The position numbers and the translations under genes are program-made. 64,000 nt of DNA, taken from the NCBI RefSeq assembly GCF_900110505.1, contig NZ_FODZ01000002.1, positions 300,113 to 364,112 of the forward strand. Reading direction: 5' to 3'. Of this stretch, positions 1-64,000 are shown piece after piece. Under the pieces are notes generated by a model. The model did no database searches, was not told where the DNA came from, and saw only the letters and a list, made by a program, of their open reading frames with translations. The DNA is from Luteibacter sp. UNC138MFCol5.1 (GTDB lineage: Bacteria > Pseudomonadota > Gammaproteobacteria > Xanthomonadales > Rhodanobacteraceae). Every line of letters starts with the position of its first letter. Position 1 is the stretch's first letter.

Positions 1-6
1 AAAGCT

Positions 7-113
7 GTCGCGGCCGGGTCCGCTCCCACAAGCTACCTGTTGGAGCGGCCCTGGCCGCGACGCCGTTGGAGCCGTGGGCCGCAGGGCCTGATGCGGCCGG
101 GTCCGCTCCCACC
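7..113. repeat. REP-like inverted repeat, family C (GTCGCGGCC..GCTCCCAC)
   Basis: Positions 7-26 pair with 42-61 as an imperfect stem-loop, and a third half-element follows at 93-113. The half-element GTCGCGGCCRGGTCCGCTCCCAC is the reverse complement of the units repeated near 57.5 kb, so this is a dispersed family. It lies just beyond the 3' end of the minus-strand epimerase gene. No coding function is expected. Confidence 0.75.
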
Positions 114-126
114 AAAGCATGCCGGG

Positions 127-1137
127 TCAGGCCTTGTAGTAATCGCGGTACCAGCGGACGAAGCGATCGACGCCCTCTTCCACCGACACCTGCGGCGCGT
201 AGTCGATCGCGCGTTGCAGCTCGCTCACGTCGGCCGCCGTGTCGGGCACGTCGCCGGGCTGCAGCGGGAGCATCTCCAGGATCGCCTCGCGGCCGAGGCA
301 CTGCTCCAGCCGGCGGATATAGTCGAGCAGCTCGACCGGCTGCTCGTTGCCGATGTTGTAGAGCCGGAACGGCGCCACGCCGCTGGACGACGGATCGGGC
401 GAGGCGCCGTTCCAGTCGGTGTCGACGGTCGGCGGCCGATCGAGGCAGCGGATCACGCCTTCGACGATGTCGTCGACGTAGGTGAAGCTGCGCCGATGCC
501 GGCCGTGGTTGAACACGCGCAGCGGTTCGCCGGCGAGGATCGCGCGGGTGAACAGGAACAGCGCCATGTCGGGACGGCCCCAGGGGCCATACACCGTAAA
601 GAAGCGCAGCCCGGTGCTCGGGATGCCGTAGAGGTGCGCGTAGCTATGCGCCATCTGCTCGTTGGCTTTCTTCGTCGCGGCGTACAGCGTCAGCGGATGC
701 TCGGCCGAATCGTGCTCCGAGAACGGCATCGTGCGGTTGGCGCCATAGACCGAACTCGTCGACGCGAACACGAGGTGTTCGACGCCGAGGTCGCGGCAGC
801 CTTCGAGCACATGCAGGAAGCCGGTGACGTTGCTGGACACGTAAACATGCGGATTCTGCGCGGCGTAACGCACGCCCGCCTGCGCCGCGAGGTGCACGAC
901 CCGTCGCGGCCGGTGCGTCGCGAACACCCGGGCGACGGCCTCGCGGTCGGCGAGGTCGGCATGCACGTGGGTGTAGCGCGGATGATCGCGGAAACGGTCG
1001 AGGCGCGCCTGCTTCAGCGTCACGTCGTAGTAGTCGTTGAGGTTGTCGAGGCCGATCACCTCGTCGCCCCGCTCGAGCAGCCGCATGGCCACGTGCGACC
1101 CGATGAAGCCCGCCGTGCCGGTGACCAGTACCTTCAT
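127..1137 (-). CDS. UDP-glucuronate 4-epimerase-type NAD-dependent epimerase (SDR)
   Basis: A 336-residue extended SDR. The Rossmann glycine motif GTAGFIG is at residues 7-13, Ser-128/Ser-129 precede VYG, and the catalytic YxxxK is Tyr-152/Lys-156. The N-terminal sequence with NDYYD resembles CapI/LspL-type enzymes that interconvert UDP-GlcA and UDP-GalA for cell-surface polysaccharide. It lies 14 bp downstream of the UDP-sugar dehydrogenase on the same strand, so the two probably form one operon that makes uronic acid-type precursors. The exact sugar (GlcA or an N-acetylated form) cannot be fixed from sequence. Length is normal for the family. Confidence 0.85.
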   Translation of the reverse strand: MKVLVTGTAGFIGSHVAMRLLERGDEVIGLDNLNDYYDVTLKQARLDRFRDHPRYTHVHADLADREAVARVFATHRPRRVVHLAAQAGVRYAAQNPHVYVSSNVTGFLHVLEGCRDLGVEHLVFASTSSVYGANRTMPFSEHDSAEHPLTLYAATKKANEQMAHSYAHLYGIPSTGLRFFTVYGPWGRPDMALFLFTRAILAGEPLRVFNHGRHRRSFTYVDDIVEGVIRCLDRPPTVDTDWNGASPDPSSSGVAPFRLYNIGNEQPVELLDYIRRLEQCLGREAILEMLPLQPGDVPDTAADVSELQRAIDYAPQVSVEEGVDRFVRWYRDYYKA

Positions 1138-1151
1138 CGATCCGCTCCGCT

Positions 1152-2429
<1,278 letters not shown>

Positions 2430-2507
2430 CGGGCATCCGTTGGCGAAAACGGCGCGACCGGGCTCGAACCCGGCATGGCCGTGGAGCCCGGAAGCCTAGC
2501 GGATCGT

Positions 2508-2533
2508 CCGTGCGGCGCGCCAGCGCCGCACGG
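2508..2533 (-). terminator. Perfect 11-bp hairpin behind the small secreted-protein gene
   Basis: CCGTGCGGCGC (2508-2518) pairs with GCGCCGCACGG (2523-2533) across a 4-nt loop. It starts one base after the stop codon of the minus-strand gene 2534-2950. There is no U-tract, so it may act as an mRNA-end stabiliser or weak terminator. Confidence 0.4.
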
Positions 2534-2950
2534 TCAGCCGCCTTCCGCGGCCGGCAGCTCGTTGACGTCGCGCACGCTGTAGACGTCGATCCCGTAGGGC
2601 GCCTTCGCGTCCCCGGTGGCCTTGAAGCGCCCGAAGACGGTGGCATCGGCCCTCACGCCCTTCTCGCCGACGGTCCGGCGGAACGCCGACACGTCGCGTT
2701 TCTTGCTGGCGTTGTCGTCCATGCTCAGGCTGAGCGAGGCGGCGCACTGGGTGTCCGAGAGCGTGGTGACCTTGCCCTCGGTGCTGGCGACGCCCCTGAC
2801 CGTGACCGTGGTCCCGACGTAACGCTGGGCCGTGCCGACGACGCTGCAGATCGAGTCCGGCGGCGTGTCGTCGGACCGGGCCGCGGCGACGCCGCTGGCG
2901 AACAGCAGGATGGCGACGCCCGTCGCCCGTGCGAAAGTGACGGCTTTCAT
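2534..2950 (-). CDS. Small exported protein of unknown function
   Basis: A 138-residue protein with an N-terminal signal peptide: Lys-2, a hydrophobic stretch from about residue 9 to 23, and AAA-R at the likely cleavage site. Start 2950 was chosen because GGGGGAAT lies a few bases upstream and the signal peptide begins there. A longer frame to 3100 would bury it. The mature part carries two cysteines and a short beta-rich sequence with VGTTVTVRGVAS, reminiscent of an OB-fold-like periplasmic protein, but no family is recognised. It is monocistronic and divergent from the acidic protein at 3118. Confidence 0.7.
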   Translation of the reverse strand: MKAVTFARATGVAILLFASGVAAARSDDTPPDSICSVVGTAQRYVGTTVTVRGVASTEGKVTTLSDTQCAASLSLSMDDNASKKRDVSAFRRTVGEKGVRADATVFGRFKATGDAKAPYGIDVYSVRDVNELPAAEGG

Positions 2951-3117
2951 AGGTATTCCCCCTTGATACCGGCCCTGCGCGGACCGAGCCGAATGGATGG
3001 CTAAACCAAGGACACCGCGTTTTCGGCAAGGGGTCAATAAGAAAAATGGGTAGACGGAGGGCCCGCGCCGGTGCGGTTGCCACATAATGGGCGTCCCCAC
3101 CCGATCACTGGAACGCC

Positions 3118-3654
3118 ATGGCCTCCTGGGAAGACGACGACTACGACGACCGCTTCGACCACGACGACGACGAGGATGCCGAGGACACCGTCGAGAAGCA
3201 GGTCTGGCAGTTGCTGCTGCTCATCAATCCGGGCGACGAGGACGGCGCGCTCCAGCAGTTCAACGCCTACCGCGAGACGGCGGAGGAAGAAGGCGACGAC
3301 GACCCGATGCACATCGTGGCGCGGGTGACGGACTGGCGCTCGGGGTTCGAGGTCGACGAAGACGACACCCGCACGCTGGTGGAGGCCATCAACGAGCTGG
3401 TCAGCCGCTGGAACCTCACGATCGACTGGGACGGGGACCCGGACGACGACGAGTTCCACGAGGACCTCGATGGCGCCGAGGTGTTCGCGCGCGCGTTCGA
3501 TCAGCTGAACCAGCACGGCTACACCCTCTGGTCCCGCGAGGCCGACGACGAGGTGCTGGCCGGCTGGATCACGTCGTCGCGCGACGACGAAGCGATGCGG
3601 ATCGTCGCCACGCGGCTCGGCATCAACCTGCGGTTGGGCAGCCAGCTGGGCTGA
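3118..3654 (+). CDS. Acidic hypothetical protein, DUF6630-like
   Basis: A 178-residue soluble protein. The first 25 residues are almost entirely Asp/Glu (DDDYDDRFDHDDDEDAED), followed by an alpha/beta region with WQLLLLINPGDEDGA and a second acidic stretch near residues 105-120. No signal peptide or membrane segment is present. From memory it resembles the DUF6630 group of uncharacterised proteins, and no biochemical role is known to me. It precedes rlmJ by 50 bp on the same strand. A TATACT box at 3693-3698 lies only 6 nt before rlmJ, so the two may or may not be cotranscribed. Confidence 0.7.
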   Translation: MASWEDDDYDDRFDHDDDEDAEDTVEKQVWQLLLLINPGDEDGALQQFNAYRETAEEEGDDDPMHIVARVTDWRSGFEVDEDDTRTLVEAINELVSRWNLTIDWDGDPDDDEFHEDLDGAEVFARAFDQLNQHGYTLWSREADDEVLAGWITSSRDDEAMRIVATRLGINLRLGSQLG

Positions 3655-3704
3655 GCCGCCCTTCCGGGGCGGCGGGCGGGAGTGGCGCCCGCTATACTCC
3701 GCCG

Positions 3705-4604
3705 ATGAACTACCGCCACGCGTACCATGCCGGCAACTTCGCCGATGTCCTCAAGCACATGGTGCTCGTGGCCCTGATCGACTCCCTCGAGCAGAAGGCC
3801 TCGCCCTTCTGCTACATCGACACCCACGCGGGCCGGGGCCGCTACGACCTCAAGGGCTCCGAAGCCCGCAAGACGAACGAAGCGGATGCGGGATTCGGCG
3901 TCCTCCGGACCGCGACCGGCCTGCCGCCCCTGTTGTGGAAATGGCTGGAAATCGTCCGCGCCTGCAACGAAGGCGACGAGATGCGCTTCTACCCGGGCTC
4001 GCCGTGGATCGCCGCGCACCTGATGCGACCGACCGACAGCGCGCAGTTGTGCGAGCTGCACCCCGAGGAGGCCGGCGCGCTGCGCCAGCTGTTCCACCAC
4101 GACAAGCGCGTGCACGTGCACCAGCGCGACGGATACGAGGCGCTCAACGCGCTCGTGCCGCCGAAGGAGAAGCGCGGGCTGGTGCTGATCGACCCGCCGT
4201 TCGAGGCGCAGGAAGCCGAGTTCCGAACGATCGAGAAATCGCTGAAGGCGGCCATGGCGAAATGGCCCACCGGCGTGTTCGCCGTCTGGTATCCGATCAA
4301 GCTGCGCAGCCACGTGCAGCCGTTCCACCGCTGGCTCGGCAAATGCGGCGCGAAGCGCGTGCTGGCGGTCGAGTTGCTGTTGCGGCCGGACGACTCCCCG
4401 CTGCGCCTCAACGGCACGGGCATGGTGATAGTGAACGCCCCGTGGAAACTCGATGACGCCCTTCGCGACTCGCTGCGCCTGCTGCCGAAGCTGCTCGGCA
4501 CGCCGGGCGAATCCGAATACCGGCTGACCTGGCTGGTGGAAGAAGGCAAGGATGAAGCTCCCGCCCACGGTCCGCACGCGCCGCATTCAGTCCGGAGGCG
4601 CTAA
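3705..4604 (+). CDS. rlmJ: 23S rRNA (adenine-2030-N6)-methyltransferase RlmJ
   Basis: A 299-residue protein opening with MNYRHAYHAGNFADVLKH, the family hallmark. The SAM-binding segment includes YIDTHAGRGRY (residues 38-47), and the N6-adenine methyltransferase catalytic motif is Asp-163-Pro-Pro-Phe-166. It methylates A2030 of 23S rRNA (E. coli numbering) using SAM. Start 3705 gives the canonical N terminus; the upstream open frame belongs to the shadow of the previous gene. Standard length, no anomalies. The next gene begins 28 bp later on the same strand. Confidence 0.95.
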   Translation: MNYRHAYHAGNFADVLKHMVLVALIDSLEQKASPFCYIDTHAGRGRYDLKGSEARKTNEADAGFGVLRTATGLPPLLWKWLEIVRACNEGDEMRFYPGSPWIAAHLMRPTDSAQLCELHPEEAGALRQLFHHDKRVHVHQRDGYEALNALVPPKEKRGLVLIDPPFEAQEAEFRTIEKSLKAAMAKWPTGVFAVWYPIKLRSHVQPFHRWLGKCGAKRVLAVELLLRPDDSPLRLNGTGMVIVNAPWKLDDALRDSLRLLPKLLGTPGESEYRLTWLVEEGKDEAPAHGPHAPHSVRRR

Positions 4605-4632
4605 AGTCGCTCCACACGCCAGGAGTCGACCC

Positions 4633-5139
4633 ATGCGCCCGACCAACGCCCGTCTCGCCCTGTCCGCCGCCGTCTTCGCGGCCGCGCTCGCAGGCTGCGC
4701 ACCCGCCCCCATCTACAAGCCCACGCCCAACAACGCCGCGGTGCCGCCGGCACAGGTCGCGCGCGAGCCGGAGCGCTACGCCTCGGCCGACGTGATCTGG
4801 GGCGGCCGTATCGTCAACGTCCGCAACTTCGCGGACCACAGCGAGATCGAAGTCCTCGCCTATCCGCTCGACGGATCGCAGCGGCCGCAGTCGAACGACA
4901 CCGGCAACGGCCGCTTCATCGCCGCCATGCCGGGTTACGTCGAAAGCCTCGACTACCCGGCCGGCGGCCTCGTCACCATCGCCGGCCGTCTCAACGGCAC
5001 GCGTACCGGCAACGTCGGGCAGGCGCAGTACACCTTCCCGCTGGTCTCGGTGAACCAGTCGCACGTCTGGACGGCCAAGGAGATGTCCGGCGGCCATCCG
5101 AACGTGAGCTTCGGCGTGGGTGTCGGCGTCATACGGTAA
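4633..5139 (+). CDS. Slp-family outer-membrane lipoprotein
   Basis: A 168-residue lipoprotein. The signal peptide ends in the lipobox LAGC with the lipidated cysteine at about residue 22. AGGAG at 4621-4625 is the ribosome site that selects ATG 4633 over an upstream in-frame ATG at 4552 inside rlmJ. The body matches the Slp pattern: region PAQVAREPERYASADVIWGG, then beta-strands ending in PLVSVNQSHVW. Slp proteins are starvation- or stationary-phase-inducible outer-membrane lipoproteins whose precise role is unsettled. A hairpin at 5153 follows. Confidence 0.85.
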   Translation: MRPTNARLALSAAVFAAALAGCAPAPIYKPTPNNAAVPPAQVAREPERYASADVIWGGRIVNVRNFADHSEIEVLAYPLDGSQRPQSNDTGNGRFIAAMPGYVESLDYPAGGLVTIAGRLNGTRTGNVGQAQYTFPLVSVNQSHVWTAKEMSGGHPNVSFGVGVGVIR

Positions 5140-5152
5140 GATCCTGCGGATC

Positions 5153-5183
5153 GGCCCGCGCGGAAGATGCCGCGGGCCTTCCT
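5153..5183 (+). terminator. Probable terminator between slp-like and CDF genes
   Basis: GGCCCGCG (5153-5160) pairs with CGCGGGCC (5171-5178) over a 10-nt loop and is followed by the pyrimidine-rich TTCCTTC. It lies 13 bp after the lipoprotein stop and 22 bp before the transporter start. Confidence 0.5.
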
Positions 5184-5200
5184 TCGACGCTAGGAACCTC

Positions 5201-6109
5201 ATGTCCGGACATGCCGACTCGAAGCGCGCGATCTTTCTCGCGCTCGGTGCCAACTTCGCCATCTTCGTCGCCAAGCTGGTCGCGGCGATCTTCACGGGCT
5301 CGGGCGCGATGCTGGCCGAGGCGGTCCACTCGCTGGCCGACTGCGGCAACCAGGGCCTGCTGCTCCTCGGCATGCGACAGGCGAAGCGGCCGCCCTCGCC
5401 GGATTATCCGCTGGGCTGGGGTCGCGCGCTGTATTTCTGGTCGTTCCTCGTCGCCATTCTGCTCTTCAGCGTCGGCGGCATGTTCTCGGTCTACGAGGGC
5501 ATCCACAAGCTGACCCACCCGGAGCCCCTGCGTTACGCATGGCTGGCCGTGGGCGTGCTCGCCTTCTCGATCGTGACCGAAGGCATCTCGATGCACGGCT
5601 GCATGCAGGAGGTGAACAAGGCGCGCGAGGGCCGGCCCCTCTGGCAGTGGTTCCGCGAGACCCGCGCCAGCGAGCTGCTGGTGATCTTCGGCGAGGACCT
5701 CGCCGCGCTCGTCGGCCTGTGCCTGGCGCTGGTCGCCGTCCTGCTGACCATGCTCACGGGCAACCTGCTCTTCGACGCGCTGGGCACCATCGCCATCGGC
5801 GTCCTGCTGATCGTGGTCGCCGTCGCCGTCGCCCGTGAGGTGAAGGCGCTGCTGATCGGCCAGGGCGTCGAGCCGAAGCAGCGGGCCGCGATGCTCGCGT
5901 TCCTCGAGGCCCGCCCCGAGATCGACACCGTCTACAACGTCCTCACCCTGCAGATGGGTACGGACGTCATGGTGGCGATCAAGGCGAAGATGGCGCCCAC
6001 ACCCACGGCCCGCGCCATGGTCGAGGCCATCAACATCGTCGAGGCCGATTTCAAGGCGAAGTTCCGGGACGTCCGCTGGAGCTTCTTCGAGCCGGATATC
6101 GCCGACTGA
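5201..6109 (+). CDS. Cation diffusion facilitator (CDF) metal/proton antiporter
   Basis: A 302-residue inner-membrane protein with about six hydrophobic segments (near residues 10-30, 36-55, 80-103, 113-130, 153-175, 182-202). The metal-site motif HSLADCGNQ lies in TM2 (about 43-51) and a second acidic site, FGEDLAALVG, in TM5. The C-terminal cytoplasmic domain (about 210-302) has the alpha-beta-beta CDF fold. Members export Zn(II), Co(II), Cd(II) or Mn(II) in exchange for protons; metal specificity is not deducible here. The start at 5201 removes a non-homologous 27-residue extension. The HSLAD-C-GNQ pattern places it in the less-studied branch with Cys in place of the usual Asp partner. Confidence 0.88.
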   Translation: MSGHADSKRAIFLALGANFAIFVAKLVAAIFTGSGAMLAEAVHSLADCGNQGLLLLGMRQAKRPPSPDYPLGWGRALYFWSFLVAILLFSVGGMFSVYEGIHKLTHPEPLRYAWLAVGVLAFSIVTEGISMHGCMQEVNKAREGRPLWQWFRETRASELLVIFGEDLAALVGLCLALVAVLLTMLTGNLLFDALGTIAIGVLLIVVAVAVAREVKALLIGQGVEPKQRAAMLAFLEARPEIDTVYNVLTLQMGTDVMVAIKAKMAPTPTARAMVEAINIVEADFKAKFRDVRWSFFEPDIAD

Positions 6110-6122
6110 GGGAAGTCTTCCT

Positions 6123-6200
6123 ATCGCCGATGCGATCGGCTCCCACCCCTCCGGTAGATGGCTTGCTACCGGAGGGGTGGGAGCCGATCGCATCGGCGAT
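6123..6200. repeat. REP element family A, perfect 35-bp inverted repeat
   Basis: Bases 6123-6157 and 6166-6200 are exact reverse complements separated by an 8-nt loop. Each arm begins ATCGCCGATGCGATCGGCTC and continues through CCACCC. It lies between the CDF gene and mfd, which run in the same direction, so read-through RNA would fold into a very stable hairpin. Related copies occur at 9761 and 38989. Confidence 0.9.
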
Positions 6201-6249
6201 GGCCGCGCAGCGGCCTTCCCCGAGTGCCGGGACCTTCACCTCCGGGTAG

Positions 6250-6255
6250 TACAAT
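6250..6255 (+). promoter_or_regulatory. Possible -10 element of mfd
   Basis: TACAAT is found 35 bp before the mfd start in otherwise G+C-rich DNA, with a TAG triplet just upstream. No convincing -35 hexamer at 16-18 bp is seen. Confidence 0.3.
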
Positions 6256-6289
6256 CGACGACTTGTCCGCAAGGCCGTCGCCCGATTCC

Positions 6290-9200
6290 ATGCCCGTAGC
6301 GCTTCCCCGCCCTCCGCTCCCCGTCAACGCCAAGACCCGCCGCTACTGGGCCGCGCCGCACGGCTCGTCCTGGGCGCTGGAAATCGCCGAGGCGGCGCGC
6401 GCCCACGACGGCCTGCTCGTCGTGGTGGTGCGCGATACCCGCAGCGCCGACAACCTCGAGAGCGAGCTGGCGGTCTTCGCGGGCGAGCTGCCCGTGCTGC
6501 ATTTCCCCGACTGGGAAACCCTGCCCTACGACGTCTTCAGCCCGCATCCGGAAGTCGTCTCGCAGCGCGTCGCCACCCTGTACCGCCTGCCGACCACGCG
6601 CCGCGGCGTGCTCGTCGTGCCGGTCGCCACGCTGATGCAGCGCATCGCGCCGCGTACGCACATCACCGGGTCGGGCCTCGTGCTGCGCAAGGGGCAGAAG
6701 CTCGATCTCGCCGCCGAGCAGCGCCGCCTGGAGGCCGCCGGCTACCGCAACGTGCCGCAGGTGACCGAGCCGGGCGACTTCGCGGTGCGCGGCGCGCTGA
6801 TCGACATCTACGCGATGGGCGCGAGCGAGCCCTACCGCGTCGAACTGTTCGACGACGAAGTGGAGTCGATCCGCACCTTCGACACGGAAACGCAACGCTC
6901 GCAACAGCAGGTCGACGGCGTGGACCTCCTGCCCGCCCGCGAATTCCCGCTGACGGAAGACGCCGCGAAGAACTTCCGCGCCAACCTGCGCGAACGCTTC
7001 CCGATCGACATCCGCCGCTGCCCCCTCTACCAGGACATGAAAGAAGGCATGACGCCGGGCGGCATCGAGTACTACCTGCCGCTGTTCTTCCCGGTGACGG
7101 AAACGCTGTTCGACTACATCGCGGGCGACGCGCTGTTCGTCCTCGGCGAGGGCACGCTGGAGTCCTCCGAACAGTTCTGGACCCAGACCGCCGAACGCTA
7201 CGACCAGCGCGCGCACGACATCGAGCGCCCCGTGCTTCCCCCGGCGGAGATCTACCTGCCGCCGGAACAGTTGCGCGAGCGCCTGAACCGCCAGGCCCGC
7301 GTCGACGTCGTGGCGAAGGGCCACGAGCACGCCGTCGACCTCGGCACGCAGCCCGCGCCCGAGGTGCCCCTCAACCGCAAGGGCGAGGAACCCGGCACCG
7401 CCCTGCGCCATTTCCTCGCCAGCTACCCGGGACGCGTGCTGATCGCCGCCGACTCCGCCGGCCGTCGCGAGGCGCTCATCGAGCAGCTGGCCGGCGCGGG
7501 GCTGAAGCCGGTCATCGTCGACGGCTGGAAGGATTTCCTCGCGAGCGGCGAGGCGCTGGCCATCACCGCCGCGTCGCTCGAACAGGGTTTCGCCCTGACG
7601 GAGCCGGCGCTCACGGTGCTCACCGAGCGCGAACTGTTCGGCGAGCGCGTGCGCACCGACCGCAAGCGCCGCGCCGGCGCCGCGCGCGATCCCGAGAGCA
7701 TCATCAAGGACCTGACGGAGCTCTCCGTCGGGTCGCCGATCGTTCATATCGATCACGGCGTGGGCCGCTACCAGGGCCTCGTCTCGCTCGACGTCGGCGA
7801 CATGCCGGGTGAATTCCTCACCATCGAATACGCCAAGGGCGACAAGCTCTACGTCCCCGTGGCCCAGCTCGGCCTTGTCAGCCGCTACACGGGCACCGCG
7901 CCGGAACTGGCGCCGCTGCATTCGCTCGGCGGCGACGCGTGGGAGCGTGCCCGCAAGAAGGCCGCCGAGAAGGTGCGCGACGTCGCCGCCGAGCTGCTGG
8001 CCATCTACGCCCAGCGCGAAGCGCGCCAGGGCGAGTCGCTGCCCGTCGACCGGCAGATGATCGAAGAATTCGCCGCGACGTTCCCGTTCGAGGAAACGCC
8101 GGACCAGCAGGCGGCCATCGATTCGGTGATCGTCGACCTGGCCGCGCCGCGCGCCATGGACCGCGTGGTGTGCGGCGACGTGGGCTTCGGCAAGACCGAG
8201 GTCGCGCTGCGCGCGGCGTTCGCGGCCGCCACGGCCGGAAAGCAGGTGGCGGTGCTCGTGCCCACCACCCTCCTCGCGCAGCAGCACTACCGCAACTTCG
8301 CGGACCGCTTCGCCGACTGGCCGGTGCGGGTCGACGTGCTGTCGCGCTTCAAGTCGAAGAAGGAAGTCGACGCGGCGCTCGAACGCCTCGCCGACGGCCA
8401 GGTCGACGTCATGGTCGGCACGCACAAGCTCCTGCAGCCGGACATTCGTTTCAAGAACCTCGGCCTCGTCATCGTCGACGAGGAACAGCGCTTCGGCGTG
8501 CGCCAGAAGGAGCAGCTGAAGAAGCTGCGCGCCGAGGTCGACCTGCTCACGCTGACCGCCACGCCCATCCCGCGCACGCTGAACATGGCGATGAGCGGTT
8601 TGCGCGATCTGTCCATCATCGCCACGCCGCCGGCGCATCGCACCGCCGTGCGCACGCTGATCTCGACCTGGCAGCCCGCGCTGATCCGCGAAGCCGTCCA
8701 GCGCGAGCTCGCGCGAGGCGGCCAGGTGTACTTCCTGCACAACGAGGTGGAGTCCATCGAGCGCACGGCGCGCGAGCTCGGCGAACTGGTGCCCGAGGCG
8801 CGCATCCGCGTCGCGCACGGACAGATGCCCGAGCGCGAACTGGAACAGGTGATGGCGGACTTCCACCGCCAGCGGTTCAACGTGCTCGTGTCGACCACGA
8901 TCATCGAGTCGGGCATCGACATTCCCACCGCGAACACCATCATCGTCAATCGCGCCGACCGTTTCGGCCTGGCGCAGTTGCACCAGCTGCGTGGCCGCGT
9001 CGGACGCTCGCACCATCGTGCCTATGCCTACCTGATCGTGCCGGACCGCAAGGCGATGACGGCCGACGCGGAGAAGCGCCTCGAAGCGCTCGCGTCGCTG
9101 GAGGAACTGGGCGCCGGTTTCACGCTCGCCACGCACGATCTCGAGATCCGCGGCGCGGGCGAGATGCTGGGCGAGGAGCAGTCGGGTCAGATCCAGGAGA

Positions 9201-9739
9201 TCGGCTTCGGGCTCTACACCGAGTTGCTCGATCGCGCGGTGCGTGCGCTGAAATCGGGCAAGGTGCCGGACTTCGACCTCACCTCGGAACACGAGACCGA
9301 GGTCGAACTGCATCTGCCGGCGCTGATTCCCGAGGATTACCTGCCCGACGTCCACACGCGCCTGACGCTGTACAAGCGCATCGCGAGCGCACGAAACGAG
9401 GAAGGGCTGCGCGAGCTGCAGGTGGAGATGATCGACCGCTTCGGCCTGCTTCCGGACCAGACCAAATGCCTGTTCGCCGTGGCGCAGCTGAAGCTGATGG
9501 CGACGCCGCTGGGCATCCGGAAACTCGACTTCGGCGCCAATGGCGGACGCGTCACCTTCCGCGAGAAGCCCGACATCGACCCGATGGCGCTGATCAAGCT
9601 GATCCAGCAGCAGCCGCGGGTGTTCAAGATGGACGGGCAGGACAAGCTGCGCGTGATCCTCGATCTGCCGGGTTCGGCGGAGCGGGTGCGCACGGCGCAG
9701 GATCTGCTGGTGTCGCTGGGGGCGCCGAGGCCGGGCTAG
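6290..9739 (+). CDS. mfd: Transcription-repair coupling factor Mfd
   Basis: A 1149-residue protein, the usual Mfd length. It has an N-terminal UvrB-like region, then the RNA-polymerase-interacting CarD-like domain with VHIDHGVGRYQGL (about residues 480-540). The RecG-like translocase follows, with Walker A GDVGFGKTEVA (about 624-634), the DEEQ box in VIVDEEQRFGV and the helicase motif GRVGRSHHRAYAYL, and then the C-terminal TRCF domain. Mfd displaces RNA polymerase stalled at lesions and recruits UvrA for strand-specific repair. Start 6290 gives the normal N terminus; the frame remains open upstream through the REP element, which is not expected to be coding. Confidence 0.96.
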   Translation: MPVALPRPPLPVNAKTRRYWAAPHGSSWALEIAEAARAHDGLLVVVVRDTRSADNLESELAVFAGELPVLHFPDWETLPYDVFSPHPEVVSQRVATLYRLPTTRRGVLVVPVATLMQRIAPRTHITGSGLVLRKGQKLDLAAEQRRLEAAGYRNVPQVTEPGDFAVRGALIDIYAMGASEPYRVELFDDEVESIRTFDTETQRSQQQVDGVDLLPAREFPLTEDAAKNFRANLRERFPIDIRRCPLYQDMKEGMTPGGIEYYLPLFFPVTETLFDYIAGDALFVLGEGTLESSEQFWTQTAERYDQRAHDIERPVLPPAEIYLPPEQLRERLNRQARVDVVAKGHEHAVDLGTQPAPEVPLNRKGEEPGTALRHFLASYPGRVLIAADSAGRREALIEQLAGAGLKPVIVDGWKDFLASGEALAITAASLEQGFALTEPALTVLTERELFGERVRTDRKRRAGAARDPESIIKDLTELSVGSPIVHIDHGVGRYQGLVSLDVGDMPGEFLTIEYAKGDKLYVPVAQLGLVSRYTGTAPELAPLHSLGGDAWERARKKAAEKVRDVAAELLAIYAQREARQGESLPVDRQMIEEFAATFPFEETPDQQAAIDSVIVDLAAPRAMDRVVCGDVGFGKTEVALRAAFAAATAGKQVAVLVPTTLLAQQHYRNFADRFADWPVRVDVLSRFKSKKEVDAALERLADGQVDVMVGTHKLLQPDIRFKNLGLVIVDEEQRFGVRQKEQLKKLRAEVDLLTLTATPIPRTLNMAMSGLRDLSIIATPPAHRTAVRTLISTWQPALIREAVQRELARGGQVYFLHNEVESIERTARELGELVPEARIRVAHGQMPERELEQVMADFHRQRFNVLVSTTIIESGIDIPTANTIIVNRADRFGLAQLHQLRGRVGRSHHRAYAYLIVPDRKAMTADAEKRLEALASLEELGAGFTLATHDLEIRGAGEMLGEEQSGQIQEIGFGLYTELLDRAVRALKSGKVPDFDLTSEHETEVELHLPALIPEDYLPDVHTRLTLYKRIASARNEEGLRELQVEMIDRFGLLPDQTKCLFAVAQLKLMATPLGIRKLDFGANGGRVTFREKPDIDPMALIKLIQQQPRVFKMDGQDKLRVILDLPGSAERVRTAQDLLVSLGAPRPG

Positions 9740-9760
9740 TCCCCCGGGTCACCTGCTCCC

Positions 9761-9828
9761 ATCGCCGATACGATCGGCTCCCACCCTTCGGTAGGGAGCT
9801 CTTCGAAGGCCTTGATCGCATCGGCGAT
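9761..9828. repeat. REP element family A, imperfect copy
   Basis: ATCGCCGATACGATCGGCTCCCACCC at 9761 is matched by GATCGCATCGGCGAT at 9814-9828. The central part has decayed. It lies between the convergent mfd and egtD genes and may help end both transcripts. Confidence 0.8.
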
Positions 9829-9837
9829 TACGCTAGC

Positions 9838-10821
9838 TCAAGCCACCGGGCTGGACCGCACCAGGTACTGCACGCTGAAGCGGCGGTCCTCGTCCATCCA
9901 GACCTTTTCCACCGCGAGTCCGGCCTTGCTGGCCATCTGCGCGAAATCGTCGAGCGAGTACTTGCAGCTGTATTCCACATGCATGGCTTCGTCCTCGCGG
10001 AAGGCGAAGGTCTCGCCGCCCACGCGCACGTCCTGCCGCTTCGTGCTGACGAGGTCCGTCTCGATGCGACCGGCGAGCGCGTTGTAACGCGCGCGGTGGC
10101 GGAACGATGCCACGTCGAAGTCGGCGCCGATCTCGCGATTCAGCCGCACCAGCATGTTGAGGGTGAAGTCGCGCGTGACGCCCGCGGCGTCGTTGTAGGC
10201 GGCTTCGATCTGCGCCGTGTCCTTTTTCAGGTCCACGCCCACGACCACGCCACCGCCGTCGCTCATCTCGGCGCGCATCTGGCGCAGGATCCGGATGGCG
10301 TCCTTCGTCTCGAAGTTGCCGATGGTCGAGCCCGGGAAATAGATCACGGTGCGACGCGGTGAGCGCGACGCGACCGGCAGGCGCAGCGGCTGCGTGAAGT
10401 CGGCGCACACCGGCTGCATCGGCACGTCCGGGAAACGCGTCGCCAGTTCCGCGACGCTCTCCATCAACGCCGAGCGGGAGATCTCCACCGGCACGTACGC
10501 GACCGGCGTCTCGAGATGCTCCAGGAGCATGCGCGTCTTGATGCCGCTGCCGCTACCGTACTCCACCAGGCGGACATCCGGACCGAGCGTCGCGGCGATG
10601 TCCGCGGCATGGTCGCGCATGATCGCGATCTCGGTGCGCGTGAGGTAATACTCCGGCTGTTCGCAGATCGCCTCGAACAGGGCCGATCCGCGTTCGTCGT
10701 AGAAGAGTCGCGACGGCAGCCGCTTCGGCGTCGCCGCCAGACCGCGACGGACGGTTTCGAGGGTGTCCTCGACATCCGGATGACGGTCGTCGACGCGGAT
10801 GTCTTTCGGTTGAGCGCTCAT
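9838..10821 (-). CDS. egtD: L-histidine N(alpha)-methyltransferase EgtD (ergothioneine)
   Basis: A 327-residue SAM-dependent enzyme that trimethylates histidine to hercynine, the first step of ergothioneine synthesis. Visible signatures are RLFYDERGSALFE (residues 38-50), PEYYLTRTE (56-64), the SAM loop EYGSGSGIKT (87-96) and FPGSTIGNF. Its ATG overlaps the egtB stop by 4 bp (ATGA, 10818-10821), so translation is coupled. Start at 10821 gives the standard length. The C-terminal YSCKYSLDDF and the final FSVQYLVR are typical of the family. Confidence 0.93.
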   Translation of the reverse strand: MSAQPKDIRVDDRHPDVEDTLETVRRGLAATPKRLPSRLFYDERGSALFEAICEQPEYYLTRTEIAIMRDHAADIAATLGPDVRLVEYGSGSGIKTRMLLEHLETPVAYVPVEISRSALMESVAELATRFPDVPMQPVCADFTQPLRLPVASRSPRRTVIYFPGSTIGNFETKDAIRILRQMRAEMSDGGGVVVGVDLKKDTAQIEAAYNDAAGVTRDFTLNMLVRLNREIGADFDVASFRHRARYNALAGRIETDLVSTKRQDVRVGGETFAFREDEAMHVEYSCKYSLDDFAQMASKAGLAVEKVWMDEDRRFSVQYLVRSSPVA

Positions 10822-12086
10822 CGATCGGTTCCCAGTCGTATCCCCGTGAACTGCCAGCGGGCATGGGGAGGAAAAAAGTTGCGGTACGTCGGGCGGACAT
10901 GATCGGCGGGCGTGGCGCAGGATCCCCCGCGAAGCACCCACTGGCCGTTCATGAATTTTCCGTTGTACTCGCCGAGGGCGCCGGCCAGGGGACGGAAACC
11001 CGGATAACTGACATAAGGGCTCATCGTCCATTCCCAAACGTCGCCATACATCTGGCCCAGGGATGTCTCGAACGATGTCGCGCGCGGGTGGAACAGGCCC
11101 GATTCCTGGAAGTTGCCCTGAACGGGAATGCCGGCGGCCATCGTTTCCCATTCGGCTTCCGTCGGCAGCCGCGCGCCGGCCCAGCGCGCGAAGGCATCGG
11201 CTTCGAAATAGCTGACGTGGCAAACGGGGGCGTGCGGGTCGATGGCACGGCGCCCGTGCAGGGTGAATTCGGTCTCGCAGGCCTCGTCCCAGTACAGGGG
11301 CCGCGACCAGCCCTCCGCCTGCACCGTCGCCCAGCCGTCGGAGAGCCATAGCGTCGGCTCGCGATAGCCGCCGTCCTGGATGAAGGCCAGGAACTCGGCG
11401 TTCGTCACCGGACGATTGGCCAGCGAGCCCGCCTGCCGGTAGGTGCGGTGACGCGGGCCCTCGTTGTCGAAATGGAAGCCATCGCCGGCGTAACCGACCT
11501 CGACCACGCCCTCATCGAACGGCACGTAGCCCAGGGCCGGCGCCGCCATCGACAGGGCCCGCGGCGCGTCCGGAGCGAAGGCCGGCTCGAGCGGATTCTG
11601 CGCGAACGCGTGCTTGATGTCGGTCAGCAGCAATTCCTGATGCTGTTGCTCGTGCTGGCAGCCCAGCTCGATGAGCGTCGCCAGTTCCGGATCGCCATGG
11701 CGCACGATGCGTTCCGCGATCGCCTCGTCGACGCGCGACCGATAATCCCGCACTTCGTCGAGCGTGGGCCGGGTGAGCATGCCGCGTCGCGGCCGCGAGT
11801 GCATCGGCCCCACCGACTGGTAGTACGAGTTGAAGAGGAAGTGCCATTCCGGATTCGGCGATACGTAGGCCGGATCGCGTTCGAGGATGAACTGCTCGAA
11901 GAACCAGGTGGTGTGGGCGAGATGCCACTTCGTGGGACTGGCATCCGGCATCGACTGCACGACCGTGTCTTCCGGTCGCAGGTGCGCGGACAGCTGCACC
12001 GTACGTTGGCGTACGCTGGAAAAACGATTCAGAAGCTCCGTGCTGGCCGATGGGTGGGGGGACGTGCCAAGCGGGCGGACGGTCAT
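10818..12086 (-). CDS. egtB: Ergothioneine biosynthesis protein EgtB (iron-dependent sulfoxide synthase)
   Basis: A 422-residue enzyme joining a thiol donor (gamma-Glu-Cys or Cys) to hercynine using O2 and a mononuclear iron. An N-terminal DinB-like bundle carries the three-histidine site: WHLAHTTWFFE (His-55/His-58) and HEQQHQE (His-145, His-149). The C-terminal formylglycine-generating-enzyme fold has VLRGGSCATP and HVRPTYRNFFP. ATG 12086 was preferred because the upstream 38 residues are Arg-rich and unlike the family. First gene of the egtB-egtD unit. No egtA, egtC or egtE is nearby, so the C-S lyase step must be encoded elsewhere. Confidence 0.92.
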   Translation of the reverse strand: MTVRPLGTSPHPSASTELLNRFSSVRQRTVQLSAHLRPEDTVVQSMPDASPTKWHLAHTTWFFEQFILERDPAYVSPNPEWHFLFNSYYQSVGPMHSRPRRGMLTRPTLDEVRDYRSRVDEAIAERIVRHGDPELATLIELGCQHEQQHQELLLTDIKHAFAQNPLEPAFAPDAPRALSMAAPALGYVPFDEGVVEVGYAGDGFHFDNEGPRHRTYRQAGSLANRPVTNAEFLAFIQDGGYREPTLWLSDGWATVQAEGWSRPLYWDEACETEFTLHGRRAIDPHAPVCHVSYFEADAFARWAGARLPTEAEWETMAAGIPVQGNFQESGLFHPRATSFETSLGQMYGDVWEWTMSPYVSYPGFRPLAGALGEYNGKFMNGQWVLRGGSCATPADHVRPTYRNFFPPHARWQFTGIRLGTDR

Positions 12087-12272
12087 GACGCTACGGTTCC
12101 GGTGCCGCCGGGGACGCGACGGCCAATGCGCGAAACGATGCCGGAGGAAACGTTCAACGGACGTGAGCGGAGCCGTCCGCCACCTTAACGAGCGGTGCAC
12201 CCAGGCCGCATGGATACTCGCAACCTCGCCGATTCAGGCTTAACGTGGGACACCCCACGAAAGGACAGCGCC

Positions 12273-12719
12273 ATGAACGTCCGACATCTTCTTTCCGCAT
12301 CCCTGCTCGCCCTGAGCGCCCTCTCCGCCGGTTGCGCCTCGTCGGGCCTGCAGGCGCGCGACGAGCTTCCCTACGCCGACTGCATGCGTGCCGACCAGAT
12401 CAACCGCTGGGCGGTCGTCGACGGCAGCACCTTTGCCGTGGCGAACGGTCCCAACTACTACCGCATCCGCACCACGACGGATTGCCCGCGCGCCGATCTC
12501 GGTGGCGGCATCCGCTTCCGCCAGTCGAACAGCGACAAGGCGGTGAGCGGCCCTGACATCCGCATGTGCGGCGGCATCAACGAGCAGATCGTCCGCCGCG
12601 ACGATCCGCCGTGCCAGATCAAGTCCATCGAGAAGGTCGACAAGGGCATCTTCGACAAGATGCTCGACGCGGCGCAATCCAAGGGCTCGGGCGCCGGCCC
12701 GACCGGCGCGGTGCCGTAA
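12273..12719 (+). CDS. Small lipoprotein, DUF6491-like
   Basis: A 148-residue protein with a lipoprotein signal: hydrophobic residues 8-19, then SAGC with the lipid cysteine near residue 22. The mature part carries several cysteines (ADCMRADQINRW, TTDCPRADLGGG, DIRMCGG, PPCQIKSIEKV) that could pair in the periplasm. From memory it matches DUF6491, a lipoprotein family common in Xanthomonadales with no known role. AAAGGA lies 11 bp before ATG 12273. It is divergent from egtB and ends at a strong terminator. Confidence 0.75.
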   Translation: MNVRHLLSASLLALSALSAGCASSGLQARDELPYADCMRADQINRWAVVDGSTFAVANGPNYYRIRTTTDCPRADLGGGIRFRQSNSDKAVSGPDIRMCGGINEQIVRRDDPPCQIKSIEKVDKGIFDKMLDAAQSKGSGAGPTGAVP

Positions 12720-12744
12720 CCCGGTCGATCCGCTCCAATGAAAA

Positions 12745-12773
12745 ACGCCAGCCTTTCGGCTGGCGTTTTTTTT
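12745..12773. terminator. Bidirectional rho-independent terminator
   Basis: ACGCCAGCC (12745-12753) and GGCTGGCGT (12758-12766) form a perfect stem with loop TTTC and a following run of T. A4 precedes it on the other side, so it can stop both the lipoprotein mRNA and the minus-strand purA transcript. Confidence 0.9.
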
Positions 12774-12790
12774 CGCTTACCGCTGGAATA

Positions 12791-15011
<2,221 letters not shown>

Positions 15012-15015
<4 letters not shown>

Positions 15016-16142
15016 TGGGCGCTCCCCTGCGGATTCGGATTGGCGTCGGTGGTCGCGGACTGGATGACGGTGCCGACGCCCGGCACGTTGCGGACGGTGC
15101 CGTTGTTGGGCTCCACCGGGAGCTGGACGATGTTCTTGCCGTTGCTGCCATCGACGACCTTCGGATTGCCGGCCATGACTTCCTCGACGGTTTCCAGCCA
15201 CAGGCGCCGGCGCGTGACCTCCGGCGCGGCGCGGTATTCCTTGAGCAGCAGGCTGAAGCGCTCGACGTCGCCGTTGGCGCGCGCGATGCGCTCGACGCGT
15301 TCGGCGTCGGCTTCCGCCGCGATGCGCGCGGCTTCGCCGCGGGCCACCGGGACCACCTGGCTTTCGTAGGCGCGGGCCTTGTTCTCTTCGCTCTGCTTGT
15401 CCTCGCGCGCGGCGTTGACGTCGTCGAAGGCGTCCTTCACCTGCGCGGGCGGCGACACGTTCTGGAAGCTGACGCCCGTCACCAGGATGCCGGCGTCGTA
15501 CTTGTCGAGCGTGGCCTGGAGGATGTCCCGCGTCTGCTGCTGCAGCGTTTCCTTCGCCGCGGGCGCCACGCCGGCCACGGGGGCCTGCGCCGGTGCCGGC
15601 GTGTCCACGCCGGGCGTCGTCAGGATGTTGTCCATGATGTTCGCGCCGACGACGGAGCGAACGGCCGCCTCGGCGGCGTTGTGGATGGTGGTCTCTTCGC
15701 GATCGGCGTTCGAATACAGGAACTTCCGGGCATCGGAGACCTGGTACTGCACGTTGAAGTCGATGGCGATGATGTTCTCGTCGCGCGTGAGCATCGAGAC
15801 GTTGTCGGACACCGAACGCACCTGCGTGGTCTCGACCTTGGTGACCGTCTCGACCGGGCTCGGCGCCTTGAGATGGAAGCCCGGCGGGAGCACCCGCGAG
15901 AACTGGCCGAAGCGCAGAACCACGCCGACCTGGCGGGCGTCGATCACGGTGTAGCTGGACACCAGCAGCCAGGCCACGATGAAGACCACGACGATGGCGA
16001 ACACGCCGCCGCTGCCTGCGCCGAACCGGCCGAAACGCGCCTTCAGGTTCTTGATGGCGGCATCGATGTCGGGCTTGCGCCCGCCCGGCCTGTTGCGGTT
16101 CCAGGGATCCTTCTGGCCGTTGCCGGGTTCGTTCCAAGCCAT
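15012..16142 (-). CDS. hflK: HflK, regulator of FtsH protease
   Basis: A 376-residue partner of HflC. It has a glycine- and proline-rich cytoplasmic N terminus with WNEPGNGQKDPWNRNRPGG, a transmembrane anchor near residues 46-66 (FAIVVVFIVAWLLVSSYTV), then the SPFH domain. A family-typical acidic coiled-coil (DVNAAREDKQSEENKARAYE) follows. An Ala/Pro-rich insertion, TPAPAQAPVAGVAPAAKE, sits near residues 203-220 between SPFH elements. The C-terminal tail is Asn/Pro-rich. ATG 16142 gives the canonical MAWNEPG start. There are 165 bp between it and the end of hflX. Confidence 0.94.
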
Positions 16143-16307
16143 GGGCGACAGTCTCCTTCGGGGACCGGAGGGTGGGCGGCTGGCAAGCCAATGGGGGTGA
16201 ACCCGCGACGGTGGGGGTAGGCTCCGGACGCGCGAGCGCCCGGGACCGCGCCGTTGGGGCACGCAAACGATGTGAATTCTACCAGATGGGTACCGCCGAG
16301 TGGTCGC

Positions 16308-17615
16308 TCAGAACTCGGCGTGCGGGGGATCGATCAGGTCGCGCAGCGGCCGGGCGTGCACATCGTCCCCCAGCAAGGGGGCCAGCACGGAGCGCGGCGC
16401 GTCGATGTCGAGGTGCCAGCCGTGCTCGTCCACGGCCTCGCCGGCGATGGCCCCGGCCGCCTTCAGACGGGCATGCAGGCGCCCGGCCGTGAGAGGAAGC
16501 TCAAGGCCCGCCCGGATGCGGTCGCCGCCCAGCAGCTCGCCGAGCGCCTCGCGCAGGCCGTCGATGCCGAGGCCGGTCGCGGCGGAAAGCCAGACCTGGC
16601 GGGGCTTGCCATCGTCGCCGCGGTCGACGCGCGGGGCGGTGTCGACCAGGTCGATCTTGTTCATCACCGACAGCTGGGGCACGTCGCCCGCGCCGATTTC
16701 CTCGAGCACCTCGTTGACGACGCGCTGGAGCAGCTCGCGCTCCTCGTCGGCGGCGTCGCTCACGTGGATCAGAAGATCGGCGTCGCGCGCCTCGGCCAGC
16801 GTCGCGCGGAAGGCGGCCACCAGGTCGTGCGGGAGCTCGCGGATGAAGCCGACGGTGTCGGCCACCACGGCCGGGCCGCACGCGAGCCCGTCGATCTTGC
16901 GGACCGTCGGGTCGAGCGTGGCGAACAGCTGGTCGGCCGCGTAGACGCCGCCGGTGGTCAGGGCATTGAACAGCGTCGACTTGCCGGCGTTGGTGTAACC
17001 GACCAGCGCGACGCGCGGCACGGTGTTGCGCAGACGGGCGCGACGCTGCTGGTCGCGCTGGACCTGCACCTTCTCCAGCCGCTTCGTCAGCATCTTCACG
17101 CGTTCGGCGAGCAGGCGGCGGTCGGTTTCGAGCTGGGTCTCGCCCGGGCCGCGGTTGCCGATGGCACCGCCGCGCTGGGCGTCGAGATGGGTCCAGCCGC
17201 GGACCAGCCGGGTGGCGATGTGCTTGAGCTGGGCCAGCTCGACCTCGAGCTTGCCTTCGTGCGAACGGGCGCGCTGGGCGAAGATGTCGAGGATCAGCCC
17301 GGCGCGGTCGACCACGCGGGCCTTCAGATGCTTCTCGAGATTGCGCTCCTGGACCGGCGTGAGCACGTGGTCGACGAGGACCAGGTCGGCCTCCAGCGCG
17401 CGGACGGCCTCGGCGACCTCGTCGGCCTTGCCGCTGCCGATGTAGAAACGGGGGTTCGGCTCGGCCACGCGAGCGGAAATGCTGGTGAGGATCTCGGCAC
17501 CCGCCGAGGACACCAGTTCGGCGAATTCCTCGCCACGGCGGATCGCGTCGCCCTCGCCCCGCGAATGCGGAAGCACCAGGATGGCGCGGTCGCCTTTCTT
17601 TTGTCTATCGAACAC
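16308..17615 (-). CDS. hflX: GTPase HflX (ribosome splitting/rescue)
   Basis: A 435-residue protein with an N-terminal HflX domain, a coiled linker, and the G domain: G1 GYTNAGKSTLFN, G3 DTVGFI, G4 NKIDLVD. The glycine-rich GPGETQLETDRR motif links the halves. HflX binds the 50S subunit and splits stalled ribosomes under heat or antibiotic stress. It sits between hfq and hflK as in most gammaproteobacteria, with a 97-bp gap from hfq that could hold its own promoter. The C terminus extends about 80 residues past the G domain, which is ordinary. Confidence 0.95.
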   Translation of the reverse strand: MFDRQKKGDRAILVLPHSRGEGDAIRRGEEFAELVSSAGAEILTSISARVAEPNPRFYIGSGKADEVAEAVRALEADLVLVDHVLTPVQERNLEKHLKARVVDRAGLILDIFAQRARSHEGKLEVELAQLKHIATRLVRGWTHLDAQRGGAIGNRGPGETQLETDRRLLAERVKMLTKRLEKVQVQRDQQRRARLRNTVPRVALVGYTNAGKSTLFNALTTGGVYAADQLFATLDPTVRKIDGLACGPAVVADTVGFIRELPHDLVAAFRATLAEARDADLLIHVSDAADEERELLQRVVNEVLEEIGAGDVPQLSVMNKIDLVDTAPRVDRGDDGKPRQVWLSAATGLGIDGLREALGELLGGDRIRAGLELPLTAGRLHARLKAAGAIAGEAVDEHGWHLDIDAPRSVLAPLLGDDVHARPLRDLIDPPHAEF

Positions 17616-17712
17616 TTAGTGGTGTGACCTCATGGATGAGAAACGGGGCGCGCGCAGCGGAAAGCATACGCGCCCCCGTCCTTGTTCCATATGGGACTCG
17701 ACGAAGGGCCCC

Positions 17713-17973
17713 TCAACCCTCGCCGTCACCCGACGACGCGTCCGAATGATTCTCGTGACCGCCGACCCGGACGTTCCGGCTCGGCACCACGGTCGAGATG
17801 GCGTGCTTGTAGACCATCTGGCTGACCTGGTTGCGCAGCAGCACGACGAACTGATCGAACGACTCGATCGTGCCCTGCAGCTTGATGCCGTTCACCAGGT
17901 AGATGGCGACCGGCACGCGCTCACGACGCAGCGCATTCAGAAACGGATCCTGCAACGATTGCCCTTTGGACAT
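17713..17973 (-). CDS. hfq: RNA chaperone Hfq
   Basis: An 86-residue Sm-like hexamer subunit that pairs small RNAs with mRNAs. [20 protein letters not shown] is the conserved N terminus. Sm1 ([20 protein letters not shown]) and Sm2 ([13 protein letters not shown], with the KH pair that binds uridines) are intact. The C-terminal tail is short and acidic ([14 protein letters not shown]). ATG 17973 was chosen over an upstream in-frame start because it gives the universal MSKGQ. It lies 88 bp downstream of miaA. Confidence 0.96.
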
Positions 17974-18061
17974 TTCTTGTTCTCCCCTACGCCTCTCGAG
18001 CGGGTCCGGGAAAAAACGCCTGACGGCGCCCCGGCCCAAGTGTCTTGAATCTTAACTGCAT

Positions 18062-19042
18062 TTAAATGCCCGCTGGAAGCGCCGAGCGTGACGCCCTCGG
18101 CATTCCCAGGAACTGCTCCACCGCGCGCTCCACCTCGGGCAACGGATCCCCCCGGTCCGGGTCGAACGTGCGGGCGTCGAGCTCGGCCCGGAGCCACGTG
18201 ATCTGGCGCTTCGCGAGCTGACGCGTTGCATAGATACCACGGTTGCGGAATTCCGTGGCGTCGCCGTCGCCATCGAGGTACTCCCACGCCTGTCGGTACC
18301 CCACCGCGCGTATCGCCGGGAGGTCCGGATGAAGGTCGCCGCGCTCGCGCAGCCCACGCACTTCGTCGAGGAAGCCGTCCGCCAGCATCGCGTCGAAGCG
18401 TGTGGCGATGCGCGCGTGCAGCGTGGTCCGGTCGGCGGGAAGCAGCGCCAGCTTGAGCGCCCGCCAGGGCAGGCGCTCGCGACTCCCGCCCGTCTGCAGT
18501 TCGCTCAGGGTGCGCCCGCTGAGCGTCATCACCTCGAGCGCCCGCTGGATGCGCTGCGCATCGCCTGGCCGGATCCGCGCACCGGCGATGGGATCGAGTG
18601 CGGCCATGCGGGCATGCATCGCCTCCCAGCCGATCGTCGCGGCTTCGGCGGCCAGCGTCTCGCGCAGCGCCGGATCGGCTTCGGGCAGATCGGAGAGGCC
18701 GCGCTGCAACGCGCGGAAATACAGACCGGTGCCACCGACGAGCAGCGGCACCCTGCCCTGCGCGGTGATCCGCGTCATGGCGGCCAGCGCGTCGGCGCGG
18801 AAATCGGCGGCGGAATACGGTTGCGACGGATCGCGGATGTCGATCAGCTCGTGCGGATAGCGCGCGAGCGTCGCCGCGTCGGGCTTCGCCGAACCGATGT
18901 CTAGCCCGCGATACACGAGCGCCGAATCGACGCTGACCAGACCCACGGGAAAGCGATCGGCCAGTTCGCAGGCGAGCGCCGTCTTGCCCGAGGCGGTCGG
19001 GCCCATCAGGAAGATGGCGAGGGGGCGTGTATCGAGACTCAT
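18062..19042 (-). CDS. miaA: tRNA dimethylallyltransferase
   Basis: A 326-residue enzyme adding an isopentenyl group to A37 of tRNAs reading U-starting codons. The P-loop [11 protein letters not shown] is at residues 14-24, followed by [18 protein letters not shown]. The substrate motif [13 protein letters not shown] and the C-terminal [12 protein letters not shown] are also present. First gene of the miaA-hfq-hflX-hflKC-purA run. Length is within the usual range; the C-terminal tail past QFLGMPRAS is short and variable. Confidence 0.95.
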
Positions 19043-19083
19043 GACGGCACTGCGCTGGCGAACGGCCGCAAGGGTAGCGCATG

Positions 19084-19110
19084 CGCGCTGGTCAGATACT
19101 GACCAGCGCG
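19084..19110. repeat. 12-bp perfect inverted repeat upstream of miaA
   Basis: CGCGCTGGTCAG (19084-19095) and CTGACCAGCGCG (19099-19110) flank ATA. It lies in the 165-bp gap between the S46 peptidase stop and the miaA start, both on the minus strand. It could end the peptidase mRNA (no U-tract is visible) or be an operator close to the miaA promoter. Confidence 0.5.
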
Positions 19111-19207
19111 ACGCAAGTGCGTGCCACGCAAGGGCGAAACGGACTTGTCCACACGGTTATGCAGGCGGTATCCACACCGGTTGTGGATAAGCGACGGACG
19201 CCTGCGC

Positions 19208-21373
19208 TCAACGCGACGCGGGGACGCCAAGCTCCTTCAGCAGCGCGGGCGACGGATACACCTTGTCGATCAGCCAGCGCATGTAGCGCATGTCGACATG
19301 GATGGCGCGCTTGTACCGCGGGTCGTACATCCAGCTCGCGCTGACCGCCTCCCAGTTGCTGTCGAAGTTCAGGCCGACCAGCTCGCCCTTCGCGTTGAGC
19401 ACCGGAGAGCCGGAGTTGCCGCCGGTCGTGTCGAGGTTGCTGAGGAAGTCGACGGGCATCGCGCCGGTCTTCGGGTCGGCGTAGCCGGCGAAGTCACCCT
19501 TCGCGATCGCGTCGAGCAACGGCTTCGGCGCGTCGAACGGCGCCTTGCCGGTGTTCTTCTCGACGATGCCGGCGACGGTCGTCAGCGGCGCGTAGGTGAC
19601 CGCGTCGCGCGCGACGAGCGGCGTGACCTTGCCGTAGCTGACGCGGAGCGTGGAGTTGGCGTCCGGATAGACCGCCTTGCCCTGCGACTCGCGGTAGCCG
19701 ATCAGCGCCTGCATGTACGCCGGACGCAGGCGCAGCAGGTCGCCCTCGCGTGCCTTGCGCTCGTCGTCGAGCCGCAGCAGCGCCGGGCGCAGCGTGCGCG
19801 CCGCGACCAGCAGCGCGTCGTCGCTCTTGCCGACGTCCGCCGGGCTCGCCGCGAACAGACGCATGCGCTCCGCCTCGTCGCCGAGCTTCGTCGATCCGTA
19901 GATGCGGTCGAGCGCCGACGCCAGCTCGGCGGGCGTGCGGCCGAAGACCTTGTCGAACTCCGGCAGGTGCTGGACGGCCGGCAGCGCCTGGTAGCGAAGC
20001 ATGAGCGAGGTCACCAGCGCTTTTTCCACGCGCGGATCGTAGCGGCGCTGCGCCTGCTTCAGCTGGCTCTTGATGAGCTCCTCGTCGCGCGTCTGGTAAC
20101 CCGTCTCGCGCGCGGCGTCCGGCTTCGGCCGCTCGACCGAGAGGCGATCGATGGCGAGCGCGCCGCGCATCAGCTGCGTCTGGCTGGCCAGCAGCGCGAG
20201 CACCATGTCGCGATCGCGACTGTCCTTGCCCTGCGCGATGAGCGCCATGACCTGGTCGATCTCCGGCTTCAGGGCGGCGCCGTCGGGTTGTTTCGCCAGC
20301 CACGCCAGCATGGCGGCCTCGTCCTGGCGGCGCACGTCGACGGCATCGCTGCGGCGCAGGCCCTCGAGCTCGCCTTCGAAGCGCTTGATGCCGTTCTTCA
20401 GCGACTGCAGCTGCGAGGCATAGCGGATGCCGGCCTCCTTGTCCGTCCTGCCCTGTGTCTCGATGACGTCCTGCAGCGCCTTCATCGCGGCGACGTAGGT
20501 CGGCAGGCGCCACTCGATCTGGTCGGCGAACTCCGCGGCGGTCCGGTGACGGTAGGTGATGCCGGGATAGCCCGCGAGCATCACGAAGTCGCCCTCCGCC
20601 ACGCCGGCGGTCGCGAGCGTCAGGTGCGACGGTGGACGATAGGGTTTGTTTTCCGGCGAGTAGTCGGCCGGCTTGCCGTCCGGTCCGACGTACGCGCGCA
20701 GGATGGTGAAGTCGCCGGCGTGACGGGGCCAGACGAAGTTGTCGATCTCGTCGCCGTAGTTGCCGATGGCCCGCGGCGGCGCGTAGACGAGGCGCAGGTC
20801 GCGAAGCTCGAGCTGCTTCACCAGATAGAAGTCGCGCCCGTAGAACATGTTGGCGACGCTGCAGCGGATGCCGTCGCCCTTCTCGCACTCGGCCACGAGC
20901 GCCTTGCTCGCGGCGTCGACCGCGTCGTAATAGGCCTTGCCGGTCTTGCCGCGCGCGGCGGCGAGCACGGTGTCGGTCACCTTGTCGAAGCCGACCGTCA
21001 CGCGCAGGCGGTAGTCCGGGTTCGCCGGGAGCTCGCCCGCCCGGTCGGGAGCGACGTAGCCGTTCGCGATCAGATCGCGGTCGGGCCGGGAGTTGTACTG
21101 GATGACGCCGAAGGCCACGTGGTGGTTGGTGACGACCAGGCCCTCGGCGGAGACGAAGGCGCCCGTCCCGCCACCGATCCGGACGACCGCGTTCAGCGGC
21201 GCGCGGGTGAGGTCGGCGAGGTCCCTGGGATCGCCCCGGAAGCCGGCCTCCTTGAGATTCTTCGCAATCGAAGGCAGCTGCGAGGGCATCCACATGCCCT
21301 CGTCGGCCTTCGCGTCGATCGTCAGCGCCATGGCGGCTCCCAGCATCATCGAGCGGATTCGCATGTTTCTCAT
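19208..21373 (-). CDS. S46-family dipeptidyl-peptidase, DPP11-type (acidic P1)
   Basis: A 721-residue exported serine exopeptidase with a short signal segment and mature start near ADEGMW. The catalytic triad is visible: His in TNHH (84/85), Asp-221 in [10 protein letters not shown], Ser-654 in GGNSGSPVL. The residue 18 positions after the nucleophile, in NFDSNWE, is Ser-672. In this family Gly there marks DPP7 and Arg/Ser marks DPP11, so Asp/Glu specificity at P1 is inferred. It would release dipeptides from periplasmic peptides for uptake. The gene stands alone on the minus strand, divergent from tdh. The exact Met among several near the start is uncertain. Confidence 0.88.
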
Positions 21374-21467
21374 GTCCCCTGTGGGTCGTGCAGAGCGGTC
21401 CGACCATAGAGGGCCTCCCCGCCGCTGGCAATGGCGCGACGCACCACGAAAAGCACCCGCCCCGGCA

Positions 21468-21473
21468 TATAAT
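21468..21473 (+). promoter_or_regulatory. Possible -10 element of tdh
   Basis: A consensus TATAAT occurs 49 bp before the tdh start in G+C-rich DNA. No good -35 is seen at 17 bp. The position suits a leader of about 40 nt. Confidence 0.4.
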
Positions 21474-21522
21474 GGCGGTTTGGGTCCGCGCCGCGGGCCG
21501 CTCGCAGGAACCCCCGATCCCC

Positions 21523-22557
21523 ATGCAGCAGACGATGAAGGCGCTGGTCAAGCGCAAGCCCGAACAAGGCATCTGGATGGAAGAAGTGCCGGTGCCGCAG
21601 GTCGGCCCGAACGAAGTCCTGATCAAGGTCGAGAAAACCGCCATCTGCGGCACCGACCTGCACATCTACAAGTGGGACGAGTGGTCCCAGCGGACGATCA
21701 CACCGGGCCTCACGATCGGCCACGAGTTCGTCGGCCGCATCGCGGAGATCGGCCCCGGCGTCACGGGCTACAAGGTCGGCGACCGCGTCTCGGCCGAGGG
21801 CCACATCGTCTGTGGCCACTGCCGCAACTGCCGCGCGGGCCGCCAGCACCTGTGCCCGAACACGATCGGCATCGGCGTGAACCGCAACGGCGCGTTCGCC
21901 GAGTACATGACCATGCCGGCCTCGAACCTGTGGCCGATCCCCGACCAGATCCCGTCCGAGCTGGCCGCGTTCTTCGACCCCTACGGCAATGCCGCGCACT
22001 GCGCGCTGGAATTCGACCTGATCGGCGAGGACGTCCTGATCACGGGCGCCGGCCCGATCGGCGTGATCGCCGCGGGCATCGCCAAGCACGTGGGCGCCCG
22101 CAACGTGGTGGTGACGGACGTCAACGACTACCGCCTCAAGCTCGCCGCCGACATGGGTGCCACGCGCGTGGTGAACGTCGCCAACCAGTCGCTGCGGGAC
22201 GTCGTGAAGGACCTGCACATCGAGGGCTTCGACGTCGGCCTGGAGATGAGCGGCAACCCCCGCGCCTTCGCCGACATGCTCGACTGCATGTACCACGGCG
22301 GCAAGATCGCCATGCTCGGCATCATGCCGCGCGGCGCCGGCATCGACTGGGACAAGGTCATCTTCAAGGGCCTCACCCTGCAGGGCATCTACGGCCGCAA
22401 GATGTACGAGACCTGGTACAAGATGACCCAGATGGTCCTCACCGGCTTCCCGCTGCAGAAGGTGCTGACCCACCAGATCGCCATCGACGATTTCCAGAAG
22501 GGTTTCGACCTCATGGACGCCGGCCAGAGCGGCAAGGTCGTCTGTTCCTGGACCTGA
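21523..22557 (+). CDS. tdh: L-threonine 3-dehydrogenase
   Basis: A 344-residue zinc medium-chain dehydrogenase converting L-threonine to 2-amino-3-oxobutyrate with NAD. Catalytic zinc ligands are in [11 protein letters not shown] (Cys-42) and GHEF (His-67, Glu-68). Structural zinc cysteines are 97, 100, 103 and 111 ([15 protein letters not shown]). The Rossmann [12 protein letters not shown] follows. The family-specific IYKWDEW and [12 protein letters not shown] are present. MKALVK at residue 5 is an alternative start. Its pathway partner kbl lies 3.75 kb downstream on the same strand, separated by a terminator and the large DUF748 gene. Confidence 0.95.
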
Positions 22558-22584
22558 ATAACCGGCGTTGACGCCACGCTCACG

Positions 22585-22622
22585 AAGGCCTCCGCCGGGT
22601 AGACTCCGGCGGGGGCCTTTTT
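22585..22622 (+). terminator. Rho-independent terminator of tdh
   Basis: AAGGCCTCCGCCGG (22585-22598) pairs with CCGGCGGGGGCCTTT (22606-22620) and is followed by TTTTT. It lies 27 bp past the tdh stop, so the DUF748 gene and kbl need their own promoter or read-through. Confidence 0.85.
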
Positions 22623-22640
22623 GATTGCGGGAGCGGCGGC

Positions 22641-25600
22641 ATGGAATCGCTGAGAGAGAGAAGCAGGGCCCACTGGCGCCGGGCGCGCGCGCATGGGATG
22701 ACGGTCTACCGGTCACGTCGCGCACGCCGCATCGCGGCATGGTGCGCCGGCGTCGTGCTGGTCTTCGCGCTGCTCGGCTTCCTCGCCGCGCCGCCGCTGA
22801 TCCGCGCGCAGGCCGAGAAGCACGCCAGCGCGGCACTTGGCCGGCCCGTCACGATCGGCGACATCGACCTCAACCCGTTCACGCTCGACCTGACCGTCGA
22901 ACGGCTGCACATCGCCGAGGCCGACGGACGCACGCCGTTCGTCGACGTCGACCGCATCGACGCCAACGCCTCGTGGGCGTCGCTGTTCCGCGCGGCGCCC
23001 ATCCTCGACGCGCTGACGATCGACCGCCCGCGCATCCACCTGCGCCGCGACACGGCACGACGATTCAACATTTCCGACATCCTCGACCGCTTCGCCGGCG
23101 ATCCGAAGGCACCCGACACGGGTCCGGCGCGCTTCGCGCTGTCGAACATCGCCGTCCACGACGGCCGGATCGACTTCGACGACCGCGTTCTGGACGCGAC
23201 GCATCGGGTCGATCGCATCGAGCTCGGCATCCCGTTCATCGCCAGCCTGCCGAGCGCGACGGACATCTTCGTCGAACCGCTGCTGGCGATGACCGTCGAC
23301 GGCAGTCCGCTGCGCGCGCAGGGACACACCAAACCCTTCGCCAGCAGCCGCGAATCGAGCGTCTCGTTCCGGCTCGACCATCTCGACCTCTCCCGCTACG
23401 TGGGCTTCGTCCCGGGCCCCCTGCCCGTCCGTGTTCCTGCCGGTAAGCTCTCCGGCGTGCTCGACCTGCGCTTCCTGATGGCGGAATCCCATCCGCGCAT
23501 CGTGCTCGGGGGACGGCTGGTGCTGGACGACCTGCGCATCGAGGACGCGCAAGGCAAGCCGTTCGTCGCGCTGGCGCACGGCGATGTCGCGCTGACCGCG
23601 CTCGAGCCACTGACCTCGCGCTACCGCTTCGGCACGATCGCCCTCGACGGACTCGACGTGCGCTACGCCCGGCTGCCTGGCGGAAAGAGCAGCATCGACG
23701 CCCTGCTCCCGGCCCCCGACGCGACGCCGGCCGCCGACGCCCGGCCGACCGACGTGCGCGTGGACGGCCTGGTCGTGAAGGGGTCGCGGCTCGAGTACGC
23801 CGACCTCGCCGCGCCGGCGCCGGCTCGCCTCGTGCTCGACGACCTCGCCGTGAACCTGCGCGGCCTGAGCACCGTCAAGGCTCCCGTCGCCACGCTCGAT
23901 GCCACCGCGCGCATGGCGGGCGGCAGCCTTGCCACGCAAGGCAAGCTCGACGTCGCCGCGAGCCGCTACCTCGGGCGCCTCACGCTGAAGGACATCTCGC
24001 TGGCCGCGCTGATGCCACTGGCACCGCCACTTCTCGATGCCGACATCACCGGCGGCACGCTCGGCGCCAACGGCGACCTCGCGCTCGAGTGGCACGACGC
24101 CGCCACGGTCCGCGTCACGACGGCGAAGGCGAGCCTCGACGGGTTCCGCCTCGTGCCGCGCGACGGCCGCATCTCGCCCGTCAACTGGCGCTCGCTCGCC
24201 GCCGACGTCGCGTCGCTCGACCTGGCCACGAGCGAAGCACGGCTCGACCGGCTGACGCTGGACGGCCTCGCGGTCGACCTCCGACGGCTCGCCAGCGGCG
24301 ACCTCGACCTGCCGGCGATCCTGCGCACCAGCGCGCCCCCCGCCACGCCCGCGCCCGCCGCGACGCCATGGCGCTGGAGCATCGGCCACCTGGGACTCGG
24401 CGACGGCATGGTCACGCTGCGCGACGCGGGCGCGGCGAAACGCCGGCCCATCGCACTGCGGGCGACGGCGTTCGGCATCGACGGCCTGTCCGACGACCTG
24501 ACGAAGCCGCTGCGCCTCGACCTCGCCGGCGAACTCGGCAAGGGCGCCGCGTTCGCGATCGCCGGCCAGGTCACGCCGCGACCGCTCGGCGCCGACCTCA
24601 CCGTCAAGGCGACGCGCCTCGACCTCGCGCCGTTGCAGGCGCTGGTGACCGTCCCGCTCAACGTGCGCATCGCCAGCGCGCTGCTCAGTCTCGACGGGCG
24701 CCTGCGCGCCGTGCTGCGTGGAAACGCGCCGGCGCGGATCGATTACCAGGGCGACGCGACGCTCGGCCGCGTGCGCATCCTCGACAAGCTCACCGACGCC
24801 GATTTCCTCCGCGTAGGTTCGCTCTCCGCCAGCGGCATGGGCGTGCATCTCGGCAACGGCGCGCCCAAGGTCGACATCGCCGGTATCGCGCTGGACGATT
24901 TCTACGCCCGCGTGATCGTCAACGCGAGCGGCCGGCTGAACCTGCAGGACGTCGTCGCCAGCCCCGAGGCGCCTCCAGGTGCCGTGTCCGTCACCGAAGC
25001 CCGCGGCACGACGGCGCCACCCGCCGAAGCCGCACCGTCCGACACCGCGCCGTCCGGGCCGGCGCCCGAGATCCGCATCGGCCGCGTCAGCCTGACGCGG
25101 GGACGACTCAACTACACCGACAATTTCATCAAGCCCAACTACACGGCCGACGTCACCGGCCTCACCGGCAACGTGGGTGCGTTCGGCACGACGGGCGGCG
25201 CGGCGCCGGCCGAACTCACCCTGCAGGGCCAGCTCGACGACAACGCGCCGGTCGACATCCGCGGCACCATCAATCCGCTCACGCCGGTGGCCTTCCTCGA
25301 CATCGCCGCGAAGGCCGAGGGCATCCCGCTGGCGAACCTGTCGCCCTACTCCGGCAAATACGCGGGCTACCCGATCACCCGCGGACGCCTCAACGTGGAC
25401 GTCCACTACCTGCTCGACCAGCGCAAGCTCACCGCCGAGAACCATATCTTCATCGACCAGCTGACCTTCGGCGACCGCATCGAAGGCCCGGGCATCACGC
25501 ACCTGCCGGTGAAACTCGCCGTCGCGCTGCTGAAGGACAGCCAGGGCCGCATCGACGTGCGGATACCGGTCTCCGGCTCGCTCGACGATCCGCAGTTCAG

Positions 25601-26231
25601 CGTCGGCGGGCTGGTCTGGCGCGCCATCGGCAACCTCATCGTGAAGGCCGTCACCTCGCCGTTCCGGCTGCTCGCGTCGATCGGCGGCGGTCGCGAGGAC
25701 CTCGGCTACATCGGCTTCGCGCCCGGCTCCGCCGAACTCGACGCCGGCGCGCAGGCGAAACTGGCGGACGTGGTCAAGGTGCTGAACGACAAGCCCTCGA
25801 TCAGCCTGGACATCGTCGGCCGGATCGATCCGGCGAAGGACGAAACCGGCCTGCGCCAGGTGATGGTCGACGACCTGATCCGCCAGGAACAGGTCAACGA
25901 CAAGGGCGACGACCCGGCGCCGCCCACGGACGAGGAACGCGAGAAGTACCTCGAACGCGCCTACCGCCACGCCTCGTTCCCCAAGGCGAAGAACCTGATC
26001 GGCCTGACGAAGTCGCAGCCGCCGGAGGACATGCGCCGCCTGCTCGAGACGAACATGCCCGTGGATGCCGACGCCCTGCGCCACCTCGCGGAACGACGCG
26101 CCAACGCCGTGCGCCAATGGCTCCAGGGGAAGGTGGACGACAAGCGGGTCTTCGTCGTCGCCCCGAAGACGGACGCCAGCGGAATCGACGACGGCGGACC
26201 CACGACACGGGTGGATTTCGGCCTTCATTGA
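22641..26231 (+). CDS. Giant AsmA-like DUF748 envelope protein with OmpA-like C terminus
   Basis: A 1196-residue protein with one N-terminal membrane anchor (about residues 34-56) and a very long periplasmic region. It begins [20 protein letters not shown], the standard DUF748 opening. The body is a repetitive beta-rich series of GxLxL segments with Pro/Ala linkers. Near residues 1030-1190 an OmpA-like segment is seen ([19 protein letters not shown], then the Arg-rich [13 protein letters not shown]). DUF748/AsmA proteins are thought to bridge the periplasm and help move lipids to the outer membrane; that role is inferred from the family. Its placement between tdh and kbl is unexplained. Confidence 0.85.
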
Positions 26232-26310
26232 TACGGGGCGATATCGAGGTTTTCTCACTCGCCCAAAGGCCTCACAATCGGGGGCTTCTCCGTCCCGGAA
26301 GCTCCCCGCC

Positions 26311-27510
<1,200 letters not shown>

Positions 27511-27539
27511 CCAACCCGGGCATCGGGGCCTCGGCGCCC

Positions 27540-27658
27540 CGCGAAAAGATGTCGCGCGCAGGGCGCGCTCCTACGAGGGGCCATCGGCGGCACAATGGTT
27601 CACGGGATGCCGCCGTGGCCCCGGTAGGAGCGCGCCCTGCGCGCGACATCTTTTCGCG
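27540..27658. repeat. REP element family B (GTAGGAGCGCGCCCTGCGCG), long inverted repeat
   Basis: Arms 27540-27574 and 27624-27658 are exact 35-bp reverse complements. The pairing continues inward with GGGGCC/GGCCCC and CGGCGGCA/TGCCGCCG. It sits between convergent kbl and the pseudouridine synthase gene. The GTAG-headed arm GTAGGAGCGCG is the hallmark of REP sequences moved by RAYT transposases; related units recur at 57.45-57.93 kb. Confidence 0.88.
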
Positions 27659-27664
27659 AAGAGC

Positions 27665-28447
27665 TCACTTCCGCCGCTGCGCCTGACGTCGCCGCAACAT
27701 CGCCACTTCCGCCTCGGTCAGGGGCCGCCAGTGGCCTTTCGCCAGTTCGCCCAGTGGCAGATCGCCGATCGCCACGCGCACGAGGCGCTGCACGTCGAAG
27801 CCAAGCGCGGACATCAATCGGCGGATATGGCGGTTCCGGCCCTCGTCGAGCGTCACTTCCAGCCAGGCGTTCTTCTCGCCCTGCCGCAGCAACGACGCCG
27901 CGCCCGCGCGGAGCGTCTCGCCCGCGTCGACGACGCCCGTGAGCATGGCGGCAAGCGTGGTCTGGTCCGGCTGCCCCGCGACCTGCACGTGGTAGGTCTT
28001 CGGCACATGCGTCGCCGGATCGGTGATGCCCGCCGCCCACACCGTATCGTTGGACAGGAGCAGCAACCCCTCGCTCGCCTTGTCGAGGCGGCCCACGGGG
28101 CCGAGCCAGGGCAAGCCCGCGTCGGCGAGCAGCGAATACACCGTGTCGTGGCCGCGCTCGTCGGACGCGGAGACCACGATGCCGCGCGGCTTGTTCATCG
28201 CCACGTACACGGGCGCGGCCGCCTGCGCGGCACCACCGTCGATCTCGATCCGCTCCGGACCCGCGATCGGGAACTCGGGATCGCGCACGATCTTTCCGTC
28301 CACCCGAACCCTGCCCTCCCGCGCCAGCTTCTCGCCCTGGCTGCGCGAACAGAGGCCGCGCTTCGAGAGAACGCGGGCCAGGCCGAAGACGGGAACGGAG
28401 GGACGGCGCGATCGCGTGGCGGGCGCACGAGGAGGCTGACGGGGCAT
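27665..28447 (-). CDS. Pseudouridine synthase, RsuA/RluB/RluE/RluF family
   Basis: A 260-residue enzyme. An N-terminal S4 RNA-binding domain (LARVLSKRGLCSRSQGEKL, then GRVRVDGKIV) precedes the catalytic domain with the motif GRLDKASEGLLLLSND (catalytic Asp in RLD) and EGRNRHIRRLMSALG. It isomerises a specific uridine in rRNA. The position (16S U516 or a 23S site) cannot be assigned from sequence alone. ATG 28447 is preferred over an upstream start because the preceding 18 residues are not family-like. The short basic N terminus (RQPPRAPATRSRRPS) is an ordinary extension. Confidence 0.88.
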   Translation of the reverse strand: MPRQPPRAPATRSRRPSVPVFGLARVLSKRGLCSRSQGEKLAREGRVRVDGKIVRDPEFPIAGPERIEIDGGAAQAAAPVYVAMNKPRGIVVSASDERGHDTVYSLLADAGLPWLGPVGRLDKASEGLLLLSNDTVWAAGITDPATHVPKTYHVQVAGQPDQTTLAAMLTGVVDAGETLRAGAASLLRQGEKNAWLEVTLDEGRNRHIRRLMSALGFDVQRLVRVAIGDLPLGELAKGHWRPLTEAEVAMLRRRQAQRRK

Positions 28448-28497
28448 GGCGCATAGGATACATGCGCCACCGACAGCGCCACCGCCCCTGGAAACGC

Positions 28498-28531
28498 ACA
28501 AAAAAAAACGGCATGCCGGAGCATGCCGTTT
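28498..28531 (-). terminator. Rho-independent terminator of the NlpC/P60 gene
   Basis: Read on the minus strand, AAACGGCATGC (28521-28531) pairs with GCATGCCGTTT (28506-28516) across TCCG and is followed by a run of eight or more T. It lies 27 bp past the stop at 28558. Confidence 0.9.
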
Positions 28532-28557
28532 CGGAAATATACGTTGAAGGGCTTCCG

Positions 28558-29256
28558 TCAGATCTTGGCGATGCCTTCGGGGCGCTTGGCGCCGACGAAG
28601 TGCTTGGACCAGTAGGCCTCGTTGAGGCTATCCACGCGGACGGTCTTGCCGGCCGACGGCGAGTGGATGAACTGGCCGTTGTCGATGTAGATGCCGACGT
28701 GCGAGATCGCCTTGCCGCGGGTGCGGAAGAACACGAGATCGCCCGTCTTCATTTCGTTGCGCTTGACCTTGAGGCCGGCGAGGAACTGGCTGGCCGAGTT
28801 GGTCGGGAGGTCGAGACCGATGCTGTGCATGAACACGTAGCGGACGAAGCCGCTGCAATCGAAGCCGGTGGACGGTGCGCGGCCACCACGGCGGTAGCGG
28901 ATATCGCGGAGCTTCATGGCGAAGGCCATCAGGGCCTCGCGGGCGTGACCGTCGACATGACCGGCCAGCTTGTCGGTCGCGGCGGCGACCAGGCTGTCGT
29001 CTTCATCGTCGGCATCCGGCGCGGCGGCGTCGTTCACGGCGACGGCGGCGGTCTGCGGGGCGATGAGCGAAGCGACATCGGGGATGGTGGACTGCGCGAG
29101 ACCCGTGGCGGGCGCGAAGACCGGGAGATCGGTGAGCAGGAGCGTGGCGGACTGGTCGAGACCCTGTGGAGCGGTGATCGTGTCGGCGACGGCGGGTGTA
29201 ACGATGGCGATACAGCAGGTGGCTAACGCGAGAGCGGTCAGTCGCTTTAAGTGCAT
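28558..29256 (-). CDS. NlpC/P60-family peptidoglycan endopeptidase
   Basis: A 232-residue exported cell-wall hydrolase. The signal peptide runs to about residue 24 (TPAVADT), followed by an Ala/Asp-rich linker to residue 110. The papain-like NlpC/P60 domain carries Cys-134 in FDCSGFVRYVF, His-186 in ISHVGIYI and His-198 in FIHSPSAGK. These enzymes cut gamma-D-Glu-mDAP bonds in stem peptides. It is monocistronic, with a strong terminator and a 260-bp upstream region that includes an A+T-richer stretch (29340-29370) suitable for its promoter, although no clean -35/-10 pair was identified. Confidence 0.9.
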   Translation of the reverse strand: MHLKRLTALALATCCIAIVTPAVADTITAPQGLDQSATLLLTDLPVFAPATGLAQSTIPDVASLIAPQTAAVAVNDAAAPDADDEDDSLVAAATDKLAGHVDGHAREALMAFAMKLRDIRYRRGGRAPSTGFDCSGFVRYVFMHSIGLDLPTNSASQFLAGLKVKRNEMKTGDLVFFRTRGKAISHVGIYIDNGQFIHSPSAGKTVRVDSLNEAYWSKHFVGAKRPEGIAKI

Positions 29257-29516
29257 GAGCGAGAAGGCCTATTCATCGTGGAGTTAAGCCGCCGTGAAGG
29301 TGAGACGACCGTGAACGAGTGGTGAAGTTACCAAACCCGTTTGGTCCTGTTGTTGGCATAAAGTTAAAAAACGCCGTTCCTAGGAAACATTCAGACATCT
29401 CGCAGAAACCTGCGGGCTGTGGGACGAAATCCTGAACGGATTGAGCCACTTGCCTTCACAAACGTGAGGCCGCGACCGTGTCCGGGCGTCTTTTCCTTGC
29501 CGAAAATGTGTAGGGG

Positions 29517-30227
29517 TTACCGCGCGGGCTTGTAAGCCCTTGCCCCGAAGATCGAACTGCCGATCCGCACCTCGGTACTGCCCTCGGCGATGGCCAGAGC
29601 GAAGTCCCCGCTCATGCCCATGGACAGCCGGTCGACGGCGTGGCCGGCCTGCCGGGCACTGTCACGCAGCCGATACAGGGTACGGAAACAGGCCCTCACC
29701 CGGGCTTCGTCCTCGCTCGCCTCGGCCAGCGTCATCAGACCCCGCACGCGCAGGCTGGAGAACGCCCGTAGGGCGTCGAGGAAGGCGGGAAGTTCGTCCG
29801 GATCGAGGCCGGACTTGGTCTCCTCGGGCGAGGTCTTCACCTGCACCAGCACGTCGATCCCCCGCCCCGCCGCCTGCAGCGCCTTGTCGAGCGCCACGGC
29901 GAGGTCGAGCCGGTCGAGCGACTGGACCTCGTTCGCGAACTTCGCGACCGCCTTCGCCTTGTTGGTCTGCAGGTGGCCGATGACGACCCAGTCCAGAGCC
30001 TCGGCGGCGAGGGCCGTGGCCTTCGCCTGGATCTCCTGGACCTTGTTCTCGCCGAAGCGGCGCAGCCCGAGCGCCACCGCCTCGCGCACCACGTCCTCGC
30101 CGAAGGTCTTGCTGACGGGCAGGAGCGTCACCTCCGCGGGATCGCGCCCGGCGAGCCGGCAGGCCTCCGCGATCGAGGACCGCACGGCGGCAAGGCGCCC
30201 CGCGAGGGTGTCCTGCCCGGCCGTCAT
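29517..30227 (-). CDS. YggS/PLPBP-family pyridoxal-phosphate homeostasis protein
   Basis: A 236-residue single-domain PLP-binding protein with an alanine-racemase-like barrel. Lys in LLPVSKTF binds PLP, and GENKVQEIQAK, WVVIGHLQTNKAK and the phosphate-binding SMGMSGDFALAIAEGSTEVRIGS segments are intact. It buffers PLP and affects amino-acid and vitamin B6 balance; no catalytic reaction is established. It usually sits beside pilT or proC. Here its ATG overlaps the M20 peptidase stop by 4 bp (30224-30227), so it is the coupled second gene of that operon. Confidence 0.92.
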   Translation of the reverse strand: MTAGQDTLAGRLAAVRSSIAEACRLAGRDPAEVTLLPVSKTFGEDVVREAVALGLRRFGENKVQEIQAKATALAAEALDWVVIGHLQTNKAKAVAKFANEVQSLDRLDLAVALDKALQAAGRGIDVLVQVKTSPEETKSGLDPDELPAFLDALRAFSSLRVRGLMTLAEASEDEARVRACFRTLYRLRDSARQAGHAVDRLSMGMSGDFALAIAEGSTEVRIGSSIFGARAYKPAR

Positions 30228-31666
30228 GCCTTCGACGCTTCCTGGAAGTGACGGGCGACGACGTCGGCGACCACCATGCTCACGCGCTTGCCGGTGGGAA
30301 TGTGCAGGAACTCGTTCGGGCCATGCGCGTTGGAATGCGGGCCGAGCACGCCGGTGATCAGGAACTGCGCCTGGGGGAACTTCTCGCCCAGCATGCCCAT
30401 GAACGGAATGCTGCCGCCTTCGCCCATGTAGGCGGCGGGAGCGCCGAAGTAGTGCTGCGACGCCTGCGCGACGGCGTCTTCGAGCCACGGCGAAAGGGCC
30501 GGCGCGTTCCAGCCGCTGCCGTCCTTCTCGAGATCGAAGGTCACCTTCGCGCCGTACGGCGGATCCTTCTCGAGCAGCTGCTTCAGGAACCGGCCGGCTT
30601 CCGCGCCCGACAGCGTCGGCGGCACGCGCAGGCTGAGCTTCACCGCCGTCTTCGGACGCAACACGTTGCCGGCGCTGTCGAGCGGCGGCATGCCGCCGAT
30701 GCCCGTCACCGCGAGCTGCGGGCGCCACGTGCGGTTGAGCACCAGCTCGGAGAGGTCGTCGGTCACGGGCTTCATGCCTTCGACGAACGGGAACTTGTCG
30801 TAGACCGCCGTGCCGAGCACCTCGGCCGAACGACGCGCCTGCTCCACGCGCTGCGGCGGGATGTCGACGTACAGCTCGCGCGGGAGGATGGTGCCGGTCT
30901 TCGGATCCTCGAGGCGACCCAGGATGTCGCGCAGGATGCGGAAGCTCGACGGGACCACGCCCGAGGCGTCGCCCGAATGCACGCCCTCTTCCAGCACCTG
31001 GACGGTGAGGTTGCCGCCGGTCATGCCGCGCAGCGAGGTGGTCAGCCACAGCTGGTCGTAGTTGCCACAGCCCGAATCCAGGCACACGACGAGCGCCGGG
31101 TTGCCGATGCGGTCCGCGAGGTGGTCGACGTAGTACGGCAGGTCGTAGCTGCCGGACTCCTCGCAGGCCTCGATCAGGATGACGCAGCGCGCGTGCGGCA
31201 CGCCCTGGTCGCGCAGCGCGAGCAGCGCGGCGAGCGAACCGAAGATGGCGTAGCCGTCGTCGGCGCCGCCGCGGCCGTACAGCTTGTCGCCCTTGATCAC
31301 CGGCTTCCACGGACCGAGGTCCTCGGCCCAGCCCGTCATCTCCGGCTGCTTGTCGAGATGACCATAGAGCACGACGGTCTCATCCGTGCCCTTGCCCTGG
31401 ACGCCCTGCGCCGGCACGTCGATGTAGATGAGCGGCGTACGGCCTTCGAGGCGGACGACCTCGAGCGTCGCGCCTTCGAACGCCGAAAGCTTGCCGCGCG
31501 CCCAGGTCTCCATGAGCGTCACGGCCTGGTCCATGTAGCCGTGTTCCCGCCACTGCGCGTCGAACATCGGCGACTTGTTCGGGATGCGGATGTATTCGAC
31601 CAGCTGCGGGACGATTTCCGCGTCCCAGAGGCCGCTGACGAAGGAAGTGATGCGGGAGGTATCCAT
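30224..31666 (-). CDS. M20-family metallopeptidase (CNDP-like dipeptidase)
   Basis: A 480-residue zinc peptidase. Metal ligands are visible in LYGHLDKQPE (His and catalytic Asp), GRGGADDGYA (bridging Asp), EACEESGSYDLPYY (catalytic and metal Glu), LDSGCGNYDQLW, and the late His in GPHSNAHGPNEFLHI. The dimerisation lid lies between about residues 200 and 330. These cytosolic enzymes cleave dipeptides or release C-terminal residues; substrate is not predictable. ATG 31666 removes a non-homologous extension. First gene of a pair with yggS. Confidence 0.9.
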   Translation of the reverse strand: MDTSRITSFVSGLWDAEIVPQLVEYIRIPNKSPMFDAQWREHGYMDQAVTLMETWARGKLSAFEGATLEVVRLEGRTPLIYIDVPAQGVQGKGTDETVVLYGHLDKQPEMTGWAEDLGPWKPVIKGDKLYGRGGADDGYAIFGSLAALLALRDQGVPHARCVILIEACEESGSYDLPYYVDHLADRIGNPALVVCLDSGCGNYDQLWLTTSLRGMTGGNLTVQVLEEGVHSGDASGVVPSSFRILRDILGRLEDPKTGTILPRELYVDIPPQRVEQARRSAEVLGTAVYDKFPFVEGMKPVTDDLSELVLNRTWRPQLAVTGIGGMPPLDSAGNVLRPKTAVKLSLRVPPTLSGAEAGRFLKQLLEKDPPYGAKVTFDLEKDGSGWNAPALSPWLEDAVAQASQHYFGAPAAYMGEGGSIPFMGMLGEKFPQAQFLITGVLGPHSNAHGPNEFLHIPTGKRVSMVVADVVARHFQEASKA

Positions 31667-31859
31667 GGGGAACGGACTCGTGGGGGACAAAGACCGATTG
31701 TAACAGCGCCGACAGCCGCGCCCGTGGCGCCGTGGGTGCCGGCGAGGCGCCGGCGGTGCGCGCGCCCACATGGGACGGCGCGCGCCGCCGGTTCGCGAAA
31801 ACCGCGGCGCGCCGCAGAGTGCCCCGGCGTCATTCGACGCGTCGATGAGGAGTACCACC

Positions 31860-32186
31860 ATGAAACGCCACCTCGCCGCGCTCGCGGCACTGCTTTTCGC
31901 GCCGCTCGCCTTCGCCTCCACGCCGGTGAACATCAACACCGCGGACGCTTCCACCCTCGCGGAATCGCTCGACGGCGTGGGCCTCTCCAAGGCGAAGGCC
32001 ATCGTCGCTTACCGCGAGGCGCACGGCCCGTTCGAGTCGGCCGACCAGCTGACCGAGGTCAAGGGAATCGGCGCCGCGCTGGTCGACCGCAATCGCGACG
32101 CGATCCAGGTCGACGGCGGTAAACCGGCCAAGAAAGCGAAAGCGCCTCGCGCGGCCAAGGCGAAAGCGGACGCCGACGAGGGCTGA
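31860..32186 (+). CDS. ComEA-like helix-hairpin-helix DNA-binding protein
   Basis: A 108-residue exported protein. The signal peptide covers residues 1-19 (cleavage after FAS), followed by tandem helix-hairpin-helix motifs: VNINTADASTLAESLDGVG and SADQLTEVKGIGAAL. A Lys/Ala-rich tail (KKAKAPRAAKAKADADEG) could add non-specific DNA binding. ComEA-type proteins bind incoming DNA in the periplasm and ratchet it inward during transformation. The start at 31860 has AGGAG 8 bp upstream. It is monocistronic and ends with a terminator. Confidence 0.88.
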   Translation: MKRHLAALAALLFAPLAFASTPVNINTADASTLAESLDGVGLSKAKAIVAYREAHGPFESADQLTEVKGIGAALVDRNRDAIQVDGGKPAKKAKAPRAAKAKADADEG

Positions 32187-32207
32187 CGAGGCCGTCCGGC
32201 CGTTCAC

Positions 32208-32240
32208 GACCCCGCCTGGCGCCGGGCGGGGTCCTCCCCT
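32208..32240 (+). terminator. Terminator of the comEA-like gene
   Basis: GACCCCGCC (32208-32216) pairs with GGCGGGGTC (32225-32233) and is followed by the pyrimidine tract CTCCCCTC. Confidence 0.7.
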
Positions 32241-32327
32241 CTTTCATTACCGGACGATCGCGCTACACTCGCGCCCCATGCCGGGCAGGCACTTGCCTTC
32301 CCGCGGGTAGAGGGGCGTCATGCAGCA

Positions 32328-32789
32328 ATGATCCTTCCGCGTTACCGCATCGCCGATTCCGCCATCCCCGGCGCCGGCAAGGGCTTGTTCGTCGACGAAT
32401 TCGTGGCCGCCGGCCAGATCGTGACCGCCCCCGACGGCATCGATGCCACCTACAGCTGGCAAGACATCACGTCGTCGCCCGAGCTCTCCGCGAACCTCTT
32501 CGCCGTCGCCCGCTGGTTCGGGGACCGCTACACCGTGTCGCCGGACTGGCCCGACGAGTGCTACGTGAACCACAGTTTCGAGCCGACCGGCCTCTGGCAC
32601 CTCGGCTTCATCTTCGCGGCGAAGGACCTTCCGCAAGGCGCTGAAATCACAGTCGATTATCGCCACCTTCTCGCACCGGGCCAGGAAGAGAGCTTCCAAG
32701 ACGCCGCCACTGGTGGGAAAATAACGGGCTTGTCCTGGCAGGACAGCCTCGCGCAGAGCACCCGCGCCCTGGCGCGCCTGCTCGGCTGA
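32328..32789 (+). CDS. SET-domain protein (putative lysine methyltransferase)
   Basis: A 153-residue compact SET domain. The N-terminal SAM-contact motif is IPGAGKGLFVDE (about 13-24), the knot motif is YVNHSFEPT (about 79-87), and GAEITVDY carries the catalytic tyrosine (about 104-111). There are no pre-SET or post-SET cysteine clusters; a WF pair and a short C-terminal helix follow. Bacterial SET proteins can methylate lysines of host or self proteins. No localisation signal is seen, so the target is unknown. ATG 32328 is only 15 bp before the gene for a GNAT protein ends its leader, and the two are probably cotranscribed (16-bp gap). Confidence 0.8.
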   Translation: MILPRYRIADSAIPGAGKGLFVDEFVAAGQIVTAPDGIDATYSWQDITSSPELSANLFAVARWFGDRYTVSPDWPDECYVNHSFEPTGLWHLGFIFAAKDLPQGAEITVDYRHLLAPGQEESFQDAATGGKITGLSWQDSLAQSTRALARLLG

Positions 32790-32804
32790 CACCTGGTCAC
32801 TTCG

Positions 32805-33347
32805 ATGCCATTTGCAGACATTCCCGTTCTCGAAACGCCGCGCCTGCGGCTCACCGCCCTCACCGAACGCCACTTCGACGATTACGCGGCCATGCTCGCG
32901 GACGCCGACAGCACGCGCTGGATCGGTGACGGCCAGCCGCTGGATCGCATGAACGCATGGCGTTCGATGGCGATGCTGCTCGGTCACTGGGCGCTTCGCG
33001 GTTGCGGCATGTGGGCCATCGAGCTGAAGGACACCGGCGAATTCATCGGCCGCGCAGGTCTGATGAAGCCCGAAGGCTGGCCCGACCTCGAACTCGGCTG
33101 GATGCTCAAGCCCGAGCATCGCCACCACGGCTACGCGACCGAGGCCGGCGAAGCCATCCTCGACTTCGCGTGGAAGGAGATGCACGCGCAGCGCGTGATC
33201 AGCCTCGTGCGTATCGGCAACGAGGCGTCTGACCACGTGGCCGAACGCCTCGGTGGCGAACACATCGACAACATCGATTTCCTCGGCGGTGCGACGCACC
33301 TGTTCGCTTACTACCCGCCGCACCGCGAAGTGCGCCGCGCGGGCTGA
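32805..33347 (+). CDS. GNAT N-acetyltransferase, RimJ/RimL-like
   Basis: A 180-residue acetyltransferase. It begins with PVLETPRLRLTAL, the standard entry strand of the RimJ/RimL subgroup. ELGWMLKPEHRHHGYATEAGEAIL forms the acetyl-CoA pyrophosphate-binding loop (HRHHGYAT replacing RxxGxG/A), and the C terminus holds VAERLGGEHI. Substrate is unpredictable: a ribosomal protein N terminus or a small amine is possible. It follows the SET-domain gene by 15 bp. Both could modify proteins, but no functional link is shown. Confidence 0.85.
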   Translation: MPFADIPVLETPRLRLTALTERHFDDYAAMLADADSTRWIGDGQPLDRMNAWRSMAMLLGHWALRGCGMWAIELKDTGEFIGRAGLMKPEGWPDLELGWMLKPEHRHHGYATEAGEAILDFAWKEMHAQRVISLVRIGNEASDHVAERLGGEHIDNIDFLGGATHLFAYYPPHREVRRAG

Positions 33348-33376
33348 GCGCCGCCGACGGTGTCACGGCTCGTCGG

Positions 33377-33886
33377 CTACTTGCGCAGCTCGACGAGCCG
33401 ATAGTCCTTCTTCTCCCCGAAACGCGCGCCGCCTTTGACGATGCGCGCGCACAGCCGCCCGTCGCCGCACGGTGCGACGTCGGCTTCGTCCACCGTTTTC
33501 AGGTACGCCACCTCCTCGATCAACCGGGAGTACTCCTGCCGGTAATGCCCGAAGAGCACCTGATACACGATCACGAGACTGACGATCGCCAGGATGAGAA
33601 GACTGCCGATACCAACGTAGAGGCGCCGGCGGAAGCGGAAGAACGTGTCGTGCGACGCCTCCACCTTGCTTACAGCGGCCTTCAGTTGCCCGAGAACGAC
33701 CTGCTGCTCGTCGCGTGCCGTCCTGAGCGATGCCGCGACCTGCACGTCGAAGAGTCGCGCGGCCGCTTCCGCCTCGTTGCGGATGGTCCGCTCCAGCCGC
33801 ATGATCTGGCTGTCCGCCATTTTCTGCAGCGCGACGATTTGCATGGCCGGTGCCATCGCGCCCCGTTCGTTTCGATAACCGTCCAT
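33377..33886 (-). CDS. Small coiled-coil/transmembrane protein of the effector island
   Basis: A 169-residue protein of unknown family. Residues about 15-75 form a heptad-rich amphipathic helix (LQKMADSQIMRLERTIRNE and following). A single transmembrane segment lies near residues 92-113 (LYVGIGSLLILAIVSLVIVYQV), followed by a charged tail with a Cys pair (APCGDGRLCARI). It lies 31 bp downstream of the large effector gene on the same strand and is probably cotranscribed. Possible roles are a membrane-bound accessory, adaptor or second immunity factor; none can be chosen. Confidence 0.6.
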   Translation of the reverse strand: MDGYRNERGAMAPAMQIVALQKMADSQIMRLERTIRNEAEAAARLFDVQVAASLRTARDEQQVVLGQLKAAVSKVEASHDTFFRFRRRLYVGIGSLLILAIVSLVIVYQVLFGHYRQEYSRLIEEVAYLKTVDEADVAPCGDGRLCARIVKGGARFGEKKDYRLVELRK

Positions 33887-33917
33887 TGAAGACCTCGCTC
33901 CCTCGCCACTGAAAAAC

Positions 33918-36900
33918 TCAACCGCCGCCGTCGCCGCCGCCGAACGCACCGCCCATGTCCGCCGCCGTCAGGGGCTGCAGGTCGAGCGTGAGTACCTTCC
34001 CTCGCGGCCCGTGCTGCAGCGACTCGGCCTCCTGTTGCGCGCGTATCATCTCGTCGATCCTGCGTTGCTCGGCGAGCTCCGCCTCACGCTGCGCGGCCAG
34101 TTCGACGCGCTCGCGCTCGATGATGTCCGCCGCCTCCTGCAATAGCTGCTGGACCTCGGGCCGCTCACCCAGCTTGTCGAACGCCTTATCGATCGCCTGG
34201 GTGTCATTGGACTGCAACGCCAGCCACATGTCGGCCATGTCCTTGTCTTCCTCGGGCATGCCGGGAAGATAGGGGTTGTACGAAAACGGGTCGGACGGAT
34301 CGAGGTTGGCGTAGGGATCGGGCGCGGGCGGGCCGACGAGATAGTGCATCGGCGTCGGAAAGGGGTCCTCATAGGTCCTGCCGCGGCCATGACTGTCACT
34401 GGTGTCCCGGTGAAACACGATGCTCTCGGCCTCCCGGGCGTCGTCCCAGCGTGGCGTGTCGAGGCTCATGAACCATGCATCGTGGATCGTCGAGGGATCG
34501 TGTGATGTTTCGGCGTTTCGTGCGTCGTGCATCAGCGGATCGTGCCCGGACGTATGGGCGTTCTGCCATGGAGGCGTGTTGTCCCATGAGCGATCCGCGG
34601 ATGGACTACTCTCGATCCCGTCGTGCTCCCGTTCGAGATGCGACGCGTGGCGCCATGCGTCGTCATGCGCGAATGGCGGGCTGTGGGTCGCCGAATGTGC
34701 ACTTCGCGCCGCCTCGTTCTCGCCACGCAGGCCATGCTCGTCGGGCGGACCCGGGGCGAATCGCTCATCGTCGTGTCGTCGCTCACGCTCCGACGCCTCG
34801 CGATCCTCCCAGTACCTTTCTTCATGAACGCGCGCGCGATCGGCCCGTGCGCGTTCGTCGATGACGCGATCATTCTCGTGTCGCCTTTCGTCGCGTGCTT
34901 CCCGCGCACGTTCCACCGCCTCCGCCTGCTCTTCCCGATGGCGATTCATCGCTTCGCGGAACAAACGGTGGTGTTCCGCTGCGTCGAAAATGGGAAAACC
35001 TTCAGGAAGGCCCGATGCGTCATGGGCTTCATGAAGCGGCGACACGCGCCTGTCGCGGGCGGATGCGGATTCAGCAGCGCGCACGTCGCCACCACGGCCG
35101 ACGCCCCGCCCTGCCGGTCCGATAAACCGATGCGCGACGACGACGTTATCGATCGATGCGCCACGCTTCGGCACCAAGGCGCCGATGGACGCTCCGTTAC
35201 CCGAATCGCTCGAGCCGGATGCCGTGGACTCATCGTCCGCCGCGGCAGACGGCCGCTGGAGACGTTCGTACGCCACGTCCAGCTGGTGCTGGAGGCCCAC
35301 TTCGGCCGGATTGCGACCGAAGAGCGCGCCGGGCGTAGTCCACCGGCCGTCGTCACCGCGCGTGTAAGCGTGGCCATCGGAAGCGAGCAGGCGCCCGGGA
35401 TGCTGGATGGCGTCCTGGACCGCGGGCGGCAAGTCGCCATGCCGCGACCAGCCGAACCGGTCGTAGGCCGTCTTGTATTGCGTGGCTATCGCTATCGGCG
35501 TCGTTTCGAGGTTCGCCGCGACGATGTCCTGCGCCTGCCGGTCCAGCGCCGCGGCGCGCTCGCGCGACGCGATCTCGACCCCGAAGCGCTGCATGCTCAA
35601 CCCGACATGGCTATCGGTCACCTGACGCGACCATCGACCGCTCCGCGCGTCGCGCTGCCAGTCGCCTTCGTAGACGTTCGCCGGCCGATGATCCTCCGGC
35701 GTCGAGGCGACGCGGTACGGATTCACCGGCGCAGGCGGCGACGCGAGCGCCAGTTCCACCGCCCGGCTGGACGCCTGGTAGTTGAGCCGATCGGCCAGCT
35801 CGGGTGCTGCCGTCAGCGTGCGCGAGGTGTAGATGGGGACGCCACGGTCCACGGTGGCCTGCGCATCGAGTTCGCCGTCGACGCGACGCGTCCAGCCCTG
35901 CGCCGGGTGCGCGGGATCGAACGCCCAACGATGTCCTCGCTCATCGGTCTGATGGTTGATGCGATGTCGATCGATCCACGCCGCCAGCCGGTCGCCAGCG
36001 ACCGCAACCGCGATACCGCCGATGGCACCGCCGAGAAACGCACCCGGCCCGGTCTCGGCCGTGAGCGCCGCGCCTGTCGACGCGCCCAGCGCGGCACCGC
36101 CCCACCCACCGACATTGCGCGCCACCGCCCCGACGATGTGCGACTGCGCGCCGATGTCGTTACCCCGGTCGCTTAGCTGCATCGCCTCGCGAACCGATGC
36201 CACGCCGTCGTAGACCGTGGTCGCCGCTCCAAGCGCCTTGGTCGCGACCTGCCCCACATGGAACGTCGCGCCCGGCGCGCGGCGCACGCCAGCCACCGGC
36301 GCGGCAGCGGGCGTCGACAGCAGGCCAGCAAGGGACGCTTCCCTGACATAGGAAGCCTGTACCTGCGGAAGCACACCTTCCACGCCATGCCGCGCATACG
36401 TCTCGCGCAGCAACTCCACCGGCACACCACCAAGGCTGCGCACAGCGGGATTGCGCAACGCCGTGGGAACTTCCACCTGCGCGAAGACCCGCTGCGGATT
36501 CGCATTGACGGCGATGACTTTTACATCGCCGCGAAGCGACGAGGCGAAGTCGCGCGAGGCTTCGCACCAGAGGCAGTTCTGGATGCTGGCGGGGCTGTAT
36601 GCCGGCGCATTTGCATCGCCATAAAGAAAGGCCCCTACGATTTCCTTCGCAAGCCGATCGGGCACGCCCTGAGATTGAAGAATTCGCTTTGCCGACGACT
36701 TTATCGCCTCGTCGACCTGAGCGTTCGCTAAGAACTGGCCGCGCGGCGTAGCATCGATAATCGAAGCAGGCGCGATCCTGGCGTACTCGATAGCGAGAGC
36801 ATTCGACGACTTTTCTCCCACCGAGCCGCTGTATAAAGCTGCGGCCCGCCCGGATGACGTCGCCGGATACGCACGCACGACTGCCTGAATCTCGTCTAAG

Positions 36901-36944
36901 GTAACTGCTCGTTCAATGCGCGATATGTCGGATCTGATATCCAC
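33918..36944 (-). CDS. Large modular protein, putative secreted toxin/effector
   Basis: A 1008-residue protein. Residues 1-180 form a compact module with ALYSGSVGEK, IIDATPRGQFL, CLWCEASRDFASSLRGDVKVI and RVFAQVEVP; from memory this pattern recalls toxin domains found in Rhs-type proteins. Residues 276-318 are a Gly/Ala-rich hydrophobic zipper (GGAIGGIAVAVAGD). About 340-560 carry W-and-Tyr motifs (RWAFDPAHPAQGWTRR, SDGHAYTRGDDGRWT). The rest is charged low-complexity and coiled coil, ending in FGGGDGGG. GTG 36944 shares its G with the preceding TAG stop; TTG 36977 is an alternative. Function and export route are inference: no XVIPCD, PAAR or Rhs repeats are seen. Confidence 0.6.
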   Translation of the reverse strand: MDIRSDISRIERAVTLDEIQAVVRAYPATSSGRAAALYSGSVGEKSSNALAIEYARIAPASIIDATPRGQFLANAQVDEAIKSSAKRILQSQGVPDRLAKEIVGAFLYGDANAPAYSPASIQNCLWCEASRDFASSLRGDVKVIAVNANPQRVFAQVEVPTALRNPAVRSLGGVPVELLRETYARHGVEGVLPQVQASYVREASLAGLLSTPAAAPVAGVRRAPGATFHVGQVATKALGAATTVYDGVASVREAMQLSDRGNDIGAQSHIVGAVARNVGGWGGAALGASTGAALTAETGPGAFLGGAIGGIAVAVAGDRLAAWIDRHRINHQTDERGHRWAFDPAHPAQGWTRRVDGELDAQATVDRGVPIYTSRTLTAAPELADRLNYQASSRAVELALASPPAPVNPYRVASTPEDHRPANVYEGDWQRDARSGRWSRQVTDSHVGLSMQRFGVEIASRERAAALDRQAQDIVAANLETTPIAIATQYKTAYDRFGWSRHGDLPPAVQDAIQHPGRLLASDGHAYTRGDDGRWTTPGALFGRNPAEVGLQHQLDVAYERLQRPSAAADDESTASGSSDSGNGASIGALVPKRGASIDNVVVAHRFIGPAGRGVGRGGDVRAAESASARDRRVSPLHEAHDASGLPEGFPIFDAAEHHRLFREAMNRHREEQAEAVERAREARDERRHENDRVIDERARADRARVHEERYWEDREASERERRHDDERFAPGPPDEHGLRGENEAARSAHSATHSPPFAHDDAWRHASHLEREHDGIESSPSADRSWDNTPPWQNAHTSGHDPLMHDARNAETSHDPSTIHDAWFMSLDTPRWDDAREAESIVFHRDTSDSHGRGRTYEDPFPTPMHYLVGPPAPDPYANLDPSDPFSYNPYLPGMPEEDKDMADMWLALQSNDTQAIDKAFDKLGERPEVQQLLQEAADIIERERVELAAQREAELAEQRRIDEMIRAQQEAESLQHGPRGKVLTLDLQPLTAADMGGAFGGGDGGG

Positions 36945-37453
36945 TAGATCCGGTTCTCGTCCCGGATAAGTGCCCAACCATCCCGGAAAATTAACTCACC
37001 CATGAAACGAGCCTCGAAGAACTCGCTCAGCAAGGATGGGCGATCTTCAAGGCTGCGCCATACCGGAACTGCCTGACAAAGAATGGCCTGAACTTCTTCG
37101 AGATCCTTCACTGTGAACGCTGCGCAATACTTCGCGTTCGGCTCGGTGCCGAGCCAGTCATGCTTGGTCCATCCGAACGACACGATCTCCAGGTTGTAGC
37201 GATTCCCATCAGCCAGGTGCAGCTGAGTAATCTCTCCGTAGTAGACTCGCCCGCGAAGTTCTACGGCGAACGTATCGATAGGCGGTTCGTCCCTCCCGCG
37301 CCTCCCGCCCGCATAACGAACCCTTCCCTGCGGAAACTCGATCCATTCGAATGTTTTGCTGTAGTCGCCCACGAAACTCTCCTTGGCGGCAAAGCGAGTC
37401 GTCGCGAATGCCGCAAATCCATGAAGCAAGACAGGCACGGACGTCGCAAACAC
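36944..37453 (-). CDS. Putative immunity protein 3 (paralog adjacent to effector)
   Basis: A 169-residue protein (from GTG 37453) of no recognised family. The core has FVGDYSKTFEWIEFPQGRV, GRDEPPIDTFAVELRG, VYYGEI, SFGWTKHDW, YCAAF, and a C-terminal LEDRPSLL...FRDGWALI. It is near-identical in the first 60 codons and upstream flank to paralog 1. Its stop TAG overlaps the effector GTG, so the pair is translationally coupled, the arrangement expected of an immunity gene upstream of its toxin. No signal peptide is seen, so a cytosolic target is implied if this reading is right. The start codon is uncertain: the frame is open further upstream. Confidence 0.6.
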   Translation of the reverse strand: MFATSVPVLLHGFAAFATTRFAAKESFVGDYSKTFEWIEFPQGRVRYAGGRRGRDEPPIDTFAVELRGRVYYGEITQLHLADGNRYNLEIVSFGWTKHDWLGTEPNAKYCAAFTVKDLEEVQAILCQAVPVWRSLEDRPSLLSEFFEARFMGELIFRDGWALIRDENRI

Positions 37454-37586
37454 ATAGATCTCGATCCCGTTGCGTCGTGGCGGCAGCGAAAGCAACGCTT
37501 CACCGTGTCGCCGACAATGCGGAGTGTGCCTCATGGCAACCAGTTCGTGCGCGGCAGGATCAACTTTTCAGAAAACTTCTATGTTT
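37341..37586. repeat. Direct repeat copy 2 (5' part of paralog 3 and its flank)
   Basis: This segment matches 38598-38843 at a constant offset of 1257 bp. Two blocks are nearly exact: 37341-37393 and 37560-37586 (ending in ACTTCTATGTTT), with more divergence between. It marks a recent tandem duplication or recombination involving the putative immunity genes. Confidence 0.85.
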
Positions 37587-37729
37587 CGTGCCCCTGACAC
37601 GCACCGACCATTCACCCGTGCCTGCGCATCCAATTCTCCGCGGTCCGACTGCGCAGTATTCAAACGCTCGACGTCCAGCATCTGGATCCCAGCGCGCTTG
37701 ATGCGATCAACATCCTGTAACAGATCCAC
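37568..37729 (-). pseudogene. Truncated remnant of a second effector gene start
   Basis: A 53-codon frame starting at GTG 37729, two bases after the stop of paralog 2, and ending at TGA 37568. It reads MDLLQDVDRIKRA at its start, against MDIRSDISRIERA for the large effector, and has the same TAG/GTG junction with the upstream paralog. Similarity fades after about 13 residues, and the end falls in the duplicated flank (NIEVF). The likely explanation is that paralog 2 once had its own effector, deleted when the flanking repeat recombined. The match is short, so chance is not excluded. Confidence 0.4.
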
Positions 37730-37731
37730 TA

Positions 37732-38220
37732 CTACGAACCGTTCTCCTCCTTGAGCAGAGCCCAGCCAACCTGAAAGACGACGTCGCCCGTGAAGCGCGA
37801 CCTTGTGCTAAACAAAAAGCTAGGCTTGTCTTCCAGTTCGTTCCAAGCAGTAATGCCCTGACATATCAGTGTTTGCGCATCCTCCAATTGCGACGGGAGG
37901 AAGGAAGCACAGAAACGCGGATCCGGCTCCGATCCGTACCAGTCCTTCTCAAGCCGCCCAAATGACACGACCCGAACGAAGTAGGTCTTGGCATCAGGCA
38001 AGAAATCTCTTCGTATCTCACCGTAGTAAGTCGAGCCAAAGGCCTCTATGGCGAACACTTCGATTGGAGGTTCGTCCCTTCCTCGCGCCCGTCCTTCATA
38101 GCGAATCCTTCCTTGCAAGAAGTCGAACCAATCGAACGTTTTTACGTAGTTAACCAAGAAAGTGCTCTCCGCCGCGTCTGGTCCAGATTGGCGCGATTCA
38201 TCGGACGCCGCCCTCTTCAC
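37732..38220 (-). CDS. Putative immunity protein 2 (divergent paralog)
   Basis: A 162-residue paralog of the flanking two. The same skeleton is kept: TFLVNYVKTFDWFDFLQGRI, GRDEPPIEVFAIEAFG, YYGEI, SFGRLEKDWYGSEPD, FCASF, LEDKPSFL and GWALLKEEN. The first 20 residues differ and lack the hydrophobic lead of the others. GTG 38220 lies inside the end of paralog 1 (23-bp overlap), implying coupled translation. Divergence from paralogs 1 and 3 suggests specificity for a different effector, consistent with the remnant directly behind it. Confidence 0.6.
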   Translation of the reverse strand: MKRAASDESRQSGPDAAESTFLVNYVKTFDWFDFLQGRIRYEGRARGRDEPPIEVFAIEAFGSTYYGEIRRDFLPDAKTYFVRVVSFGRLEKDWYGSEPDPRFCASFLPSQLEDAQTLICQGITAWNELEDKPSFLFSTRSRFTGDVVFQVGWALLKEENGS

Positions 38221-38710
38221 TGATCAAAGCCCATCCATCTCTAAAAACAATCTTGCCAGTAAAGTGAGTTTGAAGAGACTCGTACAGAATGGCTGGCCTG
38301 TCCTCAAGCCTTCGCCAGATCGACACCGCCGCACAAAGCAAAGACTGTACGTCGTTCAGATCGTTCAGAGTAAAGGACGCGCAATGCTCGGGGTCTGGCT
38401 CATTGCCAGACCAGTCGTGCTTTATCCACCCAAACGAAGCGACTTCCATGCTGTAGTCGTTCTTCTCAGGCGGGAATACTTCACGAATTTCGCCGTAATA
38501 GACAGCTCCGCGAAGCTCAACAGCGAACGTCTCTATCGATGGCTCATCCCTGCCCCGCATCCCTCCTGCGTATCGAACCCTCCCCTGCGGGAGATCAATC
38601 CATTCGAATGTTTTGCTGTAGTCGCCCACGAAACTCTCCTTGGCGGCAAACCGAACCATCGCGAATGGCGCGAATCCTTGAAGCAGGTCGGGCACGATCC
38701 TCGCGAACAT
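38198..38710 (-). CDS. Putative immunity protein 1
   Basis: A 170-residue protein, first gene of the minus-strand island. It is closely similar to paralog 3 along its whole length (FAAKESFVGDYSKTFEW is shared exactly) and has the same conserved Trp, Tyr and acidic positions. ATG 38710 aligns with GTG 37453 of paralog 3 at the 1257-bp offset, which is why it was chosen; MVRFAAKES at 38659 is an alternative. No signal peptide or membrane segment is convincing. Base composition is clearly less G+C-rich than neighbouring housekeeping genes, a sign of transfer. Confidence 0.6.
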   Translation of the reverse strand: MFARIVPDLLQGFAPFAMVRFAAKESFVGDYSKTFEWIDLPQGRVRYAGGMRGRDEPSIETFAVELRGAVYYGEIREVFPPEKNDYSMEVASFGWIKHDWSGNEPDPEHCASFTLNDLNDVQSLLCAAVSIWRRLEDRPAILYESLQTHFTGKIVFRDGWALISEEGGVR

Positions 38711-38843
38711 ATAGATCACGACGGCATTGCGTCATGCCAGCCATCAACGCAGCGCATGACGGCGTTGCCGAGGATGCGGAGTGTGCCTTATGGCAACCGA
38801 TTCGTGGGCGGCGACGGCAACTTTTCAGAAAACTTCTATGTTT
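38598..38843. repeat. Direct repeat copy 1 (5' part of paralog 1 and its flank)
   Basis: Partner of 37341-37586. Homology stops abruptly after ACTTCTATGTTT at 38843, which marks the edge of the duplicated unit and probably the 5' edge of the island. Confidence 0.85.
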
Positions 38844-38988
38844 TCGGTTGACGGCGTTGTGGGGCGGGTGCCGTGCGGTGTGGGGTGATTTGTAGGTGAT
38901 GTTTGGCGGCTCATGCTGCGTCGCCTCGCGCCGGCGCTGAGGGCGCGGAGATCTCGGGGCTTCACTCGTGGGGTGCCCGCTGCGTGGG

Positions 38989-39165
38989 ATCGCCGATGCG
39001 ATCGGCTCCCACCGTTCCGTAGGGGGATGCCCGCGAGATTGCCCGCTGCGCGATCGCCGATGCGATCGGCTCCCACCGTTCCGTAGGGAGATGCCCGCGA
39101 GATTGCCCGCTGCGCGGGATCGCCGATGCGATCGGCTCCTACCGTTCCGTAGGAGGATGCTCGTC
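38989..39165. repeat. REP family A tandem array (three units)
   Basis: ATCGCCGATGCGATCGGCTC starts at 38989, 39053 and 39119, giving units of 64 and 66 bp that share GTTCCGTAGG and TGCCCGC. All three point the same way. The array fills most of the non-coding stretch 38844-39191 between the effector island and the membrane-protein gene. Nothing else is recognised in that stretch. Confidence 0.9.
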
Positions 39166-39191
39166 TGCGATCCCGCGCGGGGAGGCCTTCG

Positions 39192-40103
39192 TCACAGCGC
39201 CGGGGCGAAGTCCGTGCGGCGGCGGCGGTGGGGGCTGATCGCGGCGAGGCCAGCGAGTGCGAGAAGGCGTGCGGTGCGCATCCACGCCGTGACGATCACG
39301 CCGATCTGCACGATCAGGAACCCGGTCCAGAAGCCGGAGCCGGTCGCGGTGGTGTGGCCGCGCCACGATGCGATGGTGACGAGGAGGACGCTGCCGACGA
39401 GCGTGATCACGAGATAGACGAAGAGCGTCGCGAACGGTCGGCGCAGGCATTGCGCGAATCCACGACCCAGCGCGACGAATGCGGAGCGCAGGCCGATGTC
39501 CGCGATGAACTGGGCGCGTGCCGATTCGACGATCGCCTGAGCGACGACGAACAGCAGGACGGCGACCGCCAGCGCGCCGTGCTCGTACATCTCGGCACGC
39601 GATGCCAGCAGGCTCGTCTCGACCCGGTCGTCGGCCAGCGACGTCACGCCGTACGCCGCGGCGATGAACAGGCCATACGGAATCAGGGCCAGGATGCCGA
39701 GGCGGAGCATGCGGCCGTACTCGGTCGCCCCGCCCTGCAGCAGCCCGCCAAAGCCGAGTGCGCGGTTGGCGCGTCCGCCGGCGACGACCATGCCGGCGAG
39801 GAACGGCGCGAACACCAGTGTGACCAGCGTGCCGGCGACGAGCGCCATGCCGGTCCATGGATTGTCCGTGGTCAGTGCCGTCCAGGTATCGCCGAACATC
39901 AGCCCGTCGAAGTGCGACGCCCAGGCATCGGCGTGCACGGAGTGGCCGAGGAGGCCATCCAGCACGCGCCACAACGGCAGCGCGACGACCGCGGCCGGCA
40001 GTAGCGTCACGAGGATCCACAGCAGCGCGAGGCGCCATTGCAGGCCCCCGAGCGCACCCTGCGCCAGCGCGCCCAGCGACGAACGTTTGCGATCGGTGTT
40101 CAT
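39192..40103 (-). CDS. Multi-pass membrane protein of unknown function
   Basis: A 303-residue protein with about six hydrophobic helices (near 27-48, 84-104, 130-152, 170-190, 220-243 and 250-275). A basic N terminus (MNTDRKRSS) and an Arg-rich C terminus (PHRRRRTDF) both suggest cytoplasmic ends. No transporter or enzyme motif is recognised. Its ATG overlaps the stop of the M1 peptidase gene by 4 bp (40100-40103), so the two products are made together and it may be the peptidase's membrane partner. Start selection rests on this overlap. Confidence 0.75.
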   Translation of the reverse strand: MNTDRKRSSLGALAQGALGGLQWRLALLWILVTLLPAAVVALPLWRVLDGLLGHSVHADAWASHFDGLMFGDTWTALTTDNPWTGMALVAGTLVTLVFAPFLAGMVVAGGRANRALGFGGLLQGGATEYGRMLRLGILALIPYGLFIAAAYGVTSLADDRVETSLLASRAEMYEHGALAVAVLLFVVAQAIVESARAQFIADIGLRSAFVALGRGFAQCLRRPFATLFVYLVITLVGSVLLVTIASWRGHTTATGSGFWTGFLIVQIGVIVTAWMRTARLLALAGLAAISPHRRRRTDFAPAL

Positions 40104-42340
40104 AGCGTCCCCAGCAACGCGTAGAAGCCCTGCAGCAGGGCGGCGAAATCCGAACCCCAACGGCGCGAGGCCGCGTGATTTTCCTCGACCGTGCGGCTGT
40201 CGTTGAGCTTGTCGAGGTCGAGGTAGATCTTCCGCTCGGGATCCAGTTCGGCGGACTTCGCCTTCACCGAGCCGGTGAAGGTGAAGCGCGCCCAGCGGCG
40301 ATCGTCGTCCCAGCGCACGGTCCGCTCCGAGCCATCCATGAAGGTCACCTTCAGCGTCTGCGGCACGCGGGCGCCGTCGCGCCAGACCGTCACGGTGGTC
40401 TTCCAAGGAAACGGCCCCGTGCCGGGAGCCGCGTCCTTGTGCGCTTTCTTCCAGTCCGCACGCTGCTTCTCGACGGAGGCATCGATCGACTCGCCATCGA
40501 CTTCACCGCGGCGCCCGTCCTTCACGACGGTGCCAGCCAGCGGCAACACCTCTTCGCTGACGATGTCGCTCACGCGGTCGTCGATGCGGTCGGTGCCGAA
40601 CACGAACTGGTTGAACACCTGCGCGACGACCTCCGGCTTGCCGGATACGTCGCTGAGCGTCGCCTGCAGGTCGGCGATGGACGGATGACGGAAGTGCCAG
40701 GTCGCGTAGTACTGGCGGAAGGCCTTTTCCATGACGTCCTTGCCCAGCCGCTCCTCGAGATCGTGCATGGCCGTCGCCGTGCGCGAATAGACGGTGGCGT
40801 AGTTGGCGCTGGAAAGCCGGTTCCACGCGTTCTGACCGAGCGGATCGGCCGGGCGGCGCAGCCTCGCCAGCATGCGTTCGAGCTGGAACGGAGCGATCGG
40901 CGCCTCGACGCCGAAGAACTTCCATAGCGGCGTGGTGAGGTACACCGACTGGTTCCGCTCGCGCAGCATGCGATCGTCCCAGTATTCGTTGAGCCCCTCG
41001 TCGAGCATCGGCTCCTCGAATTCGTTCGACGCGAGCAGTCCGTAGAAGTAGCCGTGGCCGAACTCGTGGATCGTCACGAAATCGAGCAGGAACTCGTCGA
41101 GCGTCTTCGGCGCCACCTTGCGGTAGCTGTCGGCCGTGAAGAACGTCGGATATTCCATGCCGCCCGCTTCCGTCGCGTTGAACGGGGGAATGATCGCCGT
41201 CAGCGTCTTGTACGGGTACGGCCCGAGCGTCGAGGAGAAATACGCCAGCGAATCGAGCGACGCCTTCAGCGCCGGCGCGGCGCTCGCCTCGTACTCCGGC
41301 GGGTAGATCACGCGCACCTTGACCTTCGGGCTGCCGGGGCCGGTGTATTCGCCGTCGAGCGTCGCGTAGCCCGGGGCCGCCATCCACGCGAAGTCGTGCA
41401 CGTCGCCCTGGATGAAGTGCCAGGTGAGCTCGTTGCCCTCGGGCGTCGGTTCGCCCTGCTGCTCGCCCACCGCGCCGACCACGTAATCCTTCGGCAGCGT
41501 CATGCGGACGTCGTACTCGCCGAAATCGGCGTAGAACTCGCTGTTGAAATGGAACTCGTGCACGTTCCAGCGTGGCTCGGTGGCACCGCGCTCGCCCGGC
41601 AGTTCCAGTACGCCGATCTTCGGGAACCACTGGGCCACGAGATGGAAGCGGCCGACGTAGCCGGTGCGTTCGATCACGCGCGGCAGCTGGCTGTGGAAGT
41701 TCATGTCGAGCGTGACGCTCGCGCCCGCGGGCACGGGCTGCGCGAGATCGACGCGAACGACGGTGTGGTCCGTCTCGGGGCCGCCGTCGGGATGTACGTA
41801 GCGCCACTTCAGCGGCGCGCCGTCCTGTTCCACGTCGCCCAGGTCGATGTAGCCCCACTCGCCTTTCTTCACGGCGTCGGTGCCGCGCGAACCGCCATGC
41901 GCGGCGAGCGTGCGGCGCTCGGTGAAGAACGTGCTGCCCTCCCCTTCGAAGGCGTTCAGATACAGGTGGAGGAACACCGCCGATACGGGGCGGTCGCTTC
42001 GGTTGCGCCACGTCAGCTGCTGCTGGCCATCCACCGTGTGCTTCTCGGGATCGAGCCGCGCCTGGATGCGGTACGACACCACGCGATCCGACAGCGTCGC
42101 CTCGCTACCGGTGCGCGGCCCGCCCCATGCATCGGGCGCGCTGGGCGTCGATACCCAGGCGGCATCGCGCGATGCGAAGGGAATCTCGACGGGCGGCGGA
42201 GGCGGAGCCGCGGAAGTGGCGGGCGCGGGAAGCGTCGCCGGTGGCACGGACGGCGGCGCCTGTTGGCCCCACGCGGCGTGAGCGCACAGCAGGCATCCCG
42301 CCGCGACGAAACGAACGACCCTGGCAGCCTCGCGGCGCAT
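40100..42340 (-). CDS. M1-family metallopeptidase (gluzincin), exported
   Basis: A 746-residue zinc aminopeptidase-like protein. The signal peptide occupies residues 1-25, followed by a Pro-rich linker (28-54). The exopeptidase motif GGMEYP is at 393-398. The zinc site is HEFGH 425-429 with the third ligand Glu-448 exactly 19 residues after His-429 (MLDEGLNEY). After the catalytic domain come about 250 residues ending in a hydrophobic LLQGFYALLGTL. It resembles uncharacterised Xanthomonadales M1 proteins rather than PepN. First gene of a two-gene unit with the membrane protein. Confidence 0.88.
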   Translation of the reverse strand: MRREAARVVRFVAAGCLLCAHAAWGQQAPPSVPPATLPAPATSAAPPPPPVEIPFASRDAAWVSTPSAPDAWGGPRTGSEATLSDRVVSYRIQARLDPEKHTVDGQQQLTWRNRSDRPVSAVFLHLYLNAFEGEGSTFFTERRTLAAHGGSRGTDAVKKGEWGYIDLGDVEQDGAPLKWRYVHPDGGPETDHTVVRVDLAQPVPAGASVTLDMNFHSQLPRVIERTGYVGRFHLVAQWFPKIGVLELPGERGATEPRWNVHEFHFNSEFYADFGEYDVRMTLPKDYVVGAVGEQQGEPTPEGNELTWHFIQGDVHDFAWMAAPGYATLDGEYTGPGSPKVKVRVIYPPEYEASAAPALKASLDSLAYFSSTLGPYPYKTLTAIIPPFNATEAGGMEYPTFFTADSYRKVAPKTLDEFLLDFVTIHEFGHGYFYGLLASNEFEEPMLDEGLNEYWDDRMLRERNQSVYLTTPLWKFFGVEAPIAPFQLERMLARLRRPADPLGQNAWNRLSSANYATVYSRTATAMHDLEERLGKDVMEKAFRQYYATWHFRHPSIADLQATLSDVSGKPEVVAQVFNQFVFGTDRIDDRVSDIVSEEVLPLAGTVVKDGRRGEVDGESIDASVEKQRADWKKAHKDAAPGTGPFPWKTTVTVWRDGARVPQTLKVTFMDGSERTVRWDDDRRWARFTFTGSVKAKSAELDPERKIYLDLDKLNDSRTVEENHAASRRWGSDFAALLQGFYALLGTL

Positions 42341-42387
42341 TGTTCCCCCTTCCCCCTGGACGACGAAGCGTCGACCTTACACCAACG

Positions 42388-43245
42388 TCAGCCGGGAAAG
42401 GCGTGCTCGCGCATCCATTTCGTCAGGATCCACTTCTCGCCCCGGAGCACCGGCGCGCCGCCATGCAGCGACAGCGGATCGAGCGCGCCTTCGGGCGTGG
42501 TGTACTCGAAATAGAGCGCCTGCCCCAGGCGTGGGACGTAGCTGAAATCGATGCGCGGGAAGATGGTCTCGCCGCCCGCTTCCACGTCGTTGAGGTACAT
42601 GATGAGCGTCGACACGCGCTGCCCGCCGCTCGCCAGATGCGCCCTGCTGCCGGGGTCGTCGGGCGGGAAGTAATCGTAGTGGGCGACGTATTCCGCGCCG
42701 ACGCCGTAACGCATCGCCTGCAGGCCTTCGCCGTGCTCTTCGCCCAGTCGCATGAGGAGCGCCGCGCGCGCGTCGACGCGCGCGATCAGTTCGTTTTCGG
42801 AACGGCCGAAGTTGGCCCCCTCGCTGGTGCGGATGGACTGCACGACACCCTGCCCCGTGCCGGGGCTGACGACCTGCGAGCGCGCGAGACGCGACGTCGC
42901 CATCTCGCGCAGCGCCGCGCACTCGTCGGCGTCGAGCACGCCATCGAGGATGGCGATGAGCGGACGCGCTACCCGCGCGAGGACGCGGACGCGGCGATCG
43001 CCGGCGTCGAGGACGTGCCCCTCGCCCAGGCGGCTGCGGAAGGACGCCGGCACCGCGTCGGACGCCTCGCGCGGCGCGGCCCCGCCGAACACGGCGTCGG
43101 CGATCGCGTCGCGCGCGGCGCGCTCGTCGAACCGGTGCTCGCGCATCGTGGTCAGGAGATCCGCGGGACCGTGGCCGGCGGCCAGCGACTCGCCGATCCA
43201 GCGATGCCAGTCGGGGGTGATCTTCGTATGGGGGCGGGCTTCCAT
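42388..43245 (-). CDS. 2-oxoglutarate/Fe(II) oxygenase, prolyl 4-hydroxylase-like
   Basis: A 285-residue dioxygenase. The first 75 residues are a helical extension of unknown purpose. The double-stranded beta-helix carries the iron ligands His-189 and Asp-191 (AHYDYF) and His-261 (SLHGGAPV), with Lys-271 (GEKWILTKWMRE) binding 2-oxoglutarate. DVEAGGETIFPRIDF is typical of the P4Hc group. The substrate could be prolyl residues of a protein or a small molecule; none is indicated by neighbours. It is divergent from the DUF3224-like gene. Confidence 0.88.
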   Translation of the reverse strand: MEARPHTKITPDWHRWIGESLAAGHGPADLLTTMREHRFDERAARDAIADAVFGGAAPREASDAVPASFRSRLGEGHVLDAGDRRVRVLARVARPLIAILDGVLDADECAALREMATSRLARSQVVSPGTGQGVVQSIRTSEGANFGRSENELIARVDARAALLMRLGEEHGEGLQAMRYGVGAEYVAHYDYFPPDDPGSRAHLASGGQRVSTLIMYLNDVEAGGETIFPRIDFSYVPRLGQALYFEYTTPEGALDPLSLHGGAPVLRGEKWILTKWMREHAFPG

Positions 43246-43305
43246 GGCAGTATCTTCGTCGACGGTGGAAGCCGTAAGGGCTCCATTTTCCGACCGGAGG
43301 ACGTC

Positions 43306-43773
43306 ATGCGTTTCCTGCGCCGGAGCGTGCTTGTCGCGCTCATCCTAAGTCACTCCATCGCCTACGGGTACCCTATGTCACAGCAAGCGCACGGTTCGTT
43401 CGACGTCACCATGACGCCTTCCGGCAAGCCGGACGAGCGGGACGGGTCGGCACTCGGGGCGATGACCCTGACCAAGGTCTTCCACGGCGACCTCGATGGA
43501 GCTTCCGCCGGCACCATGCTGACCGCCTCCAGCACGGCGACCCCGGGCTCCGCGGCCTACGTCGCGGTCGAACGCTTCGAGGGCACGCTGGGCGGCAGGA
43601 AGGACGCGTTCGCGCTCGTCCATCGCGGCGTCATGTCCGCCGCGGGCCGCGACCTGTCCATCACGATCGTGCCGGACTCAGGCAGCGGCGACCTCAAGGG
43701 GATCAGCGGGACGCTGACGATCGACATCCGCGACGGCAAGCACTTCTACGACCTGAGCTACGCGTTGCCCTGA
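43306..43773 (+). CDS. DUF3224-family protein with signal peptide
   Basis: A 155-residue protein. The signal segment (residues 1-21, ending AYG) precedes the DUF3224 lipocalin-like barrel: HGSFDVTMTPSG, TLTKVFHGDLDGASAGTML, VAVERFEGTLGGRKDAFALVHRG and LSITIVPDSGSGDLKGISGTL. Most DUF3224 proteins are cytosolic; the exported form here is slightly unusual. GGAGG lies just upstream of ATG 43306. Function unknown. Confidence 0.85.
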   Translation: MRFLRRSVLVALILSHSIAYGYPMSQQAHGSFDVTMTPSGKPDERDGSALGAMTLTKVFHGDLDGASAGTMLTASSTATPGSAAYVAVERFEGTLGGRKDAFALVHRGVMSAAGRDLSITIVPDSGSGDLKGISGTLTIDIRDGKHFYDLSYALP

Positions 43774-43784
43774 TCCACGCCTGG

Positions 43785-44033
43785 TCACGCAGGCTGCGTC
43801 CCGAGCCACGCGAGCTTGCGTGCCTTCGGCAGCCGCTTGACCTCGTGCTCGGCCTTCGACGCGGCCGAGCGATCGGGGAACGGGCGCGAACCGAGCAGGC
43901 GCACCGGCGGATTGGCGCGCGTGTAGCGGGCACCCTTTCCGGCGACGTGGGCGGCGTAGCGCGCCTCCAGGTCGTTGGTGATGCCCGCGTACCAGGCGCC
44001 GTTACGGCATTCGATGAGATAGACGCACCACAT
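43785..44033 (-). CDS. GIY-YIG nuclease-superfamily protein (YhbQ/UPF0213-like)
   Basis: An 82-residue single GIY-YIG domain: [19 protein letters not shown] (the YAGITND variant of YIG), followed by [15 protein letters not shown] with the conserved Arg. Glu in [10 protein letters not shown] completes the active-site set. Small proteins of this type are suspected structure-selective DNA endonucleases with repair roles. The gene is divergent from the aminotransferase, with only 24 bp between starts, so promoters must overlap the coding regions. Confidence 0.85.
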
Positions 44034-44057
44034 GGTGGGCAAGCCTACAATGCCCGC

Positions 44058-45128
44058 ATGGCGCCGAACTACGATCTTGCCGTCAACCTGCCCCTTCGCC
44101 TGAACGCGGCGACGCTGCTCAACGCGCGACTCGCCCGGACCACGGTGGACGCCGACGCGCTGGCCTATCCCGATCTCGCCGGTCCCCTCGACGTCCGCGA
44201 AGCGATCGCGCGCTGGCTCGCGCGGGCATCGGGGCACGCGGGGGTCGATCCGGCGCTGATCGCGCTGACCATCGGCGCGCGGCATGCACTGGGGCTCACC
44301 CTGCTCCACGCGGCAATGCCGCGGAACCGGGTCGTGCTGGTCGAGGAGCGCACGTACCACGGCTTCCGGACCGCCGCGCGGGGCATGGGCATCCAGTGCG
44401 TCGACGTCGCGGCGGACGAGCACGGCGCCCGGCCCGAGGCGCTCGCCCAGGCCGCGCGCCGTCACGCCGCGCAGGTCTTCTACGTCCAGCCCACGTATCA
44501 GAACCCCACGACGGTCACCATGCCGCTCGCGCGGCGCCAGGCGATCGTCGCCACGGCGCGGGAGCTCGGACTGATCCTCATCGAGGGGGACGTCTATTCG
44601 CCGCTGGCGACGTTCAGCGGCGAGGCGCTGCCGTCGCTGGCGTCGCTCGCGCCCGACCGCGTCTTCCACGCGGGCGGCATCGGCAAGATCCTCGGCCCCG
44701 GCCTGCGGGTCGGCTGGCTGCTCCACCCGGACCGCGAATCGCACGCGTCGACCACCGCGTTGATCCAGCGGGAGCAGGATGGACTCCCCACCCTCTGGCC
44801 GCGCATCGTCGCGCGTTGCATGGACGACGGCAGCCTCGACGCGCACCTGCAGGGGCTGGCCGGAAGCATGCGCGAACGCGGACGGCTCGCCCGGCGCATC
44901 GTCGGTGACGATCTGATCGTGAACGGCGCGTGCCTGCATGCCTGGCTTCCGGCGACGGATCCCTTGGGCGTGGAGCGTCGCCTGCTCGCTCGCGGCGTGC
45001 GCGTGGCGCGCTCGTCGAACTTCGTGTCGCGGCCCCGACGGCCGCAGGGTGTCCGGCTGTCGCTCGGCGCCGAGGAAGACGTCGGCCGGCTCGAAGAGGC
45101 GCTGTCGATCGTCGCCGAGGCGCGCTGA
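44058..45128 (+). CDS. PLP-dependent aminotransferase, fold type I (MocR-type domain without HTH)
   Basis: A 356-residue class I/II aminotransferase. [20 protein letters not shown] and [12 protein letters not shown] are the substrate and PLP-ring contacts, EGDVYSPL holds the PLP Asp, and [15 protein letters not shown] carries the Schiff-base lysine. The sequence is closest to the effector domain of MocR/GntR-type regulators, but there is no N-terminal winged helix, so it should be an enzyme. The substrate is unknown. It is convergent with tcdA; the two stops are adjacent with no terminator seen. Confidence 0.8.
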
Positions 45129-45947
45129 TCAGGCCTTCGGTTTCGCGGTCAGTTTCTCGAGCGCCTTGCCCACCGCCGCGAACGCGAAGGCACCGGTGAC
45201 ATGCGTCGCCGCGCCCAGGCCGCCGCCGCAGTCGAGCTTGAGCGCATCGCTGCCCGGCGGACGCACGCCGCATACCGTGCCGTCCGCCTGCGGGTACTGC
45301 ACGTTCTGCATCGAGTACACGGCCGACACGCCGAAGAAGCGATCCGGATTCCGCGGGAAGCCATGCTCCTGGCGGAGCTTCTTGCGGATCATGCTGAGCA
45401 TCGCGTCGTGCTCGGTGCGCGAAAGGTCGCGCACGCGGATCTGCGTCGGATCGGTCCGGCCTCCCGCCGCGCCCACGGTGACGAGCGGCACCTTCCGGCG
45501 GCGGCACCACACGATGGTCTCCAGCTTGACCTTGAGCGCGTCGCAGGCGTCGATGACGACGTCGTAGCCGCGGTCGAGCAGTTCGTCGAGCGTCGACGGG
45601 GTGAGGAAACGCTCCATCGCCTCGAGCCGGATCGTCGGGCTGATGGCATGGGCGCGCTCCGCCACGACGCCGACCTTCGGCTTGCCGTACTGACCGTCCA
45701 GCGCGTGCATCTGGCGGTTCGTGTTGGAGAGGCACACGTCGTCGCCGTCGATCAGCGTCAGCCGGCCGATGCCGCTGCGTGCCAGCGCCTCGGCCGCCCA
45801 CGAGCCCACGCCACCCACGCCGATCACGCAGACGTGCGCATGGGCGAGGCGGTCGAGGGTGCCGCGACCGTACAGTCGCTCGATGCCGGCGAAACGTTCG
45901 GCCTGGGCCGTGCTCACGGGGGACTCGCTGGGGGAATAGGTGCTCAT
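45129..45947 (-). CDS. tcdA: tRNA threonylcarbamoyladenosine dehydratase TcdA
   Basis: A 272-residue E1-like ATP-dependent enzyme that cyclises t6A37 of ANN-decoding tRNAs to ct6A. The nucleotide loop GVGGVGSWAAEALARSG (about 43-59) and LIDGDDVCLSNTNRQ are diagnostic, and DACDALKVK and RDLSRTEHDAML follow. The C-terminal hydrophobic helix (GAFAFAAVGKALEKL) is the membrane-associating tail typical of CsdL/TcdA. It is usually partnered by csdA/csdE, which are not in the window. It is divergent from the quorum-sensing operon across 64 bp. Confidence 0.93.
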   Translation of the reverse strand: MSTYSPSESPVSTAQAERFAGIERLYGRGTLDRLAHAHVCVIGVGGVGSWAAEALARSGIGRLTLIDGDDVCLSNTNRQMHALDGQYGKPKVGVVAERAHAISPTIRLEAMERFLTPSTLDELLDRGYDVVIDACDALKVKLETIVWCRRRKVPLVTVGAAGGRTDPTQIRVRDLSRTEHDAMLSMIRKKLRQEHGFPRNPDRFFGVSAVYSMQNVQYPQADGTVCGVRPPGSDALKLDCGGGLGAATHVTGAFAFAAVGKALEKLTAKPKA

Positions 45948-45956
45948 TGTCTCATA

Positions 45957-45984
45957 TTGAACAAACGTGACCGTGGGCTATGCT
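45957..45984 (+). promoter_or_regulatory. Sigma-70-like promoter of the quorum-sensing operon
   Basis: TTGAAC (45957-45962), a 16-bp spacer and TATGCT (45979-45984) lie in the 64-bp gap between tcdA and the cytochrome gene. The predicted start site near 45991 leaves a short leader before ATG 46012 and makes the earlier GTG at 45967 unusable. Confidence 0.5.
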
Positions 45985-46011
45985 GGCGTCCTCGTATGCG
46001 ATGGACCACCA

Positions 46012-46401
46012 ATGCGCCCGCTGCTACTCGTCATCCTCGGCCTCGTGACAGGCGCGATGGGGGCGACCTTCGCCCTGTCCGCCCTTCACCAGGGCACCCC
46101 TTTCCATCGGGGCGTGATGGCCGTGATGCAGCACCACATGGGCGTACTGCGCGCCAACGTGCGGGCGAACCAGTGCGATGCCAAGGCCTCCGTGCTCCGG
46201 TTCGGGCGGATGCGCTCCGCGGCCACGGACGTGCGCGACGCCTTCCCGGACATGGACGCGGCGTTCTATGCGGCGGCCGACCATCTCGGCACGGCGCTGG
46301 ACGCCGCCGTGGCGGCGGCACCCGCGAACTGCGAGGCGCTGACGGCCACGCTCGCGCCGGTCGGCGAGGCGTGCCAGTCCTGTCACCGGCAGTACCGATG
46401 A
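46012..46401 (+). CDS. Small cytochrome c'-like heme protein
   Basis: A 129-residue exported protein with an N-terminal hydrophobic segment (residues 3-24), then a mostly helical body. The C-terminal heme-attachment motif is Cys-121-Gln-Ser-Cys-124-His-125, four residues from the end, which is the placement seen in cytochrome c' four-helix bundles. Such proteins bind NO or act in redox sensing. It is 16 bp upstream of the CqsS-type kinase gene on the same strand and probably shares its promoter, which raises the possibility of redox input into the kinase; that is inference. Confidence 0.75.
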   Translation: MRPLLLVILGLVTGAMGATFALSALHQGTPFHRGVMAVMQHHMGVLRANVRANQCDAKASVLRFGRMRSAATDVRDAFPDMDAAFYAAADHLGTALDAAVAAAPANCEALTATLAPVGEACQSCHRQYR

Positions 46402-46417
46402 GCGGCGGTGCCCAGCC

Positions 46418-47827
46418 GTGAGCGACGACCGAACGACGGACGCCTTGCCGGGCACCGCCGCGACGCCGGACACCACCCGGCCCCGGCAGTTCTTCCGGCT
46501 GCAGTTGTGGCTGCTGATGCGCGCGCTCGAGCGCTTCGAAACCACGATGTTCCTGCGGACGCGGTACTCGCAGCCCAAGATGGTGGCCATCGGCGTCGTC
46601 GGCAGCTTCTGCCTGGCCGTGTACTACCCCATCTGGGCGTACCTCTTCCCGCAGCCGTACGAAAACCTGCCCATGCGGCTGATCTGCAGCGCCACGTTCA
46701 TCCCGCTGGCCCTGCTGCCCTGGTGGCCGCGGCGGCTGCGGACGCACCTGCCCACCTACTGGTACTTCGCGATGACCATCGCGATGCCCTTCTTCGTCGG
46801 TTACATGACCCTGCGCAACGCGACGCCGGCCTGGCTGATGACGCACCTGGCGTGCGTGATGCTGCTGATGATGCTGTTCGACATCGCCAGCTTCCTCGTC
46901 GTCTTCACCATCGGCAGCGCGCTGGCCGCGCTGGTCTTCGCGCTGTCGCCGGAGGCCCACCTGCACGCGCGGACGATGCTCGAATACATCCCGCTGCTGA
47001 TGTTCGGCATGGTCGGCGGCGCGACGTGCACGGTCTCGGCCAACATGGCGGAACAGTCGCGCATCGACGCCCTGACGGCCGCATCCAACAACATCGCCCA
47101 CGAGCTGCGCACGCCGCTGGGGTCCCTGCGCATCGCCGCCCGCGCCGTGGCCCGGTTCATGCCCGACCTGATCCGCAGCCACCGGCTCGCGGAATCCGAG
47201 GGGCTGCCGGTGCCGGAAGTCCGCGCGCAGAACCTGCACGCACTGGAGCGCAGCATCGGGGTCATGGAGCGCGAGGTCACCTACGCGAACACGATCATCG
47301 ACATGCTGCTGCTGGCGGCCCGGCCGATCGGCGAGGTGCCGCTCAGCCCCCTCGCGGCCCGCGAACTGGTGGACCAGGCGCTGCGACGCTTCCCCTACGG
47401 CTCCCGCGCGGAGCGCGAGCGCATCACCCTCTCGGTGGCGGGCGACTTCCGGCTGCTCGGGGAGGAGGCCCTGGTGGTCCACGTCCTCTTCAATCTGCTG
47501 CGGAATGCACTTTTTCATACCGATCGGGCCGGCAAGGGCGACATCCGGGTCTTCGTCGAGCCGGGCGAACTGGTCAACCGGATACGGGTCCACGACACCG
47601 GCCCGGGCATCCCTCCGGACGTTCTTCCCCGCATTTTCAACCGGTTTTACTCCCACGCCAGCGACAGCGCGGGGACGGGCAACGTGACCGGCCTCGGCAT
47701 AGGACTCGCTTTTTGTCGCGAGGCGATGGAGCATATGGGCGGAGGCATCTCGTGCCGTACCAATCTGGGGGAATTCACGGAGTTCACCCTCTCCTTTCCG
47801 CATCCGGAGACCGGGGACCGGCAGTGA
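46418..47827 (+). CDS. CqsS/LqsS-type membrane sensor histidine kinase (alpha-hydroxyketone receptor)
   Basis: A 469-residue kinase starting at GTG 46418. About six membrane helices lie between residues 55 and 205, with FPQPYENLPMRL and LPTYWYFAMTIAMPFF, which closely follow the ligand-binding region of Vibrio CqsS. The H box is NNIAHELRTPLGSL (His-228), the N box LFNLLRNALFH (Asn-363), then DTGPGIPP and GLGIGLAF. No C-terminal receiver is present, unlike hybrid CqsS, so phosphate should pass to the adjacent regulator, whose ATG shares a base with this stop. The predicted signal is an alpha-hydroxyketone made by the synthase at 49119. Confidence 0.88.
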   Translation: MSDDRTTDALPGTAATPDTTRPRQFFRLQLWLLMRALERFETTMFLRTRYSQPKMVAIGVVGSFCLAVYYPIWAYLFPQPYENLPMRLICSATFIPLALLPWWPRRLRTHLPTYWYFAMTIAMPFFVGYMTLRNATPAWLMTHLACVMLLMMLFDIASFLVVFTIGSALAALVFALSPEAHLHARTMLEYIPLLMFGMVGGATCTVSANMAEQSRIDALTAASNNIAHELRTPLGSLRIAARAVARFMPDLIRSHRLAESEGLPVPEVRAQNLHALERSIGVMEREVTYANTIIDMLLLAARPIGEVPLSPLAARELVDQALRRFPYGSRAERERITLSVAGDFRLLGEEALVVHVLFNLLRNALFHTDRAGKGDIRVFVEPGELVNRIRVHDTGPGIPPDVLPRIFNRFYSHASDSAGTGNVTGLGIGLAFCREAMEHMGGGISCRTNLGEFTEFTLSFPHPETGDRQ

Positions 47828-48864
47828 TGACGTTGAACTCGCAGGGCGACATCCAGCCCTTCCATTTCCCGACCACCACCGTGCTGGTCGACGACCACGA
47901 GGAATACCTCGACGTGGTCCCGTTGCTGCTCGACCCGATGATGCGGGTGCGGACCTTCAGCTCGCCGCGCAACGCGCTGGCGACGCTGGGCAACAACGGC
48001 AGCCGGCCCGTTCCCGGCGGCGGCTGGCTCTACCGCTGGAAGGACCGCCCGTCCGAGACCCAGGAACTGGTCGCGCTGGACATCGATTCCATCCACCGCG
48101 TGGTCTACGATCCGGAGCGCTTCGCCGAGATCTCCGTCGTGGTGGTCGATCAGGCGATGCCCGAAATGGACGGCATCAGCTTCTGCAAGCGCCTGCCCAA
48201 CCCGCACATCGGCAAGATCCTCCTGACCGGCCGCGCGGACGACGCCACCGCCATCGACGCCTTCAATTCGGGCGTCATCGACCGCTTCATCCGCAAGAAC
48301 GATCCCGAGGCGATCTCCAAGCTGCAGACGGCCATCACGGAACTGCAGCGCCGCTACTTCGAGCGCGCCAGCGCCTTCGTCGCCGAAACGCTGGCCCTCG
48401 GCAATTTCCGCTTCCTGCGCGATCCCGCGTTCCGCGAGGTCCTGCAGTCGGTGACCGCCACCTTCCAGCCCGTCGAGTGTTACGTGCACTGCAATCCGAC
48501 CGGCCTGCTGCTGGTGGACGCCTGGGGCATCGGGCGCTTCCTCCTAGTCCAGACGGACGAGGACCTGCGCACCCACTATGAAATTGCGGCAGATCTCGGG
48601 GCGCCTCCGGCCGTCCTCGAGGCGCTTCGCCAGGGTGCGGCCCTGCCCTGGTTCAACTCCCGCGACGGCTTCTACCACCGGGGCGTCCGCGATCCCGAGT
48701 CGCAGCTGCACCCCGCGACTGCCGTCTCCGGCGAACAGTGGTACTACTACGCCCTCATCGACGATGTGGAGCGTTTCCGGCTGCAACACGTGAAGTCGTA
48801 CCGCACGTGGCTGCGCGAACAGGATCTCAGCCTGGCCGCGGACAGCCGTTCACACCGCATCTAG
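47827..48864 (+). CDS. Atypical response regulator of the AHK circuit (LqsR-like position)
   Basis: A 345-residue protein. The receiver is complete: Asp-22/Asp-23, phospho-acceptor Asp-108 in VVVVDQAMPEMDG, Thr-134 and Lys-157 (FIRKND). Between the first and third strands there is an unusual insertion of about 40 residues (GGGWLYRWKDRPSETQELV). The C-terminal 185 residues show no helix-turn-helix, GGDEF, EAL or kinase motif. They contain AWGIGRFLLVQTDED and EQWYYYALIDDVERF and may be a ligand- or protein-binding output. The start overlaps the kinase stop (TGATG), so the pair is co-translated. Confidence 0.82.
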   Translation: MTLNSQGDIQPFHFPTTTVLVDDHEEYLDVVPLLLDPMMRVRTFSSPRNALATLGNNGSRPVPGGGWLYRWKDRPSETQELVALDIDSIHRVVYDPERFAEISVVVVDQAMPEMDGISFCKRLPNPHIGKILLTGRADDATAIDAFNSGVIDRFIRKNDPEAISKLQTAITELQRRYFERASAFVAETLALGNFRFLRDPAFREVLQSVTATFQPVECYVHCNPTGLLLVDAWGIGRFLLVQTDEDLRTHYEIAADLGAPPAVLEALRQGAALPWFNSRDGFYHRGVRDPESQLHPATAVSGEQWYYYALIDDVERFRLQHVKSYRTWLREQDLSLAADSRSHRI

Positions 48865-49118
48865 GGCCTCTATCCCAGGCTCGCCACTCTCATGCGCCGG
48901 CGGGATCGGCGCAGCGGCGTCCTGTCGCCCGTGAAATCCAACCGGTGCGGCCCCTGGCCGTGCCCTCTCTGTCTCAAAGCCATGGGGTGCGGCAGGCCCT
49001 CGCGGGCGGTCGTTCGCGTACCTCTGTGACGATTTCGCGCCTGGCAGGGCGAGGCCGGCGTGCGTGCGCCGTCCGTCGGGCGGCGGCGAAGTTCGCCCGC
49101 TGACAGAGAGAGAAGACC

Positions 49119-50381
49119 ATGGAAAACGTTTCCATCCTCCACCCGATCGTCAAGGCGCCGGAGCTTCCGGCATTCGTCGCACGCAGGGTCGATCGATTTC
49201 ACAATGAACGGGTGGCCATCGACTGGGGTGGCCGTCACATTTTGCGCGGCCGGCGTCCGTCCGACGGCGACCTGATGCTCCAAAGCAATGATTACCTCGC
49301 CATCGCCGGCCATCCGGACATCGTCGAGGCCCAGCGCGACGCGCTCGCGACGGGTGGCCTCGGCATGATGATGTCCGCCCTCTTCCAGCAGGATGCCGAT
49401 CAGCCCCTGCATCGGGCCGAGGCCGAGCTCGCCCGTGCCGTGGGCAGCGAGGACGGCATCCTCGCCCAGTCGGGCTTCGCCGCGAACGTCGGGCTGATCC
49501 AGTCGCTGGCCGGGGAGCGTATTCCGGTCTACATCGACATGCTCGCGCACGCCTCGCTATGGGAAGGCATACGCAGCGCGGGAGCGAAAGCGGTGCCGGT
49601 GCTGCACAACGACGTCGCGCACCTGGAAAGGCAGGTGCTGCGCAACGGCGCCGGCGTGATCGTCGTCGACGCCGTGTACAGCACGAACGGCAGCCTGGCG
49701 CCGCTCACGGACATCGCCGCCGTGGCGGAAGCGCACGGATGCGTGCTGGTCGTCGACGAATCCCATTCGCTCGGCACGCATGGCGCGCGCGGCGAAGGCC
49801 TCGTCGCCAGCCTCGGCCTCAACGACCGCGTGCACTTCATCACGGCGAGCCTCGCGAAGGCGTATTGCTCGCGCGCCGGTTTCATCGCGTGCACGACGCG
49901 CTTCAAGGATTACTTCGGTTGCGAGGCGTTGCCGGCGATCTTCAGTTCGTCGTTACTCCCGCATGAGCTCGCCGGTCTCTCGGCGGGGCACCGCGTGATC
50001 CAGACGGAGGGCTGGCGCAGGCAGCGGCTGCGCGCCGTCACGCGACGCGTGCGCCACGAGCTGACCGAGCTCGGCTATCCCATCGGCGACGGCACGGAGC
50101 AGATCATCGCGTTCGAGGCGGGCCAGGAAATCCTCACCGGCCACGTGCGCGACGTGATGGAGCGGCATGGGATCTTCGGCTCCGTGTTCAGCGCGCCGGC
50201 GACGACGGTCAACCGTTCGCTGCTCCGCCTCACGCTGAATGCGGGCATGAGCGACGGCGACGTCGAGCGGCTCCTGCACGCGTGCCGCGTCGCGCGCGAC
50301 GACATGGCGCTGCCGACGTGGAGCGCGGCGCGCAGGGAGCAGCGCGAACAGGGCAAGGCGGCAGCCGCGGAAGTCGCGTGA
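49119..50381 (+). CDS. CqsA/LqsA-family alpha-hydroxyketone autoinducer synthase
   Basis: A 420-residue PLP enzyme of the alpha-oxoamine synthase family. Compared with KBL and BioF it has the autoinducer-synthase features: MLQSNDYLAIAGHP (53-66), LAQSGFAANVGLIQ, YIDMLAHASLWEG (138-150), VVDAVYST and VVDESHSLGTHG with Asp-213. TASLAKAYCSRAGF carries Lys-247, and AIFSSSLLPHE follows; these run almost in register with Vibrio CqsA. It should join an acyl-CoA to an amino acid or SAM to give an aminoketone/hydroxyketone signal. GAGAGAGAAG precedes ATG 49119. It lies 254 bp after the regulator, in a gap with no recognised feature, so it may have its own promoter. Confidence 0.9.
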   Translation: MENVSILHPIVKAPELPAFVARRVDRFHNERVAIDWGGRHILRGRRPSDGDLMLQSNDYLAIAGHPDIVEAQRDALATGGLGMMMSALFQQDADQPLHRAEAELARAVGSEDGILAQSGFAANVGLIQSLAGERIPVYIDMLAHASLWEGIRSAGAKAVPVLHNDVAHLERQVLRNGAGVIVVDAVYSTNGSLAPLTDIAAVAEAHGCVLVVDESHSLGTHGARGEGLVASLGLNDRVHFITASLAKAYCSRAGFIACTTRFKDYFGCEALPAIFSSSLLPHELAGLSAGHRVIQTEGWRRQRLRAVTRRVRHELTELGYPIGDGTEQIIAFEAGQEILTGHVRDVMERHGIFGSVFSAPATTVNRSLLRLTLNAGMSDGDVERLLHACRVARDDMALPTWSAARREQREQGKAAAAEVA

Positions 50382-50399
50382 CGGATCGCGTGGACGCGT

Positions 50400-50705
50400 T
50401 CAGCGCAGTGAAACGCGTCCACGCAGGATGTCCCGGAACATCGCCCAGTCGCCCATGAAGCTGTAGAACGGATGCCGGAACGTCGCCGGCCGGTTCTTCT
50501 CGAAGACGAAGTGACCCACCCATGCGAAACCGTAGCCACCGACCAGGGCCGCCAGGAGCCACCAGGCCTGGCCGGTGGCCACGAGCATCGCGAGCGCGAC
50601 GAGCACGACCCAGCTGCCCGCGAAATGGAGGCGTCGGCAGCGCACGTCCGCGTGCTCGCCGAGGTAATAGGGATAGAACTCGCGGAAACTGGCGAACCGG
50701 GCCAT
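50400..50705 (-). CDS. Mpo1-like (DUF962) membrane protein
   Basis: A 101-residue DUF962 protein. FREFYPYYLGEHADVRCRRLHFAGS carries the conserved histidines, two hydrophobic segments follow (about 32-45 and 46-62), and HFVFEKNRPATFRHPFYS contains the second His set. Yeast Mpo1 is an Fe-dependent dioxygenase in alpha-oxidation of 2-hydroxy fatty acids; bacterial members are mostly unstudied. It is convergent with the autoinducer synthase, with 18 bp between stops, and 14 bp downstream of the pirin gene on its own strand. Confidence 0.85.
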   Translation of the reverse strand: MARFASFREFYPYYLGEHADVRCRRLHFAGSWVVLVALAMLVATGQAWWLLAALVGGYGFAWVGHFVFEKNRPATFRHPFYSFMGDWAMFRDILRGRVSLR

Positions 50706-50719
50706 GACGCGCCTCGTCT

Positions 50720-51601
50720 TCAGTACGTGGGCAAGGGAATGCGTTCGTATTCGTCGCCGGGCACGATCGGGAAACGGCCTTCCGACCAATCGGCCTTGGC
50801 CGCCTCGATGAGCTCCGGGGAGCTCGCGACGAAGTTCCACCACAGGTGGCGCTCGCCATCGAGCGGTGCGCCGCCGAACAGCATGATCAACGAATCCTCG
50901 TGCGCGACGAGTTCGGGCGGGTCGCCGTCGTGCGCCACGGCCATGTCCAGCTTGCCGAGTTCCACGTCGCCGAAGCGCGCGGCACCCTCGACGACGTAGG
51001 CGCCCCACTCGGCGTGCTGCGCCGGCATCGCGACACGTGCGCCCTTCCGCAGCCGCGCCTCGACGAAGAACATCGGTGCGAACACGCGTACCGGCGATCG
51101 TTCGCCGAACGCGTCGCCCGCGATCACGACGAGCCGCGCACCGTCGCGCTCCACCACGGGCAGTTCGCCCGCGGCGTGGTGGTGGAACTCGGGCTCGATG
51201 CGTTCGTGGCTCTTCGGCAGCGCCACCCATACCTGGATGCCGTGCAGATTCCCGTTGTGCGCCTCGCCGGCGGGGCGGACCTCCGGCGGCGTGCGCTCGG
51301 AGTGCACGATGCCCCGTCCGGCAGTCATCCAGTTGACTTCGCCGGGACGGATGTCGACGGCGCTGCCGAGGCTGTCGCGGTGGCGGATGACGCCATCGAA
51401 CAGCCACGTGACGGTGGCCAGACCGATGTGCGGGTGCGGACGCACGTCGAGACCGGCGTCGTCCTCGAACGACGCAGGCCCCATCTGGTCGAAGAAAACG
51501 AACGGGCCGACGTGACGCGCTTTCAGATGCGGAAGCATGCGGCGTACGACGAAGCCGCCACCGAGGTCGCGTTGCTTGCCGTCGATGGGAATGGTGGTCA
51601 T
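50720..51601 (-). CDS. Pirin-family cupin protein
   Basis: A 293-residue bicupin. The N-terminal cupin has RPHPHIGLATVTWLFDG with the paired metal-binding histidines, then MTAGRGIVHSERTP with the third His and Glu. The second cupin (about 165-270) has lost obvious metal ligands. Bacterial pirins include quercetin dioxygenases and redox or metabolic regulators; the exact role here is unknown. ATG 51601 was chosen over an upstream in-frame start because MTTIPIDGKQRDLGG is the family opening. The Mpo1-like gene follows by 14 bp. Confidence 0.9.
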   Translation of the reverse strand: MTTIPIDGKQRDLGGGFVVRRMLPHLKARHVGPFVFFDQMGPASFEDDAGLDVRPHPHIGLATVTWLFDGVIRHRDSLGSAVDIRPGEVNWMTAGRGIVHSERTPPEVRPAGEAHNGNLHGIQVWVALPKSHERIEPEFHHHAAGELPVVERDGARLVVIAGDAFGERSPVRVFAPMFFVEARLRKGARVAMPAQHAEWGAYVVEGAARFGDVELGKLDMAVAHDGDPPELVAHEDSLIMLFGGAPLDGERHLWWNFVASSPELIEAAKADWSEGRFPIVPGDEYERIPLPTY

Positions 51602-51683
51602 GGGCTTCTCCCCGGGAAACAGATGAGAGCCTAGCAAACGTGGGGGTGGACGGATGGTACGCGTGTGTCGCCGTGCGTGCCGC

Positions 51684-52547
51684 TCAGCCTTGCAACATGC
51701 CGTTCGCGAGGCGGCGTGCCACGCTGGCCGGCTGTTTCATCCAGGCGAAATGATCGGCGCGTTCGCCGCCGAGCTCGTCGGGCGTCACGACACCCGTGTC
51801 GCGCGGCGCGTCGGGCATCTTGTCGAGCAGGAAATCCAGCGACGACGCCGGCGCCAGCCAGTCGTCCTGGAGCCTCAACGCGCGCACCGGCGCACGCTGA
51901 CGACCGAGCGCCGCCTCGAGGTCCACCGCGAGCCCCACCGCGGCGTAAACGCCACGGCGGCCGCTACGGGACCAGTCGGCGATCACGCCGCGCGCCTCGT
52001 TGCCGCCGAACCCGATCCGCCTGCCGGGCAGACGGCCGACCATGTGGGCGAGCATCGGCGCGGCGACGTACGCGAACAGCACCCACGGGGGGAAGCGCCG
52101 CCAGTACGGGGCGCCGCTGGCGACGAGCGCGACGCCGGCCAGCTCGTGCGGCGTCATGCCGGCGAGCAGGCAGGCGAGCTGTCCGCCAAGGCTATGGCCA
52201 CCCACGTGCAGCGGGACATCCGCGACGGTGGTGGCGAGCGTATCGAGGCTACGCGGCAGGTCGTAGGTGAGCAGTTCGCGGTAGCCCCAGTCGCATCGGC
52301 GACCAGCCCGGCGGTCGCTCGATCCGTGGCCACGCCATTCGTGGATGCCCACGGTGATGCCGTGCGCGGCGAGCGCCCGGGCGAACGGTTCGTAGTGGCG
52401 TGCCGCCACGCCAAGCGCGGGAACCCAGAGCAACGCCGCGAGGGAGCGCTCGCGGGGGCAGAAGAAGAGCAGATCGGCGGTCGCCCCGTCGTCCATCCGG
52501 AGGTGGATGGTTTCCCGTGCGACCCGTTCGTCCGTGGCGTCCGTCAT
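51684..52547 (-). CDS. Alpha/beta-hydrolase (serine hydrolase)
   Basis: A 287-residue alpha/beta-hydrolase. HEWRGHGSSDRR sits near the oxyanion strand, and the nucleophile elbow is GGHSLGGQLACLLAG. The acid is probably within RLQDDWLAP, and the histidine in ERADHFAWM. It resembles the YheT/YbfF-like or DUF-linked lipase group, without a signal peptide. The substrate is unknown. ATG 52547 fits the family start; the longer frame reaches into the cspA terminator. It lies downstream of the first cold-shock gene, but a terminator separates them. Confidence 0.8.
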   Translation of the reverse strand: MTDATDERVARETIHLRMDDGATADLLFFCPRERSLAALLWVPALGVAARHYEPFARALAAHGITVGIHEWRGHGSSDRRAGRRCDWGYRELLTYDLPRSLDTLATTVADVPLHVGGHSLGGQLACLLAGMTPHELAGVALVASGAPYWRRFPPWVLFAYVAAPMLAHMVGRLPGRRIGFGGNEARGVIADWSRSGRRGVYAAVGLAVDLEAALGRQRAPVRALRLQDDWLAPASSLDFLLDKMPDAPRDTGVVTPDELGGERADHFAWMKQPASVARRLANGMLQG

Positions 52548-52566
52548 GCGGTATCCGTCGTGCGCG

Positions 52567-52600
52567 CAAAAGCTCCTCCGGCGCAGGGCGCCGGAGGAGC
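52567..52600 (-). terminator. Terminator of the first cold-shock gene
   Basis: GCTCCTCCGGCGC (52572-52584) and GCGCCGGAGGAGC (52588-52600) form a 13-bp stem. Read on the minus strand it is followed by TTTT. It lies 44 bp past the cspA-like stop. Confidence 0.8.
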
Positions 52601-52644
52601 GGAAGTCGTGCAATATCGGGCGGCCGAAGGCCTGCCCGCAAGAC

Positions 52645-52848
52645 TCACTTGGGAATGACGTTGTCCGCCTGCGGGCCCTTCTGGCCCTGGGTCACGGTGT
52701 ATTCCACCTTCTGACCCTCGGCAAGCGACTTGAAGCCGTTGCCCTGGATCGAACGGAAGTGCACGAACACGTCCGGGCCGCCCTCATCCTGAGTAATGAA
52801 GCCGAAGCCCTTGGCGTCGTTGAACCACTTAACAGTACCAGTTGCCAT
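52645..52848 (-). CDS. Cold-shock protein CspA family (copy 1)
   Basis: A 67-residue OB-fold RNA chaperone. RNP1 KGFGFIT (about 13-19) and RNP2 VFVHF (about 28-32) are intact, and the sequence ends VIPK. It melts RNA secondary structure, either during cold adaptation or constitutively. ATG 52848 is preceded by GAGGTGTG. The leader upstream is long and related to that of copy 2. A TATCAT box near 52996-53001 on this strand may be its -10, without a clear -35. Confidence 0.93.
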
Positions 52849-53000
52849 CACACACACCTCTATCCAACACACGAATAACCCGGCTCGCGTGAGCCGGCGA
52901 CTTACTGGGCATGCAGGACCGGGTGAGGCGATGGAGCGTCGGATTACTCGCTTACATCGGGTCACTCTCGTGACCGCGCAGACACAGTAAGTCGGATGAT
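52849..53000 (-). promoter_or_regulatory. Long 5' leader of csp copy 1
   Basis: Part of the 370-bp non-coding stretch 52849-53218. This leader shares ordered blocks with the leader of copy 2 (53429-53580): CACAG near the distal end, a CATCGGGTCA-like block, TTACTGG, and a Csp-proximal A-rich segment, with variable spacing. Long structured leaders are typical of cold-induced csp mRNAs. Beyond 53000 the stretch holds A+T-rich DNA and the copy 2 terminator. Confidence 0.5.
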
Positions 53001-53161
53001 AACCACATTTCGCCAAAGTTCTGTAGGGGAATGCCTACACAGGTCGATTTTTTGACGCCGATCACGCCAATGAAGGCGATTAAAGCCTTATCCGGCTTCA
53101 CAAATAAGAAAATGGCCTAGGAATAAAGGCGCCGACCCGCGAAGTCCGCACGACCGCCGGG

Positions 53162-53190
53162 CAAAAAAAAACCGGGCGTTTCCGCCCGGT
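53162..53190 (-). terminator. Terminator of the second cold-shock gene
   Basis: ACCGGGCG (53171-53178) and CGCCCGGT (53183-53190) flank TTTC. On the minus strand the stem is followed by eight T. It lies 28 bp past the stop at 53219. Confidence 0.9.
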
Positions 53191-53218
53191 CTTTTCACGA
53201 AGCTTGTCGCAAGACGTA

Positions 53219-53428
53219 TCAGGCCTTGTTGACTTCTTCGGCCTGCAGGCCCTTCTGGCCGTTCACGACCTTGAAGGAGACCTTCTCGCCTTCGGCGAGC
53301 GACTTGAAGCCGTTACCCTGGATGGCGCGGAAGTGCACGAACACGTCCGGGCCGTTCTCACGGGAAATGAAGCCGAAGCCCTTGGCATCGTTGAACCACT
53401 TGACGGTGCCGATCTCACGATCCGACAT
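53219..53428 (-). CDS. Cold-shock protein CspA family (copy 2)
   Basis: A 69-residue paralog of copy 1 with RNP1 KGFGFIS and RNP2 VFVHF. It has a slightly longer N terminus ([12 protein letters not shown]) and ends EEVNKA. The two tandem genes are separated by a terminator and a full leader, so they are independently expressed. ATG 53428 has GGAGTG upstream. Which copy is cold-inducible cannot be told from sequence. Confidence 0.93.
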
Positions 53429-53580
53429 AGAAACACTCCAATTTTTACGAATGAAACCAGCGACTTGACGTAAGTCGCTGCGTTACTGGTGTGCAAGGAA
53501 ACGCGAGGAGCGAAGCGATGTTGCGGATACGTGATCAGCTGCATCGGGTCAACGTAACTCTATGACCCCGGCAAACACAG
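53429..53580 (-). promoter_or_regulatory. Long 5' leader of csp copy 2
   Basis: Homologous in ordered blocks to the copy 1 leader (see 52849-53000). The rest of the gap to 53755 holds no recognised gene and presumably contains promoters for csp copy 2 and the divergent lipoprotein gene. Confidence 0.5.
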
Positions 53581-53755
53581 TCCGCCGACTATACTCGCGC
53601 TCGACGCAAATAGCGATGGGCGCCGATCGAACCGCCCCGCGCTGACGCGGTTTTCACCCCGTGTGGGAACATGCTTGCGCCGCGTCGCACCCGGTGTGCG
53701 ACTCGACTGTCCGTTTTTGCCACCGTCACCGTTACCGAAAGGGGGACCGCCGACC

Positions 53756-54226
53756 ATGAACCGCCACACGCTCCGACTGATTCCTTTCCTCGCAGGCGCC
53801 CTCGCCCTGGCCGCCTGTTCGGACCACTCGACGAAGCCGGCCCCGACCACCACCCGCACCGTGACCACCACGGCGACGCCGGCGTCCAGCGGCACGAAGT
53901 CCACCGGCAGCACCAGCACGACGACCACGCGCACGACCACCCGCACAAGCGTCAAGGACGCCCCGCTGCCCGAGAGCACCGGCATCGCGTCCTGCGACGA
54001 GTATCTCGCCAGCTACAAGACCTGCCACCTGGCCGCCGGCATCTACGCCCGCGACCAGATCGACACCCGCTACGACATGATGCGGACGAGCCTGCTGAAG
54101 CAATCGCAGGATCCGGACATGCGCGACCAGCTCGGCAACCGCTGCACGTCGCTCGCGAACCAGCTCAAGGAAGCCCTGCACGGCAAGTCCTGCGCGGACG
54201 TGCCGGCGCCCGCCTCCACCCGCTGA
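53756..54226 (+). CDS. Thr/Ser-rich lipoprotein of unknown function
   Basis: A 156-residue lipoprotein with lipobox LAAC (Cys near residue 21). A low-complexity spacer of Thr/Ser (about 27-63: TTTRTVTTTATP and TSTTTTRTTTRT) follows, then a small helical domain with four cysteines (SCDEYLASYKTCHLA, NRCTSLA, GKSCADV). The spacer resembles a flexible tether that holds the domain off the outer membrane. GGGGGACC lies 10 bp before ATG 53756. No family is recognised. It is convergent with the YcaQ-type gene, with the two stops adjacent. Confidence 0.75.
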   Translation: MNRHTLRLIPFLAGALALAACSDHSTKPAPTTTRTVTTTATPASSGTKSTGSTSTTTTRTTTRTSVKDAPLPESTGIASCDEYLASYKTCHLAAGIYARDQIDTRYDMMRTSLLKQSQDPDMRDQLGNRCTSLANQLKEALHGKSCADVPAPASTR

Positions 54227-55495
54227 TCAGGCGTCCAGCGCCGCCTGGAACAACGCGGCCAGCCCCCTTGGCTGGCCGCGTTCGACGACCACCCTCGGGG
54301 TGCCGTGCCACGCGGCGCACGTCGATATCGCTTCGGCCACGCCCTGCACGACCGGCACGGACGCCTGCACGCCGTCTTCGAGCCATATCCCGATCACCTG
54401 AAACATGCCCGACTGCCGGTGCGCCTTGGCGTCGACGCGACCGATGAGCCTGCCTCGATGCAGGATGGGCAACGCGTAGTAGCCGTATTTCCGCTTCGCC
54501 GCCGGCGTGTAGCACTCGATCGTGTATTCGAACCCGAACAGCTCGAGGGCCCGGGCCCGGTCCCACACGACCGGATCGAACGGTGACAGCAAGGTGGTCC
54601 GGGAAGCACGCAGCGCGTTGCGCGCGCCCTCTGCAAGAAGATCGCCGTGCTCCCGGTGCACGTACGCGGCGTCGCTCCACCCATCGACCTCGACGCGTGA
54701 CAGCGTGCCGTCCGCGACGAGCGGCGCGAGCTCGTCGTCGGTGACGCGCGGCCTCAGGCGAAAATAATCGGCGATCCAGCGCGCCTTCGCGATGCCGAGC
54801 GCACGCACGCTTTCGACGATGAAATGCCGCCGGACGGTCGCCTCGTCGAGCGTTCCCGAAGGTGGCGGCTCCGGCCAGCCGGCGACGACGCGCTCCGAAA
54901 GGTCGTAGACACGCTGGAAGCGATCGCGCCGGGCGACCATCAGCCTGCCCAGCGCGAACCATGCCTCGAGCCAGCGCTTCTCGGGTTTCCAGCCCCACCA
55001 TCCTTTCGTGCCGGTGCCTTCGCGCTCGAAGTCGGCCGCACGCAATGGTCCTTCGCGGCGGATCCGGTCGAGCAGCGCCTCCATGTCGATCCGCGCCTCG
55101 GCGTACGTGCGCTCCGCGCTTCGATGCGCCCAGTGCCCCGCGCGGCCGGAACGGTAATCGCGATGCCAACGGAACTCGGTCGACGGAACGAAACATGCCT
55201 CGTGGGCCCAGCACTCCGCGATGCGTCCCTCGGCGAGCGCGTCGTCCAGCCAGTCGTTCGTATAGGGTCCGAGGCGCGAGAAGAGCACCATGTAGGGGCT
55301 ACGCGCGACGACGTTGATCGTGTCGATCTGCAGCACGCCCATGCGTGCGATCGTGGGCACGACATCGCCGCGACGCGCCCTGCGCGTGCTTCGTCGCAGA
55401 AGGCCTTGCGCACCCAGGTGGATCAGCTGGGCGGACCGCGGAGACAGCCGGATCACGGTGCCCGTCGAAGGCACGTCGGTTGCACGTGACGCCAC
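54227..55495 (-). CDS. YcaQ-type (HTH_42) DNA glycosylase/crosslink repair protein
   Basis: A 422-residue protein of the AlkZ/YcaQ superfamily, which unhooks interstrand crosslinks or bulky N7 adducts. The catalytic QxD motif appears as Gln-56-Ile-57-Asp-58 in LQIDTINVVARSPYMVLFSRLG. The repeated winged-helix body has WAHEACFVPSTEFRWHRDYR and LLSPFDPVVWDRARALELFGF, and the beta-barrel part has KRKYGYYALPILHRGRLIGRVD. Length is that of E. coli YcaQ. It is monocistronic. The start is uncertain by a few residues, since GTVIRLSP is the usual beginning of homology. Confidence 0.88.
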   Translation of the reverse strand: MASRATDVPSTGTVIRLSPRSAQLIHLGAQGLLRRSTRRARRGDVVPTIARMGVLQIDTINVVARSPYMVLFSRLGPYTNDWLDDALAEGRIAECWAHEACFVPSTEFRWHRDYRSGRAGHWAHRSAERTYAEARIDMEALLDRIRREGPLRAADFEREGTGTKGWWGWKPEKRWLEAWFALGRLMVARRDRFQRVYDLSERVVAGWPEPPPSGTLDEATVRRHFIVESVRALGIAKARWIADYFRLRPRVTDDELAPLVADGTLSRVEVDGWSDAAYVHREHGDLLAEGARNALRASRTTLLSPFDPVVWDRARALELFGFEYTIECYTPAAKRKYGYYALPILHRGRLIGRVDAKAHRQSGMFQVIGIWLEDGVQASVPVVQGVAEAISTCAAWHGTPRVVVERGQPRGLAALFQAALDA

Positions 55496-55609
55496 GGTAG
55501 AGGCCTTCTCGCAGTTGGGTCGCCATTAAATCGTTCCTTGCTAGCGTCGGCAACGATGCCGTCTTATCCACTCGACGGCACCCCCACCGCTGACGAAAGG
55601 AGGCCATCC

Positions 55610-56149
55610 ATGAAGTACCGTGCACGCGCCATCGGCTTTGGCGCATCGCTGCTGCTGGCAGGCGCGGCGTTCGCCCAGAACCCGCCCTCATCCCCCAATC
55701 AGGTTCCGCCACCGCCGCCCGGCGAAGCCACCCCGCTTCCGCCTCCGCCGCCGGGCAACGTGCCTCCGCCGCCTCCCCCGACGGACGCCCTGCCTCCGGA
55801 TCCGGCCGCGCCGCCGCCGGCCGCCCAGGCCCCGCCGCCGCCTCCGCCGCCGCCCGGTGCACCGATGCCTCCGCCGCCAGCCGCCGGCATGGAGGCGGGC
55901 TCCACGGGCGCGACAATGCCCACGCCCCAGGGCCAGGTCACGGTGAACAGCAGCCCCGCTCCGGCGACGAAGGCAGGCCCGCCGCCGTCGTTCGAGACGC
56001 TGGCCAAGGGCAAGAAGTCGATCACCAAGGAAGACGCCAAGGCCTATCCGCTGCTCGCCAACGACTGGCTGTACGCGACCAAGGGCGAAACGCTGAGCAA
56101 GTCCGCGTATGAGAAGTGGGTGCGCCAGTCGGGTGCCGGCGGTCAGTAA
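55610..56149 (+). CDS. Proline-rich exported protein
   Basis: A 179-residue protein. The signal peptide (residues 1-22, AFAQ cleavage) is followed by about 75 residues of Pro/Ala/Gly repeats (PPPPPG, PPPPPPT). A C-terminal domain of about 50 residues (SFETLAKGKKSITKEDAKAYPLLANDW) follows. That domain has the length and pattern of EF-hand-like or PliI-like small folds, but no calcium loop is complete. AAAGGAGG at 55596-55603 is a full-strength ribosome site. The Pro segment could span peptidoglycan. Followed by a terminator-like hairpin. Confidence 0.8.
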   Translation: MKYRARAIGFGASLLLAGAAFAQNPPSSPNQVPPPPPGEATPLPPPPPGNVPPPPPPTDALPPDPAAPPPAAQAPPPPPPPPGAPMPPPPAAGMEAGSTGATMPTPQGQVTVNSSPAPATKAGPPPSFETLAKGKKSITKEDAKAYPLLANDWLYATKGETLSKSAYEKWVRQSGAGGQ

Positions 56150-56168
56150 TCGCCGCTAGCCGAAGCCG

Positions 56169-56202
56169 TTCGGGGGCGAGGTGTTCCGCGCTCGCCCCCG
56201 AA
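56169..56202 (+). terminator. Hairpin terminator behind the proline-rich protein gene
   Basis: TTCGGGGGCGAG (56169-56180) pairs with CTCGCCCCCGAA (56191-56202) over a 10-nt loop. There is no long U-tract, but it lies only 20 bp after the stop. Confidence 0.6.
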
Positions 56203-56329
56203 ATGGCTGAACCGACGCGCCGCATGAACGCGCGCATGACGGCGATCGCGCTCCACGATTCGCAGACATTTGCGGCGGCTACACTCCCGGGTCGCCGGCC
56301 CCATGCCGGACCGCAGGGAGTCGAAAGCC

Positions 56330-57397
56330 ATGAAATCCATTCGCGCCGTTGGCGCCGCAGGTGTCTACGCCTGCCTGCATGCGGGGATGGCCTTCGCGCA
56401 GAACCCCAGCCCCACCGACATCCGCGCCTGCGCCGGTATCGAAACCGATGCGCAGCGCCTGCTCTGCTACGACAAGGCCGTGGGCCGCGACCGGCTTCCG
56501 CAGGCCGCGAAGAAGGAAGACCCGGCCGCGCGATCGCCCAGCGTCGACCTTGCGACACGCAATTCCGGAGAGGTCGCCCGCCCGCTGTCGCTGCTCGACA
56601 GCCGCTGGGAACTGTCGCCGGAATCGAAGCTCGGCACGTTCAACCTGCGCGGCTACAAGCCCACCTACGCGCTGCCGATCTTCGCCAGCTCGAAACAGAA
56701 CACGCGCCCGCACAGCCCTGCGCCCGACCACACGGTGACTACGCCGCAGAAGCTGGACAATGTCGAGGCCAAGTTCCAGATAAGCCTGAAGACCAAGGTC
56801 GCGGAGAACCTGTTCGACGACAACGGCGATGTGTGGGTGGGCTATACGCAGTCGTCCCGCTGGCAGGTCTACAACAAGGACAACTCGCGGCCCTTCCGCG
56901 AAACCAACTACGAGCCCGAGGCGATGCTGGTGTTCAACACGAACTACCAGATCCTCGGCTGGACGGGCCGCCTCGCCGGCATCGGCGTCAACCATCAATC
57001 GAACGGCCGCGCCGATCCGCTGTCGCGAAGCTGGAACCGCGTCATCGCGGACATCGGCTTCGAACGCGAAGGCTGGACGGTGATGCTTCGTCCGTGGTGG
57101 CGCATTCCCGAGGATCGCAAGGACGACGACAATCCCGACATCCAGGATTACATGGGTCGCGGCGAGATCCAGGTGGTGCACGAGGTCGGGCGCCAGGAAT
57201 TCGGCCTCACGGCACGGCACTCGTTCCGCTCCGGCGATCGCTCGCACGGCTCGCTGCGCGGAACGTGGAGCTTCCCGGTCGCGGGGAACCTGCGCGGCTA
57301 CCTCGAGGTGTTCAACGGCTATGGCGAAAGCCTGATCGACTACAACCACCGCGCCACGTACCTGGGCCTGGGTGTGTCGCTGCTCGATTGGTACTGA
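56330..57397 (+). CDS. pldA: Outer-membrane phospholipase A (OMPLA)
   Basis: A 355-residue outer-membrane beta-barrel enzyme. The signal peptide ends AFAQ (residue 24). A Xanthomonadales-type N-terminal extension with a Cys pair (RACAGIETDAQRLLCYD) precedes the barrel. The active site GVNHQSNGRADPLSRSWNR contains His-222 and Ser-224, and the aromatic C terminus LGVSLLDWY ends in the terminal residue typical of barrel proteins. It hydrolyses phospholipids that reach the outer leaflet. GGGAG lies upstream of ATG 56330. It is followed by the REP array. Confidence 0.93.
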   Translation: MKSIRAVGAAGVYACLHAGMAFAQNPSPTDIRACAGIETDAQRLLCYDKAVGRDRLPQAAKKEDPAARSPSVDLATRNSGEVARPLSLLDSRWELSPESKLGTFNLRGYKPTYALPIFASSKQNTRPHSPAPDHTVTTPQKLDNVEAKFQISLKTKVAENLFDDNGDVWVGYTQSSRWQVYNKDNSRPFRETNYEPEAMLVFNTNYQILGWTGRLAGIGVNHQSNGRADPLSRSWNRVIADIGFEREGWTVMLRPWWRIPEDRKDDDNPDIQDYMGRGEIQVVHEVGRQEFGLTARHSFRSGDRSHGSLRGTWSFPVAGNLRGYLEVFNGYGESLIDYNHRATYLGLGVSLLDWY

Positions 57398-57419
57398 GTT
57401 AGCCGAGGGCGATTCCGGG

Positions 57420-57935
57420 TGCAGACCCGGCCGCGCCAGCTCCTGGTCACGGCCTCAAAAGATGTCGCGCCCAGGTGCGCTCCCACAGGTGCGATGGTGG
57501 GAGCGGACCTGGCTTTTCGCCTCGGTCCCCAAGGTGGCGCGCCAGCTCCGGGGCACGGCCTCAAAAGAGGTCGCGCCCAGGTGCGCTCTTACAGATGCGA
57601 TGGTGGGAGCGGACCTGGCCGCGACGGCTTTTCGCCTCGATCCCCAGGCTGGCGCGCCAGCTCCGGGTCATGGCCTCAAAAGATGTCGCGCGCAGGGCGC
57701 GCTCCTACAGGTGCGATGGTGGTGGGAGCGGACCTGGCCGGTCCGCAGGCTGGCGCGCCAGCTCCCGGTCACGGCCTCAAAACATGTCGCGCGCAGGGCG
57801 CGCTCCTACAGGTGCGATGGTGGTGGGAGCGGACCTGGCCGCGACGGCTTTTCGCCTCGATCCCCAGGCTGGCGCGCCAGCTCCGGGTCACGGCCTCAAA
57901 AGATGTCGCGCCCGGGTGCGCTCCCACAGGTGGCT
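57420..57935. repeat. Five-unit composite REP array (families B and C)
   Basis: GGCCTCAAAA begins units at 57451, 57557, 57672, 57772 and 57892 (spacing 106, 115, 100, 120). Each unit holds a family B piece (GATGTCGCGCRCAGGG, with GCTCCYAC), a GTGCGATGG linker and a family C piece (GTGGGAGCGGACCTGGCCGC). GGCGCGCC recurs between units. All point the same way and end close to the SlyD-like stop. It accounts for the whole 547-bp gap between pldA and that gene. No coding function. Confidence 0.92.
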
Positions 57936-57944
57936 CGCCGGCGC

Positions 57945-58427
57945 TTAGTGGTGGTGACCGCCGGCGCCGTGGACGTGGCCGTGCGACAGTTCTTCCTCCG
58001 TCGCCTCGCGCACGTCGGTGATCTCGACCGCGAAGTGCAGCGTCTGGCCGGCGAGCGGGTGGTTGCCGTCGACGGTGACGTTGTCGCCCTCGATCTTGCT
58101 CACGGTGACGTTGATGCTGCCCTGGTCGTTGCGACCCTGGAACTGCATGCCCGGCTGGAGGTCTTCCACGCCCTGGAACGCCGCGCGCGGAACCACCTGC
58201 ACGAGTTCGTCGTGGCGCACGCCGTAGCCTTCCTCCGGCACCACGTCCACCTTGAACTGGTCGCCCGGCTGGCGGCCTTCCAGCGCCTTCTCGAGGCCCG
58301 GGACGATATGGCCTTCGCCATGGATGTAGGCCAGCGGCTCGCGGCCTTCCGAGCTGTCGATGACGTTGCCCTGGTCGTCGGTCAGCGTGTAGTGGAAGGA
58401 GACGGCGTGGCGGTTGGCGATCTGCAT
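57945..58427 (-). CDS. SlyD-like FKBP peptidyl-prolyl isomerase
   Basis: A 160-residue FKBP with the IF (insert-in-flap) domain. It begins HAVSFHYTLTDDQGNVIDSS, has IHGEGHIVPGLEKALEG as the FKBP signature and NHPLAGQTLHFAVEITDVR as the last core strands. The C-terminal tail HGHVHGAGGHHH is a short metal-binding His cluster, as in SlyD proteins, which deliver Ni(II) and act as chaperones. ATG 58427 removes a non-family extension. It is divergent from the carboxylase operon, 187 bp apart. Confidence 0.92.
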   Translation of the reverse strand: MQIANRHAVSFHYTLTDDQGNVIDSSEGREPLAYIHGEGHIVPGLEKALEGRQPGDQFKVDVVPEEGYGVRHDELVQVVPRAAFQGVEDLQPGMQFQGRNDQGSINVTVSKIEGDNVTVDGNHPLAGQTLHFAVEITDVREATEEELSHGHVHGAGGHHH

Positions 58428-58614
58428 GGAATTCTCGCTCTGGAGGAGATAAAGGACGGCGCGACGCGCCATCCGGGCCCCCAAGGCTAGAAGACCCGCT
58501 CCGCGACTGCAAATCACGAAGCGTTCGCGATGCTGCGGCGCAACCCGCCGACATCGCGCGATCTGCTAATTTTCCCGCCTTTCCCCTCCGCCCCTGACCC
58601 GTGCCGGGAGTCGC

Positions 58615-60609
<1,995 letters not shown>

Positions 60610-60621
60610 CCGGAGAGCGCA

Positions 60622-61521
60622 TTGAACACGTCCAGCCATGTCCGCATCGTCGAAGTCGGTCCGCGCGACGGCCTCCAGAACGAAAAGGCCCTGCTTCCGG
60701 CCGCGGTGAAGATCGAACTGATCGACCGCCTCTCGGCCACCGGTCTCGCCACGATCGAAGCCACCAGTTTCGTCAGCCCGAAGTGGGTGCCGCAGCTCGC
60801 CGACGCCGCCGAGGTCTTTCGCGGCATCCGCAAGGCGCCCGGCGTGGTGTACCCCGTGCTGGTGCCCAACCTGCAGGGGTACGAGCGCGCGCTCGAGGTC
60901 GGCGCGACCGAGGTGGCCGTGTTCACCGCCGCGTCGGAAGCCTTCAACCGCGCGAACATCAACGCGTCGATCGACGAGTCCATCGATCGCTTCGTGCCCG
61001 TGATGGAACGCGCGCGCGCCGATGGCGTGGCCGTGCGCGGCTACGTCTCCACCGTGCTCGGCTGCCCCTACCAGGGGGAGGTTCCCATCGCGGACGTCGT
61101 CCGCGTCGCGCGCCGGCTGCATGAACTGGGCTGCCACGAGGTGTCGCTGGGCGACACCATCGGCGTCGGCACGCCGGCGAAGGCGCGCGCCATGCTGCGC
61201 GCCGTGGCGGCCGAGGTGCCGATGGACGCGCTCGCCATCCACTTCCACGACACCTACGGCCAGGCGCTCGCCAACATCCTCGCCTGCCTCGAGGAAGGCG
61301 TGCGCGTGATCGACAGCGCGGTCTCCGGCACCGGCGGCTGCCCGTATGCCAGGGGCGCCACCGGCAACGTCGCCAGCGAGGACGTCGTCTACATGCTGCA
61401 CGGCATGGGCATGACGACGGGCGTCGACCTCGACCGCCTCGTGGAGACGGGCGCGTGGCTGGCGGCCCAGCTGGGCAAGGAGACGGCGAGCCGGGTCACG
61501 CGGGCGCGTACGGCCGCGTAA
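60622..61521 (+). CDS. Hydroxymethylglutaryl-CoA lyase
   Basis: A 299-residue TIM-barrel enzyme cleaving HMG-CoA to acetyl-CoA and acetoacetate, the last step of leucine breakdown. EVGPRDGLQNE near the N terminus and the family signature SGTGGCPYARGATGN with the catalytic cysteine are present. The start is TTG 60622, since GGAGAG precedes it and no ATG or GTG in frame gives the full N terminus. It is 12 bp after the carboxylase stop, consistent with cotranscription. Its presence supports a leucine-catabolic role for the carboxylase. Confidence 0.92.
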   Translation: MNTSSHVRIVEVGPRDGLQNEKALLPAAVKIELIDRLSATGLATIEATSFVSPKWVPQLADAAEVFRGIRKAPGVVYPVLVPNLQGYERALEVGATEVAVFTAASEAFNRANINASIDESIDRFVPVMERARADGVAVRGYVSTVLGCPYQGEVPIADVVRVARRLHELGCHEVSLGDTIGVGTPAKARAMLRAVAAEVPMDALAIHFHDTYGQALANILACLEEGVRVIDSAVSGTGGCPYARGATGNVASEDVVYMLHGMGMTTGVDLDRLVETGAWLAAQLGKETASRVTRARTAA

Positions 61522-61584
61522 CGCGTCGGCAGCGCCGCCCAAGGACGCCTTGGCGCGCGTGGTCGTGCGTGGCAGCATCGACGC

Positions 61585-62556
61585 ATGCCTGCCGACTTCC
61601 TGATCCGCCCGATCGAACCCCGCGACGATGCCGACATCGCCGCCGTGATCCGCACCGTGATGCCCGAGTTCGGCGCGGACGGGCCCGGCTTCGCGATCCA
61701 CGACCGCGAAGTGGACACGATGTCCTCGGCCTACTCGACGCCGCGCTGCGCGTATTTCGTGGTCGAGATGCACGGCCGCGCCGTGGGCGGCGGCGGCATC
61801 GCGCCGCTCGAAGGCGGCGACGACGAAACCTGCGAGCTGCGCAAGATGTACTTCCTGCCGGAAGCGCGCGGCACCGGTGCCGCGACGCAGCTGCTCCGCC
61901 GCTGCCTCGACGCGGGACGTCGCGCCGGCTTCTCCCGCTGCTACCTCGAAACGCTGACCGGGATGGACGCGGCGCAGGCGTTGTACCTGCGCCTCGGCTT
62001 CACGCGCATCGACGCCCCCATGGGCGGCACGGGACACTTCAGCTGCGACCGCTTCTTCCTCCGCAGCCTCAACGACGGCGACCTGATCGTGCCGCCGACG
62101 CCGCCGTCACTCGTGTTCGCCATCGACGATCCCGGCCGCGCCGACGTGCTCTCGCTGATGGAGGAACTGCACATCTACCTGTCCGACCTCGATCGCCCGG
62201 TGCCACCGCCGGCGATCAGCGTGCCCGCGCTGCGGCAGCCGCAGACGACGTTCATGACCGCGCGTGTCGACGGCACACCGCTCGCCTGTGGCGCGGGTGT
62301 CGACCACGGCGACTACACCGAGCTGAAATACATGTACGTGCTGCCGGCCTGCCGTGGCATGGGTCTCGGCAAGCAGATGCTGGAGGCACTCGAACGCGAG
62401 ATCCGCGCGTCCGGCGGACGCATGGTGAAGCTGGAGACGGGCACGGCGCAGACCGAGTCGATCGAACTCTACGAACGCGCGGGCTATCGCCGCTGCCGCC
62501 CCTTCGGCGACCATCACGCCTCCCCGTCCAGCATCTTCATGGAAAAGCCCCTGTGA
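61585..62556 (+). CDS. Tandem-domain GNAT acetyltransferase
   Basis: A 323-residue fusion of two GNAT domains. Domain 1 (about 5-160) has ELRKMYFLPEARGTGAATQLL as its acetyl-CoA loop. Domain 2 (about 170-323) has ELKYMYVLPACRGMGLGKQML. Each keeps the R/QxxGxG/A pattern and the following helix, and both end in LYxRxGF/Y-type segments, so the gene arose by internal duplication or fusion. The substrate is unknown; one domain may be catalytic and the other regulatory. The stop overlaps the next GNAT start as GTGA. Confidence 0.85.
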   Translation: MPADFLIRPIEPRDDADIAAVIRTVMPEFGADGPGFAIHDREVDTMSSAYSTPRCAYFVVEMHGRAVGGGGIAPLEGGDDETCELRKMYFLPEARGTGAATQLLRRCLDAGRRAGFSRCYLETLTGMDAAQALYLRLGFTRIDAPMGGTGHFSCDRFFLRSLNDGDLIVPPTPPSLVFAIDDPGRADVLSLMEELHIYLSDLDRPVPPPAISVPALRQPQTTFMTARVDGTPLACGAGVDHGDYTELKYMYVLPACRGMGLGKQMLEALEREIRASGGRMVKLETGTAQTESIELYERAGYRRCRPFGDHHASPSSIFMEKPL

Positions 62557-63122
62557 TCCGTATCGCCGTCGACACCGACGCCGCCGCCTGCCACGCCATC
62601 TACGCGCCGATCGTCGAGAGCAGCGCCATCACCTTCGAAACGGAACTGCCGGGCGACGACGCCATGGCCGGCCGCATTCGCATACGACTCGCCCATCACC
62701 CATGGCTCGTCTGGGAGGAAGACGGCGAGGTGCTCGCGTACGCCTACGCGGGCCGCTTCCGCGAGCGTGCGGCGTACGACTGGATCGCGGAAACCTCGAT
62801 CTACGTGCACGAGAAAGCCCGCCGCCGCGGCATCGCCCGCCGCCTCTACGGCACGCTGCTCGACGCCATGCGCCTGCAGGGCATCAACCAGGCGGTCGGC
62901 GTCATCACCCTGCCCGGCGATACCAGCGTGGCGATGCACGAGGCCATGGGTTTCGCCCCCGCGGGCGTCTGGCCCAAGGCGGGCTACAAGCTGGGCCGCT
63001 GGTGGGATGTCGGCGTGTGGAGCCTCTTCCTCTCCGAACCCGCGAATCCGCCCCGCCCGGTGGTCCCGTTCGCGCGACTGGCGCAGTCGCGCGAACTCCG
63101 CGACCTGCTGGCCACCGTGTAA
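62553..63122 (+). CDS. GNAT acetyltransferase, phosphinothricin-acetyltransferase-like
   Basis: A 189-residue enzyme starting at GTG 62553, overlapping the previous stop by 4 bp. It reads as the PAT/bar-type subgroup: AIYAPIVESSAITFETELP at the N terminus, AYAYAGRFRERAAYDWIAETSIYVHEKARRRGIARRLY with the acetyl-CoA loop, and GYKLGRWWDVGVWSL. Such enzymes acetylate small amines or methionine analogues. The natural substrate is unknown, so no resistance claim is made. Three acetyltransferase domains in a row in an acyl-CoA operon is unusual. Confidence 0.87.
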   Translation: MIRIAVDTDAAACHAIYAPIVESSAITFETELPGDDAMAGRIRIRLAHHPWLVWEEDGEVLAYAYAGRFRERAAYDWIAETSIYVHEKARRRGIARRLYGTLLDAMRLQGINQAVGVITLPGDTSVAMHEAMGFAPAGVWPKAGYKLGRWWDVGVWSLFLSEPANPPRPVVPFARLAQSRELRDLLATV

Positions 63123-63215
63123 TCCGTAACTACCACAACCCGTGTGCTGCCGCGGAAAGCATCCGCGGGCCCCCTCGGCTAAGATGCGCTTCTTTGCCAG
63201 ATTTCCGGAGTTCCC

Positions 63216-63983
63216 ATGCAGCTCGAACAGGTCAGGGCCGTCATCACCGGCGGCGCATCCGGTCTGGGTCATGCCGTCGCGCAGCGACTCGTCGCCGCGG
63301 GCGCGAAGGTCGCGCTCTTCGACGTCAACGAGGAGAAGGGCCGCGCCGCCGTCGCCGCGCTCGGCGGGAACGCCTCGTTCCAGCGCACCGACGTCACCTC
63401 CGAGGATGGCGTCGCCGCGAACGTCGCCGCCGCCAGCGAGGCGATGGGCGGCCTGAACGTGGTCGTGAACTGCGCCGGCATCCTGGGCGCGGGCCGCGTC
63501 CTCGGCAAGGACGGCGCCATGCCGCTGTCCACGTTCTCCACCACGGTGATGGTCAACCTGGTCGGCAGCTTCAACGTCGCCAAGGCGGCCGCGCAGCTGA
63601 TGCAGTCCAATAGCGCCGGCGACGACGGCGAGCGCGGCGTGATCGTCAACACCGCCTCGGTCGCGGCCTACGAAGGCCAGATCGGACAGGCCGCGTATTC
63701 GGCATCCAAGGGCGGCGTGGTGGGCATGACGCTGCCGATGGCACGGGAACTCGCCCGCTTCGGCATCCGCGTGAACACGATCGCGCCGGGCATCTTCTGG
63801 ACCCCGATGGTCGACGGCATGCCGCCGCAGGTGCAGGAATCGCTGGCGGCCTCGATCCCCTTCCCGTCCCGCCTCGGCAAGCCGGACGAGTTCGCCGACA
63901 CGGTCGCCTTCATTCTCACCAGCCGCTACCTCAACGGCGAGACGATCCGCCTCGACGGCGCCGTGCGTCTCGCGCCGAAATAA
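63216..63983 (+). CDS. SDR-family 3-hydroxyacyl-CoA dehydrogenase (HSD17B10-like)
   Basis: A 255-residue classical SDR with cofactor motif TGGASGLG (residues 11-18), NCAGI, Ser-148 and YxxxK at Tyr-161/Lys-165. The sequence resembles type II 3-hydroxyacyl-CoA dehydrogenases that oxidise 3-hydroxy-2-methylbutyryl-CoA in isoleucine breakdown and straight-chain 3-hydroxyacyl-CoAs. That fits the carboxylase and HMG-CoA lyase upstream, although 93 bp and a small hairpin (63150-63168) separate it from the GNAT gene, so it may have its own promoter. The last gene in the window; it ends 17 bp before the edge. Confidence 0.88.
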   Translation: MQLEQVRAVITGGASGLGHAVAQRLVAAGAKVALFDVNEEKGRAAVAALGGNASFQRTDVTSEDGVAANVAAASEAMGGLNVVVNCAGILGAGRVLGKDGAMPLSTFSTTVMVNLVGSFNVAKAAAQLMQSNSAGDDGERGVIVNTASVAAYEGQIGQAAYSASKGGVVGMTLPMARELARFGIRVNTIAPGIFWTPMVDGMPPQVQESLAASIPFPSRLGKPDEFADTVAFILTSRYLNGETIRLDGAVRLAPK

Positions 63984-64000
63984 TCCAACCACGACATCGA

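Follow-up and report, generated by a model that had tools for sequence, protein, structure and literature searches.

Introduction

Alpha-hydroxyketone (AHK) quorum sensing is best known from Vibrio, with the synthase CqsA and the receptor CqsS, and from Legionella, with LqsA, LqsS and LqsR. SAM is a substrate of CqsA and methylthioadenosine its by-product, and Vibrio CqsS is a hybrid kinase that feeds LuxU/LuxO. Excerpts of one report place lqs clusters across the Alpha-, Beta- and Gammaproteobacteria (PMC10653808), and excerpts of another describe a jqs cluster in Janthinobacterium, where deletion of jqsA in strain HH01 lowers violacein (PMC3566124). Luteibacter is described as including endohyphal and plant-associated members. 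The initial annotation of the DNA analyzed here knew of no description of an AHK circuit in this lineage. In the main texts searched, Luteibacter is not mentioned together with "hydroxyketone" or "lqs" (the supplementary tables of PMC10653808, outside that scope, may list the genus); the novelty is nevertheless smaller than the annotation supposed, given how widespread lqs is in the Proteobacteria according to those excerpts.

Here we compare these systems with a locus in a window of 64,000 nucleotides of Luteibacter DNA, the whole stretch that was analyzed. The circuit is of a known kind, and the leader RNA before its synthase is the new part. The features are as follows.

46012-46401, + strand: cytochrome c'-like haem protein with C-terminal CQSCHRQYR, a neighbor gene (PF01322, 33.7 bits against a cut-off of 26.5, on 46018-46401)
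46418-47827, + strand: sensor histidine kinase of the CqsS/LqsS type (469 aa), predicted to span the membrane with six helices and lacking a receiver domain, H-box H228
47827-48864, + strand: response regulator of the LqsR family, 345 aa, with receiver residues D22/D23/D108/T134/K157 and an LqsR-type output domain
49036-49062, + strand: hairpin P1 of the probable leader RNA, 49036-49045 with 49053-49062, loop AGGGCGA at 49046-49052
49066-49086, + strand: hairpin P2 of the same RNA, pairing 49066-49074 with 49078-49086; its sequence varies and its pairs covary
49093-49098, + strand: 3' strand of the pseudoknot, UCGCCC, complementary to GGGCGA in the P1 loop (49047-49052)
49105-49114, + strand: AGAGAGAGAA, probable ribosome-binding site of the synthase, part-complementary to a pyrimidine stretch 5' of P1 (possible closing helix P0)
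49119-50381, + strand: predicted AHK autoinducer synthase, LqsA/CqsA family, 420 aa, PLP Lys247, Asp213

Results

Kinase, regulator and synthase follow one another collinearly on the + strand, with the regulator start codon inside the kinase stop (TGATG overlap) and a gap of 254 bases, holding the conserved RNA structure, between regulator and synthase. The initial annotation drew the circuit as 45957-50381; its three genes stand as placed, with matches well beyond chance, but 45957-46401 holds the separate cytochrome c'-like gene, which is still at the site in many relatives without the cassette and is probably a neighbor outside the circuit proper. In our assessment, the window very probably encodes a complete lqs-type AHK quorum-sensing gene set that has long been kept in Luteibacter.

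The synthase scores 532.7 bits against the AHK equivalog model NF005526 (curated cut-off 428) and matches V. cholerae CqsA at E 1.3e-98, against E 1.9e-39 for the best BioF chain. Lys247 and Asp213, noted in the annotation of this PLP synthase as matching CqsA motif for motif, are both present and invariant in 14 aligned sequences. The enzyme could in principle be a BioF/KBL/ALAS-type enzyme of primary metabolism lying by chance beside a two-component system, as it shares their PLP superfamily and still draws 233.9 bits from the bioF model (cut-off 426.45). We regard this as extremely unlikely: the genome owns a separate KBL (668.3 bits against TIGR01822, where the cut-off is 493) as well as two enzymes of BioF type, which in trimmed form fell short of the bioF cut-off, and a tree of 90 AHK synthases with these KBL and BioF-type paralogs, in which a grouping of the synthase with either would have spoken for primary metabolism, instead sets the AHK synthases apart on a branch supported at 100/100. 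On the tree and the paralogs we reject the primary-metabolism identity; among 80 named loci, moreover, 70 have a kinase and an LqsR-type regulator next to the synthase. On sequence grounds, the enzyme belongs with the AHK synthases and not with BioF/KBL.

Both CqsS regions previously reported in the kinase, FPQPYENL and LPTYWYFAMTIAMPFF, were found within 46418-47827. The predicted structure model has six helices, the protein ends after the ATPase domain, and HisKA falls under the Pfam cut-off (23.8 vs 26.9). Its sensor domain can be aligned with those of two Vibrio CqsS proteins and one Legionella-like LqsS at 26-33% identity over 171 columns, and the ligand-contact positions are identifiable. 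W73, P78, Q79, R87, N134, G166 and F196 are invariant in a 33-row alignment; W104 of V. cholerae CqsS corresponds to W139 here (Trp in 32/33 rows), F162 to F196 (Phe in 33/33), and the tail-length position 170 is Cys in both (C204 here). The kinase is thus a predicted six-TM sensor whose sensor domain is homologous to that of CqsS/LqsS. Row L068 was left out of the kinase alignment. Elsewhere in the genome, nothing further matched the sensor helices.

The regulator matches LqsR (PDB 6sy9) over residues 9-334 at E 1.6e-50, with 34% identity across nearly the whole length and an LqsR fold (TM 0.74/0.82), and its receiver residues are invariant in 31/31 sequences. It is a stand-alone response regulator of the LqsR family. 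A hybrid cqs layout is ruled out by the kinase of 469 aa, which has no receiver of its own; the non-hybrid kinase and the stand-alone LqsR-type regulator therefore make the circuit lqs-like, nearer lqs than cqs, as the annotation had read it.

The synthase is present in 23/23 Luteibacter genomes (one copy with an in-frame stop), and dN/dS within the genus is 0.04-0.14 across the three genes (seven comparisons), reflecting purifying selection; the cassette sits at a fixed site. Across the family, an AHK synthase occurs in only 5 of 26 genera, and the chromosomal site is closed in 9/19 AHK-lacking relatives. This patchy spread, together with the presence of the cassette in G142 and its absence from G141 of the same genus label, would fit a recent mobile island carried as a passenger. 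The universal presence in Luteibacter, flanks common to several genera, low dN/dS and the site comparison disfavor such an island, and rows labeled Rhodanobacteraceae/Lysobacteraceae group in the synthase tree (96/89); we consider it very unlikely. In Oxalobacteraceae (5 of the 80 named loci) the synthase is divergent from kinase and regulator, and these synthases form a neighboring, separate branch. A related genome, G120, has the kinase adjoining the regulator without a synthase, and otherwise conserved pocket residues of its receptor are altered.

The earlier reading of the circuit was right but overlooked a structured RNA at 49036-49098, before the synthase, made up of two hairpins and a pseudoknot; in the window the pseudoknot ends 6 bases 5' of the purine-rich ribosome-binding site. 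The element is the best match of the RNA model in each of the 23 Luteibacter genomes, with one strong match per genome, only at the synthase gene among the candidates scored. The seed comprised 13 sequences. L018 (the window itself) was left out, as were L004, L013, L015, L017, L020, L002, L003 and L132 for differing loop or arm length; these eight and two further genomes were regained through the model, giving 23. Two-sided changes occur at 9 of 23 pairs in an alignment of 13 sequences not fitted to the structure (0/500 shuffles) and at 15 of 24 pairs in a structure-fitted alignment of all 23 (0/500 shuffles); the P2 pairs were themselves picked from a scan of these 13 seed sequences once aligned, a choice in which the remaining 10 genomes had no part. 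The structure is thus conserved while the sequence is mostly variable, with few conserved unpaired bases apart from the pseudoknot loop. Other folding results count against it: given 22 automatically aligned leaders (one truncated), RNAalifold returned only one small helix and not this structure, single sequences folded only slightly better than their shuffles (mean z -1.56), and the minimum-energy fold differs in at least four leaders (L158, L165, L174, L175).

Several other sources of the conservation were considered. A DNA-binding dyad is ruled out for P1, whose paired positions change on both sides, and coding sequence is ruled out by P2 lengths that vary by non-multiples of three. A consensus scan of the 254-base gap showed neither an intrinsic terminator nor a sigma-70-like promoter, and a transcription terminator was rejected on that scan.

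The RNA model failed to retrieve the element from Pinirhizobacter, the sister genus (0.5 bits), and in G142 its best match (7.9 bits) lies on the strand opposite the synthase, with nothing convincing; other AHK synthases therefore do without the leader. A family-wide search with stricter filters, which lost one true leader (G012), gave matches in 10 non-Luteibacter genomes at 31.3-35.6 bits. Several of these outscore the lowest-ranking Luteibacter leaders (33.0-35.2), and the two groups cannot be told apart by the model alone. Eight of the 10 were obtained as loci, two of those cut by contig ends, and all six checked lie inside open frames of at least 80 codons, which are common in GC-rich DNA. 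We treat these matches as chance and see no convincing leader copy outside the genus. Hairpins suggested by visual inspection of the Pinirhizobacter leader were not recovered by the model.

Its position suggests that the RNA is transcribed as a leader of the synthase mRNA, and it is probably cis-regulatory; some regulatory role for this leader strikes us as fairly likely. One form this could take is a metabolite riboswitch, for SAM or methylthioadenosine for instance, that opens and closes the synthase ribosome-binding site. The two hairpins and pseudoknot, the single strong copy at the synthase and the short distance to the ribosome-binding site are consistent with this, as is the upstream pyrimidine stretch, whose pairing with that site outdoes ~93% of control windows in 17/23 genomes. 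The complementarity is weak in the other 6/23, however, and P0 shows no covariation beyond chance (565/5000 permutations); few unpaired bases are conserved outside the pseudoknot loop, and an Rfam search found no family at E 10 or below except a chance CRISPR match (E 7.1) on the other strand. A metabolite riboswitch is accordingly unlikely. The leader may instead be a protein- or sRNA-binding structure, a thermosensor or an element of mRNA processing or stability that uncouples synthase expression from the kinase and regulator genes, a possibility we rate somewhat short of even. The conserved structure of mostly variable sequence and the gap lacking promoter and terminator in the consensus scan are in keeping with this, and excerpts of PMC5338858 describe control of L. 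pneumophila lqsR by CsrA, exerted at the lqsR ribosome-binding site. No GGA motif is common to all leaders, so the leader is not plainly a CsrA target.

Discussion

We propose that the PLP enzyme would join an acyl-CoA and S-adenosylmethionine, as CqsA does, to form an aminoketone or hydroxyketone. The six-helix kinase would bind this signal in the membrane, shifting its kinase/phosphatase balance with cell density, and the regulator, of LqsR type, would receive the phosphoryl group on Asp108 and then act through its output domain. The two-hairpin pseudoknotted RNA at the start of the synthase mRNA, near the ribosome-binding site, would most likely set translation or mRNA stability. Our tentative proposal is that Luteibacter gates its hydroxyketone signal through this undescribed, genus-wide pseudoknotted leader at one gene, which would sense a metabolite or factor linked to synthesis and switch synthase translation. 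If so, AHK quorum sensing would have, in addition to the membrane kinase, a second input from inside the cell, and the leader would add to the control of an autoinducer synthase a new layer open to testing. The AHK circuit itself is a fixed trait of Luteibacter, and relatives with a closed site, a full cassette or a receptor only form a natural series on its gain, loss and rewiring.

Comparison with Known Systems

The leader resembles the riboswitches and leader RNAs of Rfam in setting hairpins and a pseudoknot beside a ribosome-binding site, although no family matched it. The regulator has a parallel in PhcX of Ralstonia, an LqsR-family regulator without LqsA in excerpts of PMC10653808; PhcX adjoins phc genes, whereas the G120 regulator is still beside its kinase. 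An LqsR-family regulator can thus outlive its synthase, as PhcX and G120 both illustrate.

With Vibrio CqsA/CqsS the locus shares the synthase family, the active site and the pocket (W104, F162 and the Cys at 170), but the Vibrio CqsS proteins are far longer (690 and 681 aa). JqsA/JqsS/JqsR of Janthinobacterium HH01 are likewise an environmental, lqs-like three-gene AHK cluster, as excerpts of PMC3566124 describe it; its Oxalobacteraceae relatives differ in their divergent synthase and separate tree branch, Janthinobacterium itself being outside the loci compared. The locus and L. pneumophila LqsA/LqsS/LqsR have three families and a non-hybrid kinase in common, and the regulator is at 34% identity to LqsR over almost its whole length. 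The L. pneumophila lqs genes have hdeD between them (PMC3376566), and the Luteibacter cassette does not. No LqsT-like second kinase is seen in the Luteibacter genome, since the sensor helices match only once, and the head-group position is Trp (W139) where LqsS has Ser. Unlike Legionella lqs, the Luteibacter locus is collinear, its kinase and regulator genes overlap, and its synthase is preceded by a leader RNA.

Three Genes of an AHK Circuit

The window carries, intact, all three genes that the initial annotation had read as a CqsA/CqsS-type alpha-hydroxyketone (AHK) circuit at 45957-50381, and the reading as an lqs-type AHK circuit in Luteibacter is borne out:

46418-47827, + strand: sensor kinase, GTG start as listed
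47827-48864, + strand: LqsR-family regulator, beginning inside the kinase stop codon (TGATG)
49119-50381, + strand: AHK synthase, 254 bases after the regulator on the same strand

The synthase scores 532.7 bits against NF005526, NCBI's curated AHK-synthase model (cut-off 428). Separation from KBL and BioF holds in a tree of 90 AHK synthases to which the genome's own KBL and two BioF-type paralogs were added as outgroup: a 100/100 branch divides these three from all 90. The window enzyme groups with L. jiangsuensis among Rhodanobacteraceae and Lysobacteraceae-labelled rows (96/89), apart from Vibrio CqsA. The exact placement of some rows is uncertain, since the program flagged them as long branches; these are mainly the outgroups and a handful of divergent sequences. 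The genome's own KBL (glycine C-acetyltransferase) lies at about 26443-27528 of the window. The CqsA reaction releases methylthioadenosine. Its substrates, as given in the review PMC3376566, are SAM and decanoyl-CoA.

Solved LqsR matches the regulator across residues 9-334 and is by far the top structural match of its predicted structure (mean pLDDT 86); the sole further match to the regulator in its own genome spans part of the receiver. The main text of PMC10653808 describes the LqsR output domain as a diguanylate cyclase-like fold whose activity is not demonstrated. The predicted kinase structure (pLDDT 82) contains six membrane helices (residues 52-76, 84-98, 107-134, 137-153, 156-176, and 184 onwards), the sixth of which continues into the phosphoacceptor helix. 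Its top structural matches are cytoplasmic kinase domains, e.g., ZraS and HK853; a sequence search of the sensor part against solved structures gave no match (single listed entry, E 0.81), and the kinase's own genome holds no second match covering the sensor helices.

Ligand Pocket of the Kinase

Roles of pocket residues were taken from section 4.3 of the review PMC3376566, and positions were transferred to the window kinase through one Vibrio sequence with an offset of +4, which is consistent because position 166 then equals V. harveyi Phe175. V. cholerae W104 corresponds to W139 of the window kinase, which is Trp in 32/33 aligned rows and Ser only in the Legionella-like row. Seven rows (Luteibacter, Pinirhizobacter, and G142, a cassette-bearing genome) have Thr at the S107 position, where the other 26 have Ser, and Cys at the C170 position, the residue that sets tail length in CqsS according to that section of the review (PMC3376566). 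The F162 position is Phe in 33/33 rows, and those of F160 and F166 are Leu and Gly in the window kinase. By analogy with CqsS, the window receptor should take amino or hydroxy head groups and should not be limited to C8 tails.

A Putative Leader RNA before the Synthase

Aligning the gaps of Luteibacter loci revealed a conserved block directly before the synthase, which is predicted to form two hairpins and a pseudoknot:

49036-49045 with 49053-49062, + strand: P1 hairpin, loop AGGGCGA
49066-49074 with 49078-49086, + strand: P2 hairpin
49093-49098, + strand: pseudoknot strand UCGCCC, complement of the P1 loop

A purine-rich ribosome-binding site and then AUG follow 3' of UCGCCC. The pairs had been selected on 13 sequences. 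In these same sequences, aligned with MAFFT alone, 95.5% of cells pair, both partners have changed at 9/23 pairs, and there are 24 additional pair types; 0/500 shuffles reach any of the pairing measures, and slid partners pair in 34-50%. A covariance model built from these 13 sequences returns the leader as top match in 23/23 Luteibacter genomes (33.0 to 85.1 bits; 10/23 outside the seed), the top non-leader match reaching 31.9 bits among the 150 first-look candidates scored per genome. The model-fitted alignment of all 23, hence biased toward the model, has 93.7% of cells pairing and 15/24 pairs changing both sides (0/500 shuffles; slid partners 30-54%).

The pseudoknot is mostly invariant, and such invariance is uninformative; one pair varies consistently (G-C 18, G-U 3, A-U 2), a single G-U occurs at another, and the outermost pair fails in 8/21. 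Where the sequence varies, pseudoknot pairing mostly follows. An Rfam search with the leader gave no family match. Other results speak against the structure: RNAalifold, run on 22 automatically aligned leaders, did not recover it; single-sequence folding was only modestly better than for shuffles (mean z -1.56, n = 23), with at least 4 leaders folding otherwise; and certain chance-like matches in the wider family reach the scores of the weakest true leaders. The case for this putative leader RNA rests on covariation; as a predicted structure it is strong, and it is the new part of the finding. A different conserved-looking leader, ending in GAGAGG before the synthase, is seen in loci of genus label g25 (including Tahibacter; L021, L022, L024-L027, L030).

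Directly 5' of P1, a pyrimidine stretch, which reads CCUCUCUC in many species, can pair with GAGAGAG of the ribosome-binding site. Were it to form, this pairing would seal the entire element and make the start inaccessible. The stretch pairs above about 93% of control windows in 17/23 genomes and not in the other 6, and own stretch/site pairs were not significantly better than species-swapped pairs (565/5000). Given complementarity in 17/23 genomes and no gain over swapped pairs, translational control of the synthase by the leader is a guess, if a reasonable one. No terminator-like site was found in the gap before the synthase.

Chromosomal Site and a Receptor-Only Relative

Upstream of the cassette, tcdA is present in 16/19 cassette-bearing loci of the window's group and a cytochrome c'-like gene in 15/19; Mpo1-like, pirin, alpha/beta-hydrolase, and cold-shock genes lie downstream in most of the 19. 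The cytochrome c'-like gene (window 46012-46401; L137-L155) stays by tcdA in many family genomes, cassette or not. We surveyed the site at tcdA in 19 genomes from 13 genera, each without an AHK synthase at E 1e-80. It is closed in 9, the cytochrome directly adjoining the Mpo1-like gene; one has the cytochrome beside pirin, one has tcdA near the Mpo1-like gene without the cytochrome, and one, G120, has a kinase and regulator at the site. The far side was not found in 7, and for 4 of them a stretch of 10 kb did not contain it. The site is closed in G141, which shares its genus label with cassette-bearing G142. This pattern favors an old cassette that was repeatedly lost, with gain at the site through recombination a possible alternative.

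L194 2904-5218: kinase and LqsR-type regulator of G120, same family, usual site

The G120 kinase (52%) and regulator (68%) occupy the same place as in cassette-bearing relatives, an Mpo1-like match starts 7 bases past the regulator stop, and the genome has no AHK-synthase match at E 1e-80. The kinase retains the phosphoacceptor His and Trp139 and carries Ser at E82 (Glu in 32/33 rows), Leu at F196 (Phe in 33/33), Ala at T142, and, as read from sequence, His at R87 (Arg in 33/33). In this one genome, the pattern is that expected if synthase loss freed the AHK pocket and the receptor took another input; this receptor-only relative is among the new results.

In seven Luteibacter comparisons, dN/dS was 0.10-0.14 for the kinase, 0.04-0.08 for the regulator, and 0.08-0.13 for the synthase (0.32, 0.08, and 0.15 vs. 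Pinirhizobacter), figures that are rough because dS is high and that indicate purifying selection.

Distribution and Comparison with Known Systems

The AHK model is above cut-off in 23/23 Luteibacter genomes, in 34/233 family genomes (35 at E 1e-80; 5/26 genera), in 8/151 genomes of the order sample, and in 8/369 of the class sample (9 at E 1e-80). At least 559 relatives were found; among the top 80, the closest named synthases are from Luteibacter, led by L. jiangsuensis at 88%. One Luteibacter synthase, in a metagenome assembly (L047 5995-7098), has an in-frame stop, either a real loss or a sequencing error. Two Luteibacter genomes, G017 and G007, each have a second AHK synthase above the curated cut-off (L124 5965-7242, L125 5995-7206); no such kinase was found in the surrounding 13-kb stretches, and these are orphan synthases. 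Neither such a kinase nor an LqsR-type regulator was found within 6 kb of the Pseudomonas lini AHK synthase (L118 6001-7170). The Legionella-like G273 (regulator 80% to LqsR) has two AHK-type synthases (L033/L039), one under the curated cut-off.

Regulator and kinase converge on the synthase in 50/80 named loci. The collinear order of the window recurs in 14 (Luteibacter, Pinirhizobacter, Tahibacter, and Lysobacteraceae-labelled), 5 are divergent, all Oxalobacteraceae, and a single locus is collinear in a different order; in the remaining 10, the kinase, the regulator, or both were not found, partly because contigs end. In Lysobacteraceae-labelled L053 (2360-5798), the kinase lies between two LqsR-type regulators, followed by the synthase, with none of the usual neighbor genes at the cassette.

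A literature search found no paper joining Luteibacter to hydroxyketones or lqs; the genus is absent from the main text of PMC10653808, whose supplement lay outside the search. That main text reports LqsR orthologs in 310/6,937 proteobacterial genomes, including 87 Gammaproteobacteria, and lqs clusters in three proteobacterial classes (PMC10653808). The Luteibacter circuit is of this already known lqs-type AHK kind, with a layout of its own.
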